NCBI GenBank assembly: GCA_017525025.1
Contig: JAFXUJ010000001.1
Span: 1 to 64,000, forward strand
DNA length: 64,000 nucleotides
Direction of reading: 5' to 3'
Source of the DNA: Elusimicrobiaceae bacterium
Lineage (GTDB): Bacteria; Elusimicrobiota; Elusimicrobia; Elusimicrobiales; Elusimicrobiaceae
Shown: positions 1 to 64,000 of the stretch, in pieces
Layout: each line of letters starts with the position of its first letter
How positions within the stretch are numbered: the stretch's first letter is position 1
Notes under the pieces: generated by a model
What the model was told of the DNA's origin: nothing
The model's database searches: none
What the model saw: only the letters and a program-made list of their open reading frames with translations
Translations under genes and position numbers: made by a program

Positions 1-340
1 GGCCCGTGTCTCAGTGCCCTTGTGGCCGGTCGCCCTTTCAGGCCGGCTATCCGTCGTAGCCTTGGTAGTCCGTTACACTGCCAACTAGCTGATAGAATAT
101 AAGACCATCTCCAAGCGATAAATCTTTGATAACTAAGCGATGCCGCTAGGTTATGTTATGGGGTATTAGCAATCCTTTCGGACTGTTATTCCCCACTCAG
201 AGGTAGGTTTCTTATACATTACTCACCCGTCTGCCACTAAACTTTACACTGTATTGCTACAGCGCAAAGTCCCGTTCGACTTGCATGTGTTATGCACGAT
301 GCCAGCGTTAACTCTGAGCCAGGATCAAACTCTCCATTAG
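1..340 (-). rRNA. rrs: 16S ribosomal RNA, 5' part only
   Basis: The reverse complement of this stretch is the start of a bacterial 16S rRNA. The universal 27F-type segment GAGTTTGATCCTGGCTCAG lies at about 314-332, followed by the variable region and, near position 1, the conserved stretch that ends GAGACACGGGCC. The mature 5' end is estimated at about 340 by analogy with E. coli, where eight bases precede GAGTTTGATC. The gene runs off the left edge, so about three quarters of it, and any 23S and 5S genes, lie outside. It is transcribed leftward from the promoters at 638-1108. Confidence 0.97.
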
Positions 341-637
341 AATTAATTACCTTTAAACTGCAAGCAGCTTAAAGGCAACCAATCGCTAACATCGAGCTGT
401 TGACTTTTGACTCTACTTGTTTGAATTAACTTGGTGTCTTATTTTTAAAAGTATAAGACTTAACTTAAATGAGCCTTGAACTGTAAAACATAATGTTTTT
501 CCGGTTCAAATCGCCCATTCGCACATTGCTGTCAAATTTTCACAGAGCGAAAATTCCTCGTTGCTTTTCCTTTATTTCAAAAAAGCAATGGAATTTTTTA
601 CAACTTCTCTTGTAGCCATTCTTTTGACTACAAGTAT

Positions 638-666
638 ATTAAAGCATATTTTTTAAAGTTTGTCAA
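638..666 (-). promoter_or_regulatory. rRNA operon promoter P3 (proximal)
   Basis: On the minus strand TTGACA (661-666) is followed after 17 bases by TTTAAT (638-643). The -10 is weaker than in P1 and P2. Transcripts from here would start around 631 and would lack the boxA at 803-813. Confidence 0.5.
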
Positions 667-802
667 GTTTTTTCTTGTTTACTTCAAACGGCTTTGCTTA
701 CTGCCTTGGTAATAAATACGAAACATTTAATCTTTTATGTACCGCTTGGTTATTCAAGCCGGTCATGGCCGCTGGGGCCGAAGGGTTAAGACTAAATAAT
801 AA

Positions 803-813
803 TGTAAAGAGCA
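803..813 (-). promoter_or_regulatory. boxA-like rRNA antitermination element
   Basis: The minus strand reads TGCTCTTTACA, close to the bacterial boxA core TGCTCTTTA bound by NusB and NusE. It lies in the 16S leader downstream of P1 and P2, the usual place for rRNA antitermination signals. nusG is also in this window (7866-8396). Confidence 0.6.
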
Positions 814-962
814 AAACTAACTTGATCGGCTGGGCTCAGTCCATCGGCTGCCTTTTATAATATAAGGAGATGTTTCGCTGCCGAAAAGTTTTCTGTTTGC
901 TTCGTTTACAAATTAAAGAAGTTCAGTTTGTTTTACAAAGATCAATTTAAGACTACTTAACT

Positions 963-991
963 AGTCTACCAAAAAAAGACAGAAATGTCAA
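963..991 (-). promoter_or_regulatory. rRNA operon promoter P2
   Basis: On the minus strand TTGACA (986-991) is followed after 17 bases by TAGACT (963-968). It lies upstream of the boxA-like element, so transcripts from P1 and P2 would carry that element. Confidence 0.7.
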
Positions 992-1079
992 GACCCATTT
1001 TTCTTATCTTTTCAAAACTTGAAAAAGGGTTCTTGAAACTTCCGTAGAAACAAATCCGTTTTTGTTTCCTTATGTAAAT

Positions 1080-1108
1080 AGTATAGCGTATTTTACAAAA
1101 CTTGTCAA
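1080..1108 (-). promoter_or_regulatory. rRNA operon promoter P1 (distal)
   Basis: On the minus strand a perfect TTGACA (1103-1108) is followed after 17 bases by TATACT (1080-1085). It is the farthest upstream of three promoter-like units facing the 16S gene. The roughly 870 bases between the 16S gene and the squalene synthase gene (341-1213) hold no convincing protein gene; they are AT-rich leader and promoter sequence for the rRNA operon. Confidence 0.75.
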
Positions 1109-1213
1109 TACTTTTTTTATCGCCGAAGATTACTGATTTTCGGTCACTACTTTTTAATTATAGCAAAAATTTAGACGTTCATTATATATTCTAAAATTTG
1201 CTATCCTTTATAT

Positions 1214-2224
1214 ATGGATTTGGAAACGCTTTTAAAAAACACTTCACGCAGTTTATATCTAAGTGCGCGGATATTACCCGACGCCATGCGGCCGGCGTTT
1301 TCGGTGGCTTATTTGCTATGCCGCTACGCAGATACTATCGCCGATACATCTTTATTACCGGCACAGCGCCGTTTATATTGGATTAAACGTTTCCCTGCCA
1401 TCATTGAAAAGCAACCGGCTGAAGAAGTAACTCAACTTGCTCGCGAAATAGAAGGCGGATCCGAAAATCCTTACGAAAAGATTTTAATTCAACACTTACC
1501 GGATTGTTTACAAGCCTTTAATCAAATTAAAAAAGAACAACGACCTTTTATTATAGAAGTAGCCCAAGCGGTTTGTACCGGCATGGAAATTGACTTAACA
1601 TCTTTCCCCGGGGGGGCCCATTTAACCTCCTTTCAAAAACAAACCGATTTGGAACATTATTGCCGCCTTATGGGTGGGAGACCGGGCTTATTTTGGAGCC
1701 AACTTATTTATAACACCTCTAACATTCAAGCCCAACAAGATGATTTTTACCGATGGGGACAGTGCATTGGAGATACTTTACAAATTGTAAATATCTTACG
1801 TGATTTACCAAAAGATTTACAAATCGGCCGGTGTTACTTCCCGCAAGAAGATTTACAAAAGGCGCACCTTGTGCCAACGGATTTATTAAATCCGCAAAAC
1901 AGCACGCGGTTTGAACCTATTAAACAAAAATGGATTTTGTGGGGGCTGGCCCGGTTGCAAAACGGTATTTCATATTTTGGCTGCTTACCGAAGAGCAATT
2001 TCCGCCAACGGGCAGCCGTCGCTTGGCCAATCTTGTGGGCGGCGGACACCCTTTATAAAATCTATCAAACCCCGGATTTGCTTAATTCCCAAAAACGGGT
2101 AAAAATTCCGCGCGCAACTATCTATTTTACTTGGTTGCTCACTCCGTTACTTTGGATAAGCAATCGCTTTTTTGCCTATTGGCTCTCTCGTAAAATACGC
2201 CGGTTTAATATTTCTTCAAAATAG
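1214..2224 (+). CDS. Squalene/phytoene synthase family protein
   Basis: This head-to-head prenyl transferase is expected to condense two farnesyl or geranylgeranyl diphosphates into squalene or phytoene at the inner membrane. The 336-residue product has both family signatures. The first aspartate motif is DTIAD at residues 40-44 and the second is NILRDLPKD at 193-201, followed by the conserved GRCYFP at 205-210. A hydrophobic stretch at about 303-325 with a basic tail looks like a C-terminal membrane anchor. No other isoprenoid gene lies nearby, so the exact product cannot be told. The gene stands alone. There is no Shine-Dalgarno; instead an extended -10 (TGC TATCCT, 1202-1207) ends six bases before the ATG, suggesting a leaderless mRNA. 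Confidence 0.88.
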   Translation: MDLETLLKNTSRSLYLSARILPDAMRPAFSVAYLLCRYADTIADTSLLPAQRRLYWIKRFPAIIEKQPAEEVTQLAREIEGGSENPYEKILIQHLPDCLQAFNQIKKEQRPFIIEVAQAVCTGMEIDLTSFPGGAHLTSFQKQTDLEHYCRLMGGRPGLFWSQLIYNTSNIQAQQDDFYRWGQCIGDTLQIVNILRDLPKDLQIGRCYFPQEDLQKAHLVPTDLLNPQNSTRFEPIKQKWILWGLARLQNGISYFGCLPKSNFRQRAAVAWPILWAADTLYKIYQTPDLLNSQKRVKIPRATIYFTWLLTPLLWISNRFFAYWLSRKIRRFNISSK

Positions 2225-2227
2225 GCC

Positions 2228-2257
2228 TTGAAATTTTACAAAAAACCTGTATATTAT
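2228..2257 (+). promoter_or_regulatory. Promoter of the orphan RNA at 2264
   Basis: TTGAAA (2228-2233) is followed after 18 bases by TATTAT (2252-2257), directly behind the stop codon of the squalene synthase gene. It predicts a transcript start at about 2264, and no open reading frame follows on this strand before the terminator at 2400. Confidence 0.65.
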
Positions 2258-2263
2258 AAGTAC

Positions 2264-2434
2264 GAAGTACGCAGGGAAGGCACGGTATTCCTTGGTTGCA
2301 GTTGTGCGGATACAGCGTATCAGCCGATTGCGCGAAGACCCGGAAGCGAGGCCCCCGGCGGAAAGAGGAACATAAGTCATATGAACGTGACAATGAGCTA
2401 AACCCCCGAAATAATACGCGGGGGTTTATTTTTG
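2264..2434 (+). ncRNA. Orphan structured RNA of about 170 nt, family unknown
   Basis: The unit has its own promoter, no plausible reading frame, and a strong intrinsic terminator, which is the layout of a stable small RNA. A long hairpin can be drawn with GATAC pairing with GTATC around an AGC loop (about 2313-2325), extended by TTGTGC with GCGCGA and closed by GGTT with GACC. A second small hairpin pairs GTCAT with GTGAC just before the terminator. Its size and standalone layout would suit 6S RNA, but I could not build the characteristic 6S central bubble. The 4.5S SRP signature around the GGAA tetraloop is absent. Five GGA trinucleotides are present, so a CsrA-type sponge is another possibility. 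Confidence 0.6.
2400..2434 (+). terminator. Intrinsic terminator of the orphan RNA
   Basis: The stem AAACCCCCG pairs with CGGGGGTTT around a ten-base loop and is followed by ATTTTT. The convergent MazG gene ends only about 30 bases further on. Confidence 0.85.
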
Positions 2435-2461
2435 TCCTCATTGATAAAATATAAGGAAATT

Positions 2462-2839
2462 TTAGTGCCCTTTTTCCTTCTTTTTCATTTCTTTCCACAC
2501 GGCCAGGGCTTCTTCCGCGGAGGCGGCTTTTATATCGCCAAACACGTGCGGATGACGCCGGTGCAATTTATCATAAAGCCCCTGGATAACATCCTCAATA
2601 GTAAAAAGTCCCTCTTCCTTGGCAATCTGTGCATGTAAAAGCACCTGCAAGAGCACATCTCCTAATTCTTCCTTCATGTTTTCAGGGTCTTTTTTCTCAA
2701 TGGCGACAATCAATTCTTCGCTTTCTTCCCGTAGATTTTTAATTAAAGTCTCGTGTGTTTGTTTTTTATCCCATGGGCACCCGTTCGGGCCGCGCAAGAC
2801 TGCAAAAGTTTCTACTAAATCTTCAAACGTGTTTTTCAT
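2462..2839 (-). CDS. mazG: MazG family nucleotide pyrophosphohydrolase
   Basis: MazG-type enzymes hydrolyse nucleoside triphosphates to monophosphates and pyrophosphate and clean up aberrant nucleotides. The 125-residue product is a single MazG domain. It has the family stretch GCPWDKKQTHETL at residues 20-32 and the metal-binding helices with EESEE (38-42) and EELGD (57-61). E. coli MazG is two such domains in tandem, so this is the short form. A longer frame would start at 2869, but the ATG at 2839 has GGAGAG four bases upstream and matches the family start. The gene diverges from the secreted-protein gene at 2877. Confidence 0.88.
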   Translation of the reverse strand: MKNTFEDLVETFAVLRGPNGCPWDKKQTHETLIKNLREESEELIVAIEKKDPENMKEELGDVLLQVLLHAQIAKEEGLFTIEDVIQGLYDKLHRRHPHVFGDIKAASAEEALAVWKEMKKKEKGH

Positions 2840-2876
2840 TGTACTCTCCGTGGGAAAAATGGTATACATTTATTAT

Positions 2877-4178
2877 ATGAAAATAAAAATTTTCCTTTTT
2901 ACTTTTTTCTTTTTATTCCCGGGCCTTGTTCAAGCACAAGTAACGGTGGTGCGCGTAGAAAAAAATACCGTCTATTTAGATACATCTTCTTTAGAACAGC
3001 CCGTTCAAAAAGATGATTCTTTTAAAGTAGTTCTGTCTACGGAAAAATTAATCAATCCCACTACCGGCAAAGAATTGGGGTTGATAAAAAAATATTCCGC
3101 AGAAGGAAAAATTACCGAAGTGCAACCTCTTTATTCCGTTGGGCAATTACCAAAAGGGGAAACCGCTACCGTCGGGCAAGAAGCGATAATCGAACAAATC
3201 TCCCCTAGAGAAACCAACCCAAAAGAGGCGCCTAAAAAGAAACTTTCCCAACGCAAAATGACCACCTATTCACCGGTCGCACAAGAAATTATTAGCTTGT
3301 CTGCGGCGGATGTTATCCAACCCGGAGCTCATAATATTATTACGCTTTCCAAAGACGGCCGCATAACCGTTTGGAAACGAAACGGGGAAACCTTAGACGA
3401 AGAAAGCTCATATCAGTTACCCAAAACAAAAACTCCGCTCACGCTTTCGGCCGCACCGGTACGCGGTCAAGAAACCGCTGAAATTTTTGCCACCACCTAC
3501 GATCCGCACACGAACCGAATCTCCACCCTGGCTTTATCTTACGAAAAAAAACAATGGAACGTATTAGATACGCTCCCTTATTTTGTAAAAGAGTTGGGAT
3601 GCGCTCCAAACAAAACGGTTTGGATACAAAAACCGTTTGTCATAGATGTCCGCCCCGGAGACGCGCATAATTTAATTTATGAAAACGGACATTTTAAACC
3701 CGGCGAACAAACCTTGCCTACCCAACGCAATTGGTTAACCGGTACGGCATATGCTCCGGTAGAAAAAACCGAGGGCGCAAACTTTTTATATACCGCTAAA
3801 AACGGCAAGATCAAAATGCGGCTTGCAAATAAGAAAAATGTTGAAAGTAAAAGCCTGTTCGCTTTTTCTCCAAATCGTGTAAAATATAAACAGGAGCTGA
3901 TAACATTTTATCCTTCGTTACAGATTCTTCAATCCCAAGGAAAAACGGAAGTTGTCGGCGTAGAAAACGTAGCCAAATACGGTTTGCTTTCTTCTACCTT
4001 TGGGATGTATCAAAACGGAAAAATCCATTTTCTGCTATTTGAAAAGGGACGTTTAAACGTATCGGACAGCGTCGAATTAGACGGATTTGTGTATGATACC
4101 GCTTGTGCAGCCAATGCGGTTTTGACTGCGGAAGTACTACCGGACGGACAAAGTTCCGTCGTAGAAATTTTTAACTAA
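2877..4178 (+). CDS. Secreted hypothetical protein, possible beta-propeller
   Basis: I do not recognise a family. The 433-residue product starts with a clear signal peptide: a lysine-containing start, a phenylalanine-rich hydrophobic core and a likely cleavage after VQA near residue 20. The next 100 residues hold short beta-rich stretches and a lysine-rich linker. From about residue 120 there is a repeating pattern of predicted strands with a phrase, LSKDGRITVWKRNG, that resembles one blade of a VCBS or WD-type propeller. A reading frame is open from 2619, but that part is antisense to mazG; the ATG at 2877 begins the signal peptide and has a -10-like TACATT six bases upstream with no Shine-Dalgarno. 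thyX follows after 15 bases. Confidence 0.7.
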   Translation: MKIKIFLFTFFFLFPGLVQAQVTVVRVEKNTVYLDTSSLEQPVQKDDSFKVVLSTEKLINPTTGKELGLIKKYSAEGKITEVQPLYSVGQLPKGETATVGQEAIIEQISPRETNPKEAPKKKLSQRKMTTYSPVAQEIISLSAADVIQPGAHNIITLSKDGRITVWKRNGETLDEESSYQLPKTKTPLTLSAAPVRGQETAEIFATTYDPHTNRISTLALSYEKKQWNVLDTLPYFVKELGCAPNKTVWIQKPFVIDVRPGDAHNLIYENGHFKPGEQTLPTQRNWLTGTAYAPVEKTEGANFLYTAKNGKIKMRLANKKNVESKSLFAFSPNRVKYKQELITFYPSLQILQSQGKTEVVGVENVAKYGLLSSTFGMYQNGKIHFLLFEKGRLNVSDSVELDGFVYDTACAANAVLTAEVLPDGQSSVVEIFN

Positions 4179-4193
4179 TTAGGAGAAATACCC

Positions 4194-4886
4194 GTGCAAG
4201 CCTCTACTGAAAAAATAAATGTATTAGATAAAGGATTTGTCCGCCTCGTAGATTTTATGGGCGGAGATGACCGCGCCGTACAGTCGGCCCGCGTTTCGTT
4301 CGGTGCTGTTTCAAAAGGAGAAGAACAAGATAAACGCCTGATCAAATATTTGATGCAGCACTCCCACCATACTCCTTTTGAACACTGCTATTTTCAATTT
4401 CATATTTGTTGCCCGATCTTTGTGGCCCGTCAATGGATGCGCCACCGCTGGGGTTCGTATAACGAAGTCAGTGCCCGCTACACCGAAGTAAAAGATGAAT
4501 TTTACATTCCTTCCGCTTTCCGCGGACAAGATACCAAAAATAAACAAGGATCCGTGGCAGACTCTTCTTTAGACAACGAGGCCTTGCGTAAGATTTATGA
4601 AGAAAGCGTGGAAGCCTCTTATGCCGCTTATCATAAATTATTGGAAGCCGGCGTCGCGCGCGAAATGGCCCGCGGTGTATTGCCGGTATGCCAATATACA
4701 CAATTTTATTGGAGCGTGAACGCACGCAGTTTATTTAACTTCTTATGCTTGCGTACGGATAAACACGCCCAGCAGGAAATCCGCGTATATGCGGACGAGA
4801 TCGCAAAAATCGTAGCGGAAAAAATGCCTTGGTCTTGGGAAGCTTTTGAAGCTTTGCAACGGCAATTACCGCTCGGTTCCGAATAA
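4194..4886 (+). CDS. thyX: Flavin-dependent thymidylate synthase ThyX
   Basis: ThyX makes dTMP from dUMP using methylenetetrahydrofolate, with FAD and NADPH as reductant, and replaces ThyA in many anaerobes. The 230-residue product carries the ThyX signature RHRWGSYNEVSARY at residues 83-96, with its RHR, Ser, Asn-Glu and Arg residues all in place. Translation starts with GTG behind a good AGGAGA. It sits 15 bases after the secreted-protein gene and 20 bases before glgC, so these genes, and perhaps ybeY, probably form one transcript. No thyA or folA is seen in this window. Confidence 0.95.
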   Translation: MQASTEKINVLDKGFVRLVDFMGGDDRAVQSARVSFGAVSKGEEQDKRLIKYLMQHSHHTPFEHCYFQFHICCPIFVARQWMRHRWGSYNEVSARYTEVKDEFYIPSAFRGQDTKNKQGSVADSSLDNEALRKIYEESVEASYAAYHKLLEAGVAREMARGVLPVCQYTQFYWSVNARSLFNFLCLRTDKHAQQEIRVYADEIAKIVAEKMPWSWEAFEALQRQLPLGSE

Positions 4887-4906
4887 CATTAGCAAAGGGG
4901 AAATCT

Positions 4907-6115
4907 ATGAGAATACTCGGCATGATTATGGCCGGGGGCAAAGGCGAACGCCTCTATCCGTTGACGAAAGATCGTTCCAAACCTTCTGTACCGTTTGGCG
5001 GGAAATACCGTATTGTAGATTTTGTGCTTTCCAATTTCATCAATTCCGGTATTTTTTCTTCCTATGTGTTGGTACAGTATTTATCCCAAAGTTTGATTGA
5101 ATACTTGCGCACGACATGGCGTTCGGAAGGTATTGTGGCCGATCATTTCTTAACCTGCGTGCCGCCGCAAATGCGCTTGGGTGAAATTTGGTATCGCGGC
5201 ACGGCAGACGCGGTACGCCAAAACATCAATTTGGTCAAAGATTTTGCGCCCGATTTGGTAGCTATCTTTGGAGCAGACCACATTTACCGTATGGACGTAC
5301 GGCAAATGATAGATTTCCATTTAAAAAACAAAGCCGATGTAACCGTGGCCGCCAACACTGTGCCAATAGAAGCCGCGCATGCCTTTGGTGTGTTGGGGGT
5401 AGATTCGCACGCACGCATTGTACAATTTGACGAAAAACCGGCGCACCCCAAACCGGTGCCCGGTCATCCTAAAATTGCGTATGCTTCTATGGGCAATTAT
5501 ATTTTTAATACAGACGTATTACTCAAAGTATTACAAAAACGCTTTTGTGATGTTCCGTCGTTAGATTTCGGTAAACATATTTTGCCAAAAATTTTGACCG
5601 ATTACCGCACGTTTGCTTACAATTTTCAAAGCCAAACCTTGCCCGGCGCCAAACCTTATGAAGAACAAGGTTATTGGCGTGACGTAGGAACGATTGAATC
5701 GTTTTGGCAAACCAACATGGACTTGCTTGGCCCAAAACCGAAATTGGATTTAAATAACCCCGCCTGGCCAATCAGCACAACGCTCAACCGCGTTCCGGCT
5801 ACTAAGTTTTTAGGTGGAAGCGTTAAAAATTCGTTGATTGGGGATGGTTGTATTATTTCCCCTAAAGCAAAAGTAAATCATTCGGTTATCAGTGACAGCG
5901 TAGTCGTTGGAGAAGGGGCGGAAATTGAAGATTGCGTAATTATGGATAATTGCGAAATCAAAGCAGGTGCTAAACTTAAAAAAGTAATTATGGACCGCTT
6001 TAATACCATTTCGCCCAAACAAACCATCGGCCACAATTTAGAAGCCGATTCGCAAAAATACTATATTGACCCGTCAGGGATTGTAGTGATCCCGCGCGGA
6101 AAAAGCAAATTCTAA
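4907..6115 (+). CDS. glgC: Glucose-1-phosphate adenylyltransferase
   Basis: The enzyme makes ADP-glucose from glucose-1-phosphate and ATP, the committed step of bacterial glycogen synthesis. The 402-residue product begins with the nucleotidyltransferase motif GGKGERLYPLTKDRSKP at about residues 10-26, then the characteristic PFGGKYRIVDFVLSN. GADHIYRMD lies near residue 125, and the C-terminal third shows the hexapeptide-type left-handed beta-helix. Length and motifs are standard. A good GGGG Shine-Dalgarno precedes the ATG. It implies glycogen storage, although no glgA or glgB is present here. Confidence 0.93.
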   Translation: MRILGMIMAGGKGERLYPLTKDRSKPSVPFGGKYRIVDFVLSNFINSGIFSSYVLVQYLSQSLIEYLRTTWRSEGIVADHFLTCVPPQMRLGEIWYRGTADAVRQNINLVKDFAPDLVAIFGADHIYRMDVRQMIDFHLKNKADVTVAANTVPIEAAHAFGVLGVDSHARIVQFDEKPAHPKPVPGHPKIAYASMGNYIFNTDVLLKVLQKRFCDVPSLDFGKHILPKILTDYRTFAYNFQSQTLPGAKPYEEQGYWRDVGTIESFWQTNMDLLGPKPKLDLNNPAWPISTTLNRVPATKFLGGSVKNSLIGDGCIISPKAKVNHSVISDSVVVGEGAEIEDCVIMDNCEIKAGAKLKKVIMDRFNTISPKQTIGHNLEADSQKYYIDPSGIVVIPRGKSKF

Positions 6116-6120
6116 TTATG

Positions 6121-6152
6121 AAACGCCGCACCGGTTTAGGGCGGCGTTTTTA
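6121..6152 (+). terminator. Terminator-like hairpin between glgC and ybeY
   Basis: AAACGCCGC (6121-6129) pairs with GCGGCGTTT (6141-6149) and is followed by a T-rich stretch that runs straight into the ybeY start codon at 6156. A 13-codon reading frame (6118-6159, MKRRTGLGRRFYL) spans the whole hairpin, and its stop overlaps the ybeY ATG as ATGA. The hairpin could end glgC transcription, or it could be opened by ribosomes on the small frame. Confidence 0.6.
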
Positions 6153-6155
6153 TTT

Positions 6156-6602
6156 ATGAACGCACATATCTTTTATCAAACCGATGTCCCCCGTTACCTG
6201 CGGCGCACGGGCCTTTTCAAAAGTGCACTTGGCAAAGGCCTTAAAAATTTTGCCCGGCAAAACATAGAAGTAAATGTGATTTTTGTGAGCGAGCGCGAAA
6301 TTTTACGCGTGAATAAACAATATCTAGGCCATCATTACGTAACGGATGTTATTTCGTTTAATCACGCACGGCCGCCTGTTTTACCGCCCGGAGAACCGTG
6401 GGCTTTTGGGGATATTTTTGTATGCTACCAAGTAGCGCGCAAAAACGCTAAAACTTTTCATCACACCGTGTTGCAGGAAATGATGATGTACGTTACGCAC
6501 GGCGCGCTGCATTTATCCGGTATGGACGACCACCGCCCGCAGGACCGCGCGGAAATGGATAAACAAGCCGAAAAGATTATCGCTTCCGTATTGAAAAAAT
6601 AA
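6156..6602 (+). CDS. ybeY: Endoribonuclease YbeY
   Basis: YbeY is a zinc-dependent endoribonuclease used in 16S rRNA 3'-end maturation and ribosome quality control. The 148-residue product has the family motif HGALHLSGMDDH, whose three histidines bind the metal; the usual form is HGxLHLxGYDH. The start has no Shine-Dalgarno and follows directly on the tail of a terminator-like hairpin, so expression may depend on read-through or on translation of the 13-codon frame at 6118. Confidence 0.92.
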   Translation: MNAHIFYQTDVPRYLRRTGLFKSALGKGLKNFARQNIEVNVIFVSEREILRVNKQYLGHHYVTDVISFNHARPPVLPPGEPWAFGDIFVCYQVARKNAKTFHHTVLQEMMMYVTHGALHLSGMDDHRPQDRAEMDKQAEKIIASVLKK

Positions 6603-6616
6603 TTTAGTTTAGTAAT

Positions 6617-6650
6617 AAAAAGCCCGCTCGTTAGAGCGGGCTTTTTCTTT
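6617..6650. terminator. Bidirectional terminator between ybeY and rplA
   Basis: AAAAAGCCCGCTC pairs with GAGCGGGCTTTTT around a four-base loop, with T-rich tails in both directions. It separates the convergent ybeY (plus) and rplA (minus) genes and ends the tuf-secE-nusG-rplKA transcript. Confidence 0.9.
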
Positions 6651-6663
6651 GCAAAAGAGAATA

Positions 6664-7338
6664 TTATTTGTTGCTTACAAACACCCCGGGGCCCATGGTA
6701 GAGCTCATAGAGATGCTTTTTACGTAAACCCCTTTGGAAGTGCTGGGTTTTACACGCAGGATAGTATCCATAATTGCTTTTGCATTTTCAGCCAATTTGG
6801 CAGCATCAAAAGATGCTTTGCCGACAATGGCGTGCACGATACCATACGCATCGGCTTTAAATTCAATGCGTCCGGCTTTCAAGGCCTTAATCGTGTTGGC
6901 TAAGTCAAAGGTGACCGTGCCGCTTTTCGGGTTCGGCATCATACCGCGAGGACCCAAAATTTTGGCGGCTTTGGCCAAGTCTTTCATGGTGTCCGGCGTA
7001 GCGACGAGTACATCAAAGTCAATTTTACCTTTGATAACTTCTTCTACGATATCTTCGGCACCTACGCGATCGGCCCCGGCTTTTTGCGCCTCTTGAGCGT
7101 GTTCGCCTTTGGCAATTACCGCGATGCGTTTGGTTTTACCCGTACCATGCGGCAACACAACCGTCGTGCGGACTTGTTGGTCAGCTTTTTTGGTATCAAT
7201 GCCCAGCTTTACATGAAGTTCCACGGTTTCGTCAAATTTAGCTTTCGCATTGTCTTTAACGATTTTAGCGGCTTCTTCAAAGCTGTATGCTTTGGCTTTA
7301 TCGTAAGCTTTTACGGCTGCTTCCATTCTTTTTCCCAT
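6664..7338 (-). CDS. rplA: 50S ribosomal protein L1
   Basis: L1 binds 23S rRNA in the mobile L1 stalk and usually represses its own operon. The 224-residue product is full length and has the family stretch GPRGMMPNPKSGTV in its second half. AAGGAGT precedes the start. It is the last gene of the tuf-rpmG-tRNA-Trp-secE-nusG-rplK-rplA set. In many bacteria rplJ, rplL, rpoB and rpoC follow; here a terminator and the convergent ybeY follow instead. Confidence 0.96.
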   Translation of the reverse strand: MGKRMEAAVKAYDKAKAYSFEEAAKIVKDNAKAKFDETVELHVKLGIDTKKADQQVRTTVVLPHGTGKTKRIAVIAKGEHAQEAQKAGADRVGAEDIVEEVIKGKIDFDVLVATPDTMKDLAKAAKILGPRGMMPNPKSGTVTFDLANTIKALKAGRIEFKADAYGIVHAIVGKASFDAAKLAENAKAIMDTILRVKPSTSKGVYVKSISMSSTMGPGVFVSNK

Positions 7339-7390
7339 CGTAAATACTCCTTAGGTTCTAACGGGCTTTCGCCCTCCCTGTAATAAAATT

Positions 7391-7825
7391 TTATTTTACT
7401 ACGTCCACACCCATGCTGCGGCAGGTACCTTTTACCATTTCCGCGGCTTGTTTGATGTCCTTGGTGTTCAAATCGGGCAACTTTTGGGCCGCGATTTTTT
7501 CACATTGGGCTTGGGTGATCTTGCCGACTTTATCTTTGTGCGGAGCTCCGGAACCTTTTGCCAGTTTGAGTTCCTTGATAATCAGCGTGGCCATGGGCGG
7601 CATTTTGGTAATAAAGGTGAAAGAGCGGTCTTCATAAACCGTAATGATGACCGGAATCTTAACCCCTTTTTCCAATTTGGCCGTCTTGGCGTTGAATTGT
7701 TTGCAGAACTCCATAATGTTCACACCGTGTTGCCCTAAGGCCGGGCCCACGGGCGGGGCCGGGTTAGCAGCACCGGCAGGAATCTGCAATTTGATATAAC
7801 CTTTTATTTTTTTCTCTTTTGCCAT
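7391..7825 (-). CDS. rplK: 50S ribosomal protein L11
   Basis: L11 forms the base of the L7/L12 stalk with 23S rRNA helices 43-44 and takes part in GTPase activation and the stringent response. The 144-residue product is standard, with the proline-rich [20 protein letters not shown] at about residues 22-41. GGAG lies upstream of the ATG. It lies between nusG and rplA, the canonical order. Confidence 0.96.
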
Positions 7826-7865
7826 TTTTTGTTACTCCATTTTTACTGCAATACTGCGGTAAAAT

Positions 7866-8396
7866 CTAATTCTTTTCTACTTGGAGGAAATCCACTTCCA
7901 CTGGGGTGGCGCGATCAAATACCGTAACCATTACTTTAAGCTTGTTCTTTTGTTCGTTAACTTCTTCTACCACACCCACAAAATGTTTGAACGGTCCTTC
8001 GGTGATGCGGACGCTTTCGCCCCGTTCAAATTCCACCATACGTTTGGGTTTACCGGACGGATTATCCGTCAGTTCCACAATCCCCGCGATTTCTTCTTCC
8101 GGTAACGGGACGGGGGTGGGATCTCCCAAGAAACCGGTTACCCCGGTGGTTCCTCTAATAAACCAATAGGATTCGCTAGTCATATCCATTTCTACTAGCA
8201 CATATCCGGGGAAAAATTTCCGTTTGCGCAGAATTTTTTTATTCTGTTTGACTTCCACCACTTCTTCGGTAGGAACTAATACTTTAAAAACGCGGTCGGA
8301 AAATCCTTGAATTTCGGCATTCAATTGGATTTTTTCGCGTACTTTGTCCTCGTGCCCCGTTTGGGTATGCACGACATACCATGCTCTTTCAGCCAT
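7866..8396 (-). CDS. nusG: Transcription termination/antitermination factor NusG
   Basis: NusG binds RNA polymerase through its N-terminal NGN domain and links it to Rho or to the ribosome through its C-terminal KOW domain. The 176-residue product starts with the typical [14 protein letters not shown]. The NGN domain covers about residues 1-110, and a KOW motif around [15 protein letters not shown] lies near residues 128-142. Its ATG overlaps the secE stop as TAATG, so the two are translationally coupled. Confidence 0.96.
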
Positions 8397-8584
8397 TAGT
8401 TGCCCCCAATTACTTTGCCCAGCAATTCGGTTAAACCATAGTCAATAACGCTAACGTAAATTGCCACCAGCAATACGACTATTGCCACCAAAAAAGTGGA
8501 TTGGACCACTTCTTGCCGGGAAAGCCAAGTGGATTTTCTCAGCTCAGCTACGGACTCTTTGAGAAAATTGATAGCTTTATTCAT
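8396..8584 (-). CDS. secE: Protein translocase subunit SecE
   Basis: SecE is the small essential subunit that clamps SecY in the inner membrane. The 62-residue product has the conserved cytoplasmic helix (ELRKSTWLSRQEVV) followed by one transmembrane helix at about residues 31-53, the short one-helix form found in most bacteria. GAGGATA precedes the ATG. Confidence 0.93.
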   Translation of the reverse strand: MNKAINFLKESVAELRKSTWLSRQEVVQSTFLVAIVVLLVAIYVSVIDYGLTELLGKVIGGN

Positions 8585-8610
8585 ACAAATTTATCCTCGG
8601 TATAAACCTC

Positions 8611-8685
8611 TGGCAGGAGCGGAAGGACTCGAACCTTCAGTCCCGGTTTTGGAGACCGGTGGTTTACCAGTTAACCGACGCTCCC
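8611..8685 (-). tRNA. trnW: tRNA-Trp (anticodon CCA)
   Basis: The cloverleaf has acceptor GGGAGCG, a CTCCAAA anticodon loop with CCA at the centre, and an encoded 3' CCA. It is the only one of the five tRNAs here with CCA in the DNA. It lies between rpmG and secE, a common place for tRNA-Trp. Confidence 0.95.
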
Positions 8686-8695
8686 ACAAAAAATC

Positions 8696-8857
8696 TTACG
8701 AAGCTTTACCTTCTTTGTGAACGGTGCTCTTTCCGCATTTTTTGCAGAATTTGTTCACTTCTAATTTATATTCTTTCTTCTTACCGCGCACTTGATAGTA
8801 GTTTCTGCTTTTGCAATTCGTGCAAATCAGCGCGATTGTAATTCTTTCACTTGCCAT
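8696..8857 (-). CDS. rpmG: 50S ribosomal protein L33
   Basis: This is a 53-residue ribosomal protein. It has two CxxC pairs (CTNC near residues 12-15 and CKKC near 38-41), so it is the zinc-binding form of L33, and it carries the family phrase YYQVRGKKKEYKLEVNKFC. AAGGA lies upstream of the ATG. It sits in the canonical place between tuf and tRNA-Trp/secE. Confidence 0.95.
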   Translation of the reverse strand: MASERITIALICTNCKSRNYYQVRGKKKEYKLEVNKFCKKCGKSTVHKEGKAS

Positions 8858-8903
8858 CGTATAATCCTTAAATTGACGGCGCTTAAAAGCGCCCGGGTAA
8901 ATG

Positions 8904-8959
8904 TTAGTTCAAAAAGTTCTCTGTGGGGGCGCCAACAGACGCCCCCACCAAGTGAACTA
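8904..8959 (-). terminator. Large hairpin between tuf and rpmG
   Basis: An inner stem pairs TGGGGGCG with CGCCCCCA (8924-8947), and an outer stem pairs TTAGTTC with GAACTAA (8904-8910 and 8953-8959). On the minus strand the inner stem is followed after eight bases by TTTTT. It may partly terminate transcription or act as a processing site, so that tuf mRNA exceeds the downstream genes. Confidence 0.55.
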
Positions 8960-8971
8960 AACAATTTTTTA

Positions 8972-10162
8972 CTACTCAATAATTTTGGTTACTACACCAG
9001 CGCCTACGGTGTGGCCGCCTTCGCGGATAGCGAAGCGCAAACCTTCTTCCATGGCTACCGGGGTAATAAGTTTAACTTCAATTTCCGCATTGTCGCCGGG
9101 CATAATCATTTCTTGTTTGAAAGATAATTCACCGGTTACGTCAGTGGTGCGGAGATAGAATTGCGGTTTATAACCCGGAGTTAACGGGGTATGGCGACCG
9201 CCTTCTTCTTTTTTCAAGATATATACTTGACCGATGAAATGTTTGTGCGGGTTGACCGATTTCGGCGCAGCCAATACTTGACCGCGTTCTACTTGGTTCT
9301 TTTCAATACCGCGCAACAAAATACCTACGTTATCGCCGGCGATACCTTCATCCAAGAGTTTGCGGAACATTTCGATACCGGTGGCTACGGTGTTCATGGT
9401 GTCGCGGAAACCGATGATTTCCAAGGCGTCACCCACGTGCACCTTACCGCGTTCAATTCTACCGGTGGCTACCGTACCGCGGCCGGTAATAGAGAATACG
9501 TCTTCTACGGCCATCAAGAACGGTTTATCGGTTTCGCGTTTGGGTTCGGGGATCCAGCTATCCAACGCATCCATCAAGCGTTTGATGCAGGGTTCGCCGA
9601 GTTCGCTTTGGTCACCTTCAATGGCTTTCAAAGCGGAACCGCGCACGATCGGCGTGTTATCGCGATCAAATTCGTATTTACCCAGCAAATCGCGGATTTC
9701 TTCTTCAACGAGGTCTAACAAATCTTTGTCATCAACCAAGTCTACTTTGTTCAAGAAAACAACGAGTTTCGGTACGTTTACCTGTTTGGCCAAAAGCACG
9801 TGTTCGCGGGTTTGCGGCATCGGGCCGTCTACAGCAGAAACCACCAAGATAGCACCGTCCATTTGGGCGGCACCGGTGATCATGTTTTTAATGTAGTCAG
9901 CGTGGCCGGGACAGTCAATGTGCGCATAGTGGCGTTTGTCGGATTCGTATTCTACGTGAGACACAGCCACGGTTACGATTTTAGAAGCGTCGCGCACGAC
10001 ACCGCCTTTGGCGATATCCGTGTAAGCCATAGCTTTGGCTTTACCTTCTTTGGCTAATACTTTGGTAATAGCGGTGGTAAGCGTCGTCTTACCGTGGTCT
10101 ACGTGACCAATGGTACCGACGTTTACGTGCGGTTTGCTGCGGGAAAATTTTTCCTTTGCCAT
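8972..10162 (-). CDS. tuf: Elongation factor Tu with a divergent switch I
   Basis: EF-Tu delivers aminoacyl-tRNA to the ribosome as a GTPase. The 396-residue product has the P-loop GHVDHGKT at residues 19-26, DCPGH at 83-87 and NKVD at 138-141, and domains 2 and 3 look normal. Switch I is unusual. Where nearly all bacterial EF-Tu have a segment ending RGITI, this protein has KIVTV at 61-65 inside a region about two residues longer; only the central threonine (T64) is kept. The nucleotide frame is intact across the region. The reading frame extends upstream to 10249 through a tRNA gene; the true ATG at 10162 has AGGAG upstream. Confidence 0.96.
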
Positions 10163-10207
10163 TTTGTTTAGTTCTCCTGTATTAATCTTACTTCTTTTAT
10201 TTAAATC

Positions 10208-10280
10208 AGCTGGGAGTGGGAATCGAACCCACGACCTTCTCCTTACCATGGAGATGCTCTACCGACTGAGCTACCCCAGC
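10208..10280 (-). tRNA. trnT: tRNA-Thr (anticodon GGT), copy 2
   Basis: The anticodon loop is ATGGTAA, with GGT at the centre, between TCTCC and GGAGA. Its 72 core bases are identical to those of the copy at 10327-10399. No CCA is encoded. It is the last tRNA before tuf. Confidence 0.95.
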
Positions 10281-10326
10281 ATTTTCGTTCCTATGAAGGG
10301 AACAAATCGGTTGTTTCTTTATAATA

Positions 10327-10399
10327 AGCTGGGAGTGGGAATCGAACCCACGACCTTCTCCTTACCATGGAGATGCTCTACCGACTGAGCTACCCCAGC
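10327..10399 (-). tRNA. trnT: tRNA-Thr (anticodon GGT), copy 1
   Basis: The sequence is identical to the tRNA-Thr at 10208-10280, from which it is separated by 46 bases containing a small hairpin (GTTCC with GGAAC). The tandem identical copies point to recent duplication or gene conversion. No CCA is encoded. Confidence 0.95.
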
Positions 10400-10420
10400 A
10401 TTACAAAGACAATTCTTATA

Positions 10421-10491
10421 AGCGGGCGATGGGAATCGAACCCACGTCACAAGCTTGGAAGGCTAGTGTTCTACCATTGAACCACGCCCGC
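10421..10491 (-). tRNA. trnG: tRNA-Gly (anticodon TCC)
   Basis: The acceptor stem GCGGGCG pairs perfectly with CGCCCGC, and the anticodon loop CTTCCAA holds TCC. The anticodon stem CTAGC/GCTTG has a T-T mismatch at its second pair. No CCA is encoded. It is the first gene of the tRNA-tuf transcript. Confidence 0.93.
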
Positions 10492-10506
10492 AAAAATCAA
10501 CACTTT

Positions 10507-10515
10507 ATTATACCA
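10507..10515 (-). promoter_or_regulatory. Extended -10 promoter of tRNA-Gly and the tuf operon
   Basis: The minus strand reads TGG TATAAT just upstream of the tRNA-Gly 5' end. I see no good -35, which fits an extended -10 promoter. It follows directly on the T-run of the preceding hairpin. Confidence 0.6.
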
Positions 10516-10558
10516 AAAAAAGACCCGCGGGGAAAGCCGGTCTAACCCGGCGCACCCG
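10514..10558 (-). terminator. Terminator-like double hairpin before tRNA-Gly
   Basis: On the minus strand GCCGG pairs with CCGGC around GTTAGA. An overlapping alternative pairs AGACC with GGTCT and runs into TTTTTTT. The two pairings exclude each other, as in an attenuator. The motif GGGTGCGCC at its start resembles GGGTACGCC in the RNA at 10698-10768. Confidence 0.5.
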
Positions 10559-10560
10559 AT

Positions 10561-10587
10561 AAAAACGACCTCCTTTATGGAGGTCTT
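10561..10587. terminator. Bidirectional hairpin directly behind a promoter
   Basis: GACCTCC pairs with GGAGGTC around a five-base loop, with a T-run on both sides. On the minus strand it lies at the predicted start of the transcript from the promoter at 10594-10623, so that transcript would be only about 25 bases unless the hairpin is bypassed. Confidence 0.7.
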
Positions 10588-10593
10588 TTAAAT

Positions 10594-10623
10594 ATTATAG
10601 CATAGTGCACGAAACTTTGGCAA
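10594..10623 (-). promoter_or_regulatory. Strong minus-strand promoter
   Basis: TTGCCA (10618-10623) is followed after 18 bases by an extended -10, TGC TATAAT (10594-10602). It faces the tRNA-tuf operon, with two terminator-like hairpins in between. Confidence 0.65.
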
Positions 10624-10624
10624 G

Positions 10625-10685
10625 AAAAACAACGGGTCCCTAGACCGTTTAAGAGATATCCCCTATGTTACCGGGGACAACTCCT
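10625..10685 (-). other. Hairpin plus terminator following the orphan RNA
   Basis: The minus strand holds a stem AGGAG/CTCTT enclosing TCCCC/GGGGA (10651-10685). It is followed by a terminator with AACGG/CCGTT and a T-run (10625-10649). I see no promoter between this module and the RNA at 10698-10768, so it may be a read-through extension of that RNA to about 144 nt. Confidence 0.45.
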
Positions 10686-10697
10686 GTAAAATAAGAC

Positions 10698-10768
10698 AAA
10701 AAAAGAGGGAGGCCTTGCTCTCTTAACGAGGCGTACCCAATCTTAGTCGGGTGTAGGTGGCACTCCCT
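10698..10768 (-). ncRNA. Orphan RNA of about 71 nt with a three-way-junction fold
   Basis: A perfect promoter precedes it and no reading frame fits. On paper it folds into a closing stem of nine pairs (AGGGAG and GCC with GGC and CTCCCT, one bulged base). This encloses two small hairpins, ACCC/GGGT and CTC/GAG. The 3' strand of the closing stem runs straight into seven Ts, so the closing stem doubles as the terminator. I recognise no RNA family. It could be a free small RNA, or a leader or attenuator for the tRNA-tuf operon downstream. Confidence 0.6.
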
Positions 10769-10774
10769 ACTTCC

Positions 10775-10802
10775 AGTATAACAAAAAATAAGCGAATGTC
10801 AA
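10775..10802 (-). promoter_or_regulatory. Consensus promoter of the orphan RNA
   Basis: TTGACA (10797-10802) is followed after 16 bases by TATACT (10775-10780), and the predicted start at 10768 is exactly the first base of the closing stem. Confidence 0.8.
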
Positions 10803-10832
10803 GCCGGAATTTTCCCCCTCTTCAAAAATTTT

Positions 10833-10841
10833 TGCTATAAT
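10833..10841 (+). promoter_or_regulatory. Extended -10 promoter of tRNA-Cys
   Basis: TGC TATAAT, an exact extended -10, lies about 30 bases upstream of tRNA-Cys. The -35 region is weak. Confidence 0.65.
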
Positions 10842-10871
10842 AATTAAGAAAAGAATTTTTTAGAAGTATTT

Positions 10872-10943
10872 GGTGCGGTGGCCAAGTGGTAAGGCGTCAG
10901 TCTGCAAAACTGATATTCGTGGGTTCGATTCCCGCCCGCACCT
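10872..10943 (+). tRNA. trnC: tRNA-Cys (anticodon GCA)
   Basis: The acceptor stem GGTGCGG pairs with CCGCACC, and the anticodon loop CTGCAAA holds GCA between TCAGT and ACTGA. No CCA is encoded. A terminator follows 17 bases later, so it is a single-gene unit. Confidence 0.96.
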
Positions 10944-10960
10944 ATTTTTACAGGATAGAA

Positions 10961-10985
10961 ACCGCCTAAAGGCGGTTTTTGTTTT
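10961..10985 (+). terminator. Terminator of tRNA-Cys
   Basis: ACCGCC pairs with GGCGGT around TAAA and is followed by TTTTGTTTT. Confidence 0.9.
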
Positions 10986-11038
10986 AACAAAACACCCCAA
11001 CAACCCATTTTTCCCGGAAAAAAGATACAATAACCTAT

Positions 11039-11335
11039 ATGGCAAAAAGAGATATCGTACAAGTAGAAGTCAAAAAAATTCCGTTGGACATAGAAGCGGA
11101 AGATTTGGGCGTTGTGGAATGGACAGATTTAGCCGGACAAGTGGAAGCGTACATGGATCAGTTAGAAGAAATTGATACGCTGAAACGTGCTCTAATAGCC
11201 GCGCTTCACTTTGCAGCTAAATCATATACGCAAACCCAAAGCGAGGGCGGCAAGCGCCAGGAAGAAAATTCCCGCGTAAATGACCTGATTTTAAAACTAA
11301 AAAGTGCCTTGGAACCGACACAAACTAAACTATGA
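11039..11335 (+). CDS. zapA: ZapA-like cell division protein
   Basis: ZapA proteins bind and bundle FtsZ at the division ring. The 98-residue product has the ZapA layout: a short beta-rich N-terminus, then long helices, with LKRALIAALHFAAKSYTQ at about residues 49-66 matching the conserved IAALNI-type helix, and a coiled-coil end. The similarity is modest, so the name is tentative. No Shine-Dalgarno is present; TACAAT ends seven bases before the ATG, suggesting a leaderless mRNA. Its stop overlaps the rarA start as ATGA. Confidence 0.65.
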   Translation: MAKRDIVQVEVKKIPLDIEAEDLGVVEWTDLAGQVEAYMDQLEEIDTLKRALIAALHFAAKSYTQTQSEGGKRQEENSRVNDLILKLKSALEPTQTKL

Positions 11336-12582
11336 GTGACGAAGAAAATATCATTCCGCTGGCCGCACGCCAAGCGCCCAAAAAACTGGAAGATTTTGCC
11401 GGACAACCGCATCTGCTCGGGCCGGGCAAAATGTTGCGGCGTTTGTTGGAAGCGGACATGATTAAATCAGCCGTTTTCTTTGGTCCGCCCGGGTGCGGTA
11501 AAACGGCTACCGCGCGCTATATTGCCTCGCGCACACAGGCCTATACCGTAGAGCTCAATGCTGCCGCTGCCGGAGTGGCCGACATTAAAAAAGTGTTAGC
11601 CGAAGCCAAGGATCGCGCCCGTACACCTACATTTGACCAAAAGCGCACGCTTGTTATTTTGGATGAAATTCACCACTTTAATAAAACCCAACAAGATGTT
11701 CTATTACCTTCCGTAGAAAAAGGCGAGATTATTTTAATCGGCATCACGACGGAAAACCCATATTTTTATATTAACACGGCTTTACTTTCACGCTTTTCCG
11801 TATTTGAATTTAAGGCCCTCGCCGATAAAGATTTACTTAAAATTTTAAACCGCGCCGCCCAAGACGAACACGCTAAAATTGACGAAGACGCTGCCGAATT
11901 TTTTATCATCCAAGCCAACGGTGACAGCCGCAAAATGTTAAACGCCGCTGAACTGGCCTTTGTAACAACAACGCCGGGCAAAGACGGAGTGAAACATATT
12001 GATTTGGAAATTGCCAAAGAGTGCATCCAGCGCCGCCACTTAAATTACGACAAAAAAGGCGACGAACATTACGATATTATTTCCGCTTTTATTAAATCAA
12101 TGCGCGGCTCGGACCCAGATGCCACCGCCTATTGGCTTGCCCGCATGCTGGAAAGCGGGGAAGATCCGCGCTTTATTGCGCGCCGCATTTTAATTTGTGC
12201 AAGCGAAGACGTCGGGTTGGCCGAACCCGCTGCTATCATGATTGCGCAAGCCGCTTTTTCCGCGGCTGAAGAACTCGGTATGCCGGAAGTGCGCATCCCC
12301 TTGGCCCACGCCGCTATTTATGTAGCGTGTTGCCCTAAAAGTAATTCAGCCTATTTGGCCATAGACGGGGCTTTGCAAGAAGTGCGCGAAGGCCGCTACC
12401 GCCCGGTGCCGGATCACTTGCGCTCCGGCGGGAAAAACCGCGGCTACAAATACGCGCACGATTTCCCAAATCACTACGTTAAACAACCTTATATGCCTTA
12501 CCCGAAGAAATTTTTTGAACCGGGAACGTTAGGCAAAGAAGCCGCCCTTATTGAACGGCTTAAAAAAATTAAAGGGGAATAA
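11332..12582 (+). CDS. rarA: Replication-associated recombination protein RarA
   Basis: RarA (MgsA, YcaJ) is an AAA+ ATPase related to clamp-loader subunits that acts at stalled replication forks. The 416-residue product has Walker [12 protein letters not shown] near residue 47 and Walker [11 protein letters not shown] near 110, followed by the conserved [16 protein letters not shown]. The C-terminal tetramerisation region includes [16 protein letters not shown]. It heads a DNA-maintenance operon with xseA and xseB; xseA begins directly after its stop. Confidence 0.95.
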
Positions 12583-13788
12583 ATGGAACCCGAAGCTCCT
12601 TTTTGCGGCCAAGTTTTTACCGTTACAGCTATTACGCTCGCCGTTAAGCAAATGCTGGAAGGCGTGTTTCGCGGGGTATTTGTGGAAGGCGAAGTAAGCA
12701 ATTTGCGTACTGCCGCCAGCGGACATGTATATTTTGATTTGAAAGACCGGGAGTCTCTCTTGTCCGGCGTGATGTTCAAGTGGGATGCCAAAAAATACGG
12801 TGACCAATTGCAAGAGGGAATGCAGGTTCGTGTCGGTGGCGATTTTTCGTGCTATGCCAAACAAGGCCGCTACCAAATCGTTGCCAAAAGCGCAGAGCTC
12901 TTAACTAAGGGAAATCTCTTTTTAGAATTTGAAAAACTCAAAAAGAAATTGGAAACAGAAGGGCTCTTCTCCCCGGAGCATAAAAAAGAAATTCCCACTT
13001 ATCCTCAACGAATCGCTGTAATTACTTCCCCCACCGGGGCAGCTGTGCGCGATATTTTATCCGTTTTAAAACGTCGTAGCCCACATTTGGAAATTTTAAT
13101 TATTCCTACCCTTGTACAAGGGGATGAAGCCGCCCCGCAAATCGCGCAAGCCTTACAAGATGCCAACCGTTTTACTCCTAAACCGGACGTAATTTTGTTG
13201 GGCCGCGGCGGCGGAAGCATAGAAGACTTATGGGCATTTAATGAAGAAATCGTCGCCCGCGCTATCTTTAAAAGTAAAATCCCGGTGATTTCTTGCGTCG
13301 GGCATGAAGTAGATTTTACCATCGCCGATTTCGTGGCCGACTTGCGCGCGCCTACACCTTCCGCCGCGGCGGAACTGGTGGTTAAAAATTCACAAAACAC
13401 GCACGAACATATTGCCGATTTACAAAAACGTTTGCTGCAAGCCGTACATTTATTTTACGAACGCGCCAAACGCCGATATGATTTGGCGGTTAATTCCCCC
13501 GTTTTTAAACGTCCGGCGGTTCTCACGCAAAACAAAGAACAACAACTGGACGACTTAACCATGCGTTTAGAACAAACTTTTTCCTTGCGGGAAGCGTATT
13601 TCAAGCAACGCTTTGAAATCGCTTCGCAAAAACTTGCTGCCCTCGGCCCGCAAGCTGTTTTAAAACGCGGGTACAGTATCACGCGCAAACAAGATGGTAC
13701 CGTTATCAGTCGGGTAGCGCAAACGCAAAGCGGGGAAGAGATTTACGTGCAAGTACAAGACGGCATGATTTATACGAAAGTAAAGTGA
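12583..13788 (+). CDS. xseA: Exodeoxyribonuclease VII large subunit
   Basis: XseA and XseB together degrade single-stranded DNA from both ends. The 401-residue product has an N-terminal OB fold (about residues 10-100), the catalytic core with ITSPTGAAVRDI near 145 and GRGGGSIEDLWAFNEE near 205, and a coiled-coil C-terminal part. The length is at the short end for the family. It lies between rarA and xseB with almost no spacing. Confidence 0.95.
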   Translation: MEPEAPFCGQVFTVTAITLAVKQMLEGVFRGVFVEGEVSNLRTAASGHVYFDLKDRESLLSGVMFKWDAKKYGDQLQEGMQVRVGGDFSCYAKQGRYQIVAKSAELLTKGNLFLEFEKLKKKLETEGLFSPEHKKEIPTYPQRIAVITSPTGAAVRDILSVLKRRSPHLEILIIPTLVQGDEAAPQIAQALQDANRFTPKPDVILLGRGGGSIEDLWAFNEEIVARAIFKSKIPVISCVGHEVDFTIADFVADLRAPTPSAAAELVVKNSQNTHEHIADLQKRLLQAVHLFYERAKRRYDLAVNSPVFKRPAVLTQNKEQQLDDLTMRLEQTFSLREAYFKQRFEIASQKLAALGPQAVLKRGYSITRKQDGTVISRVAQTQSGEEIYVQVQDGMIYTKVK

Positions 13789-13794
13789 GGACTT

Positions 13795-14043
13795 ATGGCA
13801 ACAAAATTTAACTTTGAAAAACAACTTTCGCGCTTGGAAGAAATTGTCGCCAAATTGGAAGAAGAACAAACCGATTTGGACACTTCCGTTAAATTGTTTG
13901 AGGAAGGCGTTGTTCTTTCCAAAGAACTGGCGCAAAAATTGGAAACCGTCAAATTCAAAGTGGAAGAATTAAAGAAAAAAGGCGCCGAAATGATAACGCA
14001 GCCTTTTGATACCGAACTGGCGGAAAATACCGATGGCGAATAA
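13795..14043 (+). CDS. xseB: Exodeoxyribonuclease VII small subunit
   Basis: The 82-residue product is a helical protein with the family core LEEIVAKLEEEQTDLDTSVKLFEEG, which wraps around the XseA coiled coil. The start lies six bases after the xseA stop behind GTGAGG. Its last 11 bases overlap the tlyA start in another frame. Confidence 0.93.
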   Translation: MATKFNFEKQLSRLEEIVAKLEEEQTDLDTSVKLFEEGVVLSKELAQKLETVKFKVEELKKKGAEMITQPFDTELAENTDGE

Positions 14044-14791
14044 AAAATTACGCTTGGATATGGCACTTGTGGAGCAAGGTTTTTTTGCTAGCCGCAACCG
14101 CGCCCAGGCCTCCATCATGGCCGGCGAAGTATTGGTAAACGGCGAAGTAGACACCCGCGCCGACCGCACCGTTTTACCGGAAGATACCCTTTCGCTCAAA
14201 GAAAAATCGTGCCCGTATGTGTCGCGCGGCGGACTTAAATTGGCGGGGGCTCTTAAACATTGGAATATATCCGTAACGGGTAAAGTATGCGTAGATATCG
14301 GCGTAGCTACGGGCGGATTTAGCGATTGCATGATTCAGGCAGGCGCTAAAGAAGTGTACGGCGTGGACGTAGGCAAAGGCCAACTGGCTGACGAAATGCG
14401 ACGGTATCAAAATTTTCATTTCAAGCCGGAAACAAACGCACGCTACATGACCGCCGATTTATTTGAAACCGCGCCGGAATTTGCGGCGGTAGATGTATCA
14501 TTTATTTCTCTTACGATGATTATGGAACCGCTTTTTAAAGTGATGGCCCCACAAAGTGAAATTGTTTTTTTGATTAAACCGCAATTTGAATTATCCCCCA
14601 AACAAGTGCCGCACGGTATTGTTAAGACCGACGAAAATCGCCAGTTGGCCATCAAACGTGTGCAAGATTTTTTTGAGAGTATAAAAGAGAAATACGGCGG
14701 CGAGTCGGGCGAAGTAATTGAGAGCCCGATAAAGGGTACCCATGGCAATACCGAATTTTTGTGGCACGTAAAAATAAATAAACCCGCCTAA
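14033..14791 (+). CDS. tlyA: TlyA family rRNA 2'-O-methyltransferase
   Basis: TlyA methylates the 2'-O of cytidines in rRNA using S-adenosylmethionine. The 252-residue product has an N-terminal S4 RNA-binding domain (about residues 4-60). A Rossmann methyltransferase follows, with the SAM motif VDIGVATGGFSDCM near residue 87 and VDVSFISLTM near 157. The reading frame is open from 14006, but the ATG at 14033, which overlaps the end of xseB, matches the family start. Its stop codon lies in the loop of the terminator. Confidence 0.92.
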   Translation: MANKKLRLDMALVEQGFFASRNRAQASIMAGEVLVNGEVDTRADRTVLPEDTLSLKEKSCPYVSRGGLKLAGALKHWNISVTGKVCVDIGVATGGFSDCMIQAGAKEVYGVDVGKGQLADEMRRYQNFHFKPETNARYMTADLFETAPEFAAVDVSFISLTMIMEPLFKVMAPQSEIVFLIKPQFELSPKQVPHGIVKTDENRQLAIKRVQDFFESIKEKYGGESGEVIESPIKGTHGNTEFLWHVKINKPA

Positions 14792-14806
14792 AAGCGGGTT
14801 TATTGT
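14780..14806. terminator. Bidirectional terminator between tlyA and the DKNYY gene
   Basis: AAACCCGC pairs with GCGGGTTT around a loop that contains the tlyA stop codon. T-rich sequence follows on both strands, serving the two convergent genes. Confidence 0.85.
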
Positions 14807-14834
14807 AAAAAGGCTTTCTCTATTGTAGCGCCAG

Positions 14835-15635
14835 TTAGTATTTGTTAAAAGAGCATTCAAATTGGCTATATCTATTGTTTTTATCAACATAAATATCGTC
14901 CTCCTCTAACCAGCGAATAGTTGCAGGGTCTGCCGGGACCCTTCTTCCACAAAGGTACACTCCATTTTTGTCTCGTAAAACGGTCATTTCATTCATCCCA
15001 ACATAAGGCCCAACTTTTTTTGAAGGCGGATTTTCCATCCTTGCCAAAAGACGCTTCGTAGCTGACGGATAAGAAGGCCCAAGCACTTTTAGCGTTGGAA
15101 TATCCACTTTAATTTGCCGATATCTATCGTTTTCATCCCAAAGAAAAATGCCATTTTTATCATACACAATTTCTTCTTGATCCCAAAGGAGAATGCCATT
15201 TTTATCATACACAATTTCATTGTCTCTTGTTGTAAAAGTGTTAGCATCTGCTATCATCGGGATAGTTCCATTAAAAACGGAGTTTTTATCTTTTCCTAAA
15301 TAATTTTTTACAATAACAAACGAAGCAGGATCTGCTGACTTGATCTTATCGGCCCCGAAAAAAACATGTCTTTTGTCTTTGGCATGGTAAGGCCCCAATA
15401 CTTCCAGATTCTGACCAAATTTGACCCACTTCCATCCTCCAAAACCTAAAAAGGTTCCTCTTTCCACCCTATAATAAATAGCTCCCCAACCTCTGCAGTA
15501 GTTTTGGGATAAAGAGGAAATGTGGGGATAAATCCCCAACTCGCAAAGAACAGGAGCACTTGCATTTCCAAGAAGCATGAGCCCCCCAACTAAGACAACT
15601 ATTATTCCTATAATTGTTAACAAAATCTTTTTCAT
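14835..15635 (-). CDS. DKNYY-family protein, membrane-anchored
   Basis: The function is unknown. The 266-residue product has one N-terminal hydrophobic segment (about residues 4-25) that may be a signal anchor. The rest is rich in DKN-containing repeats (AKDKRHVFFG, GKDKNSVFNG, YDKNGIFLWD, RDKNGVYLCG, VDKNNRYSQF), as in the DKNYY repeat family of secreted proteins. Two adjacent repeats (EIVYDKNGILLWDQ and EIVYDKNGIFLWDE) come from a 45-base tandem duplication. It lies one base after the pth stop and is probably the last gene of the glmU-prs-rplY-pth transcript. Confidence 0.75.
   Translation of the reverse strand: MKKILLTIIGIIVVLVGGLMLLGNASAPVLCELGIYPHISSLSQNYCRGWGAIYYRVERGTFLGFGGWKWVKFGQNLEVLGPYHAKDKRHVFFGADKIKSADPASFVIVKNYLGKDKNSVFNGTIPMIADANTFTTRDNEIVYDKNGILLWDQEEIVYDKNGIFLWDENDRYRQIKVDIPTLKVLGPSYPSATKRLLARMENPPSKKVGPYVGMNEMTVLRDKNGVYLCGRRVPADPATIRWLEEDDIYVDKNNRYSQFECSFNKY
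15135..15224 (-). repeat. 45-bp tandem duplication inside the DKNYY gene
   Basis: Copies at 15135-15179 and 15180-15224 differ at only a few bases and each encode 15 residues in frame. The event added exactly one repeat unit to the protein. Confidence 0.85.
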
Positions 15636-15636
15636 T

Positions 15637-16197
15637 TTAATTAAACCTGTCCATGGCTTTTTCTATACCGTGTGATAAATACGTTTCCAACGCGCTCACG
15701 GCACGTGTTAAAGTACGGGCCAATATATCTTCTTCTTCGCGGGAAAATTTGCCCAGTACAAAATTGACTAAGTCCATTTTTTCCGGCTTGGGGCCAATGC
15801 CTAAACGTAAGCGCGGAATGTCTTGCGTGCCTAACTGCTCAATCACGCTTTTCATCCCTTTTTGTCCGCCCGAAGAACCGCTTTTGCGAAGGCGTAACTG
15901 CCCCACAGGCAGGGCGGCTTCATCAAAGCAAATCACGCAGTTTTGCGGCGTTATTTTATAAAATCGGGCCAGGCTGCTAACAGCCCGACCCGATTCATTC
16001 ATATACGTAAGCGGTTTTAGCAAAAATACATCTGCTCCGCCCACTGAAACTTTGGCATATTCTCCCAGTTTCTGCCAGGGTTTCCATTCGGCTCCCCATT
16101 TATTTGCGGCTGCGTCCAATATCCTAAATCCAACATTGTGGCGCGTGCGCGCATATTCGGTGCCGGGGTTCCCAAGGCCCACCAGGAGAATAGCCAT
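15637..16197 (-). CDS. pth: Peptidyl-tRNA hydrolase
   Basis: Pth recycles peptidyl-tRNA that falls off the ribosome. The 186-residue product starts with the signature LVGLGNPGTEYARTRHNVGF, which contains the catalytic histidine of RHN. It also has the conserved KPLTYMNESG near residue 62 and CFDEAALP near 90. It follows rplY by three bases; rplY-pth next to prs and glmU is a widespread arrangement. Confidence 0.95.
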   Translation of the reverse strand: MAILLVGLGNPGTEYARTRHNVGFRILDAAANKWGAEWKPWQKLGEYAKVSVGGADVFLLKPLTYMNESGRAVSSLARFYKITPQNCVICFDEAALPVGQLRLRKSGSSGGQKGMKSVIEQLGTQDIPRLRLGIGPKPEKMDLVNFVLGKFSREEEDILARTLTRAVSALETYLSHGIEKAMDRFN

Positions 16198-16200
16198 AGA

Positions 16201-16896
16201 TTATTTCTTGGCGTCCTTGGCGGCGGCGTCTTTATTGTCTTTAGCCAAGTTGCCTTCTTCGTCCTTCTTCCCTTTGGTTGAAGAACTTTCCGGTTGAGCG
16301 GCGGCGGCATCAGCAGCAGCCGGGGCCGGAGCCGGGGTATCATCTTTCGGGATAGCCAAGTGCACAACCGGCGCTTGGGCGTCCGTAATGAGTTCCACAC
16401 CTTGCGGCAATTTAATGTCTCCCGCCAAGATACCTTTGTTGATGGTCATGGGCGTGATATCCAGCACAATTTCATGCGGAATAGCGCTAACGAGCGCGCG
16501 TACTTCAATTTCACGCAAGATGTGCTCAATGATAGCGCCATATTGGGCCACATCGGCCGGGGTGCCTTCCAATTTAAGCGGAACGACCACGTCCATTTTA
16601 TCTTTCATGCTGACGCGTTGAAAGTCGGCGTGGATCGGCTTATCGGTTACCGCATGGAATTGCACTTCTTTCACGAGCGCCAACTCTTGGGTGCCGTTCA
16701 AGTTCATTTCCACCAGGGTATTTTTACCGGCTTTCATGATTTTTTCCAAATCTTTTGCAGCTACGGTAATGCTAACAGGTTCTTTATGACCGCCATACAC
16801 CACGGCCGGGACTTTCTTTTCCGCACGAATCTGGGAAAGGGCCCCTTTCACACCGATCCCTTCGCGGGAAACGGCTTGTATTGATACTTTTTCCAT
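16201..16896 (-). CDS. rplY: 50S ribosomal protein L25 (Ctc form)
   Basis: This protein binds 5S rRNA. The 231-residue product is the long Ctc/TL5 form, with an L25 domain (about residues 1-90) and a C-terminal beta domain (about 95-185). A low-complexity tail rich in alanine, proline and lysine follows from about 188. GGAGG lies upstream of the ATG. It sits between prs and pth. Confidence 0.94.
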   Translation of the reverse strand: MEKVSIQAVSREGIGVKGALSQIRAEKKVPAVVYGGHKEPVSITVAAKDLEKIMKAGKNTLVEMNLNGTQELALVKEVQFHAVTDKPIHADFQRVSMKDKMDVVVPLKLEGTPADVAQYGAIIEHILREIEVRALVSAIPHEIVLDITPMTINKGILAGDIKLPQGVELITDAQAPVVHLAIPKDDTPAPAPAAADAAAAQPESSSTKGKKDEEGNLAKDNKDAAAKDAKK

Positions 16897-16924
16897 TTGT
16901 TTCCTCCAAATAATCCTTTAAAAA

Positions 16925-17869
16925 TTAGTTAAACATATCGCTAATGGAACGGCCGTCATGATTGCGTTTGATAGCGTCGGCCAGTAAGTACGAAACCGAC
17001 AACACATCCACTTTCGGTCCCAAATCCCGCATGGGAAGCGAATCGGAAATGATTAGCTTTTTAATGCTGGATTGGTTAATGCGTTCCATCGCGTTGCGCG
17101 ATAACAACCCGTGCGTACACACCGCATAGATTTCGCGCGCGCCGCGTTCTTTGATTTTTTGGGCAACGGTCGTCAACGTACCGGCCGTATCCACAATATC
17201 GTCAAAAATAATCGCTACTTTATCTTGCACGTCCCCGATAACGTTATATACAACCGCTTCGTTGGCTTTGGGGCGGCGTTTATCAATGATAACCAGCCCC
17301 GCATCCATCCGGGCCGCAAATTTACGGGCGCGTTCCACCCCGCCCACATCCGGGGAAATAACCACAATATCTTTATGGTTAAAATCTTTAAAATAATCTA
17401 AAAATACTTTGCGCGCACGCAAGTGATCTACCGGGATATCAAAGAACCCCTGAATCTGTCCGGCGTGCAAATCTACCGTCATGATGCGGTCGGCTCCCGC
17501 CTCGGCAATTAAATTGCTGGCGAGCTTGGCCGTAATCGGCACACGGGGAGAGGCCTTGCGATCCGCACGGGCGTACCCGAAATACGGAATAACGGCTGTA
17601 ATTTTACCCGCGCTGGCGCGCTTAAACGCGTCAATCATAATTAAAAGTTCCATCAAATTTTCATTGACGGGCGGGCAAGTGGGTTGAATAATATAGCAAT
17701 CATGTGCGCGGACGCTTTCCAAAATCTGCACATCAATTTCACCATCGGCAAACCGCTCCACGCGCAATTTGCCCATGTCCATATTTAAGTGTTCGCAAAT
17801 TTTCTGCGCCAAAGCAATGTTGGCATTGCCGGAGAAAATCCGCAAATCACCGTTTACACTTTTAGTCAT
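16925..17869 (-). CDS. prs: Ribose-phosphate pyrophosphokinase
   Basis: The enzyme makes PRPP from ribose-5-phosphate and ATP for nucleotide, histidine and tryptophan synthesis. The 314-residue product has the ATP-binding stretch YARADRKASPRVPITAKL near residue 100 and the PRPP-binding loop IIFDDIVDTAGTL near 215, both typical of class I enzymes. Its ATG overlaps the glmU stop by four bases. Confidence 0.96.
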   Translation of the reverse strand: MTKSVNGDLRIFSGNANIALAQKICEHLNMDMGKLRVERFADGEIDVQILESVRAHDCYIIQPTCPPVNENLMELLIMIDAFKRASAGKITAVIPYFGYARADRKASPRVPITAKLASNLIAEAGADRIMTVDLHAGQIQGFFDIPVDHLRARKVFLDYFKDFNHKDIVVISPDVGGVERARKFAARMDAGLVIIDKRRPKANEAVVYNVIGDVQDKVAIIFDDIVDTAGTLTTVAQKIKERGAREIYAVCTHGLLSRNAMERINQSSIKKLIISDSLPMRDLGPKVDVLSVSYLLADAIKRNHDGRSISDMFN

Positions 17870-19263
17870 TTTTTGACACCTTTTTTTTCTAGCACAACCT
17901 GGCGCGCCCGGGCAATACCCAGAGATTCAGCTGCCACCTCTTTTGTAATGGTAGACCCTGCACCGATTTTTGCGTATTCATGCACCGTTACAGGTGCAAC
18001 AAAATTGACATTTGACCCTACAAACACATGATCTTCAATGATCGTTTGGTGTTTGTTTTTCCCATCATAATTACAGGTAATGGTTCCGGCACCCACATTC
18101 ACCCCGGCACCCATTTGCGTATCGCCAATATAACTTAAATGGTTCACTTTGGAGCCTTCCCCAATAACAGATTTTTTAATCTCGCTGAAATTGCCGACTT
18201 TGGCTCCTTTTTTCAGTACGGATAGCGGCCGCAAATGGGCATACGGCCCTAACTGGCAATTTTCTTCTACGGTAGATTCCTCTATGTATGTGCCCATCTT
18301 TAAAGTTACATTGTCCCCAATGACGGAATCTTTAATATAAACGCCGCTTTCTAACGTGCAATTGCGGCCGATACGGGTGTTACCCAGCAGATAACACCCC
18401 GGATAAATAACGGTATCTTCTCCCACTTGCACGCAAGCGTCTGCATAAACATCTTTGGGGCTAATTAAACTGACGCCTTCTTCCATTAAACGATTCCGTT
18501 GTTCGTTACGCAAGATTTGTTCAACCTCTGCTAACTGGACGCGGCTGTTAATACCCAACGCCTCCATATAATTAGAACCAGTATAAACAAGCACCTGCTG
18601 ATTCATCTGTTTAATTAAATAAAGGGTGTCCGTGAGATAATATTCTTTTTTGGGGCCTTGCGGAGTAAGCTGTGAGAGTGCGGTTTGTAACATTTTAGAA
18701 TTAAACACATACATTCCGCTGTTAATCTCGGTTATTTGTTTGGTTTCGGCGTCGGCATCGCTTTCTTCTACAATGCGTTCAAAAGTGCCATTTTGCCCGC
18801 GGATAATACGGCCATATCCGTATGGGTCAGGTACTTTTACTCCCATTACAGCGGCCCCCGCCTGAGTGCTTTTAAACAAATTTATCATCTCTTGCAAGGT
18901 TTCGGCACGCAGAAGCGGGGTATCCCCGTTAATGATAAGAACTGTCTCAAATTTTTGCAAAAGCGGTAAGGCCGCTTTAACTGCCGAACCCGAACCGCTT
19001 AAATCGGTCTGCTCCGCAAACACGATTGGCGAAGAAATACCCCAAGAAGAGAGCCCCGCCTTAACGGTATCCATAACGGTTTGGGCACCATGCCCTACCA
19101 CCATGCCAATGGCGGCCGGATTTAACGCTTGGGCGGCTTTTAAAATATAGGAAACGATCGGGAATCCGCAAACCGTATGAAGCGGTTTGGGAAGGGAAGA
19201 TTTCATCCGCGTGCCTTTACCGGCCGCGAGAATCAACACGCACAGATTGTTTTTGGCTACCAT
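17866..19263 (-). CDS. glmU: Bifunctional GlmU (acetyltransferase/uridyltransferase)
   Basis: GlmU acetylates glucosamine-1-phosphate and then makes UDP-N-acetylglucosamine for peptidoglycan and LPS. The 465-residue product has the N-terminal uridyltransferase motif AAGKGTRMKSSLPKPLH (residues about 12-28). The C-terminal left-handed beta-helix acetyltransferase includes NYDGKNKHQT near residue 405. It is the first gene of the glmU-prs-rplY-pth-DKNYY set, with a promoter at 19319-19347. Confidence 0.96.
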   Translation of the reverse strand: MVAKNNLCVLILAAGKGTRMKSSLPKPLHTVCGFPIVSYILKAAQALNPAAIGMVVGHGAQTVMDTVKAGLSSWGISSPIVFAEQTDLSGSGSAVKAALPLLQKFETVLIINGDTPLLRAETLQEMINLFKSTQAGAAVMGVKVPDPYGYGRIIRGQNGTFERIVEESDADAETKQITEINSGMYVFNSKMLQTALSQLTPQGPKKEYYLTDTLYLIKQMNQQVLVYTGSNYMEALGINSRVQLAEVEQILRNEQRNRLMEEGVSLISPKDVYADACVQVGEDTVIYPGCYLLGNTRIGRNCTLESGVYIKDSVIGDNVTLKMGTYIEESTVEENCQLGPYAHLRPLSVLKKGAKVGNFSEIKKSVIGEGSKVNHLSYIGDTQMGAGVNVGAGTITCNYDGKNKHQTIIEDHVFVGSNVNFVAPVTVHEYAKIGAGSTITKEVAAESLGIARARQVVLEKKGVKK

Positions 19264-19318
19264 TTTGTTTAACTCTTGCCTAAAAAAATCTAACTTGTCT
19301 AAAACAAATTATATGAAT

Positions 19319-19347
19319 ATTATAGCAAAAACCGAGTTGTTAGCCAA
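19319..19347 (-). promoter_or_regulatory. Promoter of glmU
   Basis: TTGGCT (19342-19347) is followed after 17 bases by an extended -10, TGC TATAAT (19319-19327), giving a leader of about 50 bases before glmU. Confidence 0.65.
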
Positions 19348-19369
19348 ATTTTGCCGTTTGCACCGTGTA

Positions 19370-20602
19370 TCAAACGATTAGTTTGGCAAAGCATAGCGGG
19401 CCCTCGCTACGCGTAACCTCAACGCGGACCAATCCGTGTACGGAGGTTTCCTCTTCCAATATAACCGGCTGGAAATTAGAGGTAATCCCCTGCAAATGCC
19501 CGTTTTTGTGCTCTTCTATGAAAACGGTTTGTTCCGTTCCTACCAAAGAGGCCGCAAAAGAAATCCGCAACTCTTTATCCAACGCGCGTAAAACTTCGGC
19601 CCGGCGCTTGATTTCAGCGGGAGGCAGTTGCGGCAAAGCCGCCGCTTTTGTCCCGGGCCGCGCCGAATAACTAAACACGTGAAGCCCGGCCAGTTTTATT
19701 TGGCGGATGAATTGTACCGTTTGTTCAAAATCGTCTTCGGTTTCCGTGGGGAACCCCGCAATTACATCTGCAAAAATACCCATTTGCGGGGCGGACGCGC
19801 GCAACTCGTCCACTTTAGCCCGGTACGCTGCCGTGTCGTAATGGCGGTTCATGGCCTTTAAGACGCTATCGCACCCGGCTTGCAACGGCAAATGAAAATA
19901 ATTACAAAACCGTGCCGGGTATTTTTTTAAGGCGGCAATAACGCCTGCTGTTACAGTTTGCAATTCAATAGATGAAAACCGGATACGAAACTCCCCTGGA
20001 AGTTGCGCTATTTTTTCACATAAAACAGCTAAATCAGCTCCGGTTTGCGGGCATTTATAATTACCGATGTTGATACCCGTAAGTACAATTTCGGCAAACC
20101 CGTTGTGTACTAGATTTTGAATTTCCGCCAGCACATCTTCCTGCGGCTTAGAGCGCTTATCAGGGCGGGCGAACGGCACTATACAATACGAGCAAAAACA
20201 ATCACACCCGTCCTGTATTTTAATAAATGCGCGGCTATGCCCTTCATGCCCGGAAACTGCCCAGCAAACGTCTTCCTCGTTAAACAGTACGCGGCCCAAA
20301 TCATACTTGCCCACGACCTGCGCCTGTGGAAAAGTGCTTTGTATATGCGCGGCGTGGGCCGCCGCGTAACAACCGGTCAATATGAGCCGCGCGTGCGGAT
20401 TGCGGCGTAAAATTTGACGAACGAGTTTTTCTACATCTTTATCGGCTTGATGGGTAACCGTGCAGGTATTGAGCAAGCAGATATCAGCCGTTTCAAAATT
20501 TACGGCGGGAGTAAATCCATGTCGCAAAAAATCTTCCAACAGGGCTTGGCTTTCTACTTGGTTAACCCGGCAGCCGAAGGTTTTGAGAAAAAAGGTGGTC
20601 AT
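19370..20602 (-). CDS. mtaB: tRNA methylthiotransferase MtaB
   Basis: MtaB is a radical-SAM enzyme that converts t6A37 to ms2t6A37 in tRNAs reading ANN codons. The 410-residue product starts with FGCRVNQVES, typical of the MtaB subgroup. It has the other two N-terminal cluster cysteines in NTCTV and TGCYA, and then the radical-SAM motif CDCFCSYC near residue 140 (CxxxCxxC). A C-terminal TRAM-like region follows. The ATG at 20602 overlaps the rsmE stop as ATGA, and this fits the family start better than the upstream one. Confidence 0.92.
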   Translation of the reverse strand: MTTFFLKTFGCRVNQVESQALLEDFLRHGFTPAVNFETADICLLNTCTVTHQADKDVEKLVRQILRRNPHARLILTGCYAAAHAAHIQSTFPQAQVVGKYDLGRVLFNEEDVCWAVSGHEGHSRAFIKIQDGCDCFCSYCIVPFARPDKRSKPQEDVLAEIQNLVHNGFAEIVLTGINIGNYKCPQTGADLAVLCEKIAQLPGEFRIRFSSIELQTVTAGVIAALKKYPARFCNYFHLPLQAGCDSVLKAMNRHYDTAAYRAKVDELRASAPQMGIFADVIAGFPTETEDDFEQTVQFIRQIKLAGLHVFSYSARPGTKAAALPQLPPAEIKRRAEVLRALDKELRISFAASLVGTEQTVFIEEHKNGHLQGITSNFQPVILEEETSVHGLVRVEVTRSEGPLCFAKLIV

Positions 20603-21297
20603 AAAAGTTTTGCTACCGCCGTTATACACGCTGTTTCGGCACGCAAAATATTAACACCCAACGTAACCGCGGGGATATGATGGGCAGCCGCCAAAGAAAT
20701 TTCTTCTTCTGTCCAGCCGCCGGCCGGCCCGATAAATAGACGCACATGCTCGGGGTGTCCTATTTGTTCAAGTCCCCACACAAGCGTATGGGTTTGCTCG
20801 GCTTCGTAAGCAATTAGAGAAGGAATTTTTTTATCCGTCACGACCTTTTCAAACGGAGCAGGCGGTAAAATCTGCGGCAAAAAAGGGGTGTTGCATTGTT
20901 TGCAGGCGCCCAGCATAATTTGTTTCCAACGCTCTTGTTTGTCTTCCCATTTTTTAAGAATATCATACTCGCTACGCGCGGAAGAAATCGGCTGGAAGAA
21001 AGAAACCCCCAGTTGGGTGCATTTATCTAAAACGTCTTCCAACCCGGTACGGGAATTGGGCACAAAGCAAAGCGTAATTTCAAGTGGCACGCGGCGAACT
21101 TGGCAAGGGCGCAAAAGCGTACCGCGCACGAAATTCTTTTGGATTTTATCAATGCGTCCTTCGTACTGACGGCCCGTCCCGTCAAACACGCGAATCTCAT
21201 CTCCCTCTTTGTGGCGAGCGACAGTGGCAGCGTGATGGGCCTCCTCATCCAAGAGAAAAAATTCTTTTTCTTTAATATCCGCAAAATACTGGGGCAT
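20599..21297 (-). CDS. rsmE: 16S rRNA m3U1498 methyltransferase RsmE
   Basis: RsmE methylates U1498 of 16S rRNA. The 232-residue product has the SPOUT fold, with IGPAGGWTEEEI near residue 190 and LGVNILRAETACI at the C-terminus, the family's knot region. The frame is open to 21363, but the ATG at 21297 matches the family start and has TACAAT six bases upstream with no Shine-Dalgarno, so a leaderless mRNA is likely. A terminator at 21325-21352 separates it from dnaK. Confidence 0.93.
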   Translation of the reverse strand: MPQYFADIKEKEFFLLDEEAHHAATVARHKEGDEIRVFDGTGRQYEGRIDKIQKNFVRGTLLRPCQVRRVPLEITLCFVPNSRTGLEDVLDKCTQLGVSFFQPISSARSEYDILKKWEDKQERWKQIMLGACKQCNTPFLPQILPPAPFEKVVTDKKIPSLIAYEAEQTHTLVWGLEQIGHPEHVRLFIGPAGGWTEEEISLAAAHHIPAVTLGVNILRAETACITAVAKLL

Positions 21298-21324
21298 AGA
21301 AATATTGTACTTTTTATAAATAAC

Positions 21325-21354
21325 AAAAGGGGAACTTATTCGTTCCCCTTTTGA
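21325..21354 (-). terminator. Terminator after dnaK
   Basis: AAAAGGGGAAC pairs with GTTCCCCTTTT around six bases, ending the hrcA-grpE-dnaK transcript just before the rsmE promoter. Confidence 0.85.
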
Positions 21355-21373
21355 TTGTGTCATCCCCGAACTG

Positions 21374-23245
21374 TTATTTATCCACTACTTCGGCTTCTAC
21401 CACGTCATCCTTGGCATTGCCGGTGTTAGCCTGCGCTTGTCCGGCACTCGGTTGGGCCCCGGCTTGTGCGCCTTGCTGCGCTTGTTGCTTGGCTTGGGCG
21501 TCTTTATACATCGCTTCACCCAATTTTTGGCCGGCTTGCAAAGCGGCGTCTGTAGCAGATTTAATCTTGGCAGCATCATCCGTTTTCAACGCGTCACGCA
21601 AGTCATTAAGGGCTTGGTCAATCTTACCGCGTTCGTCTTGGCTGACTTTATCGCCGTATTCTTTAAGCGCCTTTTCCGTTTGGTACAGAACGCTGTCGCC
21701 TTGGTTTTTGGCTTCAATAACTTCTTTGTGTTTTTTGTCTTCTTCGGCGAATTTTTCGGCGTCTTTGACAAATTTCTCCACTTCGCTGTCGCTTAATTTG
21801 TTAGGCGAGCTGATGGTAATGTGTTGCTCTTTGTTGGTGCCTAAATCTTTGGCGGAAACGTTTAAGATACCGTTGGCGTCAATATCAAAAGTTACTTCAA
21901 TTTGCGGCACACCGCGCGGAGCGGGCGGAATCCCGTCCAGGTCAAATTTACCAAGCGGCACGTTGTCTTTGGCCATGGGGCGTTCCCCTTGCAAGACGTT
22001 AATGGTTACTGCGGGTTGATTATCGGACGCAGTAGAGAATACTTGCGTTTTGCGCACCGGGATGGTGGTGTTGCGTTCAATGAGGCGTGTGCATACACCG
22101 CCCAAGGTTTCCAACCCGAGGGACAACGGTGTAACGTCCAACAAGAGTACGTCTTTTACTTCGCCTGTTAAAATACCGGCTTGTACAGAAGCGCCAATGG
22201 CAACGCATTCCATCGGGTCAATGCCGCGTTCAATTTTTTTGCCAACGAGGTCTTCCACGTATTTTTGGACAATCGGCATACGGGTAGGACCGCCGACCAA
22301 GATAATGCGGTCAATTTGGCTGGCAGACAAATTCGCATCGCTTAACGCCTGATTAACCGATTTGCCGCAACGTTTAACGATGTCATCCACCAAGCTCTCC
22401 AATTTAGCGCGAGAAAGCTTTAATTCCAAGTGTTTCGGGCCGTCCGATCCGGCAGAAATAAACGGCAAATTGATATCCGTTTCCATGGTGGTGGAAAGTT
22501 CAATCTTGGCTTTTTCGGCTGCGTCTTTCAAACGTTGGGCCGCTTGTTTATCTTTGGACAAATCAATCCCGGTTTGTTTGCGGAATTCATCCACCATCCA
22601 ATTGATGACGGCATTATCCATATCCGTACCGCCCAGTTGGGTATCGCCGGACGTAGCGAGCACATCAAAAGTACCTTCTTTACCCATTTCCATGATGGTT
22701 ACATCCAGGGTTCCGCCGCCGAGGTCAAAGACCAAGATTTTTTGTTCTTTACCCGCTTTATCAATACCAAAAGCAAGCGCGGCAGCCGTCGGTTCGTTAA
22801 CTAAGCGCACAACTTCCAAGCCCGCAATGCGGCCGGCATCTTTGGTTGCTTGCCGTTGGTTATCGTTAAAATAAGCAGGCACCGTGATAACGGCTTTTTC
22901 TACTTTTTCACCTAAAAACGCTTCTGCATCTTTTTTTACTTTTTGGAGCACAAATGCAGAGAGTTGTTGTGGGGTAAATTCCTGCCCACGCAAATTATAT
23001 TTATAATTTTCTCCCATTTTGCGTTTGAAGGCGGTTACCGTGCCCTCCGGGTTGGCAATGGCCTGCCGGCGGGCCGGCTCCCCTACTAAACGTTGCCCGT
23101 CTTTTGTAAAAGCTACATAAGACGGAAACGCTTTCCCGCCGATAGAGCTCCCTTCGGCGGAAGGAATAATCGTCCCTCTGCCGCCTTCCATAACGGCCGC
23201 TGCCGTGTTAGAAGTTCCTAAATCAATACCAATAATCTTAGCCAT
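21374..23245 (-). CDS. dnaK: Chaperone DnaK (Hsp70)
   Basis: DnaK is the ATP-driven Hsp70 chaperone. The 623-residue product has the nucleotide-binding domain (residues 1 to about 375) with [18 protein letters not shown] and VGGPTRMP. The substrate-binding domain follows, and the tail is rich in Gln, Ala and Gly, ending in [10 protein letters not shown], a usual C-terminus. It follows grpE by 42 bases. No dnaJ follows, unlike many hrcA operons. Confidence 0.97.
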
Positions 23246-23287
23246 AATAACATCTCCTTTAAAATGAATTTACTGCTACCCCGCAGT

Positions 23288-23848
23288 TTATTGTTCACTA
23301 TGCTGGCCGACCATTACCCGCGCCGGGCGCAGGACTTTTCCGTCCAACATAAAGCCCATCTGCACTTCCTGTAAAACGAGTCCGTCTTGTTTCTCGTCCG
23401 CCGGGATCATCGCTACCACTTCCTGCGTAGCCGGATCGTACGGTTTATTGAGCACATCCATGCGTACAATCCCTTCCGAGCGGAATGCCTTTTCCATCTC
23501 CCCCAAAATCATTTGGATACCGCTTACGATATTTTTCAGTTCGGCCTTGTTTTCTTTAGCAAGTTGCTCGGCCTGTTTAAGCAAAATTTCGTAAGAAGGC
23601 AATAATTTTTCGGCCAGTTCTTTTTTGCCATAGGACAAAAACGCGGCCTTTTCCCGTTCCGTACGTTTGCGGAAATTTTCAAAATCCGCACTGATCCGTA
23701 CAAATTGTTCGTAATAATCGGGCTTGGTTTCTTCGGTGCTTTGCGCTTGCGAAAGCTCTTCGTTTACGTCGGCTTCGGTTTGTGTTTCCAAGTCCTGCTC
23801 CGGCGCACAAGGCGCGGCGGTTTTGCTATGTTGATGATGTTTACTCAT
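23288..23848 (-). CDS. grpE: Nucleotide exchange factor GrpE
   Basis: GrpE releases ADP from DnaK. The 186-residue product has an acidic N-terminus, a long coiled coil (about residues 40-120) with FVRISADFENFRKRTEREK, and a C-terminal beta domain ending near GKVLRPARVMV. The ATG at 23848 lies inside the last codons of hrcA, with TGAGG upstream. Confidence 0.94.
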   Translation of the reverse strand: MSKHHQHSKTAAPCAPEQDLETQTEADVNEELSQAQSTEETKPDYYEQFVRISADFENFRKRTEREKAAFLSYGKKELAEKLLPSYEILLKQAEQLAKENKAELKNIVSGIQMILGEMEKAFRSEGIVRMDVLNKPYDPATQEVVAMIPADEKQDGLVLQEVQMGFMLDGKVLRPARVMVGQHSEQ

Positions 23849-24941
23849 AATCCTCACCGTCTTCGGCAGGGGGCAAGGCCGTCCAGTTTTGCAAGGTGCT
23901 TTCCAGTAAACTCCCGATAAAGTTTACCAAGGACATTACCCGCGTATATTCCATGTGTTTCGGCCCGATGATGCCTAACATCCCTACCGTTTTATCCCCC
24001 ACTCGGCATGCGGTAGAAACGATACTTAAATTTTTAAGTTCTTTCAGTTCGTTTTCACTGCCGATGCTTACATTTAGTTTTTGGTTGGATTTCTCCATCC
24101 CCGTCATTTTTTCACTTAGCAGCGTGGAGAAGCGTTCACGCTCCTCTACTACACGCATCATTTGTTTCAAATCTTCAAAATCATCCTCGGACGTGTTTTC
24201 TAACAGTTGCCCAAAACCTTCCACGTACAGTTCGTTATCCGCTTGCGGACGTTCCATATCCTTTAACACTTGGGTGGCCAAATCGGCCATGCCGGCAATT
24301 TCGCGGTGCCCGGAGTGGACATGCTGCCATAAAATCTTACGTGCTTGGGCTAACGTGTGCCCGGTGATTTCTTCGTTAATAAAACGGCTCAAAATGCGCA
24401 ACCGGGAAGGATTGATTATGTATCCGGTACGCACCGGCCAGTGCCGCACAGAACCCGACTCCGTAACAAGCACCGCCAGTACCGCTCCGGGAGCCAGCGG
24501 AATAAAATCAAGCCGCTGAACGCGTTGTTCCTGTACATTGGAAGTATATACAAATCCAGCCGCCCCGGAAAGCATAGCCAAAAGACGTGAAGTTTGCGCA
24601 AGCATATTGTCCACTTCGTTTACACGTGAGTCATAGGCTTCTTCTATGCGTTCACGTTCTTTGGCGGCCATTTTTTGTACATTGGCCAAGTAATCTACGT
24701 AATAGCGGTATGCTTTATCCGTAGGGATACGCCCACCGGAAGTATGAGGTTGGTATAAAAAGCCTTCTTCTTCCAGTTCGGCCATGATATTGCGGATAGT
24801 AGCGCTGGACACGTCCGGCAGCGCCTCGGACGCAATCATCTGCGAGCCGACCGGGCGGCGGGTTTCCACATATTGTTGGACCACCCACCTTAAAATTTTT
24901 TCTTTGCGCGCTTTGGCGACTTCCGGTTTTAATATCCGCAT
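23841..24941 (-). CDS. hrcA: Heat-inducible transcription repressor HrcA
   Basis: HrcA represses heat-shock operons by binding CIRCE operators. The 366-residue product has a winged-helix N-terminus (about residues 5-85) with the family phrase SSATIRNIMAELEEEGFLYQPHTSGGRIPT. A GAF-like domain and the C-terminal part with IGPKHMEYTRVMSLV follow. It is the first gene of the hrcA-grpE-dnaK operon and lies directly downstream of two CIRCE-like sites, which implies autoregulation. Confidence 0.95.
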   Translation of the reverse strand: MRILKPEVAKARKEKILRWVVQQYVETRRPVGSQMIASEALPDVSSATIRNIMAELEEEGFLYQPHTSGGRIPTDKAYRYYVDYLANVQKMAAKERERIEEAYDSRVNEVDNMLAQTSRLLAMLSGAAGFVYTSNVQEQRVQRLDFIPLAPGAVLAVLVTESGSVRHWPVRTGYIINPSRLRILSRFINEEITGHTLAQARKILWQHVHSGHREIAGMADLATQVLKDMERPQADNELYVEGFGQLLENTSEDDFEDLKQMMRVVEERERFSTLLSEKMTGMEKSNQKLNVSIGSENELKELKNLSIVSTACRVGDKTVGMLGIIGPKHMEYTRVMSLVNFIGSLLESTLQNWTALPPAEDGEDYE

Positions 24942-24971
24942 AGTAATACCTGTTTTTACACCGTCTGTTTT

Positions 24972-24998
24972 TTAGCACTCTAATAAACCATCTGCTAA
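24972..24998 (-). promoter_or_regulatory. CIRCE-like operator 1 (one perfect half)
   Basis: TTAGCACTC is followed after nine bases by ATCTGCTAA, against the consensus GAGTGCTAA. One half is perfect and the other matches at six of nine positions. It covers the expected transcription start of hrcA. Confidence 0.75.
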
Positions 24999-24999
24999 A

Positions 25000-25028
25000 A
25001 TTATATGCAATTATTTTATTTTTGTCAA
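25000..25028 (-). promoter_or_regulatory. Consensus promoter of hrcA-grpE-dnaK
   Basis: A perfect TTGACA (25023-25028) is followed after 17 bases by a perfect TATAAT (25000-25005). It lies between the two CIRCE-like sites. Confidence 0.88.
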
Positions 25029-25048
25029 CCCCCTTTTTTGAGTGCTAA
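25022..25048 (-). promoter_or_regulatory. CIRCE-like operator 2 (one perfect half)
   Basis: A perfect GAGTGCTAA (25040-25048) is preceded at nine-base spacing by TTGTCAACC, which matches the other half at five of nine positions and overlaps the promoter -35. Confidence 0.65.
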
Positions 25049-25057
25049 TTATAAATT

Positions 25058-25081
25058 TACTTTTTGTACCGACAAAAAGTA
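25058..25081. repeat. Short hairpin repeat, copy 1
   Basis: TACTTTTTGT pairs with ACAAAAAGTA around ACCG and is followed by TCAAAAA. A similar hairpin in the same orientation lies at 26306-26331. The two bracket about 1.2 kb of debris and a pilin gene. Confidence 0.7.
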
Positions 25082-25109
25082 TCAAAAACCTCGCCGACTA
25101 TCCCATTAC

Positions 25110-25186
25110 GGCCCGCACAAAACAGGACCTTTTTCAAACTCGCTTCGCTCAAACATGAAAAAGATCTTGTCTGTTTTGTGCGGGCC
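25110..25186. repeat. Long inverted repeat with 16-bp arms
   Basis: GGCCCGCACAAAACAG (25110-25125) is perfectly repeated in reverse at 25171-25186. Inside it TTTTTCA pairs with TGAAAAA. No coding function is apparent; the region from 25049 to 25318 holds only this element, the repeat at 25058 and a terminator. It may be a BIME-like or mobile-element remnant. Confidence 0.75.
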
Positions 25187-25270
25187 TTCATCGGCGGGAC
25201 ATGTCGGCCTTGAATAGCAAAACGCTGGGCCAGTTTCATAAGCGTCCGAGGGGTTGCATAAACAACAAAA

Positions 25271-25290
25271 AACCCCGGCAGAAACCGGGG
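25271..25290 (-). terminator. Terminator behind the truncated minus-strand frame
   Basis: CCCCGG pairs with CCGGGG, and on the minus strand the stem is followed by TTTTTTGTTG. It lies about 30 bases past the stop codon at 25319. Confidence 0.7.
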
Positions 25291-25318
25291 TGGTGTTGTA
25301 TATAATTGTTAAAAATTT

Positions 25319-25424
25319 TTAACAACAAACACATTCATCGTCCTCCGTTATGTTTAATGCTTTTGCCACGTTAAAATCTGGATAATTGGATGCACAACCT
25401 GCTCTCCCATCTTCGCTAGAAGTG
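25319..25424 (-). pseudogene. C-terminal remnant of an unknown gene
   Basis: The last 34 or so codons of a minus-strand frame, ending ALNITEDDECVCC, are followed by a proper terminator. The upstream part is antisense to the parB fragment that abuts it. This looks like the 3' end of a gene cut off when the parB fragment arrived. The cysteine-rich end might be from a pilin, but that is a guess. Confidence 0.4.
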
Positions 25425-25680
25425 GTAAAATGTCCGTTCGCCAAGCCGAAGATACCGCCCGCGCTTTGATGGCTCCCGCTAAAGAGGCCGCCAAACGCAC
25501 CAAATCGGCCGAAGTTGTCAGTTTTGAGAACGACCTGCAAGAGTTTTTGGGCACCAAAGTAGAAGTGAAAATACGACCGGAATATGAAGAAAGGGACGCT
25601 TGTTATCCACTACCATTCATTGGATGAATTGGATAACCATTGCCAGCCGGTTGAAAAAACAAGATATTGTAAAAACAGTT
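25425..25680 (+). pseudogene. Decayed duplicate of the 3' end of parB
   Basis: About 255 bases match the end of parB (about 50910-51165). The frame opens as MSVRQAEDTARALMAPAKEA, against MSVRQAEDAARALTNPAKKA in ParB. It stays in frame to TKVEVK and is then shifted by small indels, so the ending is scrambled and a stop arises at about 25625. The DNA still resembles parB up to about 25670. No start signals are present. It is 25 kb from the parent gene, on the other side of the presumed origin. Confidence 0.85.
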
Positions 25681-25687
25681 CTAAAAG

Positions 25688-25716
25688 AAAAATCCTCGGG
25701 TTACGCCCGGGGGTTT
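25688..25716. terminator. Terminator after the pilin gene
   Basis: CCTCGGG pairs with CCCGGGG around TTACG. On the minus strand it is followed by ATTTTT, placing it just behind the pilin stop. Confidence 0.8.
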
Positions 25717-25721
25717 GTTAT

Positions 25722-26240
25722 TTAATCAAAATAATATTCACGCAAATTTCCACCGGTGTTATCGCTACCAGTCTGTTTATTGGTGATGATTTTACAAACA
25801 TCATTGGCTCGTTGATTATTCATTGGTTTGGCCCAACACCGGGGTTTACGTGCCGCAGGGTTATTCCAAAATTTAAAATATCCGGCATATCCATCTCCTA
25901 CCTTGGCATAACAGACGCCATACCCGGTATTGTGTGTGTAACAGTAACCCCACGAATAAGTATATGTGTAAGAGTCAGCGTTGTTGGTTATCGCGTTGGG
26001 GGTGGGCAATTCTATATCTAAATCTTCAAATTTCTGCGTGTAGGTACCGTTTTCTAGGTGGTATACCTCTTCTCCCTTGATCAAGTTGTTCATTAAAATC
26101 ATGGCTTGCGTGTAACGAGATTTGTCTACCGCTTTTTGGTATTGCGGAAGTGCAATACTGGCTAAAATACCGATAATTAATACCACTACCAAAAGTTCTA
26201 TTAAGGTAAAACCTTTTTTAATGCTCTTTTTATTTTTCAT
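25722..26240 (-). CDS. Type IV pilin-like protein
   Basis: The 172-residue product has a canonical prepilin start: basic leader, then G10 followed by [20 protein letters not shown] with Glu at mature position 5. A pilin helix follows to about residue 50, then a globular part with several cysteines ([19 protein letters not shown]) that may form disulfides. It would be cut by a prepilin peptidase and assembled into a pilus or pseudopilus. GGAGAT precedes the ATG. It stands alone; no assembly ATPase or peptidase genes are nearby. Confidence 0.9.
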
Positions 26241-26305
26241 ACGTATCTCCCTACACGTCTTAAAATAAAAGTAGTATATCAAAAAAAAAACAATACAACA
26301 AGGAT

Positions 26306-26331
26306 GTACTTTTTGGCATTACCCAAAAAGT
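26306..26331. repeat. Short hairpin repeat, copy 2
   Basis: TACTTTTTGG pairs with CCAAAAAGTA around CATTAC and is followed by CCAAAAA. It resembles the repeat at 25058-25081 in sequence and direction. Confidence 0.7.
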
Positions 26332-26351
26332 ACCAAAAAGGCTAGCTTAAC

Positions 26352-26384
26352 AAAAAGGGAGCCCTTAATCGGCTCCCCTTTTAT
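26352..26384 (-). terminator. Terminator of the ATP synthase operon
   Basis: GGGAGCC pairs with GGCTCCC, flanked by A and T runs. On the minus strand TTTTTG follows. It lies just behind the SPFH gene. Confidence 0.88.
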
Positions 26385-26398
26385 GTAAGATATTTTAT

Positions 26399-27208
26399 CT
26401 ACTTAATCATCACAAACGGCATTTGTCCGCCGGCCATGTAAGTAGGCATACGGCCGTCCCATTTTTCAATGGCGCGCAGTTGCGCTTCCACTTGGCGCAG
26501 TTTAATTAAGTTATCGGAAACTACTTCGCGTTGCAAACGCAAGGATTTGGCTTCTGCTTCCGCTTGCAAGATTTTTTGTTCCGCTTCTTTTTTAACTTTT
26601 TCTACCAAATTGGTTGCGCGTTTGGCCTCTTGTTCGGCAATTTGTTTTTCTTCTACCGCTTTTAAAAATTGGGGTGAGAAATCAAAATCCGTAATGGCAA
26701 TATCGGAAACAATAACTTCTTTCTCTGCCATTTTCTTTTTCAAAATTTCATCCAGTTCTTTCGTTACCTGCATGCGGTTGGAAATCAAACTGTCGGCCGA
26801 GTATTTGGCAATCACGGCTTTGGACCATTCTTCCACCATGGGTTTAAGTACCGTATCCGTATATTCCGGGCCCAGGTTGCGGTAAATGGATTCTACCGTG
26901 TTAGGCAAAATGCGGTGGTTGACGGCCAGGGCCAAATTAACTTGCTGCAAATCTTTAGAAAAAGCTTCCGTGCGGAAAGCATCTTTTTTAATACGCACAG
27001 AAAATTTTTCTACTTCGTCCACAAATGGGATTTTCCAATGGATCCCTTCTCCGTACGCGCCAATTAATTCACCGAAACGCAATTTAACAGCTACGTTTCC
27101 CGCCGACACCGTAAAATATGAGCTTAAAGCCGTCACTACACAAATTAACATCAAAAAAGGAATAAACCATATTCCTATGCTAATGCTTCCAGGGGTTATA
27201 TTACGCAT
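26399..27208 (-). CDS. SPFH/prohibitin-domain membrane protein
   Basis: The 269-residue product has one N-terminal transmembrane segment (about residues 11-33). An SPFH domain starts with GNVAVKLRFGELIG, and a long charged coiled coil follows (about 170-245). Such proteins form ring scaffolds in the inner membrane and often regulate proteases such as FtsH; HflC and prohibitins are relatives. The start follows GAGGAGAAAT. It lies 14 bases after atpC and before the terminator, so it appears to be the last gene of the ATP synthase transcript. Confidence 0.85.
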   Translation of the reverse strand: MRNITPGSISIGIWFIPFLMLICVVTALSSYFTVSAGNVAVKLRFGELIGAYGEGIHWKIPFVDEVEKFSVRIKKDAFRTEAFSKDLQQVNLALAVNHRILPNTVESIYRNLGPEYTDTVLKPMVEEWSKAVIAKYSADSLISNRMQVTKELDEILKKKMAEKEVIVSDIAITDFDFSPQFLKAVEEKQIAEQEAKRATNLVEKVKKEAEQKILQAEAEAKSLRLQREVVSDNLIKLRQVEAQLRAIEKWDGRMPTYMAGGQMPFVMIK

Positions 27209-27222
27209 AATTTCTCCTCATT

Positions 27223-27636
27223 TTATCCATGTTTACGACGTTTCACTTTCATACGAGCAATTGATTTTTTAAGCTCTAATTCCGCCAGTTCAAAATCAAT
27301 ATCCGCATCTTTGCGCGAAAGCGCGTCTTTGGCTTTTTTGATTTTTTGGCTTTCGGCCTCTTCATCAATTTCCTCAGCCAAGTCCGCTCCTTCCGCAAAA
27401 ACATTTACTACATTATCCACAACTTCTACAAATCCACCGATAACCGCAAATTCTCCTTCCTGCCCGTCTTTTTTATAACGCAGCGAACCCTCTTTTAACT
27501 GTACCAGTACCGGTATATGGCCCGGCAAAACGCCCATTTCCCCCTCAAACGCAGGGAAAACAACCATGTCCACTTCCAGGTCTTTAAGCAGTTGTTTTTG
27601 AGGCGTAACCAGGTTAAGAATTAGCTTTTTATCCAT
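27223..27636 (-). CDS. atpC: ATP synthase F1 epsilon subunit
   Basis: Epsilon links the central stalk to the c-ring and can inhibit ATP hydrolysis. The 137-residue product has the N-terminal beta sandwich with VVFPAFEGEMGVLPGHIPVLV and a C-terminal helical hairpin. It follows atpD with one intervening base. Confidence 0.94.
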   Translation of the reverse strand: MDKKLILNLVTPQKQLLKDLEVDMVVFPAFEGEMGVLPGHIPVLVQLKEGSLRYKKDGQEGEFAVIGGFVEVVDNVVNVFAEGADLAEEIDEEAESQKIKKAKDALSRKDADIDFELAELELKKSIARMKVKRRKHG

Positions 27637-27637
27637 G

Positions 27638-29065
<1,428 letters not shown>

Positions 29066-29968
29066 TTAATTATTTAGAGCTTCCGCTCCGTTTACAATAT
29101 CTAAAATTTCGTTCGTAATGCCGGCTTGGCGCACTTTGTTTAACTTAAGCTCGAGCGCCGTAACAATTTCCCCCGCGTTCTTACTGGCAGCGTCCATCGC
29201 ATTGGTGGTAGCGGCCAAATTAGCCGCTTGCGACTCCAGTAAAACACGGTATAAATTTGCTTTAATTAAGCGCGGCACCAAAAGTTTAAAAATCTCTAAT
29301 AGCCCCGGCTCAAATTCAAATTCGTGCGTATCTTTTACTACGTCAGCCGCGGGAACAAAAGGCAACAGCGTGCGTTGCACCAAATTTTGGCTGGCAAGCG
29401 ATTTAAAATCATTATAAATAAGTGTTACCGAGCTCAATTTTTCTTCCAAAAAGCTTTTCATAAGCGCATTGCCCAATAAATCCGCGTGCGCATAGGATAC
29501 TTTTGGGAAAATCCCCACGCTCTCGTATGCCAAATGCAGGTTGGGCACCCTCAGCCGCGCCAAAAAATCGCGCCCTTTTTTACCCACGGCAAAGACTGTA
29601 ATTTGTTTGTCTTTGTTTTCTTTGATAAAGCGCATAACGGCACGCAAAATAACGGCATTAAACGAACCGGCCAAGCCTTTATCCCCCGTAATGACCAAAA
29701 GGCCGATTTTAGAAGGATCGGCACTGCGATTAACAAAAAACCGCCGCGCCCAACTCTCCGGGGCGTCTTCCGGTTGGGGCAAAGCTAATACTTCTTGCGT
29801 AAAATCTTGGACCATCTCCAACATTTTAGTAGCAAACGGACGCGCGGCAACCATGGCCTCTTGCGCACGACGTATGCGAGCGTTTGAAATCATTTTCATC
29901 GTTTGCATAATTTGCTGCGTAGATTTAATGGCTTTGATGTTTTGCCGTATGTCCCGGAGCGATTCCAT
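29066..29968 (-). CDS. atpG: ATP synthase F1 gamma subunit
   Basis: Gamma is the rotating central shaft. The 300-residue product begins with the typical RDIRQNIKAIKSTQQIMQTMKM and ends with the conserved helix ALELKLNKVRQAGITNEILDI. It lies between hldD and atpD; in standard operons atpA would be directly upstream. Confidence 0.95.
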   Translation of the reverse strand: MESLRDIRQNIKAIKSTQQIMQTMKMISNARIRRAQEAMVAARPFATKMLEMVQDFTQEVLALPQPEDAPESWARRFFVNRSADPSKIGLLVITGDKGLAGSFNAVILRAVMRFIKENKDKQITVFAVGKKGRDFLARLRVPNLHLAYESVGIFPKVSYAHADLLGNALMKSFLEEKLSSVTLIYNDFKSLASQNLVQRTLLPFVPAADVVKDTHEFEFEPGLLEIFKLLVPRLIKANLYRVLLESQAANLAATTNAMDAASKNAGEIVTALELKLNKVRQAGITNEILDIVNGAEALNN

Positions 29969-29977
29969 AGTATCCCT

Positions 29978-30913
29978 TTATTTGTTGCGCCCTTCCAAAA
30001 TTGCTACGTAATCGGCAATACCTTGTTCCAAGGTATAGTCCGGCGTGTAACCAAGTTTTTCTTTGGACTTGGTAATATCCGCCTGCGTTTTTACTTGGAA
30101 GAACGGATATGGATTATCAATATATTCCGGTTCCAAATTCGTGCCAAGTTCTTTATTAAGACACGCAATAATAGCATTATAATCACGCGGGATACCCGTA
30201 GCGGCATTGTAAACGCCGGTTTCTTTGCCGTTGGTAAGCGCACACAAATTGATTTTGACAATATCTTTTACGTATACAAAGTCGCGTTGTTGTTCTCCGT
30301 TTTTAAATACGCGCGGCCGTTTTCCTTCCTTCATTTGGTTGTAAAGTTGATAAACCATACTGGCCATTTTTCCTTTGTGATACTCCCCGGGGCCGTATAC
30401 GTTAAAATAGCGCAAGCCAATGATGGTCATATCGTTGTTGTCTTCCGCAAATTGCCGGGCAACATTGTCCATGATCACTTTGGAAAAACCATATACGTTT
30501 TCCGGGTGGGTGGGCTGTGTTTCCACGTTAGGCACGGGGCCGTTACCGTAAGTAGCGGCGGAAGAAGCATAAATCACTTTTTTAATATCGTTTTCCGCGG
30601 CAAAATCAAGCAGATTCTTAAACGCTTCTACGTTTTGTTCCATCATGGCTTTTTGATCCATCACCGTAGTATCGGTAATAGCGGCCTCGTGAAAAATAGC
30701 ATCAAAATACATATCATGCGGAACGCGTTCCCACAAATCACAAGTAATAACATCGCCTTTAAATCCAATCAGGTTTTTAAAATGACCGTTCTTAGAAAAA
30801 TCATCCAGCACGGCCACTTCGTGCCCTTGGGCTTCCAACGTTTTGGCGATATTGCTACCGACAAATCCAGCCCCACCCGTGACTAAATATTTTTTCTTTG
30901 ATTTTGCGTCCAT
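29978..30913 (-). CDS. hldD: ADP-glyceromanno-heptose 6-epimerase, inside the atp operon
   Basis: HldD epimerises ADP-D-glycero-D-manno-heptose to the L-glycero form used in the LPS inner core. The 311-residue product is a short-chain epimerase with GGAGFVGSN at residues 13-21, catalytic Tyr and Lys in YGFSK (141-145), and the HldD-type stretch GPGEYHKGKMASMVYQLYNQ. Identification to the heptose enzyme rather than a general sugar epimerase rests on that stretch. It lies between atpA and atpG with nine-base gaps on both sides and on the same strand, so it must be co-transcribed with the ATP synthase. Confidence 0.85.
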   Translation of the reverse strand: MDAKSKKKYLVTGGAGFVGSNIAKTLEAQGHEVAVLDDFSKNGHFKNLIGFKGDVITCDLWERVPHDMYFDAIFHEAAITDTTVMDQKAMMEQNVEAFKNLLDFAAENDIKKVIYASSAATYGNGPVPNVETQPTHPENVYGFSKVIMDNVARQFAEDNNDMTIIGLRYFNVYGPGEYHKGKMASMVYQLYNQMKEGKRPRVFKNGEQQRDFVYVKDIVKINLCALTNGKETGVYNAATGIPRDYNAIIACLNKELGTNLEPEYIDNPYPFFQVKTQADITKSKEKLGYTPDYTLEQGIADYVAILEGRNK

Positions 30914-30922
30914 TTTATTCTC

Positions 30923-32449
30923 CTATTTGCCGGCTTTAAAAACCGTTTTAAAAGTATCTAACAGATTGATGATTTGTTTTTCTGTTTCATCACTCAACTC
31001 ATTAGCGGTATTGAGCGTTTGTAAAACAGAAGCTTTTTCCGCGCGCACATAGGCCAACAACTGTTTTTCATACGTAAGCACTTGCGGCACTTCTATCTCA
31101 TCTAAATATCCATGCGTCCCCGCATACAACACAAGAACCTCTTCCCCAACTGTCAACGGAGAATACTGGTTCTGCTTGAGCAATTCCGTCATGCGCTGAC
31201 CGCGGGCAATTTGGCGTTGGGACTCTTTGTCCAGTTCGGAACCGAATTGGGCAAAACCGGCCAGTTCCTGATACTGCGATAAATCTATGCGAAGCGTACC
31301 GGCAACTTTGCGCATGCTTTTGCGTTGGGCACTTCCCCCCACACGCGAAACCGATAAACCAACGTTTACGGCCGGTTTAATACCGCTTAAAAAGAGGTTG
31401 CTTTCCAAATAAATCTGTCCGTCCGTAATGGAAATAACATTCGTCGGGATATAAGCGGAAACGTCGTTAGCTTGCGTTTCAATAATGGGAAGAGCCGTTA
31501 AAGAGCCGCCGCCGTTCTCTTTGGAAAGTTTACATGCCCGTTCCAACAAGCGCGAATGCAAATAAAACACGTCTCCCGGGTAGGCTTCACGCCCCGGCGG
31601 ACGGCGCAGTAAAAGAGACATTTGACGATAAGCTTGTGCATGTTTAGACAAATCATCATACACGATTAGCACGTCTTTTCCTTTCCACATAAAATATTCG
31701 CCGATTGCACATCCGGCATATGGGGCAATATAGAGCAACGAAGCCGGATCGGCAGCTGTGGCGGAAACCACCACCGTATAGTCCATGGCGCCAAAATCAG
31801 TTAACGTTTTAACAACTTGCGCAACGGTACTCTGTTTTTGTCCTACAGCTACATAAATACAAATACAACGTTCTTCTTGCGGAATATTTTTTTGATTGAT
31901 AATAGCATCAATGGCTAAAGCTGTTTTCCCGGTTTGGCGGTCGCCGATAATCAGCTCACGCTGCCCTTTACCGATCGGTACCATGGAGTCAATGGCTTTG
32001 ATCCCCGTTTGCAAAGGTTGTTTAACCGGTTGGCGGTCAATAATACCCGGAGCCACGATGTCCAGTTTCATGTTTTTATCGGGGGAGATAGGGCCTTTTC
32101 CATCCAACGGTTGCCCTAGCGGGCTTACCACGCGGCCAATGATTTTTTCTCCTACGGGAATACTGATAACTTCTCCCGTACGTTTAACAGTATCCCCTTC
32201 GCGCACTTGTTGGTCAGAGCCCATGAGCACGCAACCGACGTTATCATATTCCAAATTCATGGCCATGCCCTTTACGCCGTTTCCAAAATCTACCAACTCC
32301 GACGCTTTTACATGGTTTAAACCGTGCACGCGGGCAATGCCGTCCCCTACCTGGATGACGGTGCCTACTTCGTTTATATCGGCAGCAGTATTAAAATGTT
32401 CAATTTTATTTTTAATAATATTTGTTATTTCTTCCGGTCTAAGCGCCAT
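30923..32449 (-). CDS. atpA: ATP synthase F1 alpha subunit
   Basis: Alpha forms the non-catalytic nucleotide sites of F1. The 508-residue product has the P-loop [11 protein letters not shown] near residue 170, and the C-terminal part with [21 protein letters not shown] is standard. hldD follows it by nine bases where atpG is expected. Confidence 0.97.
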
Positions 32450-32459
32450 AAATTCCCCA

Positions 32460-32987
32460 TCACTTCATCAATTCTTCTTGCAAGCGGGCCAACTCCCCGC
32501 TGATACTACCATCTATCAATTCTCCGTTACACCAAATTTTTAATCCGCCCAAAAGCGTTTTATCCGTTTGAAAAGAAGCTTTTATTTCTTTGCCGTAGCG
32601 AGACGCCAACGCATGAATCGCATGCGTTTGTTGGACCTGGGTAAGCGGTTGGGCTGAAACAATTTGGGCCCGCATAATCCCTTGCCGATTGTCCAATAAT
32701 TCCTGTACTTGCCGGACAATTTCCGGTAAGAGCGCATAACGCTTGGCATCTAAAAGAACTTCCACAAAAGAACTTACCTGCGGCCAAGACTTTAATAACT
32801 CCCGCGCAACTTGTTTTTTTTCATTTAATGCTACGCACGGATTGATCAGCCACGCATCCAAACGGGCCAAAGATTTCTGGCCGGCCACCAGGTCTTTTTC
32901 CCGGAGGGAAGCCTGCTCGTTCGTGCGGCTCAAACTATCATACGCAGCCGCATAACGTTTGGCGGCAAGTCTTTGAGAACTATTCAT
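32460..32987 (-). CDS. atpH: ATP synthase F1 delta subunit
   Basis: Delta joins F1 to the peripheral stalk. The 175-residue product has the typical N-terminus with [14 protein letters not shown] and a C-terminal part with [20 protein letters not shown]. It follows atpF with two bases between. Confidence 0.92.
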
Positions 32988-32989
32988 AG

Positions 32990-33484
32990 TTACTTCTTTT
33001 TCACTTCTTCCAACACGCGGTCTACAACCGCTTGGGCACTATTTTGGCTAATGTTTTGCGCAATCATTTTTTCCGTCGCTATCATAGCAGTACGGACAAT
33101 TTCCGCGCGAACCTCGGCCAAGGCCTGGTTTTTTTCTGCTTCTATCTGCAAACGGGCTTGCTCTACCAACCGGGCAGATTGCTCTTTAGCCTGCGCCAAA
33201 AGTTGGTCGCGTTGGGTTTCTCCCGTTTTAACGGCTTGCGCCATTTTTTGCGCGGCCTCTTCGGCAATGCGGTTTAATTTCTCGTCTAGTTCCGCTTTGA
33301 GCTGCTCGGCACTTACGCGGGCCTCGTGCGCTTGTTTTTTATCATCAGCAACTTGCTGCTCCCGTTTTTCAAGTGCACCAATAATCCCTTTCCATGCGAA
33401 CTTTTTGAGCAAATAAACCAATAGCAAAAAGTTACAAATGGTAAGAATCGTTACCCCAACATCGGGCTTAAATAAAGCTTCCAT
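32990..33484 (-). CDS. atpF: ATP synthase F0 b subunit
   Basis: Subunit b forms the peripheral stalk. The 164-residue product has one N-terminal transmembrane helix (about residues 8-26) and a long alanine, glutamate and glutamine-rich coiled coil. The usual order atpB-atpE-atpF-atpH is kept. Confidence 0.93.
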   Translation of the reverse strand: MEALFKPDVGVTILTICNFLLLVYLLKKFAWKGIIGALEKREQQVADDKKQAHEARVSAEQLKAELDEKLNRIAEEAAQKMAQAVKTGETQRDQLLAQAKEQSARLVEQARLQIEAEKNQALAEVRAEIVRTAMIATEKMIAQNISQNSAQAVVDRVLEEVKKK

Positions 33485-33498
33485 ATTTATCCCTTGTA

Positions 33499-33729
33499 TT
33501 ATTTAACGAACAATGCCAACATACAAACCGCTAGACCAATTACAGAAGCCCCTTCTAACAAGACCGCAATTAAAATCATCGCGCCGCGCAACTCTGAACT
33601 AGCTTCCGGCTGACGAGCAATACCTTCTAGAGCGGCATTACCGATTTTGCCTAAACCAAAGGCCGCACCAATTACCACAAGTCCGGCGCCTAACCCGGCG
33701 GCAAGATATTTCAATGCTACAAGTTCCAT
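33499..33729 (-). CDS. atpE: ATP synthase F0 c subunit, probably proton-type
   Basis: The 76-residue product is a two-helix hairpin with the polar loop RQPE at 39-42 and the ion-binding glutamate E59. The residues after it are G60 and A61, whereas Na+-binding c subunits have Ser-Thr there and a Gln in helix 1. Those ligands are missing, so proton coupling is inferred. Confidence 0.93.
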   Translation of the reverse strand: MELVALKYLAAGLGAGLVVIGAAFGLGKIGNAALEGIARQPEASSELRGAMILIAVLLEGASVIGLAVCMLALFVK

Positions 33730-33768
33730 ATATTTTCTCCTTTTGGGCTAACGCCCTATAAAATCAAA

Positions 33769-34530
33769 TCAATGCGTATGAATTACAGCACCGGCAAAAA
33801 TAGCCGTCAAAAGTGTAAATACATACGCCTGCAAAACCGCTACTAATAATTCCAAACAAGTTACAAATAATTCTACTGCCATCGCGGGGATCACGGCACC
33901 TACCCCAGCTAAAAAGTTGGTTTCGCCCAAAATAAATATCAAAAATAATAAGCACAAAAGCGCAATATGCCCTGAAAGCATATTGGCAAATAGACGAATA
34001 GCCAACACGCTGACTTTAATAATCGTACTGAGCACCTCTAATGGAAAAACAAGCGGCACGAGCCACCAAGGCGTCCCCGACGGAACAAAGCCTTTGATAA
34101 AACCCCAAAGGCCGTGAAACTTTAATCCGCTATATAAAATTAATCCGCCCGAGCACAACGCCAACGCAATGGTAACAGAGATATTAGATGTGGCGGTTTT
34201 CATTTGCGGAATCATCCCGGCTAAATTAGCAAATAAAATAAACAAGAAAAGGGTACAAAAATACGGAAGAAATCCGTGGCCTTCTTCTCCCATATTGGGC
34301 AAAACAAGACCATCGCGAATGAAAGTAACGTATTCTTCTAACAAGGTAGTAAGCAGACGCCCGCCGCGGCTCACGTGAGGACGCGCCGCCCACGCCAAAA
34401 ATCCCAATAAAACCAAGCTGACCGCACACAAGGTAACCGTATGCGTAGTAATCGGCAACGACATCCCCCCCAGGGTAATGCCCCAGTTATGATCCAACAT
34501 GTGATGTGCCAATGTTTCTGTAACGTCCAT
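33769..34530 (-). CDS. atpB: ATP synthase F0 a subunit
   Basis: Subunit a provides the ion half-channels. The 253-residue product has several transmembrane helices and the essential arginine in VLAIRLFANMLSGH, near residue 181. It lies between atpZ and atpE. Confidence 0.95.
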   Translation of the reverse strand: MDVTETLAHHMLDHNWGITLGGMSLPITTHTVTLCAVSLVLLGFLAWAARPHVSRGGRLLTTLLEEYVTFIRDGLVLPNMGEEGHGFLPYFCTLFLFILFANLAGMIPQMKTATSNISVTIALALCSGGLILYSGLKFHGLWGFIKGFVPSGTPWWLVPLVFPLEVLSTIIKVSVLAIRLFANMLSGHIALLCLLFLIFILGETNFLAGVGAVIPAMAVELFVTCLELLVAVLQAYVFTLLTAIFAGAVIHTH

Positions 34531-34531
34531 C

Positions 34532-34759
34532 TTATTTCTTTCCCAATTGGTCTTTGCGTTCAGCCTCTTTCGCGCCGCGGATAATTATATACATCCCTAA
34601 CGTAAAACCGACCGCAACGCCAAACAGAAATAGCCACGGGGTTGTTCCCCATTTTTTATCCAAATAAAGCCCAGCTCCGGCACCTAAAATTTCCGCTACG
34701 GCAAACTCTAAACCCAGCGTTGTAATAACCAAATGATCTTGCTTAGAAAAAGGGCCCAT
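34532..34759 (-). CDS. atpZ: ATP synthase-associated small membrane protein (AtpZ/AtpI type)
   Basis: The 75-residue product has two transmembrane helices (about residues 12-33 and 42-62) around LDKKWGTTPW, the pattern of the gene-1 family that precedes atpB and aids c-ring assembly or Mg2+ handling. The frame is open from 34876, but the ATG at 34759 has GAGAGGA upstream. It is the first gene of the operon. Confidence 0.82.
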   Translation of the reverse strand: MGPFSKQDHLVITTLGLEFAVAEILGAGAGLYLDKKWGTTPWLFLFGVAVGFTLGMYIIIRGAKEAERKDQLGKK

Positions 34760-34807
34760 TTTTCTCGTGTCCTCTCTAAATTTTCCGGGGACAAAATCTC
34801 TTTTATT

Positions 34808-34835
34808 ATTATACAAAAAACACTTCTCTTTGTAA
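34808..34835 (-). promoter_or_regulatory. Promoter of the ATP synthase operon
   Basis: TTACAA (34830-34835) is followed after 16 bases by TATAAT (34808-34813), about 50 bases upstream of atpZ and directly after the terminator of the preceding gene. Confidence 0.7.
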
Positions 34836-34841
34836 GCAAAA

Positions 34842-34872
34842 AACCCCGCCTTAAAAGCGGGGTTTTTAGGGA
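34842..34872. terminator. Terminator after the GH13 gene
   Basis: AAAACCCCGC pairs with GCGGGGTTTT with A and T runs on both sides. It separates the GH13 gene from the ATP synthase operon. Confidence 0.88.
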
Positions 34873-34883
34873 GCAATTTTTAA

Positions 34884-36335
34884 TTATAAGTGAAACGTAA
34901 ATATTTTGCTTTCGTACGGGCGCAAATCAAGAGGTAATCCCTGCGCCTGTAAACGTTCCGTTAAGGTTATTTTACTACCGGAAAACTCTTCCGTCATTTC
35001 CGGACCGCGAACGCCTTTTAAAGGCAACCGCCCTTGTGCCGGAACGTGGCTGTAATTGATTACAATGAGCTTACCGGTACTCATCTGCTTCCACTGCCAA
35101 GCCAAGATGTTGCGGTTGGAGCCGTCTTCTCCCGGTAAAACCTCACACAAGCTCCACTGTCCGCCGTGAAAGGCCGGATCGGAAGTGATACGCAATAATT
35201 GTTTATAATACGATAGGACTTCTTCGTCCCGGGTGAACCAATCCTGCACGTATTGTAACGGCATCCGCGCCGGACGGCCTAACAGCTGGAACAAATGAAA
35301 TAACCGAGCCCCCGGCAACGTGGCGATAATGGTACTGGCTGCCAATGATTTTTCCCGCCCGAAGGCCTTTAAAGATTCTTCTTCATCGTGGTTAGAGGTA
35401 AACCGTAACGAACGCATTTGGTATAAATGCTCCGCCCGCAAATGGCCTTTAATATCTTCCGGGCTGGAGAAACGCAAGCGGTCGTATAAGACTTTATCAT
35501 ACGTATAATCAAAACCCAACTCTTGCACTTCCCATTCCAAGCCCCAATAAACTTCGGCAATAAACGCAAACTCCGGATAATCGTTACGAATGGCAACCAA
35601 AGCCTGGCGCCAAAATTCTTCTTTCGGAAGTTCCCCGCCGATAAATTCCCACCAGGTATCCCGGTGGACTTTGTTGAGCGATAACATGGCCATATCGCAA
35701 CGAACCCCGTCACACATTTGGGCTACGCGACGCAGATTATTAAGCATAAACTCGCGTGTTTTAGGGTTAAAATAGTTCAATTGGGCCGTATCCGTCCACG
35801 GCGCAAAGTAAGGATCGCGTCCGTGTGCTACGTATACGCCGGTAGGAGTTTTGAAAAACCAATCTTTGTGGTTGGCAGGCTCTTGCGTGCCCGTGTTAAT
35901 GAATAAATCCGGTTCTGCGGTAACAACCGGGGCATCAATAGCCATGTGGTTTCCTACAAAATCCAATAAGAGGTGAATTCCGCGTTTTTGAAGCCGTTTG
36001 CGAAAATCGGCCAACGCATCATTTCCCCCCAACGAATCATCTACCGTATAATCGTAAACGGCATACGGAGAAGCGGTAATATCTTCTTTCTTAAAATCGG
36101 GTTTAATCAGGTGAACTTGGTTTTGAATTTCTACCGAGTTTTGCGCGATCGTTTTGGCTGCCGGGCTTTCTTTCCACACGCCCATTAACCAAACAGCGTC
36201 AAAGCCCATCCCTTGCGCCAGGTCCAAAAAAGTATCGGGAACATCGCGCAGTGTAAACGGCCGACCGTGCTTCGCTTCCAAACGTTTAAGCCAAGCACGG
36301 GTGTTGATCTCCAAGACATGTGGGTTGGTCCGCAT
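34884..36335 (-). CDS. GH13 alpha-amylase family enzyme
   Basis: The 483-residue product has the GH13 catalytic residues: nucleophile D214 in GVRCDMA, acid/base E261 in FIAEVYWG and the transition-state Asp in NHD (315-317). LLLDFVGNH at 122-130 is conserved region I. No signal peptide is present, so it acts in the cytoplasm on alpha-glucans or maltodextrins, which would fit glycogen use together with glgC at 4907. Exact substrate cannot be told. A longer frame opens at 36611, antisense to gyrA; the ATG at 36335 is preceded by AAGGGAAA and is the better start. Confidence 0.88.
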   Translation of the reverse strand: MRTNPHVLEINTRAWLKRLEAKHGRPFTLRDVPDTFLDLAQGMGFDAVWLMGVWKESPAAKTIAQNSVEIQNQVHLIKPDFKKEDITASPYAVYDYTVDDSLGGNDALADFRKRLQKRGIHLLLDFVGNHMAIDAPVVTAEPDLFINTGTQEPANHKDWFFKTPTGVYVAHGRDPYFAPWTDTAQLNYFNPKTREFMLNNLRRVAQMCDGVRCDMAMLSLNKVHRDTWWEFIGGELPKEEFWRQALVAIRNDYPEFAFIAEVYWGLEWEVQELGFDYTYDKVLYDRLRFSSPEDIKGHLRAEHLYQMRSLRFTSNHDEEESLKAFGREKSLAASTIIATLPGARLFHLFQLLGRPARMPLQYVQDWFTRDEEVLSYYKQLLRITSDPAFHGGQWSLCEVLPGEDGSNRNILAWQWKQMSTGKLIVINYSHVPAQGRLPLKGVRGPEMTEEFSGSKITLTERLQAQGLPLDLRPYESKIFTFHL

Positions 36336-36442
36336 AGTTTTCCCTTTTCTTTTTTTATAGCACTTTCGGTATAGTTTTGCAAACTTTTTTTCTAGTGATA
36401 AGACCAAGGTTTTCGTTTCCATACCTGTTCTCCCGGACAAAT

Positions 36443-36472
36443 GCTTGCCCCCGGCTTTACCCGGGGGCAAAC
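36443..36472 (-). terminator. Hairpin after gyrA
   Basis: TGCCCCCGG pairs with CCGGGGGCA around a short loop just behind the gyrA stop. The T-run is poor, so it may be a 3'-end stabiliser rather than a strict terminator. Confidence 0.6.
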
Positions 36473-36478
36473 TGTAAA

Positions 36479-38992
36479 CTATTTTTCGTCTGTGGCGGCT
36501 TCTTCTTCGTCCTTTACAACCGGAGCGATACGAGCAATTTTGTCGCCGGGTTCCATTTTCGCTAATGTAACACCCTGGGCATTGCGGCCGACGGAGCGGA
36601 TATCCGCACAACGCACACGAATAGTCATGCCTTTTTCGGTAACGATCATTAAGTCTTTAGACTCATCCACGAGTTTTATACCTACTACCGAACCATTCCG
36701 GGCACTGGTTTTAATCGTGATGACACCCATGCCGCCGCGGTTTTGGCGTTTGTATTCGCTAAACTCCGTGCGTTTACCAAAGCCGTTTTCACAAACGGAC
36801 AATACGTCGGGCTGCGGAGCGTCTACCGGCGCATGTTCCATCCCGACTACTACGTCGTCAGCGCCTAGGTTGATAGCACGCACCCCTTTGGCCGGGCGGC
36901 CCATCGCGCGTACCTGATTTTCATCAAAGCGGATAGATTTTCCGTTCTTGGTAGCTACGATAATATCGGACTTACCATGCGTGGTTTGTACCCCTACCAA
37001 CACGTCCCCTTCTTCCAAGCCGATCGCAATAATCCCCGTGCGGCGGATATTGGCAAATTCGCTCAGTTCCACACGCTTAATGCTACCTAAACGCGTGCAC
37101 ATGGTAAGATAGGTGTTCTCACAATGTTTGGGGTCAAAATCCTCAATGGCTACGGCCGAGGTAACTTTTTCTTCGCCGGTAATCTGCAACAAGTTCACAA
37201 GCGCTTTACCTTTGGCCATGCGGTTGCCTTCGGGGATTTCAAACGCGCGCAAAGCAAATACGCGGCCGCGGCTGGTAAACATCAAGATCGTGGCATGAGA
37301 TGAAGTAATGAAGAGGTGTTCCATAAAATCTTCTTCTTTCGTCTTGCTGCCGATAATTCCTTTGCCACCGCGGTTTTGGCTCTTGTACGTAGAGAGCGGA
37401 ATACGCTTAGCATACCCATCGTTAGATATAGTAATGACGACTTCTTCTTTTTCAATTAAGTCTTCCATGGAAAAATCCGTCATGTCCGGACCGATTTGGG
37501 TGCGGCGCGGATCGCCGTACGTTTTCTTTAAATCGGTCAGTTCCGCTACGATGATATCCAAAATCTTTTGGGGGCTCGCCAAAATACCTTGTAATTCTTC
37601 AATGAGTTTTAATAAATCTTTACGCTCATTCTCAATTGCCAAGGCGGACAGTTGCGTCAGTTGGTGTAAACGCATATCCAAAATGGCTTGGGCTTGTACT
37701 TCGGTCAACGTGAAGCGTTGCATTAAAGTAAGCTTGGCTTCCGTCGGATCTTTTGCTTTGCGGATAATGGCTACCACTTCGTCCATGTTGGCAATAGCAA
37801 TAAGCAAGCCGTTCAAAATATGTTCGCGTTTTTGCGCTTTATTTAAATCAAATTTCGTCCGGTTGGTAATAACTTCTTTGCGGTGCTTAACGTACGCTTT
37901 CATCACTTCTTTGAGCGGAAGGACACGCGGGCGACCGTCTACGATCGCCAACATATTAACCGGGAAAGATGTTTGCAATTGCGTATGTTTAAACAAATGA
38001 TTCAGCACTACTTGGGCATTACCGTCACGTTTAACTTCAATTACCAGGCGCATGCCGCGGCGGTCCGACTCGTCGCGGATGTCGGAAATATCCGTTACTT
38101 TTTTATCGCGCACGAGTGCTACAATGCTTTCAATCAAAGAGGTCTTGTTTACTTGATACGGAATAGCCGTTACAATAATCGCTTCCCGTCCGTTTTTGCG
38201 TTCTTCAATTTCCGTAGTAGCTTGTACCTTTACGCTTCCGTGACCGGTTTCAAAATATTCGTAGATACCTTTGGTACCGCGAATCATGGCTCCTGTCGGG
38301 AAATCGGGCCCCTTGATGATTTTCATCATATCTTTGACGGAAATATCCGGGTTTTTGATGTATTCAATAATACCGTCGCACACTTCTCCTAAGTTATGGG
38401 TAGGAATATTCGTGGCCATACCTACGGCAATACCGGAGGAACCGTTTACCAGGAGCGCCGGTAATTTGGCCGGCAAAACGGAGGGTTCCATTAAAGAACC
38501 GTCGTAATTGGGAATCATTTTGACGGTATCTTTATCCAAATCGCCGAGCATTTCTTCGGAAATTTTGTGCAAACGGCACTCCGTGTAACGCATGGCAGCG
38601 GCGGAGTCTCCGTCAATAGAGCCGAAGTTTCCTTGACCGTCAATTAAAGGTTTACGAAGTGAAAAATCTTGCACCATACGCACAAGCGTATCGTACACAG
38701 CACTATCTCCATGCGGGTGGTACTTACCGAGCACGTCCCCTACCACACGGGCGGATTTTTTGTAAGCTTTGTTGTATTTAAGCCCCATTTCGTTCATGGA
38801 ATAGAGCACCCGGCGGTGTACCGGTTTCAAGCCGTCACGCACGTCCGGCAGCGCACGCCCGACGATAACGCTCATAGCATAATCAATGTAATACGAACGC
38901 ATTTCGTTCGCGATATCACGTTGTTGAATATTACCGAACAAATCCACATTTACTTGTTGGGTTGCCGGCTGATTGGTATTTTCTTCACTCAT
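36479..38992 (-). CDS. gyrA: DNA gyrase subunit A
   Basis: GyrA cuts and rejoins DNA for negative supercoiling. The 837-residue product has the catalytic Tyr136 in AAMRYTECR and a quinolone-region sequence [10 protein letters not shown], with Ser97 and Asp101 as in sensitive enzymes. The C-terminal beta-pinwheel contains GyrA-box-like QNRGGKG, which marks gyrase rather than topoisomerase IV. It lies 65 bases downstream of gyrB. Confidence 0.97.
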
Positions 38993-39057
38993 GTTCTAAA
39001 AATCTCCTGTTACGGATAAATCGTTGCAGGCCGCGGATAAAACCGCGGACCTGTGGG

Positions 39058-41854
<2,797 letters not shown>

Positions 41855-41855
<1 letters not shown>

Positions 41856-42964
41856 TACGCTCTCACAGGCATAATTACATACTTAAACGTAGTGTCCCCT
41901 ACCGGTTCCACTAATACCGGTTGAGATGCATTTACAAATGAGAAAGAAACTTTATCCGATCCTATATTTTTAAGTACATCAATGATGTATTGCGGATTAA
42001 AAGCAGCATCAAAAGTTTCCCCGCCATATTCAATAGGAAGTTCGTCCGTAAATTCCATATTTTGAGAATTAGAAGAAACTGTTAATGTATTTTTACCTAA
42101 TTTATATTTCACCACACTTCCAAACTCACCCGAACAAAGTGCAGAACGACGGGTAGAAGCCAGTAATTCCTTAGAAAATACTTCAAAGTTAATATTTTTC
42201 TTAGTGGGAATAACTTGGTTATAGTTTGGAAAATTTCCCTCAATTAAGCGAGAAATAAAAGTAGTTTCCTTCATCACAAAACTAACTTGGTTAGAAGAAA
42301 CATTTACTTTAATTTGTTCATCTTTTGTGGGTTTAGTTAGACTAATAAAACGGCACACTTCATTTAAAATTTTAGTAGGAATAATAATCTTAAATTCTTT
42401 AGAACCGGGTAAAGCTGCGTGTGTGGCTACCGCTAAACGGCCTCCGTCGGTGGCAACAATTTCAAATTTATCAGCCGTATTGTTCCACAATAACCCGTTT
42501 AAAATATAACGTGTTTCTTGTGTGGAAGCGGAAAACGCTGTTTTTTCTACCATTTTTTGTAATTCTAAAGGATCTAAATGAATACTGTTTTGTTGCTCAA
42601 TTTCCGGAATAGCCGGATATTCCGATTTAGGCGTACCAATTACCCAAAATTTACTCTTACCGGATTTAATATGAAATTTATTATTTTCATCTAAAGATAA
42701 ATTAATTTCTTTATCGTCGGATAAATTTTTAATAATATCCGAAAACTCTTTTATGGGAATAGTAATACTACCTTCTTCTTCTACTTCGGCATTTACAAAA
42801 TGAACAGTAGCCATTTCCATATCGGTGCGGACTAATTTCAGTTTACCGTTTTGGGCTTCTAGTAAGAAATTATGCAGAATAGGTAGTGTCGTACGGGCTG
42901 ATACCCCAGCCGAAACAACCTGGATGCCTTCAAGTAGGGTGGATTTAGTAATATTTATTTTCAT
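41855..42964 (-). CDS. dnaN: DNA polymerase III beta sliding clamp
   Basis: The clamp tethers polymerase III to DNA. The 369-residue product has the three-domain clamp fold, with the family phrases LPILHNFLLEA near residue 25 and the conserved end YVIMPVR. AGGAAA lies upstream of the ATG. The order dnaA-dnaN-dciA-gyrB-gyrA is a classic origin cluster. Confidence 0.96.
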
Positions 42965-43149
42965 ATTTATATTTCCTGTAATATGTTTTGTTGATTGTGT
43001 GGATTTTGTGATTTCTCTTCTAATAATTTATAAAACCTCTTGTTTATAACCCAGTTAATTTATTCACAATATACACATGTAAAAAATTTATACACCTTTA
43101 ACATCTATTTATAAAAAAATTATCCACAGATTTTTATTTATTATCCACA
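42965..43149. other. oriC: Candidate replication origin (DnaA-box cluster)
   Basis: This AT-rich gap between dnaA and dnaN holds two perfect DnaA boxes, TTATCCACA at 43120-43128 and 43141-43149; the second lies inside the last codons of dnaA. It also has near matches at 43060-43068 (TTATTCACA) and 43088-43096 (TTATACACC), and a reverse one at 42998-43006. The extremely AT-rich stretch on the other side of dnaA (44500-44690) could be the unwinding part of a two-part origin. Genes point away from this region on both sides. Confidence 0.75.
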
Positions 43150-44477
43150 GACTTAATATCCAATATAATTTGGTTTATTTCAGCTGTAAAAAATGGATCT
43201 TTTTCTATTTTCTCTTTTACAATATCACGTGCGTGAACGACCGTACTGTGATCACGGTTAAATTCACGACCGATTTCAGGTAATGATAAATCTGTTAAAT
43301 CGGTAGCCAAAAACATAGCAATTTGACGCGGCCACGCAACCGATTGTGTTTTACGTTTGGAATTAAAATCTTCCATCTTAACATTAAAATGTTTACCTAC
43401 GATCTTTTTAATAGTATTTATATTTATAGAAAAATTATTATTTAAAGTTAAAACATCGGATAATACTACTTTTGCTATAGGAATAGAAGGAATAACGCTA
43501 TGTGCACTGCAATAAGCGATTAACCGGAAGAAAGAGCCTTCCAATTCACGTATATTTGTGTGTATACCCTCTGCAATAAAAGCGATTACATCATCGCCAA
43601 CATCAAAATTACCAGAATCGCGTTTTTGACGTAAAATAGCAATACGGGTTTCTAAATTAGGCCGTTTAATCTCCGCTGTAATTCCGGATAATAAACGTGA
43701 AGACAATCGTGAATTCCATTCCAGTTGTTGAGGAGTTCTGTCTGACGATAACACAATTTGTTTTTTGCTTTCAAACAAAGCGTTAAACGTTTGAAAAAAT
43801 TCTTCTAAGCAAGCTTCTTTTCCGGATACAAACTGAATATCATCCATTAAAAAGCAATCCAAGGTGCGGCATTTTTTACGGAAAGTATCATGTTCTTTAT
43901 TCTGTAAAGATTCTATATATTCACTCACAAATTCTTCGCCGGACATGTATAACACTTTAGCGGAAGGATTATCCTTTGTGATTTGATTACCGATAGCATG
44001 TAATAAATGCGTTTTTCCTAAACCGGGAGAAGAATAAATAACAAGCGGATTGTTTTCCCGCGCACCTAATTTACGAGTGACCGCCTGCGCGGCTTTATAA
44101 GCAAATCGGTTAGAAGGTGATTCAATAAAATTTTCAAACGTAAAAGAAGAATATAAATGGGATACAAACGGATTAGTTACCGGTTGTACAAAAGGAGTTT
44201 CTATAACAGGTGTAACCGTGTGAGGGGTGCTCTCTATTTTATACGTTACCGATACTTGAGAACCTAAATGTTTTAAAAAAGAATCTTTAATCGTATTTTC
44301 GTAGCGATCTTGGATGGTTTTTCCCCAAAACTGGTTCGGTAATAAAATGGTTAAAGTATTATTTTCATATGTAAAATTAGCCGGACGCAACCACATATCG
44401 TATGCATCTTTACCTATAATATTTTCAATATCTTGAAAAACGGGAGCCAATTGGGGATATTTTTCTAAATTTTCCAC
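43134..44477 (-). CDS. dnaA: Chromosomal replication initiator DnaA
   Basis: DnaA opens oriC. The 447-residue product has the N-terminal DnaB-interaction domain (about 1-85), a linker, and the AAA+ domain with Walker A SSPGLGKT (149-156) and Walker [10 protein letters not shown]. The C-terminal DNA-binding domain has the signature [13 protein letters not shown]. The first Walker A glycine, usual in DnaA (GGVGLGKT), is serine here. It starts with GTG, and a near-perfect DnaA box (TTTTCCACA) covers the start codon, suggesting autoregulation. Confidence 0.96.
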
Positions 44478-44513
44478 AACATTACCAACCTAATCCGTAA
44501 AATAACTTATTAT

Positions 44514-44543
44514 ATATTACCACTTATTAAAAGAATTGGTCAA
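44514..44543 (-). promoter_or_regulatory. Likely promoter of dnaA
   Basis: TTGACC (44538-44543) is followed after 18 bases by TAATAT (44514-44519), about 35 bases upstream of the GTG start. The gap from 44478 to 44790 is otherwise AT-rich sequence with no gene. Confidence 0.5.
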
Positions 44544-44690
44544 CTGAAAATATACAACCCTTATTTAATTAGTTAAAAAACGCTTAAATTTTGTATTTTT
44601 TAAAAAATGGCTAAAATTTTTTTTAAATAACAAAAAAACCTATAAAAACCAATTTTAAAAGAAATAACAGTTTCTAACCAATTTTTATAC

Positions 44691-44720
44691 TTGAATGCGT
44701 AGAAGGATGGTTTTTATAAT
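44691..44720 (+). promoter_or_regulatory. Promoter of the oxygen-defence operon
   Basis: TTGAAT (44691-44696) is followed after 18 bases by TATAAT (44715-44720). It lies about 70 bases upstream of the superoxide reductase start. Confidence 0.6.
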
Positions 44721-44790
44721 AAAAGAAAGCCCGATTGGGTACGAAATATTATATACTTTACGCATGCTTCATGTGTTTTATGGGGGAATT

Positions 44791-45177
44791 ATGACAAAAT
44801 TATATGAAATTTATGTTTGTCCGGTTTGCGCAAACCGTGTAGAAGTAGTGCACGACGGAGCCGGGACGTTAACATGCTGTGGACAACCGATGAAATTGGC
44901 GGTTGCAGGCACATCTGACGGGGCAGCTGAAAAACATGTTCCGGTTATAGAGAAAATCGCCGGAGGGTATCGGGTAAAAGTGGGTAGTGTGGAACATCCG
45001 TCCACAGAAGCACATTATATTGAGTGGATAGAACTGATATGCTTGCCGAATGGAAAAGTACAACGCAAACATCTAAAACCGGGTGAAAAACCGGAAGCTA
45101 CCTTTACAACGACGGCGGAGCAAGTGTTGGCCCGTGAATATTGTAATTTACACGGCTTATGGCAAGCTGAAAACTAA
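44791..45177 (+). CDS. dfx: Superoxide reductase (desulfoferrodoxin, 2Fe type)
   Basis: The enzyme reduces superoxide to hydrogen peroxide without making oxygen. The 128-residue product has the N-terminal desulforedoxin domain with four cysteines (CPVC and TCCGQ). The catalytic non-haem iron site follows, with EKHVPVIE, two further histidines ([11 protein letters not shown]) and the CNLHGLW end that gives the Cys and last His ligands. The frame opens at 44695, but the ATG at 44791 behind GGGGGAATT fits the family. It heads an operon with the next three genes. Confidence 0.94.
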
Positions 45178-45195
45178 AAAGAGAGAATTGTAAAA

Positions 45196-46395
45196 ATGAT
45201 GCAAGCAGTTAAAATTTCGGATAAAGTGTACTGGGTAGGGGCCATTGATTGGAACTTGCGAGATTTCCACGGGTATGCGACGCATCGCGGTACGACGTAT
45301 AATGCCTATTTAATATTAGACGATAAACCCACCCTAATTGATACCGTAAAAAAAGAATTTTACGACGAAATGATGCAACGCATTCAAAGTGTAATAGATC
45401 CGCAAAAAATAGAAATTATTATTTCCAATCATGCGGAATTGGATCATGCGGGCTCTCTCGTGCAAACCATGGCGACCGTAAAACCGCAAGCGGTGTACGC
45501 CTCTATCATGGGTGCCAAAAATTTAACTGCTCATTTTCACCAAGATTTACATATAAAAATTGCTAAAACAGGCGATCGAATTAACATCGGTGAAGATACG
45601 ATTTGTTTTACAGAAGCGCGCATGTTACATTGGCCGGACAGCATGTTTTCGTACTTGGAAAGAGAAAATATTTTGTTTAGTAATGATGTATTTGGTATGC
45701 ATTATGCCACCAACCGTCTTTTTGACGACGAAAACGATTCAAAAGAATGGTTTCCCGAAGCCGCCAAATATTATGCCAATATCGTGTTGCCGTATTCGGA
45801 TATCGTATTACGGTTTTTAGAACAGATAAAAAAAATAGGGCTTTCCCCCCACCTTATTGCTCCGGATCACGGGTTTATTTGGCGAAAAAATCCGTCTGAA
45901 ATTGTAAACCTATATGAAAAGTGGGCGCAACAAAAACCGACTAATAAAGCGGTGATTATTTATGATACTATGTGGGGCAGCACCGAAAAGATAGCTCGTC
46001 AAATTGCCGATGGTCTTAGTGCGGGTGGTGCGACGGTAAAAATGTTATCTATGCATCAAAATGACAGAAGCCAAGCGGCTTTGGAATTGTTAGACAGTGC
46101 GGCCCTTCTGGTGGGCTCGCCGGTGCTGAATAACCAAATTTTTCCGTCGCTAGCCGATGTGCTTTGTTATCTTAAGGGGTTGCGTAAAAAAGGACTTATT
46201 GGTGCAGCTTTTGGCTCTTACGGGTGGAACGGCGCGCCGATAGACGAATTGGCTACCACCTTGCAATCTATGCAAGTAGAACTGACGGTACCAACGTTGA
46301 AAACGATGTTTGTTCCTGACGAAACCATCTTACAAAAAGGGCGAGAGATGGGCTTAGAAATGAGTCGTCAAATTGCCGCTAAATTAAATTTATGA
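45196..46395 (+). CDS. Flavodiiron protein (FprA type)
   Basis: Flavodiiron proteins reduce oxygen to water or nitric oxide to nitrous oxide. The 399-residue product has the beta-lactamase-like diiron domain with the ligand set in NHAELDH (H79, E81, D83, H84) and a later DHGF. The flavodoxin domain starts near residue 254 (IIYDTMWGSTEKIARQIADG). No extra domain is fused. Electrons probably come from the rubredoxin two genes on. The flavin reductase start overlaps its stop as ATGA. Confidence 0.94.
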   Translation: MMQAVKISDKVYWVGAIDWNLRDFHGYATHRGTTYNAYLILDDKPTLIDTVKKEFYDEMMQRIQSVIDPQKIEIIISNHAELDHAGSLVQTMATVKPQAVYASIMGAKNLTAHFHQDLHIKIAKTGDRINIGEDTICFTEARMLHWPDSMFSYLERENILFSNDVFGMHYATNRLFDDENDSKEWFPEAAKYYANIVLPYSDIVLRFLEQIKKIGLSPHLIAPDHGFIWRKNPSEIVNLYEKWAQQKPTNKAVIIYDTMWGSTEKIARQIADGLSAGGATVKMLSMHQNDRSQAALELLDSAALLVGSPVLNNQIFPSLADVLCYLKGLRKKGLIGAAFGSYGWNGAPIDELATTLQSMQVELTVPTLKTMFVPDETILQKGREMGLEMSRQIAAKLNL

Positions 46396-46907
46396 CTTTA
46401 GAAAATCTTAACCAAGGGCTGGCCTATATAACATACGGTTTGTATATTATAACTGTCTCCGACGGAACACAAAAAAACGGAATGATTGTAAACACCGTTT
46501 TTCAAGTTACGGCCGAACCGCCGCGCCTTGCTATTTCCGTCAATAAGCAAAGTTTAACGCATGAGATTTTACGACGTACAAATTGTTTTGCTGCTATGCC
46601 GTTAAGTAAAAGTGCTGATTTGCCGTTCATCGGCACATTCGGTTTTCGTACGGGACGCACTTTTGATAAATTTGCACAACTGCCTTTTACAACGGGGAAA
46701 AACGGTTGCCCGATTGTAACGGAACATACGCTTTCTTTTTTAGAAGTGCAAGTAGAACAAACCTTAGACGTACAAACACATACTATTTTTGTGGGAAAAG
46801 TAACAAATGCAGGTGTTTTGTCCGACGGTGGTGAAGCGTTAACCTATGATTATTATCACCGCGTGATTAAAGGGAAAGTCCCTCCGGGGGCCACCCACCG
46901 ATTTTAA
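46392..46907 (+). CDS. Flavin reductase-like FMN-binding protein
   Basis: The 171-residue product is a flavin-reductase-like split-barrel protein with [20 protein letters not shown] at about residues 16-35, the FMN-binding stretch. In several anaerobes this domain is fused to rubredoxin as high-molecular-weight rubredoxin, which feeds flavodiiron proteins. Here the two parts are separate adjacent genes, so the likely role is NAD(P)H-rubredoxin oxidoreductase. Confidence 0.85.
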
Positions 46908-46926
46908 AAAGAAAAAGGAGATGCTT

Positions 46927-47088
46927 ATGGTAAAATATGTTTGTGAAATTTGCGGTTATGTATATGATCCTGCGGTAGGTGATCCGGAAAACGGAATCCC
47001 GGCTAACACCGCTTGGGAAAATGTAAAAGAGGACTGGGTATGCCCAGTTTGCGGGGTAGGGAAGGACCAGTTTGTTCCCCAAAATTAA
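46927..47088 (+). CDS. rub: Rubredoxin
   Basis: This 53-residue iron-only electron carrier has the two motifs CEICGY and CPVCGV (each CxxCG), whose cysteines bind one iron, and the conserved Tyr, Pro and Trp residues between them. AAGGAG lies upstream of the ATG. It is the last gene of the operon and would pass electrons to the flavodiiron protein and superoxide reductase. Confidence 0.96.
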
Positions 47089-47143
47089 AATTTGGGGGCA
47101 TTTTATAAAAAATGCTTAAATTTTCAGTATTTTTTATTAAATA

Positions 47144-47175
47144 AAAAACGGGCTTGGTGTAAGCCCGTTTTTTGG
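47144..47175 (+). terminator. Terminator of the oxygen-defence operon
   Basis: AAAACGGGCTT pairs with AAGCCCGTTTT around GGTGT and is followed by more Ts. A second small hairpin (CCCCAAA with TTTGGGG) overlaps the rubredoxin stop at 47077-47097. Confidence 0.88.
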
Positions 47176-47235
47176 GAGCCGGTTTTCCAAACAATACTAT
47201 TTTGTTATCTGTAAAAAAATACTATAATTATCGTG

Positions 47236-48351
47236 ATGAAAATTTTATATATAATTTCCTCTACTCAAACCGGTGGTGCTGAAAAAGCGCTTTACGAGGT
47301 AGCACGCGCAGCTCAAAAAAAAGGGAACGAAGTTTCCGTTTTGTGTTTAAAGCCATTAGGAGAAGTGGCAGAGTCTTTAAAACAAAGCGGGATCCCTGTA
47401 AAAAGTTTAACTTCTTCCCCCCGCCTTCCCGGGAAAATTATTAAAGAAATACAAGCGGAAATAGCTTCTTTTAAACCGGATATTGTACACGCAATGCTTT
47501 TCCGTGCGATTGTATATGCACGTATAGCCTGTGCAAACACGCCGGTAAAATTGATTACCACCCCCCATTTTGATTTATCAAAACAGTCTCTTTTACATCG
47601 TTTAGCAGACCGTTTTTTAAAGGAAAAAGATACGCTTACAATAGCTGAATCTTGCACAACAGCCCGTTATTTGGTGCAACATCAGCACTATCGTAAAGAA
47701 AAAGTTTTTTTGCTGCCAAATGGAGCAGATGAGCACAAATTTTATAAAGATATCAATGCGCGCCAAGCCATGCGGGGGAAATACGGTTTTCACGTGAAAA
47801 CAGTTGTTTTTTTATCCGTTGCGCGGTTGGTTGAAGATAAAAATCCGCTTATTTTATTGCAAGCTTTCCGCAATTTATTGCGATCCGGCGCGGATGCCAA
47901 ATTGGTTTATGTAGGGGACGGCACCGAACGTAATAAATTAGAAAATTTTATTGAGCAAAGCCATATAGGGGATCATGTTGTGTTGGCTGGAGAACAAAAA
48001 AATGTTAATGATTGGCTCAACATGGCAGATGTATTTGTTCTCCCCTCTTCTGAAGAAAGTTTGCCCCTCTCTTTATTGGAAGCATTAAGAGTCGGTTTGC
48101 CCTGTGTTGTAAGCACCGCGGGCGATATGCCTTTATGGGTAGAACACGGCCGTAACGGATATGTTTGTCCGGCGCGCGATATTACGTTACTGAGTTGCTT
48201 TATGAAAGAGCTGCTATCCTATCCCAATTTACGGGAGGCTATGGGGCAAGCCTCTTTGCAAAAAGCAGCCCATATAACAAACAATGCCGGGCAATATTGT
48301 CAAATTTACCGTCAAGTTATGAACAATAGTTTTCACGTGAAAACCATTTAA
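47236..48351 (+). CDS. GT4-family glycosyltransferase with two parS sites
   Basis: The 371-residue product is a GT-B glycosyltransferase. It has the N-terminal GGAEKALYEVARAA, and near residue 265 the GT4 motif EESLPLSLLEALRVGLPCV, with its two glutamates spaced as in the EX7E motif. The sugar and acceptor are unknown; LPS or surface glycan synthesis is likely from the envelope genes nearby. TATAAT (47223-47228) ends seven bases before the ATG and there is no Shine-Dalgarno, so the mRNA is probably leaderless; an in-frame GTG directly precedes this ATG. Two parS palindromes lie in the coding sequence, each read as FHVKT. Confidence 0.9.
   Translation: MKILYIISSTQTGGAEKALYEVARAAQKKGNEVSVLCLKPLGEVAESLKQSGIPVKSLTSSPRLPGKIIKEIQAEIASFKPDIVHAMLFRAIVYARIACANTPVKLITTPHFDLSKQSLLHRLADRFLKEKDTLTIAESCTTARYLVQHQHYRKEKVFLLPNGADEHKFYKDINARQAMRGKYGFHVKTVVFLSVARLVEDKNPLILLQAFRNLLRSGADAKLVYVGDGTERNKLENFIEQSHIGDHVVLAGEQKNVNDWLNMADVFVLPSSEESLPLSLLEALRVGLPCVVSTAGDMPLWVEHGRNGYVCPARDITLLSCFMKELLSYPNLREAMGQASLQKAAHITNNAGQYCQIYRQVMNNSFHVKTI
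47786..47801. promoter_or_regulatory. parS: parS centromere site 1
   Basis: GTTTTCACGTGAAAAC is a perfect palindrome close to the bacterial parS consensus TGTTTCACGTGAAACA. It lies in the glycosyltransferase coding sequence. Confidence 0.9.
48329..48344. promoter_or_regulatory. parS: parS centromere site 2
   Basis: The same 16-base palindrome covers the last codons of the glycosyltransferase gene. Confidence 0.9.
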
Positions 48352-48365
48352 ATTAGGAGACATAT

Positions 48366-49343
48366 ATGGAAATACGTTTGTTTATCATTGCTTGTATTAT
48401 GTACGCTTTTTCCTTAGGGAGCAAGCGTTTAATTCATAAAAATAAATTGGAACAAGATATCCTTTTTGCCATTTGGCATGCGCTATATTTGATTTTTATT
48501 TTAAACGCGGCGCTCTTTTTAGTTTTGTTTGTAATGGGGGGAGGAACCGGATCTCCCTTTAATTGGAAAAGTTTTGTTATAGGGTCTGTATTGATTCTTG
48601 CTTATTCAGTTTATGACTTCTTAACCAATCGCCGTATTAAAAAAGAGCAAAAGAACTCCCTTATAAAAAGTGCTTTAGAGTGGTGTAACACGGTTTATTT
48701 TGCCGGTTTTGTAGCCTCTATTGTTATGTTCTTCTTTATCCAGGCGTTCAAAATACCCTCTGCTTCTATGAGAGATACTTTATTGGAAGGAGATCATCTA
48801 TTTGTAAATAAATTAGCTTACGGCTTACGGATTCCTTTTTCTACAAAACGTTTATTTACCAGACCGGTGCAAAAAGGGGATATTATTGTATTTGAATTCC
48901 CGGCAGAGAGCCGCGAACAGGAAAATTGCGGCGGCAGTCAGTACGGGCGCGATTTTGTAAAAAGGGTAGTTGCTTTACCGGGAGACGAAGTACAGGTAAT
49001 AGATTCCAAGGTGTATATCAACGGAGAAGCAACTGAAGCACAACCTTATGAAAAATTTGATCAAGTAAATAGGAATCATTATGAACAAAGCGAAGTGCCG
49101 GCGGATTTAGCCGAAAAATATCAGGAACTTTGGGAAAATCACCGATTGGAACCTGCTTTTGGGCTATTCTTGCGCGATCAATTCGGCCCGGTAAAAGTTC
49201 CCGCAGATACATATTTTGCCATGGGGGACAACAGGGACAACTCGTGTGATTCGCGTTTTTGGGGGCCGGTCCCCATGAGAAACATTAAGGGAAAAGCCTG
49301 GCTCATCCATTGGCCAGCCAAGCGTATAGGGTTTGTAAAATAG
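48366..49343 (+). CDS. lepB: Signal peptidase I
   Basis: LepB cuts signal peptides from exported proteins at the inner membrane. The 325-residue product has the catalytic serine S134 in KIPSASM and the catalytic lysine K199 in GRDFVKRVVALPGD, with the later MGDNRDNSCDSRFWGPV motif. It has an unusually long membrane part, with about four hydrophobic segments in the first 130 residues instead of the usual one or two. TTAGGAGA precedes the start. It lies 14 bases after the glycosyltransferase. Confidence 0.94.
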   Translation: MEIRLFIIACIMYAFSLGSKRLIHKNKLEQDILFAIWHALYLIFILNAALFLVLFVMGGGTGSPFNWKSFVIGSVLILAYSVYDFLTNRRIKKEQKNSLIKSALEWCNTVYFAGFVASIVMFFFIQAFKIPSASMRDTLLEGDHLFVNKLAYGLRIPFSTKRLFTRPVQKGDIIVFEFPAESREQENCGGSQYGRDFVKRVVALPGDEVQVIDSKVYINGEATEAQPYEKFDQVNRNHYEQSEVPADLAEKYQELWENHRLEPAFGLFLRDQFGPVKVPADTYFAMGDNRDNSCDSRFWGPVPMRNIKGKAWLIHWPAKRIGFVK

Positions 49344-49358
49344 TTTTCACGTGAAAAC
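49343..49358. promoter_or_regulatory. parS: parS centromere site 3
   Basis: The same palindrome begins on the last base of the lepB stop codon, 60 bases upstream of parA. Confidence 0.92.
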
Positions 49359-49419
49359 TTTAGTTGATTTTTCGTTATAAAAAATGTTTAATGGATATAT
49401 AGAATAATATGGAGGCTTT

Positions 49420-50253
49420 ATGGCAGAAATTGTTGTAGTGGCCAATCAAAAAGGCGGAGTGGGGAAAACGACTACTTCCGTCAATTTAGCATATGCGTTG
49501 GCATGCTTGAACCAAGAAGTATTGTTAATAGATTTTGATCCGCAGGGAAATGCCGGTTCCGGATTAGGTGTTAATATGAACGAGGGTGATAAATCGGTTT
49601 ATCATTTTCTTGCTAAAACAGCCTCTTTTGAACAGGTTGTTCGTCAAACTTCCAACGAATTTTTAGATGTGTTGCCCGCTTGTAAAAACTTGGCCGCGGC
49701 GGAAGTAGAGTTAGTCAATGTCCGCGGACGGGAAAATATGCTCAAAGACGCTTTGGAGCCATTGCGGTCTATGTATAAATACATTATTATTGATTGTCCG
49801 CCTTCTTTGGGGCTTTTAACGCTTAACGCTATGATGGCGGCGGATAGCGTTATTACGCCCGTACAATGCGAATATTACGCCATGGAAGGGTTAGCCCATT
49901 TTATGAGTACGGTTGCCAAGATTAAACAATTCTTACATCCCAAATTAAAAATGGACGGTGGGATTTTAACCATGTTTGATTCCCGTATGAACTTATCCAA
50001 ACAAGTATTTTCGGAAGTAAGCCGCTTTTTTGGAGACCAAGTTTATAAAACGCCCATTCCGCGCAATATCCGCCTGGCGGAAGCGCCCAGCTTCGGGCAA
50101 TCTATTTTTGATTATGATCCGGCTTGCCGTGGCGCGCAGGCCTATATTCAACTGGCTATAGAATTTTTAAGCCGCCGCGGGGCCGACCCCGAGGCATACC
50201 AAGAATTTAAAATGACGGGGGGGACTCCCGTAAATTACGATTTTGGAGGATAA
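49420..50253 (+). CDS. parA: Chromosome partitioning ATPase ParA (Soj)
   Basis: ParA is a Walker-type ATPase that moves ParB-parS complexes and can influence DnaA. The 277-residue product has the deviant Walker A KGGVGKTT near residue 11, DFDPQGNAGSGLG near 39 and DCPPSLGLLT near 126. A short tail after about residue 255 is extra. It is the upstream partner of parB, with parS 60 bases away. Confidence 0.95.
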   Translation: MAEIVVVANQKGGVGKTTTSVNLAYALACLNQEVLLIDFDPQGNAGSGLGVNMNEGDKSVYHFLAKTASFEQVVRQTSNEFLDVLPACKNLAAAEVELVNVRGRENMLKDALEPLRSMYKYIIIDCPPSLGLLTLNAMMAADSVITPVQCEYYAMEGLAHFMSTVAKIKQFLHPKLKMDGGILTMFDSRMNLSKQVFSEVSRFFGDQVYKTPIPRNIRLAEAPSFGQSIFDYDPACRGAQAYIQLAIEFLSRRGADPEAYQEFKMTGGTPVNYDFGG

Positions 50254-50254
50254 G

Positions 50255-51154
50255 ATGGCAAGACAGGCTTTAGGCAAAGGGTTAGATGCCCTGATTAAAC
50301 AAACCCAAGAAGTATCGGAGATGACTACGCAACAAGTCATGCAGGCGGCCCCGTCGGGAACGACTGTGCAACGGATTCCTGTTAATAAAATTGTACCGAA
50401 CCGCTTTCAGCCCCGGCGCGTATTTAATGAAGAAAAACTGCAAGAACTCGCACAATCTATTAAAGAACACGGGCTTACCCAGCCGATTGTTGTCGTGTAT
50501 GATGCGGGATTGGATAAATATGAAATCGTTGTTGGAGAACGCCGTTTTCGCGCGACGCAATTAGCCGGACTGACCGAAATAGATGCGCTTGTTCACAAAC
50601 ATTTGGGCGACCAAGAAATGTGCGCGCTGGCGCTTATTGAAAATATCCAACGCGAAGATTTAAACCCGATTGAAACCGCGTTGGGCTACCGCAATTTGAT
50701 GAGTAAGTTTTATATCACTCAGACGGACCTGGCCGGGTATTGCGGCAAATCTAAAGCGGCCATTTCCAATGCACTGCGCCTTTTGGAATTAGAGCCGGCC
50801 ATTCAAGAATCGTTGCAAGACGGGTCCATTACGGAAGGCCACGGACGCGCTCTTTTAATGGTGACCGATCCTGTCAAACGGGACACCTTGTTTAAAAAGA
50901 TGAAAAACAGTAAAATGTCCGTCCGTCAAGCAGAAGACGCAGCCCGTGCCCTGACAAATCCCGCCAAAAAGGCTACCAAAGGCGCAAAACCGGCCGAGGT
51001 GGCTAGTTTTGAGAACGACCTGCAAGTTGCCCTGGGAACCAAAGTGGAAGTGAAATATGGGCGGAATATGAAAAAAGGAACGCTTGTTATTCATTACCAC
51101 TCTTTGGATGAATTGGATAACATTGCCAGCCGGTTGAAAAACAAGATGTTATAG
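50255..51154 (+). CDS. parB: Chromosome partitioning protein ParB (Spo0J)
   Basis: ParB binds parS and spreads to form the partition complex, using CTP. The 299-residue product starts with ALGKGLDALI. It has the CTP-binding motifs QPRRVF and GERRFRA, the ENIQREDLNPIE box, then the helix-turn-helix and a C-terminal dimerisation domain. The ATG at 50255 sits one base after the parA stop with GGAGG upstream. A decayed copy of its last 80 codons lies at 25425-25680. Confidence 0.95.
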   Translation: MARQALGKGLDALIKQTQEVSEMTTQQVMQAAPSGTTVQRIPVNKIVPNRFQPRRVFNEEKLQELAQSIKEHGLTQPIVVVYDAGLDKYEIVVGERRFRATQLAGLTEIDALVHKHLGDQEMCALALIENIQREDLNPIETALGYRNLMSKFYITQTDLAGYCGKSKAAISNALRLLELEPAIQESLQDGSITEGHGRALLMVTDPVKRDTLFKKMKNSKMSVRQAEDAARALTNPAKKATKGAKPAEVASFENDLQVALGTKVEVKYGRNMKKGTLVIHYHSLDELDNIASRLKNKML

Positions 51155-51170
51155 AAGATAAAACAGTATA

Positions 51171-51203
51171 AAAAAAGGCCACCATGTAGGTGGCCTTTTT
51201 TGT
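51171..51203 (+). terminator. Terminator of parAB
   Basis: AAAAAGGCCACC pairs with GGTGGCCTTTTT around ATGTA. It lies between parB and the convergent aminotransferase gene and could serve both. Confidence 0.92.
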
Positions 51204-51213
51204 AACGGTAAAA

Positions 51214-52347
51214 CTATGCGTTTTTTTCGTAAAATGCGCGGATAGTATCGCACACGCGCATAACTTGTTCCTGGGTAATCTCCGGGAACATAGGAATAGA
51301 CAAAACTTCTTTGGCTGCCTTTTCCGCTTGCGGATAATTTTCGGCTTTCAGTTTTAAATGTGCATAAGCCGGTTGTTTGTACAGCGGAACCGGATAATAG
51401 ACGGCAGAAGCAATATTATGTTCTTTTAAATACGCTTGTAATTCATCCCGTCTTTCGGCTCGGATTGTGTACACATAATACGATTGCGAAGACCCCGCTG
51501 GCGGAGTGGGGGGCAATATGACCGGCACGCCGGAAAGGCCCTCTTCGTACCAAGCGGCCGCTTTGCGACGTTTTTCCGTCCATTCTTCCAAGTGGGGCAG
51601 TTTCACCCGCAAAATAGCTGCTTGAATTTCGTCCATCCGCAAGGTGGATCCTTCCAAATCATATTCGTAAGCCTTCCCCAAAGCGCGTCCGCTATGACGC
51701 AAAGAGCGACAGCGATCGGCAATTTCATCACTGTTGGTAGTAATACAGCCGGCATCTCCGCACGCACCTAAATTTTTGCTGGGATAAAAGCTAAAACAGC
51801 CGGCGTCTCCAATGCCGCCCACCATGACTCCGTCGCACGTGGCTAAATGCGCCTGGGCACAATCTTCAATTACTCGCAAATTGTGTTCGTTAGCTAAATG
51901 CATAATGGCGTCCATATTGGCAGGATAACCGTACAAGTGAACGGGCAGAATAGCTTTTGTTTTTTTGGTAATTTTGCGCTCCACATCGGTTACGTCCAAA
52001 TTGTACGTGCGGGGGTCAATATCGGCAAATACAAATTTAGCCCCGGTTAATGAAACGGACGACGTGGTAGCAATAAACGTAAAGGGCGTAGTAATCACTT
52101 CGTCCCCCGGCCCGATTCCGGCGGCCTTAAGCGCAATTTGAATGGCACTTGCTCCCGAAGAGCACGTGATACAATGTTTAACCCCGATCGTTTTGGCAAA
52201 CTCTTCTTCAAATTTTTCGGTTTGCGGGCCGAGCAACCAATGCATAGAATTTAATGCTTCGGCCGCGGCATCATTGATTTGATCCTTTAAACTATCGTGT
52301 TGTTCCTTTAAGTTAAACAAAGGTATAGGTTTTGCATCTGTACTCAT
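51214..52347 (-). CDS. DegT/DnrJ/EryC1/StrS aminotransferase
   Basis: These PLP enzymes transfer amino groups to nucleotide-linked keto sugars for LPS and surface glycans. The 377-residue product has GASAIQIAL near residue 65, the motif DCAQAH near 160 and the PLP lysine in SFYPSKNLGACGDAG near 188. The precise sugar cannot be told. AGGAG lies upstream of the start. mgtC is upstream with 19 bases between. Confidence 0.9.
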   Translation of the reverse strand: MSTDAKPIPLFNLKEQHDSLKDQINDAAAEALNSMHWLLGPQTEKFEEEFAKTIGVKHCITCSSGASAIQIALKAAGIGPGDEVITTPFTFIATTSSVSLTGAKFVFADIDPRTYNLDVTDVERKITKKTKAILPVHLYGYPANMDAIMHLANEHNLRVIEDCAQAHLATCDGVMVGGIGDAGCFSFYPSKNLGACGDAGCITTNSDEIADRCRSLRHSGRALGKAYEYDLEGSTLRMDEIQAAILRVKLPHLEEWTEKRRKAAAWYEEGLSGVPVILPPTPPAGSSQSYYVYTIRAERRDELQAYLKEHNIASAVYYPVPLYKQPAYAHLKLKAENYPQAEKAAKEVLSIPMFPEITQEQVMRVCDTIRAFYEKNA

Positions 52348-52366
52348 AAAAAGAAATTTCTCCTTG

Positions 52367-52996
52367 CTATTTATACAAGCTGTATACTTCCGGCATTTCT
52401 AACAATTCCCGGGTAATTTTTTGGAATTCATGCCCGGTAAAAGTGGCTACTATACTGACGTGAAAACGATTATCTTGTTTGGTAACTTCTTGTTTTAAAA
52501 TGGAAATGCGTTGTTTTTCAATATGGCCGGCGATTTTCTTAACCGTGTCCCAATTCGGTTCACAAATAAGAAAAATCGTGTCATAGTGTTTTAAAAGTTC
52601 CATGAGCGTGATAGTTTTCCGCACGCCCAGTTGTAAAATCAAGATAGCGGCCGCAGCTAACGTGGCCCACAGGTATTGCCCGTAACCGACACACATTCCG
52701 ATAGCCGCCACCACCCACACGCCGGCGGCGGTGGTTAAGCCGGATATTTTATTGCCGGAGCGCCAAATAGATCCTGCCCCGATAAACCCGACGCCGGTAA
52801 CAACTTGCGCGGCGATACGCCCGGGATCTCCGCCGGCTTGTCCCATCAAGTCGGATAATACGGTAAACAACATGGCTCCCAAACAAATCAAACAATTGGT
52901 AGCGTAACCGGCGGGCTTGTCGTGATATTGGCGTTCCATACCAAGAGCTCCGCCCAGCACAAGGGATAAAATGATTTTAATTATAATTTCTTCCAT
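52367..52996 (-). CDS. MgtC/SapB family membrane protein
   Basis: MgtC proteins are inner-membrane proteins linked to growth in low Mg2+ and to ATP synthase control in some pathogens. The 209-residue product has about four membrane helices, with the family start GGALGMERQYHDKPAG and GFIGAGSIWR. A C-terminal soluble ACT-like part begins near residue 140. The ATG at 52996 has TATAAT six bases upstream and no Shine-Dalgarno; the frame is open five codons further up, but that would overlap the -10 box. Confidence 0.88.
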   Translation of the reverse strand: MEEIIIKIILSLVLGGALGMERQYHDKPAGYATNCLICLGAMLFTVLSDLMGQAGGDPGRIAAQVVTGVGFIGAGSIWRSGNKISGLTTAAGVWVVAAIGMCVGYGQYLWATLAAAAILILQLGVRKTITLMELLKHYDTIFLICEPNWDTVKKIAGHIEKQRISILKQEVTKQDNRFHVSIVATFTGHEFQKITRELLEMPEVYSLYK

Positions 52997-53056
52997 AATC
53001 TTATTATACAAAACCGCGGGGGGAGAAAAGCAAACAGGTTCCCTTGGATAAAATAA

Positions 53057-53083
53057 AAAATCCGCCGCTTTTGGCGGCGGATT
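53057..53083 (-). terminator. Terminator of the beta-barrel gene
   Basis: TCCGCCGC pairs with GCGGCGGA, and on the minus strand TTTTTTATTT follows. Confidence 0.88.
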
Positions 53084-53099
53084 AAATGAATGTTTTTAC

Positions 53100-53732
53100 T
53101 TAAAAACAACGCCAACCGAGTTTCAACATGATTAACAGATGATGGAAATGATTTTTATTAAAAGCATCATGCATATCATTCGTCATGTGAATGTGGTAAT
53201 AACGGGTTTCTACACCAATGAGGTACTCGTCATCTATATCAAATTCTAACCCTACACCAATCATTTGCGCGATATCGGTTCCGTCAACGGTTTTATGTCC
53301 GCCGCCGCTTAATTTGTGGCGAGCAAACGTATGCCCGATACCGAACCCAAACGGGATGTAAGGACGAGTGGCGCTGGACGGGAAGAAGGTAAAGCGGCCG
53401 GTAACGAGCCCGGTAGCCACTCCGGTGCGATAATAGCCGGAGCTTTCTTTTTCGCCGTCCCCTAATTGGGCATAGTTACCATCTAACCCCAGCCCGAAAA
53501 AAGAAACGACGTTGCGGGTAAAACCCATGCCGGCGGTCCAGCCGGTAGAACCCAGCTCATGTGTACCGGAGCCGTCTTTCCACTCCCAGTTATTGCCTGG
53601 CAAAACCATACCTCCGTAAAGTTCCAAGCGGGAAGTATCTTTGCGAAGACCATAAGGATGTAACGGATAATAATCCTGTGCTACCACAGGAACCGCCACA
53701 AACAATAAACACAACCATAATAATTTTTTCAT
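53100..53732 (-). CDS. Outer-membrane beta-barrel protein, hypothetical
   Basis: The 210-residue product has a signal peptide (MKKLLWLCLLFVAVPVVAQ) and then alternating strand patterns typical of small barrels of the OmpA/OprF or opacity type, with many Gly and aromatic residues. The ending LKLGWRCF has the terminal aromatic residue that marks outer-membrane barrels. Function is unknown. AGAGAG precedes the ATG. It is a single-gene unit with its own terminator. Confidence 0.78.
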   Translation of the reverse strand: MKKLLWLCLLFVAVPVVAQDYYPLHPYGLRKDTSRLELYGGMVLPGNNWEWKDGSGTHELGSTGWTAGMGFTRNVVSFFGLGLDGNYAQLGDGEKESSGYYRTGVATGLVTGRFTFFPSSATRPYIPFGFGIGHTFARHKLSGGGHKTVDGTDIAQMIGVGLEFDIDDEYLIGVETRYYHIHMTNDMHDAFNKNHFHHLLIMLKLGWRCF

Positions 53733-53780
53733 AGAGTCTCTCTTTGTTTAAAATTTTTGAGTACTTATATTGTAAAAATT

Positions 53781-54377
53781 TTACAGGCCTTTTACAATAT
53801 GTAAATTTCGTTTAGGGGCTTTAAAATCTTCTTGCAAGTTTTCCGTTACCACGCGGTTCCACTCGCCGCGGGCTTGTAAAATTTTTTCAGCAATGTCCCG
53901 CACGGCGGCATGTCCACCTGATAAGGGCGAGACGTAGAGGGCTTTTTCTTTTGTTTCCTGTACGCTATTGGCTACTGCCAGCGGCAATCCCACGCGCGCG
54001 AGTACGCCCAAATCAATCAAATCATCCCCGATGAAAGCCGTTTCTTCCGGTTTTACATCAAAATGTTGTTGTAAATAATCCAACGCGTGATGTTTAACGG
54101 CGGTATTATAAAACAAAAAATCCATCCCTAAAATTTCTGCCCAAAACTCCAGTGTCGGGCTATTCCCGCGGGAGATGATCCCCGTTTTTATTCCGCAATG
54201 AGCCAGGTACATCAGTCCCATTCCGTCTAGGGATTCAAAATGTTTAATTTCGTGGGTGCGGCCGTTGTCATCGGTAAAAAAGCTGAGCGTTCCGTCGGTC
54301 ATCACGCCGTCCACGTCGGTTAACAGCACTTTGATATTTTTTGCTTTTTGTATGAATAGAGAAGAAAGGTCTTGCAT
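53781..54377 (-). CDS. kdsC: KdsC-like HAD phosphatase
   Basis: KdsC removes phosphate from KDO-8-phosphate in LPS core synthesis. The 198-residue product has the cap-less HAD pattern of this subgroup: LLTDVDGVMTDG near residues 18-29, then GIISRGNS and IGDDLIDLGVLARVGL. The phosphonate and acylneuraminate phosphatases are close relatives, so substrate is inferred. TATAAT lies six bases upstream of the ATG, with no Shine-Dalgarno. Confidence 0.87.
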   Translation of the reverse strand: MQDLSSLFIQKAKNIKVLLTDVDGVMTDGTLSFFTDDNGRTHEIKHFESLDGMGLMYLAHCGIKTGIISRGNSPTLEFWAEILGMDFLFYNTAVKHHALDYLQQHFDVKPEETAFIGDDLIDLGVLARVGLPLAVANSVQETKEKALYVSPLSGGHAAVRDIAEKILQARGEWNRVVTENLQEDFKAPKRNLHIVKGL

Positions 54378-54429
54378 ATCTCTATTATACTTTTATTTGT
54401 GGCTTGTTTAAAAATTATATAATGAACAT
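54378..54429. promoter_or_regulatory. Divergent pair of leaderless promoters
   Basis: In 52 bases, TATAAT for the minus-strand kdsC lies six bases before its ATG, and TATAAT for the plus-strand CsgG-like gene (54418-54423) lies six bases before its ATG. There is no room for an untranslated leader on either side. Confidence 0.7.
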
Positions 54430-55110
54430 ATGAAGAAAATGGTATGGTTCGTAGCTGTTTTGGCCCTCTGTTTAGCCGGATGTACTCCTAAGACGGTGCT
54501 TAGCCAAACGTATGATTTCAATCAAATGAAACGTATTGGCGTAATGTCTTTCAGTAACGAGCGCCGCTCTCTGAAAGGGGTGGAAAATTTATTTGCCAAA
54601 TATTTAATAGAATCGGGCTTTAAGGTGGTAGAACGTGCGCAGTTAGAAAGCATTTTACAAGAGCATAATATTTCGGTATCGGGGTATCTTTCTGCGCAGA
54701 CCACGCGAAAAATCGGCCAGATTTTGGGTGTAGATGTTTTGTTGGTTGGTGAGATCAGCGCTTATCGGCCGGCCCGCACGGAACTAGCGCTTACCGCCAC
54801 GCGCCGCGTGGAAGAAAAACCGGTATATACCCAGGATGTCATGCGGTTGCCGGATGGTTCTTATGCCGGTTATGTACGCAACGTGGGGACGCAAGTTTCT
54901 CGTTCCACCGATGTGCGCCCGACGGAATATACCATTAACAGCCGGGTTGCCATTATTGCCAAAATGGTAGATGTGGAAACAGCGGAAATTGTATGGATCG
55001 GTTCCGATGATGATTCTTCGTCCAGCGCGTTGGACGCTGCCGACAATATAGCGCGTCGCCTCGTGAAAAGCTTTGGGAAAGAATTAGCCAAAAGAGAGAA
55101 AGGAAAATGA
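54430..55110 (+). CDS. CsgG-like lipoprotein
   Basis: The 226-residue product has a lipoprotein signal with lipobox LAGC and acceptor C18. It has the CsgG/HfaB/LpoB-type fold pattern: RIGVMSFSNERRSLKG, then YLIESGFKVVERAQLESILQEH and LGVDVLLVGEIS. CsgG itself exports curli, but many relatives are periplasmic lipoproteins of other roles. No curli genes are nearby, so function is open. TATAAT six bases upstream of the ATG suggests a leaderless mRNA. Its stop overlaps the next start as ATGA. Confidence 0.82.
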   Translation: MKKMVWFVAVLALCLAGCTPKTVLSQTYDFNQMKRIGVMSFSNERRSLKGVENLFAKYLIESGFKVVERAQLESILQEHNISVSGYLSAQTTRKIGQILGVDVLLVGEISAYRPARTELALTATRRVEEKPVYTQDVMRLPDGSYAGYVRNVGTQVSRSTDVRPTEYTINSRVAIIAKMVDVETAEIVWIGSDDDSSSSALDAADNIARRLVKSFGKELAKREKGK

Positions 55111-55361
55111 ACGAACCCACCGGCGTGTTTACCAAGAAATCCATGCGTTTTGTGATACGTGCTTTTTTTGTATTTGTTAAAATGCTGGTTGTTTTGCTCG
55201 TGTTAACAGGGGGCGCCTTAATTGCCGGGCAGAGCTCGGTTTCTCCGGTAAGCGTACGTCTGTTGACTTCATACGGGATGGAATACGCGGTGTCCACATT
55301 TAAACCGTACCGTCATTTATTTCCGCGCCCGTATTTAATTGATTTAGAAAAAAATAAATAA
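55107..55361 (+). CDS. Small membrane protein, unknown
   Basis: I do not recognise this 84-residue protein. It has one hydrophobic segment (about residues 22-42) after a short cytoplasmic start, then about 40 residues with several Tyr, Pro and Ser that would be periplasmic. It overlaps the CsgG-like gene by four bases and is followed by serS after 12 bases, so it is translated as part of that transcript. Confidence 0.6.
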   Translation: MNEPTGVFTKKSMRFVIRAFFVFVKMLVVLLVLTGGALIAGQSSVSPVSVRLLTSYGMEYAVSTFKPYRHLFPRPYLIDLEKNK

Positions 55362-55373
55362 AGAGGAAGTTTT

Positions 55374-56663
55374 ATGTTAGACATTAAACAAATCGTTGAA
55401 AATCCCGAATTATTCAAAACCCGTTTAGCTTTGCGCAAGCCGGAACTGGCTCAGCAAATTGAAGTGGTTTTGGCCAAGTACACTTTTTATAAAACTGTAT
55501 TGGCTCGCGTAGAAGAATTACGTGCCAAGCGCAACGAAATGTCTAAGTCTATCGGTAAAATAAAAAAAGAACAAGGGGACGAAGCCGCCAAAACCGCCAT
55601 GGCCGAAGTTGGCAAGATTAAAGAAGACATGGCCGCCCAAGAAGCCACTCTGGAACCGCTAAAGAAGGAAATAAATGATTTGCTTTTGTCTATCCCCAAC
55701 CTTCCTAACGAAAAAATTCCGGTAGGCGTTTCGGATGCGGACAATCCGGAATATATTGCTTGTTCGTTGCCGCTTCCTAAATTTGATTTTAAACCGTTGG
55801 ATCACCAAGCAGTAGGCGAAAAATTAGGCATTTTGGATTTTGAAGCTGCGGCCGCGTTATCCGGTAGCCGTTTTGCTCTTTTCAAAGGCGAAGGAGCCCG
55901 GCTGGAACGTGCGATTATTTCTTTCATGCTGGATATGCACGCTAAAAAAGGATATACCGAAATTTTGCCGCCGGTTATCGTAAATGAAGAAATTTTAGTA
56001 GGAACGGGGCAGCTGCCCAAATTCCGCGAGGATATGTATGAACTGACCGGCGAGCCGAAGCAGTTTTTAATTTCTACGGCGGAAATTCCGCTTACCAATT
56101 TAAACCGTATTCGGGTGGTGCCGGAAGAAGAATTGCCCATTAAACTGACGGCTTATTCGCCGTGCTTTCGTAAAGAATCGGGCACGTACGGCAAAGATAC
56201 GCGCGGCCTAATTCGCAATCACCAATTTGATAAAGTGGAACTGGTAATGCTGTCCAAGCCGGAAAATTCATACGAGATGTTGGAAGTAATGGTTTCGGAT
56301 GCACAGGATATTTTAAAAGCGCTTGAAATTCCGTATCACGTGGTGGAACTTTGCAGCGGAGATATCGGGTTTTCGTCTGCCAAGACGTACGACATTGAAG
56401 TTTGGATGCCCAGCGAAAACAGATTTAGAGAAATTTCCTCCTGCTCCAACTGTTTGGATTTCCAGGCCCGTCGCATGGGGCTTCGCTACAAAAACGCCCA
56501 AGGTAAACAGGCCTACTTGCACACCTTAAACGGCAGTGGTTTGGCGGTCGGGCGCACGTTTGCCGCCATTTTGGAAAATTTCCAACAGGCTGACGGCTCG
56601 GTAATTATTCCGCAAGCACTTCGTCCATATTTTGGCAAAGATAAGATTGAGGCCAAAAAATAA
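55374..56663 (+). CDS. serS: Seryl-tRNA synthetase
   Basis: SerS charges tRNA-Ser. The 429-residue product has the N-terminal coiled-coil arm (about 30-100) that holds the long variable arm of tRNA-Ser. Class II motif 2 is around FRKESGTYGKDTRGLIRNHQF (near residue 265), and motif 3 is around GSGLAVGRTFAAILENFQ. Length is standard. GAGGAA lies upstream. The TPR gene start overlaps its stop as TAATG. Confidence 0.97.
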   Translation: MLDIKQIVENPELFKTRLALRKPELAQQIEVVLAKYTFYKTVLARVEELRAKRNEMSKSIGKIKKEQGDEAAKTAMAEVGKIKEDMAAQEATLEPLKKEINDLLLSIPNLPNEKIPVGVSDADNPEYIACSLPLPKFDFKPLDHQAVGEKLGILDFEAAAALSGSRFALFKGEGARLERAIISFMLDMHAKKGYTEILPPVIVNEEILVGTGQLPKFREDMYELTGEPKQFLISTAEIPLTNLNRIRVVPEEELPIKLTAYSPCFRKESGTYGKDTRGLIRNHQFDKVELVMLSKPENSYEMLEVMVSDAQDILKALEIPYHVVELCSGDIGFSSAKTYDIEVWMPSENRFREISSCSNCLDFQARRMGLRYKNAQGKQAYLHTLNGSGLAVGRTFAAILENFQQADGSVIIPQALRPYFGKDKIEAKK

Positions 56664-57862
56664 TGCGCAAAATTATTGTCTTGGTTTTATGCACGTGTTT
56701 GCTGGTCACTGCTTATGTGCCATCACGTGCGGAAATTAAGCTACGCCCGGATATAATGGCCTATGCTACCGAAGGAATCAACGGGGTATATAGCTTAGAT
56801 TATCCCACTGCCCAAAAAAATATACAACTTGTCTTTGAGGCGTACCCGGATCATCCGTTTGCCCATTTCGGTAATGCGATGATTGCATGGAGCCGTTACG
56901 AGTACGAATTTGAGACGAGTGATGATGCCCAGCGTAAAGTTTTTGAAAACATTTTAGACGATTCTATAGAAGGCATTAAACGCTGGTTGAAAAAATATCC
57001 TAACGATCCTAACGGATACATGGGTTTAGGTGCTTTGTATGGATTAAGGGCAATGTTTTCCATGCGTAACCGCAGCTGGGTAACAGCGTATTTTTCCGGT
57101 CGGCGCGCCATTAAAAATTTGGAAAAGTCGCTCGCGTTGGATCCCACCTATTATGATGCATATTTCGGGTTGGGAATTTACCAATATTTTGCGGGTACGC
57201 TCCCCAACGTAATTAAGGTGTTAGCCAAAATAGTGGCCATCAAAGGAAACCCGGATACCGGGGTCCGGCAGCTGAATCTAGCCCGCGAAAAAGCCATGTT
57301 TACTTCCGATAGTGCTAAACTGATTTTGATTGAAGTGCAAAACACACGCGGCAGTAAATTTTACAATCCGCAAAAATCGTTGGAATTTATCCGCGCGTTG
57401 CACGCTAAATATCCTAACAATCCGCTCATGCATTATGTGGAAGTAATTTGTTTGTACGAAACAAAAAATTATGAAGAAGTTACAACCAAGGCACAGTACT
57501 TTTTAGACCAAATCGGTAAAAATCCGTTTTATAAAGATATTTATATTGCCCGTGCGTACACGGCGTTGGGTACTACCCAAATGGCGCAAGGAAATTTTGA
57601 GGGCGCGCGGGTAATTTTTGAACAGGGCCAACAACTTGTGCGCAAACAAGAGCCCAGCCGTTGGGGAGTGTGGAACGAGTTGCGCTTAGGGCAAGTGTAT
57701 GACGTATTAGGCCAGCGCGAAAAAGCAATTGCGCAATATCAATATGTGCTATCATTTAAAGACAAATGGGGCTTTGATGAGCGCGCCAAAGCACTTATGA
57801 AAAAGCCGTATGAAGTGCCGGCAAACGGTGATATTGGCCCGCTGCCGCCGCAACAAAATTAG
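56663..57862 (+). CDS. Secreted tetratricopeptide-repeat protein
   Basis: The 399-residue product has a signal peptide (about residues 1-23, ending SRA) and helical repeats of the TPR kind. Examples are NLEKSLALDPTYYDAYFGLGIYQYF near residue 152 and AKIVFEQ-type helices with GQVYDVLGQREKAIAQYQYVL near 350. It is expected to be periplasmic. No catalytic motif is seen. It is coupled to serS by a TAATG overlap, which suggests co-transcription rather than shared function. Confidence 0.75.
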   Translation: MRKIIVLVLCTCLLVTAYVPSRAEIKLRPDIMAYATEGINGVYSLDYPTAQKNIQLVFEAYPDHPFAHFGNAMIAWSRYEYEFETSDDAQRKVFENILDDSIEGIKRWLKKYPNDPNGYMGLGALYGLRAMFSMRNRSWVTAYFSGRRAIKNLEKSLALDPTYYDAYFGLGIYQYFAGTLPNVIKVLAKIVAIKGNPDTGVRQLNLAREKAMFTSDSAKLILIEVQNTRGSKFYNPQKSLEFIRALHAKYPNNPLMHYVEVICLYETKNYEEVTTKAQYFLDQIGKNPFYKDIYIARAYTALGTTQMAQGNFEGARVIFEQGQQLVRKQEPSRWGVWNELRLGQVYDVLGQREKAIAQYQYVLSFKDKWGFDERAKALMKKPYEVPANGDIGPLPPQQN

Positions 57863-57872
57863 ATTTTAAGCA

Positions 57873-57900
57873 GTTCCCCGGAGGAACCCCCGTCGGGGAA
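57873..57900 (+). other. 5' UTR hairpin of the next barrel gene
   Basis: TTCCCCG pairs with CGGGGAA just upstream of the AAGGAGG Shine-Dalgarno at about 57908. A similar G/C hairpin precedes the pilin-like gene at 60219. It may protect or regulate the mRNA; it has no T-run, so it is not a normal terminator. Confidence 0.5.
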
Positions 57901-57919
57901 TCAACAAGGAGGAAGTTAG

Positions 57920-58513
57920 ATGAAGAAATTAGTACTAGTAGTTGCAAGTTTGTTGTTTATTGCCCCGGCTGTTTTGGCCGATAACTGGGGTGCCAGTGTA
58001 AAGTTAGGTGTTGGTGAAAACGACCCGGCCACCATGAAAGAAAAGTATGATTATTATGGCGGCGAACTCACAAAAGGGTACGGCATATTTGGCTTGGAAG
58101 CGTTGTATGAGTGGGATTTAAACGACGAAGCAAACAAAATCGGTGCTAAAGTCGGTTTAGATGTGTATGGCGAAAACGAATGGAAATATGCCGGTGAAAA
58201 AGTCACGGAAGACACGTATGCTTTTCCGGTAACTGTGTATTACAAAAGAGATAATGGTATTAAGGCATGGAGCTACTACGGCGGAGCTGGGTTAACTTTC
58301 TTGCGTGCGGAACTGGAAGCCACCGGAGGAAAACAAAACAAAGATAAAACCGTCCCTCACTTGATGGTTGGTGGAGAATATCGTTTTACTAAGTTGTTTG
58401 CGCTTGGCGCAGAGCTTAAATACAACTTTTCCGCCAAAGTAAAAGAAAATAACGAAGTATTGTCCGACCGTTCCGGTGTTAGCGGATCTGTTGTCTGCCG
58501 TTTCTATTTCTAA
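57920..58513 (+). CDS. Outer-membrane beta-barrel protein, hypothetical
   Basis: The 197-residue product has a signal peptide ending VLA near residue 20, then amphipathic strands with short turns (WGASVKLGVGEN, KIGAKVGLDVYG, WSYYGGAGLTFLRAEL) and a terminal VVCRFYF, the pattern of a small outer-membrane barrel. It is unrelated in detail to the barrel at 53100. Strong AAGGAGG and its own terminator suggest high expression as a single gene. Confidence 0.8.
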   Translation: MKKLVLVVASLLFIAPAVLADNWGASVKLGVGENDPATMKEKYDYYGGELTKGYGIFGLEALYEWDLNDEANKIGAKVGLDVYGENEWKYAGEKVTEDTYAFPVTVYYKRDNGIKAWSYYGGAGLTFLRAELEATGGKQNKDKTVPHLMVGGEYRFTKLFALGAELKYNFSAKVKENNEVLSDRSGVSGSVVCRFYF

Positions 58514-58532
58514 GCGAAATTGTTGCCAATAT

Positions 58533-58564
58533 AAAACCCCCGCTTTGTAGCGGGGGTTTTATTT
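58533..58564. terminator. Bidirectional terminator
   Basis: AAAACCCCCGC pairs with GCGGGGGTTTT, serving the barrel gene (plus) and the convergent agmatinase gene (minus). Confidence 0.9.
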
Positions 58565-58577
58565 GTCCTAATTAAAC

Positions 58578-59462
58578 TTATTTCTTTTTGTTTTTTAGTG
58601 CCAAATAACCCATCAAGCGGTAAATAAGTTTCGACGTGTTAAACTCCGTAATGGTATCCGCACTTCGTTTACATGCTTCCACTACATCCACGGCCACAAT
58701 TTTTTTGTGCTTGATGACCTCACGGAATAAATCAAGCGCTTCATACCACATAAACCCACCCGGCTGAGGAGTACCCGTAGCCGGAATGACCGACGGATCA
58801 AAGCCGTCCACATCAATAGTGATATATACGGTATCCGTCAATTTTTTAAGCACTTGCGGGATGAGCTTTTTAATGTCGCGGTTTTCATGCATTAAAAAGG
58901 TGGTTACTTTGCCGGCGTTGCAAAATTGTTTCTCTTCGCTGGCCACACTGCGAATACCCACTTGCACCACTTTTACTTGGCGCGAAGCCGGATATAACGC
59001 ACACGCGTGGCTCTTGGGTGTGCCTTCAAACGTCGGGCGCAAATCCGCATGGGCGTCAAAATGTAATATGCTTAAATTTTTATATTTTTCAATATACGGT
59101 TGCGCTAAGGCTTGTGTAACCGTATGTTCCCCGCCAATATAAAAAGGGATGGCTTTATATTGCATCAAATTGCGTACGGTTTTATCAATATTTTTGAAAA
59201 CGGTGTTGGTAGAACCTTTGCAGTTGATGGCAGGTTGCGTATTGATGCCCAGTTCCCATGTCTCGGTTTTGGTTTCTTCGTCCCAAAGCTCAATTTGGGT
59301 AGAGGCTTCAATAACGGCGGCGGGGCCTTTGGCGGTACCGTGCCCGTAGCAAACCGTTTTTTCAAACGGCACAGGCACGACCACGAAATTACAAAGGGCT
59401 AGAGGGCTTTTTTGGCTCTCTAACCCCATAAACTTATCAATTTGTACGTTGTCTTCGCTCAC
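58578..59462 (-). CDS. speB: Agmatinase family enzyme
   Basis: SpeB hydrolyses agmatine to putrescine and urea with a dimanganese site. The 294-residue product has all three arginase-family motifs: GGEHTVTQA (near 118), HFDAHADLRP (near 140) and TIDVDGFDPSVIPATGTPQPGG (near 220). The arginine decarboxylase gene directly upstream makes agmatine the obvious substrate. The start used is a GTG with a weak Shine-Dalgarno; the ATG 12 codons in is an alternative. Confidence 0.92.
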   Translation of the reverse strand: MSEDNVQIDKFMGLESQKSPLALCNFVVVPVPFEKTVCYGHGTAKGPAAVIEASTQIELWDEETKTETWELGINTQPAINCKGSTNTVFKNIDKTVRNLMQYKAIPFYIGGEHTVTQALAQPYIEKYKNLSILHFDAHADLRPTFEGTPKSHACALYPASRQVKVVQVGIRSVASEEKQFCNAGKVTTFLMHENRDIKKLIPQVLKKLTDTVYITIDVDGFDPSVIPATGTPQPGGFMWYEALDLFREVIKHKKIVAVDVVEACKRSADTITEFNTSKLIYRLMGYLALKNKKK

Positions 59463-59475
59463 AAGAATACCGCTT

Positions 59476-60030
59476 TTATCTTACAAATACAGCAGCAGCG
59501 AGGACCGTGGTCCACATGCCATCCACACAAATAGCAGATTGTGTGATATTGGTGGTGCGGACGATTTTGCCGCTCATTTTCCAGATTTCTTCTTTTTTAT
59601 CCCAAGTGGTATCGTTATCAAAATCAATACCCAAGGTAGTGGACAACATGAGTGCGGCTAAATCTTCGGCATAGTCGCCGGCTTGTTTGTCGGTTTCGCC
59701 AAAGCTGTGGTGTTCGGACAAATAACCGTAGTTATTTTTGCCGTCTTTCGGAATTGCCACACCGACGGATGCGGCGATCATGCGGCGGTATTCGTTACTT
59801 GTATTGCGGCTGATAACACAATGCAAGATTTGTCCGGGCTTGAGTTGTTCTCTGCCTTTAGCGGCGGGGATGAGTTTGCATCCCGGCGGGAAAATACTAG
59901 ATACCGGTACAATGTTAAACGGCGCAATTTTGGCATCGCGCAAAGCTTCTTCGAAGCTGGCCAGTTTTTCTTTGTGGCGTCCAATCCCTTTGGTAAGGAA
60001 TATTTCTTTGGCAACAAACGGTTCGTACAT
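59476..60030 (-). CDS. pdaD: Pyruvoyl-dependent arginine decarboxylase
   Basis: The enzyme decarboxylates arginine to agmatine, using a pyruvoyl group made by self-cleavage between two serines. The 184-residue product has the cleavage motif in VPVSSIFPPG, where S45 would become the pyruvoyl group, and the family phrase ISRNTSNEYRRMIAASVGVA. The reading frame runs on to 60258, but the ATG at 60030 gives the normal length. TATAAT at about 60078-60083 is a likely -10. speB follows after 13 bases, giving arginine to putrescine in two steps. Confidence 0.93.
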   Translation of the reverse strand: MYEPFVAKEIFLTKGIGRHKEKLASFEEALRDAKIAPFNIVPVSSIFPPGCKLIPAAKGREQLKPGQILHCVISRNTSNEYRRMIAASVGVAIPKDGKNNYGYLSEHHSFGETDKQAGDYAEDLAALMLSTTLGIDFDNDTTWDKKEEIWKMSGKIVRTTNITQSAICVDGMWTTVLAAAVFVR

Positions 60031-60170
60031 TTTTGTTATTCCACAAGTCCTTTTATGTGAATTTTTGAATATGTATATATTATAACAAATAACATCTTTT
60101 GTAAATCTATAATTTTTAGGCACAAGTAAATAAAATTTGTAGAATGGGTATGATGTATAGAAATGTCTTT

Positions 60171-60185
60171 GGGGGAAGTGCCCCC
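60171..60185 (+). other. 5' UTR hairpin of the pilin-like gene
   Basis: GGGGG pairs with CCCCC around AAGTG, 34 bases upstream of the start codon. The gap from 60031 to 60218 otherwise holds the divergent promoters of pdaD and this gene. Confidence 0.45.
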
Positions 60186-60218
60186 GGGATAAATTTACCA
60201 TAAGGGAAAAATAACTAT

Positions 60219-61619
60219 ATGTACAAGGAAAAGTTTTTAGATAACAAAAATCGTACACAAAACCGAACTGTTTTTCATCGGGCAGGGTTTTCTGTTTTGG
60301 AACTAGTAGTTGTCTTATTGATTATGGCGATTTTTGCAGCTATTCTTTTGCCCAGATATCAACGATTGTTGCTTAAAAGCAGGGTCGGTTCTGTGGCTTC
60401 GGTAGTGGCTTCGGTGGCAGAAGCCCAAGAAGTTTTTTATATGTCGCATGGCAAGTACGCCAGTAAGCGGGAGGGGTTGACGCTTTCTGTGCCGATAGAT
60501 TCCAAACAAGTAGATTTGGCAATTAGTGAAGAAGACAAATATAAATTTGTTATTGCCAGTCACCCGCAAGCACCGGAAGTTCGTTACGTCGTATATCAAA
60601 AGTATAGTAAAAACTTTCCGGATAATATTCATTGTGAAGCCAAAACGGAGGATAAAGATGCCGTTTGGTTGTGTGAAGAAGAATACCAAGGCGTTAAATT
60701 GGCGCACGGCAGCATAAGCGGCGCTGATTATACTACGTATATCGTGAAAGGAAGCGCCAGTGATGGTTCGTTCTCCCAAACGTACTATAATACCAGCCAC
60801 ATTGTTGTGGAGGGGGGCAGCCGTTGCGAATCAACCGAGCAAGGCGGATGTTCCCACTCGTCTTTCTCGGGAGGATCTACTTGCCAAGGTAGCCAGGGAT
60901 CTTCTTGCCAATACAGCACGTTTACCGATTCGGAATGTTATGGCGACGGAAGAGGTGGAAAAATAGCTTCTACGGTGTGCGGATACAATACCTACATTAA
61001 TTCTTCTTGTTACAATGAGTCGGGCGACGGTTATGTATGCGGCCGGAGTGCCTATGAAGATAATTCCTCTTGCTATGGTAATGAATGGGGAGGATGCGGC
61101 CACTCAACTTTCTCGGATAATTCTTCGTGCTACGGGCAGAGTTATACAGCCTGCGAAGACAGCACGTTCACCGATTCTTCTACCTGTGTAGCGGAAGGCA
61201 CCGGCGGCTGCAGAAGGAGCAACTTTACGGATTCCACTTGCTACGCCAGAAGCGGCGGTACATCTTCTGCGCGTTCATGCGGTAGCGGTAGTACATACAC
61301 CAACTCTACCTGTTACAACCAATCCTCCGATATGTATGGGTGCGGTGCCGCTACTTATACGGCAGGATCGGCTTGCCACAGCAATGCAAGCGGCGGTTGC
61401 GGCGGCAAATCTACCTTCTCCGGCGGTTCTTCGTGCTACGGCAACGGAGCCGGTGGCTGCGGAGGCAACACCTATACAGGCGGTTCCGTATGCTATGCAA
61501 ACGCGGCCGGTGCGTGCAATAATAATACGTATTCGGGCGGATCGTATTGTTCCGGGAGTCATTGTCCGGCGGGTTCCCCGCGCCAAGACGGCACAATTCG
61601 TACGGCGGAAGGAGACTAA
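60219..61619 (+). CDS. Pilin-like protein with 12 cysteine-pair repeats
   Basis: The 466-residue product has a prepilin start: a 23-residue leader, then G23 followed by FSVLELVVVLLIMAIFAAIL with Glu at mature position 5. An ordinary pilin-like part follows to about residue 195. From about 200 to 455 come 12 irregular units of 18-24 residues with the pattern C-[YQ]-x(4-9)-C-x-x-[SN]-x-[FY]-[ST]-x-x-[ST], rich in Gly, Ser, Thr and Asn. Each unit carries two cysteines, so disulfide-stabilised coils of a beta-solenoid are plausible. The tail is short and hydrophilic. A surface adhesin or pilus tip is the best guess. I know of no named family with this repeat. Confidence 0.85.
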   Translation: MYKEKFLDNKNRTQNRTVFHRAGFSVLELVVVLLIMAIFAAILLPRYQRLLLKSRVGSVASVVASVAEAQEVFYMSHGKYASKREGLTLSVPIDSKQVDLAISEEDKYKFVIASHPQAPEVRYVVYQKYSKNFPDNIHCEAKTEDKDAVWLCEEEYQGVKLAHGSISGADYTTYIVKGSASDGSFSQTYYNTSHIVVEGGSRCESTEQGGCSHSSFSGGSTCQGSQGSSCQYSTFTDSECYGDGRGGKIASTVCGYNTYINSSCYNESGDGYVCGRSAYEDNSSCYGNEWGGCGHSTFSDNSSCYGQSYTACEDSTFTDSSTCVAEGTGGCRRSNFTDSTCYARSGGTSSARSCGSGSTYTNSTCYNQSSDMYGCGAATYTAGSACHSNASGGCGGKSTFSGGSSCYGNGAGGCGGNTYTGGSVCYANAAGACNNNTYSGGSYCSGSHCPAGSPRQDGTIRTAEGD

Positions 61620-61642
61620 ACACTTTTGCCTAAGCTGATTTT

Positions 61643-61674
61643 AAAGCCCCGATAGAAATTATCGGGGCTTTGTA
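61643..61674 (+). terminator. Terminator of the pilin-like gene
   Basis: AAAGCCCCGAT pairs with ATCGGGGCTTT around seven bases. Confidence 0.85.
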
Positions 61675-61698
61675 CGTTATAAATGCTATTATATGAAT

Positions 61699-63744
61699 AT
61701 GAAAAAATATCATATCTTGTTTGTCTTATCTTTGTTCTTGTCTACGGGAGTTTTTGCTATGCCAAATATGTTTAACAAAAATGGAGTCCTTCATTTTGAT
61801 TATAAAGCGGCCGATTTAGCCCCGGCGGAAGCGGCGGCCCGGGCTCAGCTTGAGAAAGATTTAGCTGCTTTTGTGGCGATGCCCGCCCAAGAACGTACTT
61901 TTGATAATACGATTTTAGGATATTACCGTATTTTTAAAAAATACCACGAGGCGTTGGGTGTCAGCGGTTTTTTGGGATACGTGTCTACGGACAAAGAATT
62001 AAGGGACACAATTACAGAATTGGAAATGCAGATTAGCCAATACCTGGTAGAAGTTTCCACCCGGCGCGATATTTACCGGGCGATTCGCGCCTATACGGAT
62101 ACCCACCCGCAATTGGATCCCGTACAAGCCAAGCTTGTTAAAGAAATGTTAATTGGGTTTAAATACAAAGGGATGGATTTAAATGATAAAGATTTGGAAA
62201 CTTTCCGGGAACTTAACAAAGAAGAAGCCCAATATACCATTAACTTTGATAAAAACATCCGCGAATATAAAGATCCGCTTTATGTAACGCAAGAACAGTT
62301 AAAAGGGTTAGGGGAAGATTATATCCAAAAATTAGAAAAAACAGCTGACGGGAAATACACCGTTACGCTAGACTATCCGGACGTTGTTCCTTTCATGCGT
62401 AGCGCGGAAGACGAAAAAGCCCGCCAACAATTGGAATACAAATACAATCGCCGCGGCGGGGAGCAGAACGTAACGTTGTTAGAAAAAACGCTTACGCTGC
62501 GTCGGCAAGCCGCTCATTTGCTGGGTTACAAAACATTTGCCGATTTACAATTGGAAGACCGCATGGCTAAAAATCCGCAACGGGTGATGGATTTTCTAAA
62601 AGATTTGCAGAAAAAATTAACCCCTTTTGGGAAAAAAGAAACCAAAAACTTGGTAGCCTATAAAAATGAAAAAACAGGCAAAAAGTCTCGCGTGCTTTAT
62701 CCGTGGGAGAGCGCTTATTGGGGCTATCAATATAGCAAAGAACATCTTAATTTGGATAGCGAAAAAATAAAAGAATATTTCCCTTCACAGGTTGTTATTG
62801 ACGGTATGTTAGATTTATTTGGGGGGCTTTTTGGCATTACGTTTGAGCCGGTTAATATTCCCGTTTGGCACCCGGACGTAAAAGCTTTTGCTATCAAAGA
62901 TGCACAAGATAAACATTTAATTGCGTACTTCTACATGGATTTATATCCGCGTGAAGGCAAATATAAACACGCAGCGTGTTTTGATTTGGTGGGGGGGGAA
63001 GAAAAACCGGACGGAACGTATCAAACTCCGTTCGTGGCCATTGTGGCCAATATGAATAAGCCCTCCAAAGAAACACCCTCCTTGCTAAAACACGGCGAGG
63101 TGGAAACCTTGTTCCATGAATTCGGCCACGTATTGCACAACGCACTTACTCGTGCCAAATACAGTGCCTTTGCGGGCACAAACGTCAGTTGGGATTTCGT
63201 AGAAGCTCCCAGCCAATTGTTGGAACGCTGGGCCTGGGAACCGCAGGTGCTTAAAAAAATTAGCAAACATTATAAGACGGGCGAGTCCTTGCCGGACGAT
63301 TTAATAGAACGCATGATTGCGGCCAAGAATTTCGGCACAGCTACGGCCTATTTGCGGCAAAACTTTTTTGCCCAGTATGATATGTTATTGCACACAATGG
63401 ATAAAACGCCGGACACCACGAAACTATATTTTGATTTAACGAAAAAAATCTGTCATATCCATCTAACCAAAAACACCATTCCGCAAGCGGCTTTCGGGCA
63501 TATTATGGGCGGATATGATGCGGGCTATTATGGGTATTTGTGGTCGGAAGTAATTGCGGAAGATTTTTTCAGCGAGTTTAAAAAACAAGGGGTTTTCAAT
63601 CCGCAAATCGGATTAAAATTCCGTCGGGAAATCTTGGAAAAAGGCGGTACTTTGGAAGAAGAAGAGATGGTGCGTAACTTTTTAGGCCGCCCGGCAGAAA
63701 ACGAACCGTTTTTGCGGTCCTTGGGATTAAAAAAAGGGGAATAA
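61699..63744 (+). CDS. M3-family zinc oligopeptidase
   Basis: The 681-residue product is an M3 metallopeptidase of the oligopeptidase A or Dcp type, with the zinc motif HEFGH in ETLFHEFGHVLHNAL near residue 475 and the third ligand region about 28 residues on (WDFVEAPSQ). The N-terminus looks like a signal peptide (MKKYHILFVLSLFLSTGVFA), so it may act in the periplasm. A frame starting two codons earlier overlaps the -10 box; TGC TATTAT ends six bases before the ATG at 61699, which suggests a leaderless mRNA. Confidence 0.9.
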   Translation: MKKYHILFVLSLFLSTGVFAMPNMFNKNGVLHFDYKAADLAPAEAAARAQLEKDLAAFVAMPAQERTFDNTILGYYRIFKKYHEALGVSGFLGYVSTDKELRDTITELEMQISQYLVEVSTRRDIYRAIRAYTDTHPQLDPVQAKLVKEMLIGFKYKGMDLNDKDLETFRELNKEEAQYTINFDKNIREYKDPLYVTQEQLKGLGEDYIQKLEKTADGKYTVTLDYPDVVPFMRSAEDEKARQQLEYKYNRRGGEQNVTLLEKTLTLRRQAAHLLGYKTFADLQLEDRMAKNPQRVMDFLKDLQKKLTPFGKKETKNLVAYKNEKTGKKSRVLYPWESAYWGYQYSKEHLNLDSEKIKEYFPSQVVIDGMLDLFGGLFGITFEPVNIPVWHPDVKAFAIKDAQDKHLIAYFYMDLYPREGKYKHAACFDLVGGEEKPDGTYQTPFVAIVANMNKPSKETPSLLKHGEVETLFHEFGHVLHNALTRAKYSAFAGTNVSWDFVEAPSQLLERWAWEPQVLKKISKHYKTGESLPDDLIERMIAAKNFGTATAYLRQNFFAQYDMLLHTMDKTPDTTKLYFDLTKKICHIHLTKNTIPQAAFGHIMGGYDAGYYGYLWSEVIAEDFFSEFKKQGVFNPQIGLKFRREILEKGGTLEEEEMVRNFLGRPAENEPFLRSLGLKKGE

Positions 63745-63745
63745 T

Positions 63746-64000
63746 ATGAGCGTGGTTATTGGAATTGATGTAGGCGGTTCCACAACAAAAATCGTTGGGT
63801 ACACGGATAGCGGGAAGTTGGTTTCCGTACAAAAGGTAGAAGCAGCCGATCCGCAAACGTCGGCTTACGGTGCCTTGGGAAAATTTATTAACGAAAACAA
63901 TTTATCATTAACAGATGTAACCCAAATTATTCTAACCGGTGTGGGGGCCGCCCTTTTTAAGAAAAATGTTTACGGAATTGCTACGTCTACCGTGGATGAA
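63746..64000 (+). CDS. coaW: Type II pantothenate kinase, 5' part
   Basis: The first 85 codons are present and the gene runs off the right edge. The product begins GIDVGGSTTKIVGYTDSGKL, the phosphate-binding motif of the actin-like kinase fold. ILTGVGAALFKKNVYG follows at about residues 63-78, in the style of type II pantothenate kinases. These phosphorylate pantothenate in CoA synthesis. BadF-type ATPases are the alternative. A GGGG Shine-Dalgarno lies upstream, one base after the M3 peptidase stop. Confidence 0.75.
   Translation, partial: MSVVIGIDVGGSTTKIVGYTDSGKLVSVQKVEAADPQTSAYGALGKFINENNLSLTDVTQIILTGVGAALFKKNVYGIATSTVDE

Follow-up and report, generated by a model that had tools for sequence, protein, structure and literature searches.

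Bacterial small RNAs that act in trans and end at an intrinsic terminator have a promoter of their own, a defined structure, no coding capacity and no dependence on a given neighbor. Among riboswitches, three-way junctions are common, and some of these compact junctions end in an intrinsic terminator; 6S RNA and the bacterial SRP RNA, in turn, are small, stable transcripts of a housekeeping type. The gene that we describe here lies in the genome of an Elusimicrobiaceae bacterium (GCA_017525025.1), in a window formed by the first 64,000 nucleotides of contig JAFXUJ010000001.1, and has something of each of these systems. It shares all the listed traits of the trans-acting RNAs, but these usually carry their terminator at the 3' end, whereas here the rest of the RNA lies inside the terminator helix. 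It has the compact junction and the terminator of the riboswitches, but no conserved gene follows it, it has its own promoter and its orientation varies. Like 6S RNA and SRP RNA, it would be small, stable and of a housekeeping type, although the genome gives no covariance match to 6S RNA (RF00013). Also, the ends of the skipping-rope RNA pair and resemble a terminator, as they do in the present RNA. In a permissive scan this family (RF02924) was the only bacterial sRNA family to align over the whole RNA (10701-10780, model positions 1-80 of 80); we rejected it, as its 12.7 bits fall short of the 36.7-bit gathering score and it did not match the RNA alone, the 11 loci or the 20 homologues scanned. 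Indeed, at the gathering score the window matches no Rfam 15 family, and permissive scans of 11 loci and 20 diverse homologues gave chance-level matches only, so that the RNA does look unlike the known families, as first suspected. We consider it quite probable that the locus is a new, genus-specific, stand-alone gene for a structured RNA of about 70 nt, a regulator acting in trans whose closing helix doubles as its terminator.

All parts of the gene lie on the minus strand. A sigma-70-type promoter (10775-10802) can be read directly from the sequence as TTGACA (10802-10797), a 16-nt spacer and TATACT (10780-10775). The original prediction had called it perfect, which holds for the -35 box but not for the -10, since TATACT departs from the full consensus and the promoter matches at 11 of 12 positions. 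On its own it would be unremarkable: in 3 kb, four promoter-like sites matching at 9 or more of 12 positions were found where 3.7 are expected. Seven bases on from TATACT one reaches the first pair of a helix, P1, and the RNA (10698-10768), which is supported by covariance matches, would start at A10768 or G10767 and end within a U tract. Both folding and covariation point to P1 as closing helix and terminator, with the 5' strand A-GGGAG-(U bulge)-GCC at 10759-10768 and the 3' strand GGC-CUCCC-U at 10706-10714. Its nine pairs join A10768 to U10706, GGGAG (10767-10763) to CUCCC (10711-10707) and GCC (10761-10759) to GGC (10714-10712), leaving U10762 bulged, and on the 3' side the sequence runs U C UUUUUUU (10706-10698). 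The seven-U tract (10698-10704) is taken as the tail of the intrinsic terminator from the sequence and from the U-rich columns at this place in 54 distinct homologues. P1 encloses two hairpins, both supported by covariation and a census of loops: P2 (10735-10752), ACCC(GA)/(UU)GGGU, with an ACCC/GGGU core and loops that are usually U-rich in the homologues, and P3 (10717-10732), with the core CUC-GUUAA-GAG at 10730-10720. The nine-pair stem around two small hairpins, followed by seven T, is thus borne out by direct reading of the sequence and by folding. The window RNA has a minimum free energy of -29.4 kcal/mol, whereas dinucleotide shuffles average -19.0 (sd 2.9), which gives a z of -3.58, and none of 200 shuffles is as stable. 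A terminator scan omits the P1 stem because of its long loop.

Downstream of the sRNA, at 10622-10690 on the minus strand, there are two more hairpins, the second of which (AACGG...CCGTT, then GTTTTT) resembles a backup terminator. In several of the homologous loci this place is taken by another hairpin with a T run.

When 101 related genomes were searched at the DNA level, full-length homologues appeared in the window's genus only, which we take to be UBA1436/Avelusimicrobium. A covariance model (R1) built on 18 sequences (alignment A1, the window and 17 homologues picked from the DNA search, omitting L019, whose RNA is identical to that of L018) matched 55 of 66 genus genomes at E <=2e-4. 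A second model (R2), built on an alignment of 55 sequences (A2), was run against 340 genomes of the phylum and raised the count to 57 of 66. A2 and the final alignment of 57 (A3) hold one locus per genome, with 52 and 54 distinct rows respectively. The homologues are full length and occur once per genome, barring weak extra matches in G007 and G023. Among the 340 genomes of the phylum, the covariance search found nothing convincing outside the genus. With R2, 16 non-genus genomes gave matches at E <=0.01; those inspected, a set without G065, G067, G141, L136 (G096) and the places G138:C8 and G295:C366, proved to be terminators with nothing more, inverted repeats, or what is probably coding or repeat sequence, and were set aside. 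The least unconvincing of these outsiders, at L134:1001-1057 (G062, from another family of the order), is junction-like, with GGGAGGC/GCCUCCC ends and 24.5 bits; it is probably just a terminator, though it might be a distant relative. A pattern scan of a named genome collection gave 22 matching records, of which 16 are labeled Elusimicrobia, Elusimicrobium, Elusimicrobiales or Elusimicrobiaceae, five "uncultured bacterium" and one Anaerolineae; the last (L139) appears to lie within a coding frame and was taken as chance. Sources mentioned in the titles of these records include yak rectum and horse faeces; isolates labeled RUG come from the rumen. Viral contigs scanned with the same sequence pattern gave no match.

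Nine genus genomes have no match, and only two of them, G017 and G020, have a full match to tRNA-Cys, the neighbor discussed below. In G020 this match runs out at the contig edge. In G017 (L106) the flank upstream of tRNA-Cys is assembled and holds no such RNA, which may mean that the gene was truly lost, that it moved or that the assembly is at fault. The others are assemblies 72-89% complete, in which presence is not judgeable. The RNA thus appears to be restricted to one genus of gut Elusimicrobiaceae and to occur in nearly all of its species.

Comparison of these homologues indicates that the three-helix structure is under selection. Over the 54 distinct rows, 92.4% of cells are paired against 84.2% in shuffles, 12 of 17 pairs show two-sided changes where 4.5 are expected, and two-sided cells number 62 instead of 11.5; none of 500 shuffles reaches any of these values, in a test whose shuffles ignore phylogeny and whose alignment, being fitted to the model, is biased toward structure. 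As a control, shifting the 3' partners 1-3 columns out of register lowers pairing to 36-66%, and an earlier count on 55 sequences agrees with compensatory changes. P1 is paired in 96.7% of cells, with two-sided changes in five of eight modeled pairs, and P2 in 96.8%, with two-sided changes in three of four; P3 is paired in 82%, with two-sided changes in four of five pairs, and its outermost modeled pair is open in 27 of the 54 rows. A stronger check than the shuffles comes from two distant members, in genomes that R1 had missed, whose loci (L110 and L111) were found by their position beside tRNA-Cys. In these, P1 has been rewritten as GGAACCC/GGGUUCC, P2 reads ACGC/GCGU and P3 GCUC/GAGC, and R2, built without them, scores them at 37.7 and 35.5 bits. 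R2 scoring covered 19 of the 22 long tRNA-Cys loci, the remaining three (L108, L118, L120) being read by eye. Single-sequence folds recover all three helices in 42 of 57 homologues and miss at least one in the minimum-energy folds of the other 15, with a modest stability (mean z -2.0; 27 of 57 below -2). The original prediction had named a lack of compensatory changes, or a match to a known family, as what would speak against it; we looked for both, and the search of related genomes revealed compensatory changes in all three helices, and Rfam no family. The 57 homologues and their covariation thus support a small, compact RNA built on a three-way junction, with a closing stem that is also a terminator. 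These data also bear on the idea that a functionless promoter-like site simply lies beside a terminator. Promoter-like sites are indeed as frequent in the region as expected, but conservation of the promoter, stem and hairpins in 57 homologues, with compensatory changes, refutes such a coincidence, to which we give practically no credence.

Conservation is confined to the unit itself. Mean pairwise identity is 61% in the promoter and 63% in the RNA, and it falls to 32% in the 65 nt upstream (-110 to -46) and to 23% in the 75 nt downstream. The -35 box starts with TTGA in all 57 homologues. The automatically picked -10 is TATAxT in 38 and of a TAC type, mostly a shifted hexamer, in 19, most of these picks being off register, which makes spacer counts derived from them unreliable. 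No reading frame is conserved among the 57 homologues, in agreement with the proposed absence of a coding frame; closed ATG frames exist in only 13 and at differing positions, and a peptide product was accordingly ruled out. From these comparisons, the RNA gene is predicted to have both its own promoter and its own terminator.

Just before the -35 (10803-10812, minus strand), most homologues carry AATTAGGCC, ATTGGGTC or ATTACCCC, and the window has ATTCCGGC. These conserved bases could be a regulator site or a part of the promoter.

A strong promoter followed by a strong terminator could also be imagined merely to insulate divergent tRNA units from each other, with an inert RNA as by-product. 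Most loci do have the gene between tRNA units, and few helices are kept as well as P1; but P2, P3 and their loops, needless for insulation, are kept through two-sided changes, and a plain short hairpin would terminate equally well, which makes an inert insulator very unlikely.

The most constant of these neighbors is tRNA-Cys (10872-10943, plus strand, in the window), which is divergent and lies 94-173 nt upstream of the RNA in 52 of 57 loci. The five exceptions (L058, L068, L070, L071, L092) have it on the 3' side of the RNA, and four of them have tRNA-Gly/Thr on the 5' side. On the other side, in the window, tRNA-Gly (10421-10491, minus strand) lies outside the sRNA unit and is the first gene of a tRNA-Gly/Thr/Thr-tuf group. 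The original prediction saw the RNA as leading into this group, and proposed verifying that it always precedes tRNA-tuf genes. An obvious reading would then be that the tRNA-Gly/Thr/tuf operon is controlled in cis by a riboswitch or attenuator in its leader, with P1 as the regulated terminator. Such a role would agree with the terminator in the closing stem, with the junction, and with the same-strand tRNA-Gly/Thr group found downstream, at 137-926 nt, in 41 of 57 loci. However, 13 loci have no tRNA-Gly/Thr downstream in the same direction despite at least 1,000 nt of visible sequence (the remaining three end too soon to be judged), and tRNA-Cys takes that side in the five loci mentioned. The RNA therefore does not always precede tRNA-tuf genes, and the proposed link to them does not hold. 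The tRNA operon also has its own promoter: all 48 tRNA-Gly genes examined have a TATAAT-type -10 box nearby. Moreover, the stretch directly downstream of the RNA is as poorly conserved as stated above, and by eye no conserved alternative pairing is seen. With flanks unconserved, orientation variable, a separate -10 for tRNA-Gly and no reading frame, a cis role for tRNA or tuf is largely refuted and strikes us as highly improbable. The riboswitch likeness in the original prediction is neither demonstrated nor suggested by the context, as no gene is consistently downstream. The RNA gene appears to be independent of any fixed downstream gene. Nonetheless, the tRNA-Cys/tRNA-Gly neighborhood is common, which leaves a local role some small probability.

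In the five loci with tRNA-Cys on the 3' side, the RNA gene, a unit of ~110 bp, seems to have been inverted between its tRNA neighbors, in an unchanged intergenic neighborhood.

The RNA could alternatively be a stand-alone, ligand-binding aptamer, with a metabolite controlling how far the RNA itself is transcribed or how stable it is. Its compact junction fits, as do the nearly invariant unpaired bases: the A after the 5' strand of P1 (54 of 54 rows) and a U and an A in the P3 loop (50 and 51 of 54). However, the junction is largely variable in both length and sequence (for J1/2, the 54 rows show 37 variants), which is unusual for a ligand pocket, and none of the loci read shows an associated metabolic gene. 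We therefore regard an aptamer as improbable. In 46 of 54 rows, if UUGUAG is included, the P3 pentaloop is UUGUA, GUAAA or GUUAA. A kissing interaction between a U run in the P2 loop and an A run in that of P3 was also considered; by eye, it fits the AACC group only and fails elsewhere, and was abandoned.

Comparison among genomes thus establishes a conserved promoter, a three-helix fold, a terminator-like end and independence from the downstream gene, and it is on these that the reading as a stand-alone regulator acting in trans is built. RNA polymerase would start at the base of P1 and would stop once the two ends of the RNA pair, so that P1 would close the three-way junction and at the same time serve as intrinsic terminator. 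Ending transcription and folding would become a single event, a simple and testable architecture. The sealed ends would presumably resist exonucleases, and the RNA would display two short loops, the U-rich loop of P2 and the pentaloop of P3, which together with the junction may be offered in trans to a protein or mRNA partner. Action through Hfq is unlikely, because Hfq was over the cut-off in none of 21 genomes (5 of 14 controls were positive). Conservation across almost the whole genus of gut bacteria suggests that loss of the RNA is probably costly. A title-level literature search, with subscription papers mostly outside its reach, found no small RNA, riboswitch or structured RNA described for Elusimicrobia. 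The locus would thus add a structured RNA family supported by covariation to a phylum for which we found no small RNAs described, and with the idea of a riboswitch for tuf removed, attention shifts to partners in trans.

A bolder reading makes it a core RNA of the genus, protected by its helix, that would serve as scaffold of a putative ribonucleoprotein or as global regulator in bacteria where neither Hfq nor a signal recognition particle is detected; we see this as a speculative and rather unlikely option. As far as our searches reach, a role as SRP RNA is itself excluded, as the RNA matches neither RF00169 nor RF01854 and no Ffh M domain was found.

No signal recognition particle was detected in the order Elusimicrobiales, including the window's genome (G000). 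The SRP RNA RF00169 exceeds the cut-off in none of 81 genomes of the order (9 of 14 controls), the large SRP RNA RF01854 in none of 21, and the Ffh M domain (PF02978) in none of 21 (14 of 14 controls). The missing SRP RNA agrees with a published study, where few Elusimicrobia are reported to have SRP proteins and several of their SecY sequences to lie on long branches (PMC7987157).

Finally, a second element was observed about 100 nt before tRNA-Gly (10599-10556, minus strand), where a -10 box is followed, usually after 8 or 10 nt, by a hairpin of 6-8 bp and then by GTTTTTATCGG or GTTTTTAACGG. We examined whether the sRNA pairs with it, as both have GGCCUCC-like arms, and dismissed the idea by eye, for in L013 P1 keeps GGCCUCCC while the hairpin is GACCCC/GGGGTC. 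The hairpin is present in about 25 of 48 tRNA-Gly loci (26 script matches, of which L079 looks unrelated), and its arms covary (GACCTCC/GGAGGTC, GGCCCCC/GGGGGCC, GACCCC/GGGGTC). Given its place after this -10 box, the transcript would start with a terminator-like hairpin, possibly a promoter-proximal attenuator.

What the first reader, a model, noticed from the sequence alone, without database searches (positions are those of the whole stretch)
60219..61619. Pilin-like protein ending in twelve cysteine-pair repeats
A normal prepilin N-terminus is joined to about 250 residues of irregular C-x(n)-C repeats rich in Gly, Ser, Thr and Asn. The units vary from 18 to 24 residues, but the second cysteine is always followed at fixed distance by an aromatic residue and Ser/Thr, as in the coils of a disulfide-pinned beta-solenoid. 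I cannot place this in a known family. It could be a pilus-tip adhesin whose reach changes with repeat number.
Basis: partly seen in the sequence, partly recalled or inferred. Interest (0 to 1): 0.75.

Follow-up and report, generated by a model that had tools for sequence, protein, structure and literature searches.

The report
Pilin carrying a disulfide-stapled beta-solenoid
A gut bacterium of the little-studied family Elusimicrobiaceae makes a type IV pilus subunit whose extra C-terminal half is predicted to be a small rod of stacked coils, each probably pinned by a disulfide bond; this rod matches no described repeat family and is most likely a binding head displayed on the pilus.

Summary
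ORF 60219-61619 encodes a prepilin whose pilin body is followed by 12 Cys-pair units (18-24 aa) and a C-terminal Cys-pair cap; shuffling never reproduces the pattern (0/20,000). No Pfam, NCBIfam, PHROG or PDB-sequence match covers the repeats. AlphaFold2 on the repeat domain gives a regular solenoid with two strands per coil (mean pLDDT 83.9, pTM 0.85); Foldseek returns only weak beta-helix-class matches. AF2 over-predicts solenoids for perfect repeats, but these repeats are diverged, 14/15 non-redundant family members have an even Cys count, and charged residues avoid the conserved core positions.

The module occurs in 19 of 341 genomes of the phylum, in two genera of one family, with up to ten matching loci per genome.

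Best reading: a modular minor pilin, in the sense of S. sanguinis PilB and Thermus ComZ, presenting a lineage-specific disulfide-stapled beta-solenoid as a binding module, probably at the pilus tip. The ligand is unknown.

The parts
60202..60207 (+). Shine-Dalgarno-like AAGGGA, 11 nt before the ATG
   Evidence: read from sequence
60219..61619 (+). CDS of the modular pilin, 466 aa plus stop
   Evidence: syntenic orthologs in four other species
60219..60287 (+). class III leader, residues 1-23, predicted prepilin peptidase cut G23|F24
   Evidence: GFSVLE motif; TIGR02532 above cut-off; prepilin peptidase domain A24_N_bact found in the genome
60288..60380 (+). N-terminal alpha1 helix of the pilin, residues 24-54, Glu5 kept
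   Evidence: sequence; AF2 helix 26-55; homology to solved pilins
60381..60818 (+). pilin body, residues 55-200, own Cys pair C139/C152 (IHCEAK..WLC) shared with other repeat pilins
   Evidence: structure poorly modelled here
60819..60875 (+). repeat unit 1 (C203/C211)
60876..60929 (+). repeat unit 2 (C222/C230)
60930..61001 (+). repeat unit 3, long inter-Cys loop (C240/C254); first unit of superblock A
61002..61064 (+). repeat unit 4 (C264/C274)
61065..61121 (+). repeat unit 5 (C285/C293)
61122..61178 (+). repeat unit 6 (C304/C312)
61179..61232 (+). repeat unit 7 (C323/C331); last unit of superblock A
61233..61304 (+). repeat unit 8, long inter-Cys loop (C341/C354); first unit of superblock B
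61305..61367 (+). repeat unit 9 (C365/C375)
61368..61427 (+). repeat unit 10 (C386/C394)
61428..61484 (+). repeat unit 11 (C406/C414)
61485..61541 (+). repeat unit 12 (C425/C433); last unit of superblock B
61542..61616 (+). C-terminal cap SYC-x4-CPxGSPR (C444/C449), conserved in the family
61643..61671 (+). perfect 12-bp inverted repeat after the stop, likely terminator, so the gene is probably transcribed alone
   Evidence: read from sequence; not flagged by the scan, whose T-run rule it does not meet
59476..60258 (-). left neighbour, pyruvoyl-dependent arginine decarboxylase-like; this ORF call is too long at its 5' end, true start probably near 60031 (MYEPFV)
   Evidence: family named from memory, not searched
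61693..63744 (+). right neighbour, M3-type peptidase (FHEFGH)
   Evidence: family named from its motif

Best explanation
The gene encodes a modular minor type IV pilin. The N-terminal pilin part is cut by the prepilin peptidase and inserted into the cell's retractable type IV pilus. The extra C-terminal module is a beta-solenoid of about 12 coils plus a cap. Each coil is about 19 residues with two short strands, one at the first Cys and one at the S-x-F/Y motif; each is closed by a disulfide between its own two Cys, and the core is made of Cys, Gly/Ala/Ser and one aromatic per coil. The stiff rod of about 6 nm is displayed on the pilus, most likely at its tip because of its bulk, and works as a binding head for a gut surface or macromolecule. 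Computed here: prepilin signal, repeats, pilus machine genes in the genome, conservation, and the predicted solenoid. Inferred: actual disulfides, tip position and binding function; the ligand is unknown.
For: Prepilin signal above the NCBIfam cut-off and homology to solved pilins. In the same genome: prepilin peptidase, PilB-, PilC- and PilM-like proteins, a PilQ/GspD-type secretin and two PilT-family ATPases. AF2 of the repeat domain: pLDDT 83.9, pTM 0.85, five models at 81-84, two strands per coil; same layout in the full-length model. Foldseek returns nearly only beta-helix and solenoid classes, though none significant. In 88 distinct regular units, C1, C1+2, C1+7, C2, C1+11 and C1+13 are conserved and 0-1% charged, with charge at positions between them. 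Cys count is even in 26/27 mature proteins, and in 14/15 after clustering at 50% identity, p=0.0005. Repeats are under stronger purifying selection than the pilin body (dN/dS 0.046 vs 0.159 in the one unsaturated pair). Precedents: S. sanguinis PilB (PMC8179133) and Thermus ComZ (PMC6561018).
Against: No experiment. AF2 has a documented bias to confident but false beta-solenoids on perfect random repeats (PMC11795689), and only two sequences could be used in the alignment. The pilin body was not modelled well, so linker and tip geometry could not be tested. No DsbA or VKOR homolog was found in the genome, so how disulfides form in a presumed anaerobe is unexplained. Even Cys number is also usual in this genome's ordinary pilins (25/29), so parity is not specific to the solenoid. 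No ligand-binding signature was found.
Confidence: 0.55

Rival explanations
1. The solenoid pilin is a DNA receptor of the pilus, as ComZ is in Thermus, and serves natural transformation.
For: ComZ is the closest characterised pilin plus beta-solenoid design and binds DNA (PMC6561018). Competence and pilins have been discussed together in the related Endomicrobium (PMC8809381).
Against: The repeat module is acidic in the window protein (-9) and in nearly all relatives, with few lysines. The gene is not next to other pilus or competence genes. It is patchily present among close relatives. Charge alone is not decisive: ComZ's solenoid has no positive patch either.
Confidence: 0.12
2. The repeats are a passive spacer or protective sheath, and unit number tunes the reach or shields the pilus.
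For: Unit number does differ between paralogs across the family (roughly 5 to 13 Cys pairs).
Against: Orthologs of this gene all have 12 units in the same order, each matching its own counterpart (222/240 best hits at the same index). A spacer should tolerate unit gain, loss and sequence drift, but the repeats are more conserved than the pilin. Twelve coils span only about 6 nm.
Confidence: 0.13
3. The region is not a solenoid: it is a flexible Cys/Gly/Ser-rich tail, and AF2 has invented the fold.
For: AF2's documented solenoid bias (PMC11795689); shallow alignment; Foldseek E-values not significant.
Against: Natural, diverged, position-specific repeats rather than perfect copies; five AF2 models agree; conserved core positions free of charge; even Cys number; purifying selection.
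Confidence: 0.12
4. The Cys pairs bind metal or stay as thiols on the surface of an anaerobe, giving a metal-binding or redox appendage.
For: No DsbA or VKOR found in the genome, and only a sub-threshold Thioredoxin_4 hit.
Against: Cys pairs are 8 residues apart in most units and up to 14 in this protein, with no CxxC, CxxCH or His-rich motif; variable loops between partners suit disulfides better than metal sites. Even Cys number in nearly all members.
Confidence: 0.08

Closest known systems
Modular type IV pilins, e.g. PilB of Streptococcus sanguinis (PMC8179133)
   Same: N-terminal pilin module plus a bulky C-terminal extra module in a roughly 50 kDa protein, in a cell with a pilus assembly machine.
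   Different: The extra module in PilB is a vWA domain with a metal site; here it is an undescribed disulfide-rich repeat solenoid with no known ligand.
ComZ of Thermus thermophilus (PMC6561018)
   Same: A pilin-like protein with a beta-solenoid as its second domain; ComZ is argued to sit at the pilus tip.
   Different: ComZ's solenoid (about 380 residues, triangular) is inserted between the last two pilin strands, is stabilised by a hydrophobic core, and its gene lies next to pilA2. Here the module follows the pilin part, has about 19-residue coils each with a Cys pair, and the gene stands alone.
CofB / TcpB minor pilins of T4b pili
   Same: Large minor pilins with extra beta-rich modules after the pilin part, placed at the pilus tip (as described in PMC8179133).
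   Different: They act as trimers; CofB adapts a secreted partner. No Cys-pair repeats are described there. Not compared structurally here.
Disulfide-bonded insect antifreeze beta-solenoids (e.g. Tenebrio AFP; from memory)
   Same: Coils held by about one disulfide each, Ser/Thr/Cys-rich.
   Different: 12-residue coils with a TxT ice-binding face; here about 19-residue coils in a pilin of a mammal-gut bacterium. At most the same structural trick; no relation shown.

Membership tests
Type IV pilin (prepilin) | short leader ending in Gly, then F/M and Glu at +5 of the mature protein | tested here: met
   RAG|FSVLE; TIGR02532 17.0 bits vs cut-off 16.3
Type IV pilin (prepilin) | hydrophobic N-terminal alpha-helix homologous to pilins | tested here: met
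   phmmer hits to PilA/PilE structures; AF2 helix 26-55
Type IV pilin (prepilin) | assembled into a filament | not testable with these tools
   machinery genes are present in the genome, but assembly needs an experiment
Modular pilin (PMC8179133) | N-terminal pilin module plus an extra domain that is not part of general pilus biology | tested here: met
   pilin part residues 24-200 followed by a repeat module of about 265 aa that the ordinary pilins of this genome lack
Modular pilin (PMC8179133) | tip location and direct ligand binding | not testable with these tools
   inferred from size and precedent only
[quoted passage not shown]
   after the repeats only a 25-residue cap remains
ComZ-type competence pilin | gene next to pilA2-like competence pilins | tested here: not met
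   neighbours are an arginine decarboxylase-like gene and an M3-type peptidase
Beta-solenoid fold | regular stacked coils with parallel strands | tested here: inconclusive
   AF2 prediction strong, but no significant Foldseek match and a known AF2 bias; coordinates could not be inspected
Pentapeptide-repeat proteins | A(D/N)LXX repeats matching the Pfam pentapeptide models | tested here: not met
   no such Pfam match at E<=1, although some weak fold matches are of this class
Insect TxT/Cys antifreeze proteins | 12-13-residue TCT-type repeats | tested here: not met
   units are 18-24 residues with different spacing; no PDB sequence match to the repeats

The most novel reading that the evidence does not exclude
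A new disulfide-stapled beta-solenoid family that arose within Elusimicrobiaceae and is used as an interchangeable pilus head: up to ten matching loci per genome, on different pilin bodies, in some members behind a second Cys-rich module. It would be folded by an oxidative pathway without DsbA or VKOR in a presumed anaerobe.
Probability: 0.35. Interest if true: 0.68.

Novelty: new variant of a known kind. Interest (0 to 1): 0.52.

Why it matters
Modular pilins are recognised as a way for bacteria to graft functions onto a pilus, but a repeat solenoid with one Cys pair per coil was not found in the libraries or papers searched here. In a phylum with almost no genetics it gives a concrete surface protein to test, and a family whose copy number and architecture vary between close species. 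If the disulfides are real, it also raises the question of how a bacterium in which no DsbA or VKOR was found oxidises 28 cysteines in one exported protein.

Tried and rejected
Known repeat family: Pfam, NCBIfam, PHROGs, PDB sequence, plasmids and phages all negative for the repeats. Viral contigs: no relative. Sigma-54 promoter: matches in the window are no more than chance and none lies at the gene. Variable repeat number in orthologs: rejected. Antisense or overlapping genes: reverse-frame ORFs exist but have nothing to support them. Full-length model: the pilin body failed with two sequences, so a repeat-only job was run. Herlemann 2009, the E. minutum genome paper, is not held, so prior description of such pilins there could not be checked. 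Relatives outside the phylum could be looked for only with short peptide patterns in genome contigs, which found one Elusimicrobiaceae record.

Full report
OBSERVATION. The ORF at 60219-61619 (+) translates to 466 residues with the coordinates given. It starts with a prepilin leader (MYKEKF...FHRAG|FSVLELVVVLLIMAIF), exceeds NCBIfam's cut-off for the prepilin cleavage domain and matches solved pilins over about 75 residues of its N-terminus. Residues 201-441 are 12 Cys-pair units of 19,18,24,21,19,19,18,24,21,20,19,19 residues; a 13th, shorter pair (C-x4-C) sits in a C-terminal cap. An aromatic residue follows the second Cys at +5 (10 units) or +6 (2 units). A statistic for this arrangement scores 11 against a shuffle mean of 1.4, and none of 20,000 shuffles reaches it.

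WHERE IT IS. The genome (G000, 1.55 Mb, 99% complete) belongs to Elusimicrobiaceae: the one named relative found is a yak-rectum MAG of that family, with the same gene order. The genome holds 48 pilin-like loci and pilus machine genes: PilB-, PilC- and PilM-like proteins, a PilQ/GspD-type secretin, two PilT-family ATPases and a prepilin peptidase. The gene stands alone between a divergent pyruvoyl-dependent arginine decarboxylase-like gene and an M3-type peptidase, with its own ribosome-binding site and a perfect 12-bp hairpin behind it.

THE FAMILY. A profile of the repeats finds 19 of 341 genomes of the phylum, in two genera (g1, g15) of one family, with up to ten matching loci in a genome. 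Nothing is found in Pfam, PHROGs, PDB sequences, plasmids, phages or viral contigs. Other phyla could be scanned only with short exact peptide patterns, so absence there is not shown. Members carry roughly 5 to 13 Cys pairs after the pilin part, on several kinds of pilin body. Some place a second Cys-rich module before the repeats (L108, L109, L110). Some g15 members have a pilin-like N-terminal helix without the GFxxxE cut site (L055-L058). Two species share a different syntenic locus with tandem repeat pilins (L114, L115).

EVOLUTION AT THIS LOCUS. Five species, the window's included, have the ortholog in the same slot. All have 12 units plus cap; lengths differ by at most one residue in a few units, and a unit's best match in another species is its own counterpart in 222 of 240 cases. 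Units 3-7 and 8-12 share the length pattern 24-21-19/20-19-18/19, and offset 5 is the strongest mean self-similarity (42.3, against 40.6 for neighbours); the block alignment ranks 2 of 120 permutations. This suggests an old five-unit duplication. The repeats are 62-73% identical to three of the orthologs, the pilin body only about 50%. In the one pair that is not saturated, dN/dS is 0.046 in the repeats and 0.159 in the pilin part. In at least twelve other species the slot is empty, with 97-227 bases between the neighbours' start codons. In two close relatives it holds an ordinary pilin, and in one ortholog-bearing genome a second, ordinary pilin follows. A tree of the adjacent peptidase puts all five in one nine-species clade (support 100/100) together with two ordinary-pilin and two empty cases (some 'empty' labels outside this clade were not checked one by one). 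This fits one gain in that clade followed by loss or replacement, but two gains are not excluded.

STRUCTURE. Only the window protein and the yak relative met the predictor's rule. Full length: the repeats are modelled mostly at pLDDT 75-90, the pilin body is not modelled. Repeat domain alone: pLDDT 83.9, pTM 0.85, all five models 81-84, two short strands per unit, one around the first Cys and one at S-x-F/Y. Foldseek's best matches are pentapeptide repeats, alginate epimerases, polygalacturonases, tailspikes and designed solenoids, all with E>=0.03 and TM<=0.4: the class is beta-solenoid, the family none. AF2 is known to give confident false solenoids for perfect random repeats, with charged residues stacked inside (PMC11795689). 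Against that artefact: the repeats are diverged and natural; in 88 distinct units the conserved positions C1, C1+2, C1+7, C2, C1+11 and C1+13 are 0-1% charged and small or aromatic, while charge sits at positions between. Coordinates could not be inspected, so disulfide geometry was not measured.

DISULFIDES. 26 of 27 mature family proteins, and 14 of 15 after clustering at 50% identity (p=0.0005), have an even number of Cys. Ordinary pilins of the genome are also mostly even (25/29), so this is a general sign that exported Cys are paired in this lineage. Pairing within a unit (C1-C2) is inferred because the cap has its own pair and each unit brings two. No DsbA or VKOR was found (DsbB was not searched); the oxidant is unknown.

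MECHANISM. The most likely reading is a modular minor pilin: the pilin part is processed and polymerised, the solenoid is carried on the filament, probably at the tip because of its bulk, and binds something. That chain is inference from S. sanguinis PilB and Thermus ComZ. A beta-solenoid rises about 0.48 nm per coil (general knowledge of the fold), so the module is about 6 nm long; repeat number cannot meaningfully set the reach of a pilus. The conservation of each unit points to a specific surface rather than a spacer. The acidic module (-9) and solitary gene argue mildly against DNA uptake as the function, though ComZ's solenoid shows that charge is not decisive.

NOVELTY. Modular pilins are known, and a beta-solenoid pilin is known (ComZ). 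The Cys-pair repeat, its likely fold, its appended position and its apparent confinement to one family are not described in the libraries or papers searched (no held paper has both 'type IV pilin' and 'cysteine-rich repeats'). It is a new variant of a known kind. Interest is moderate: a clean, testable protein family in a poorly known phylum, but without a ligand or experiment.

Noticed in passing
window 60031-61693 and syntenic loci L074-L103: The gap between the arginine decarboxylase-like gene and the M3 peptidase is empty in at least twelve species but holds a repeat pilin, an ordinary pilin, or both in one clade: a slot of pilin gene turnover.
   Followed up: partly
L108, L109, L110 (G077, G017): Very Cys-rich proteins (L108 is a pilin with 42 Cys in its mature part) that place TSP1-like W/C-rich modules before the same kind of repeats.
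   Followed up: partly
L055-L058 (g15 genomes): Repeat proteins whose N-terminal pilin-like helix lacks the GFxxxE motif and so may stay as membrane anchors.
   Followed up: no
whole genome G000: 48 pilin-like loci in a 1.55 Mb genome; a Tad-like locus also exists (L126).
   Followed up: partly
whole genome G000: No DsbA or VKOR homolog found although exported pilins are Cys-rich with mostly even counts.
   Followed up: partly
L128 614-1825: A second unusually large pilin (403 aa) that the repeat search did not match.
   Followed up: no
L114 and L115 (G036, G074): A second syntenic locus, shared by two species, with tandem repeat pilins between an EamA-like transporter gene and a GH57-like gene (names from memory).
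   Followed up: partly
L062 (G107): The single family member found with an odd Cys count (29); its repeats look like a diverged, glycine-rich version.
   Followed up: no
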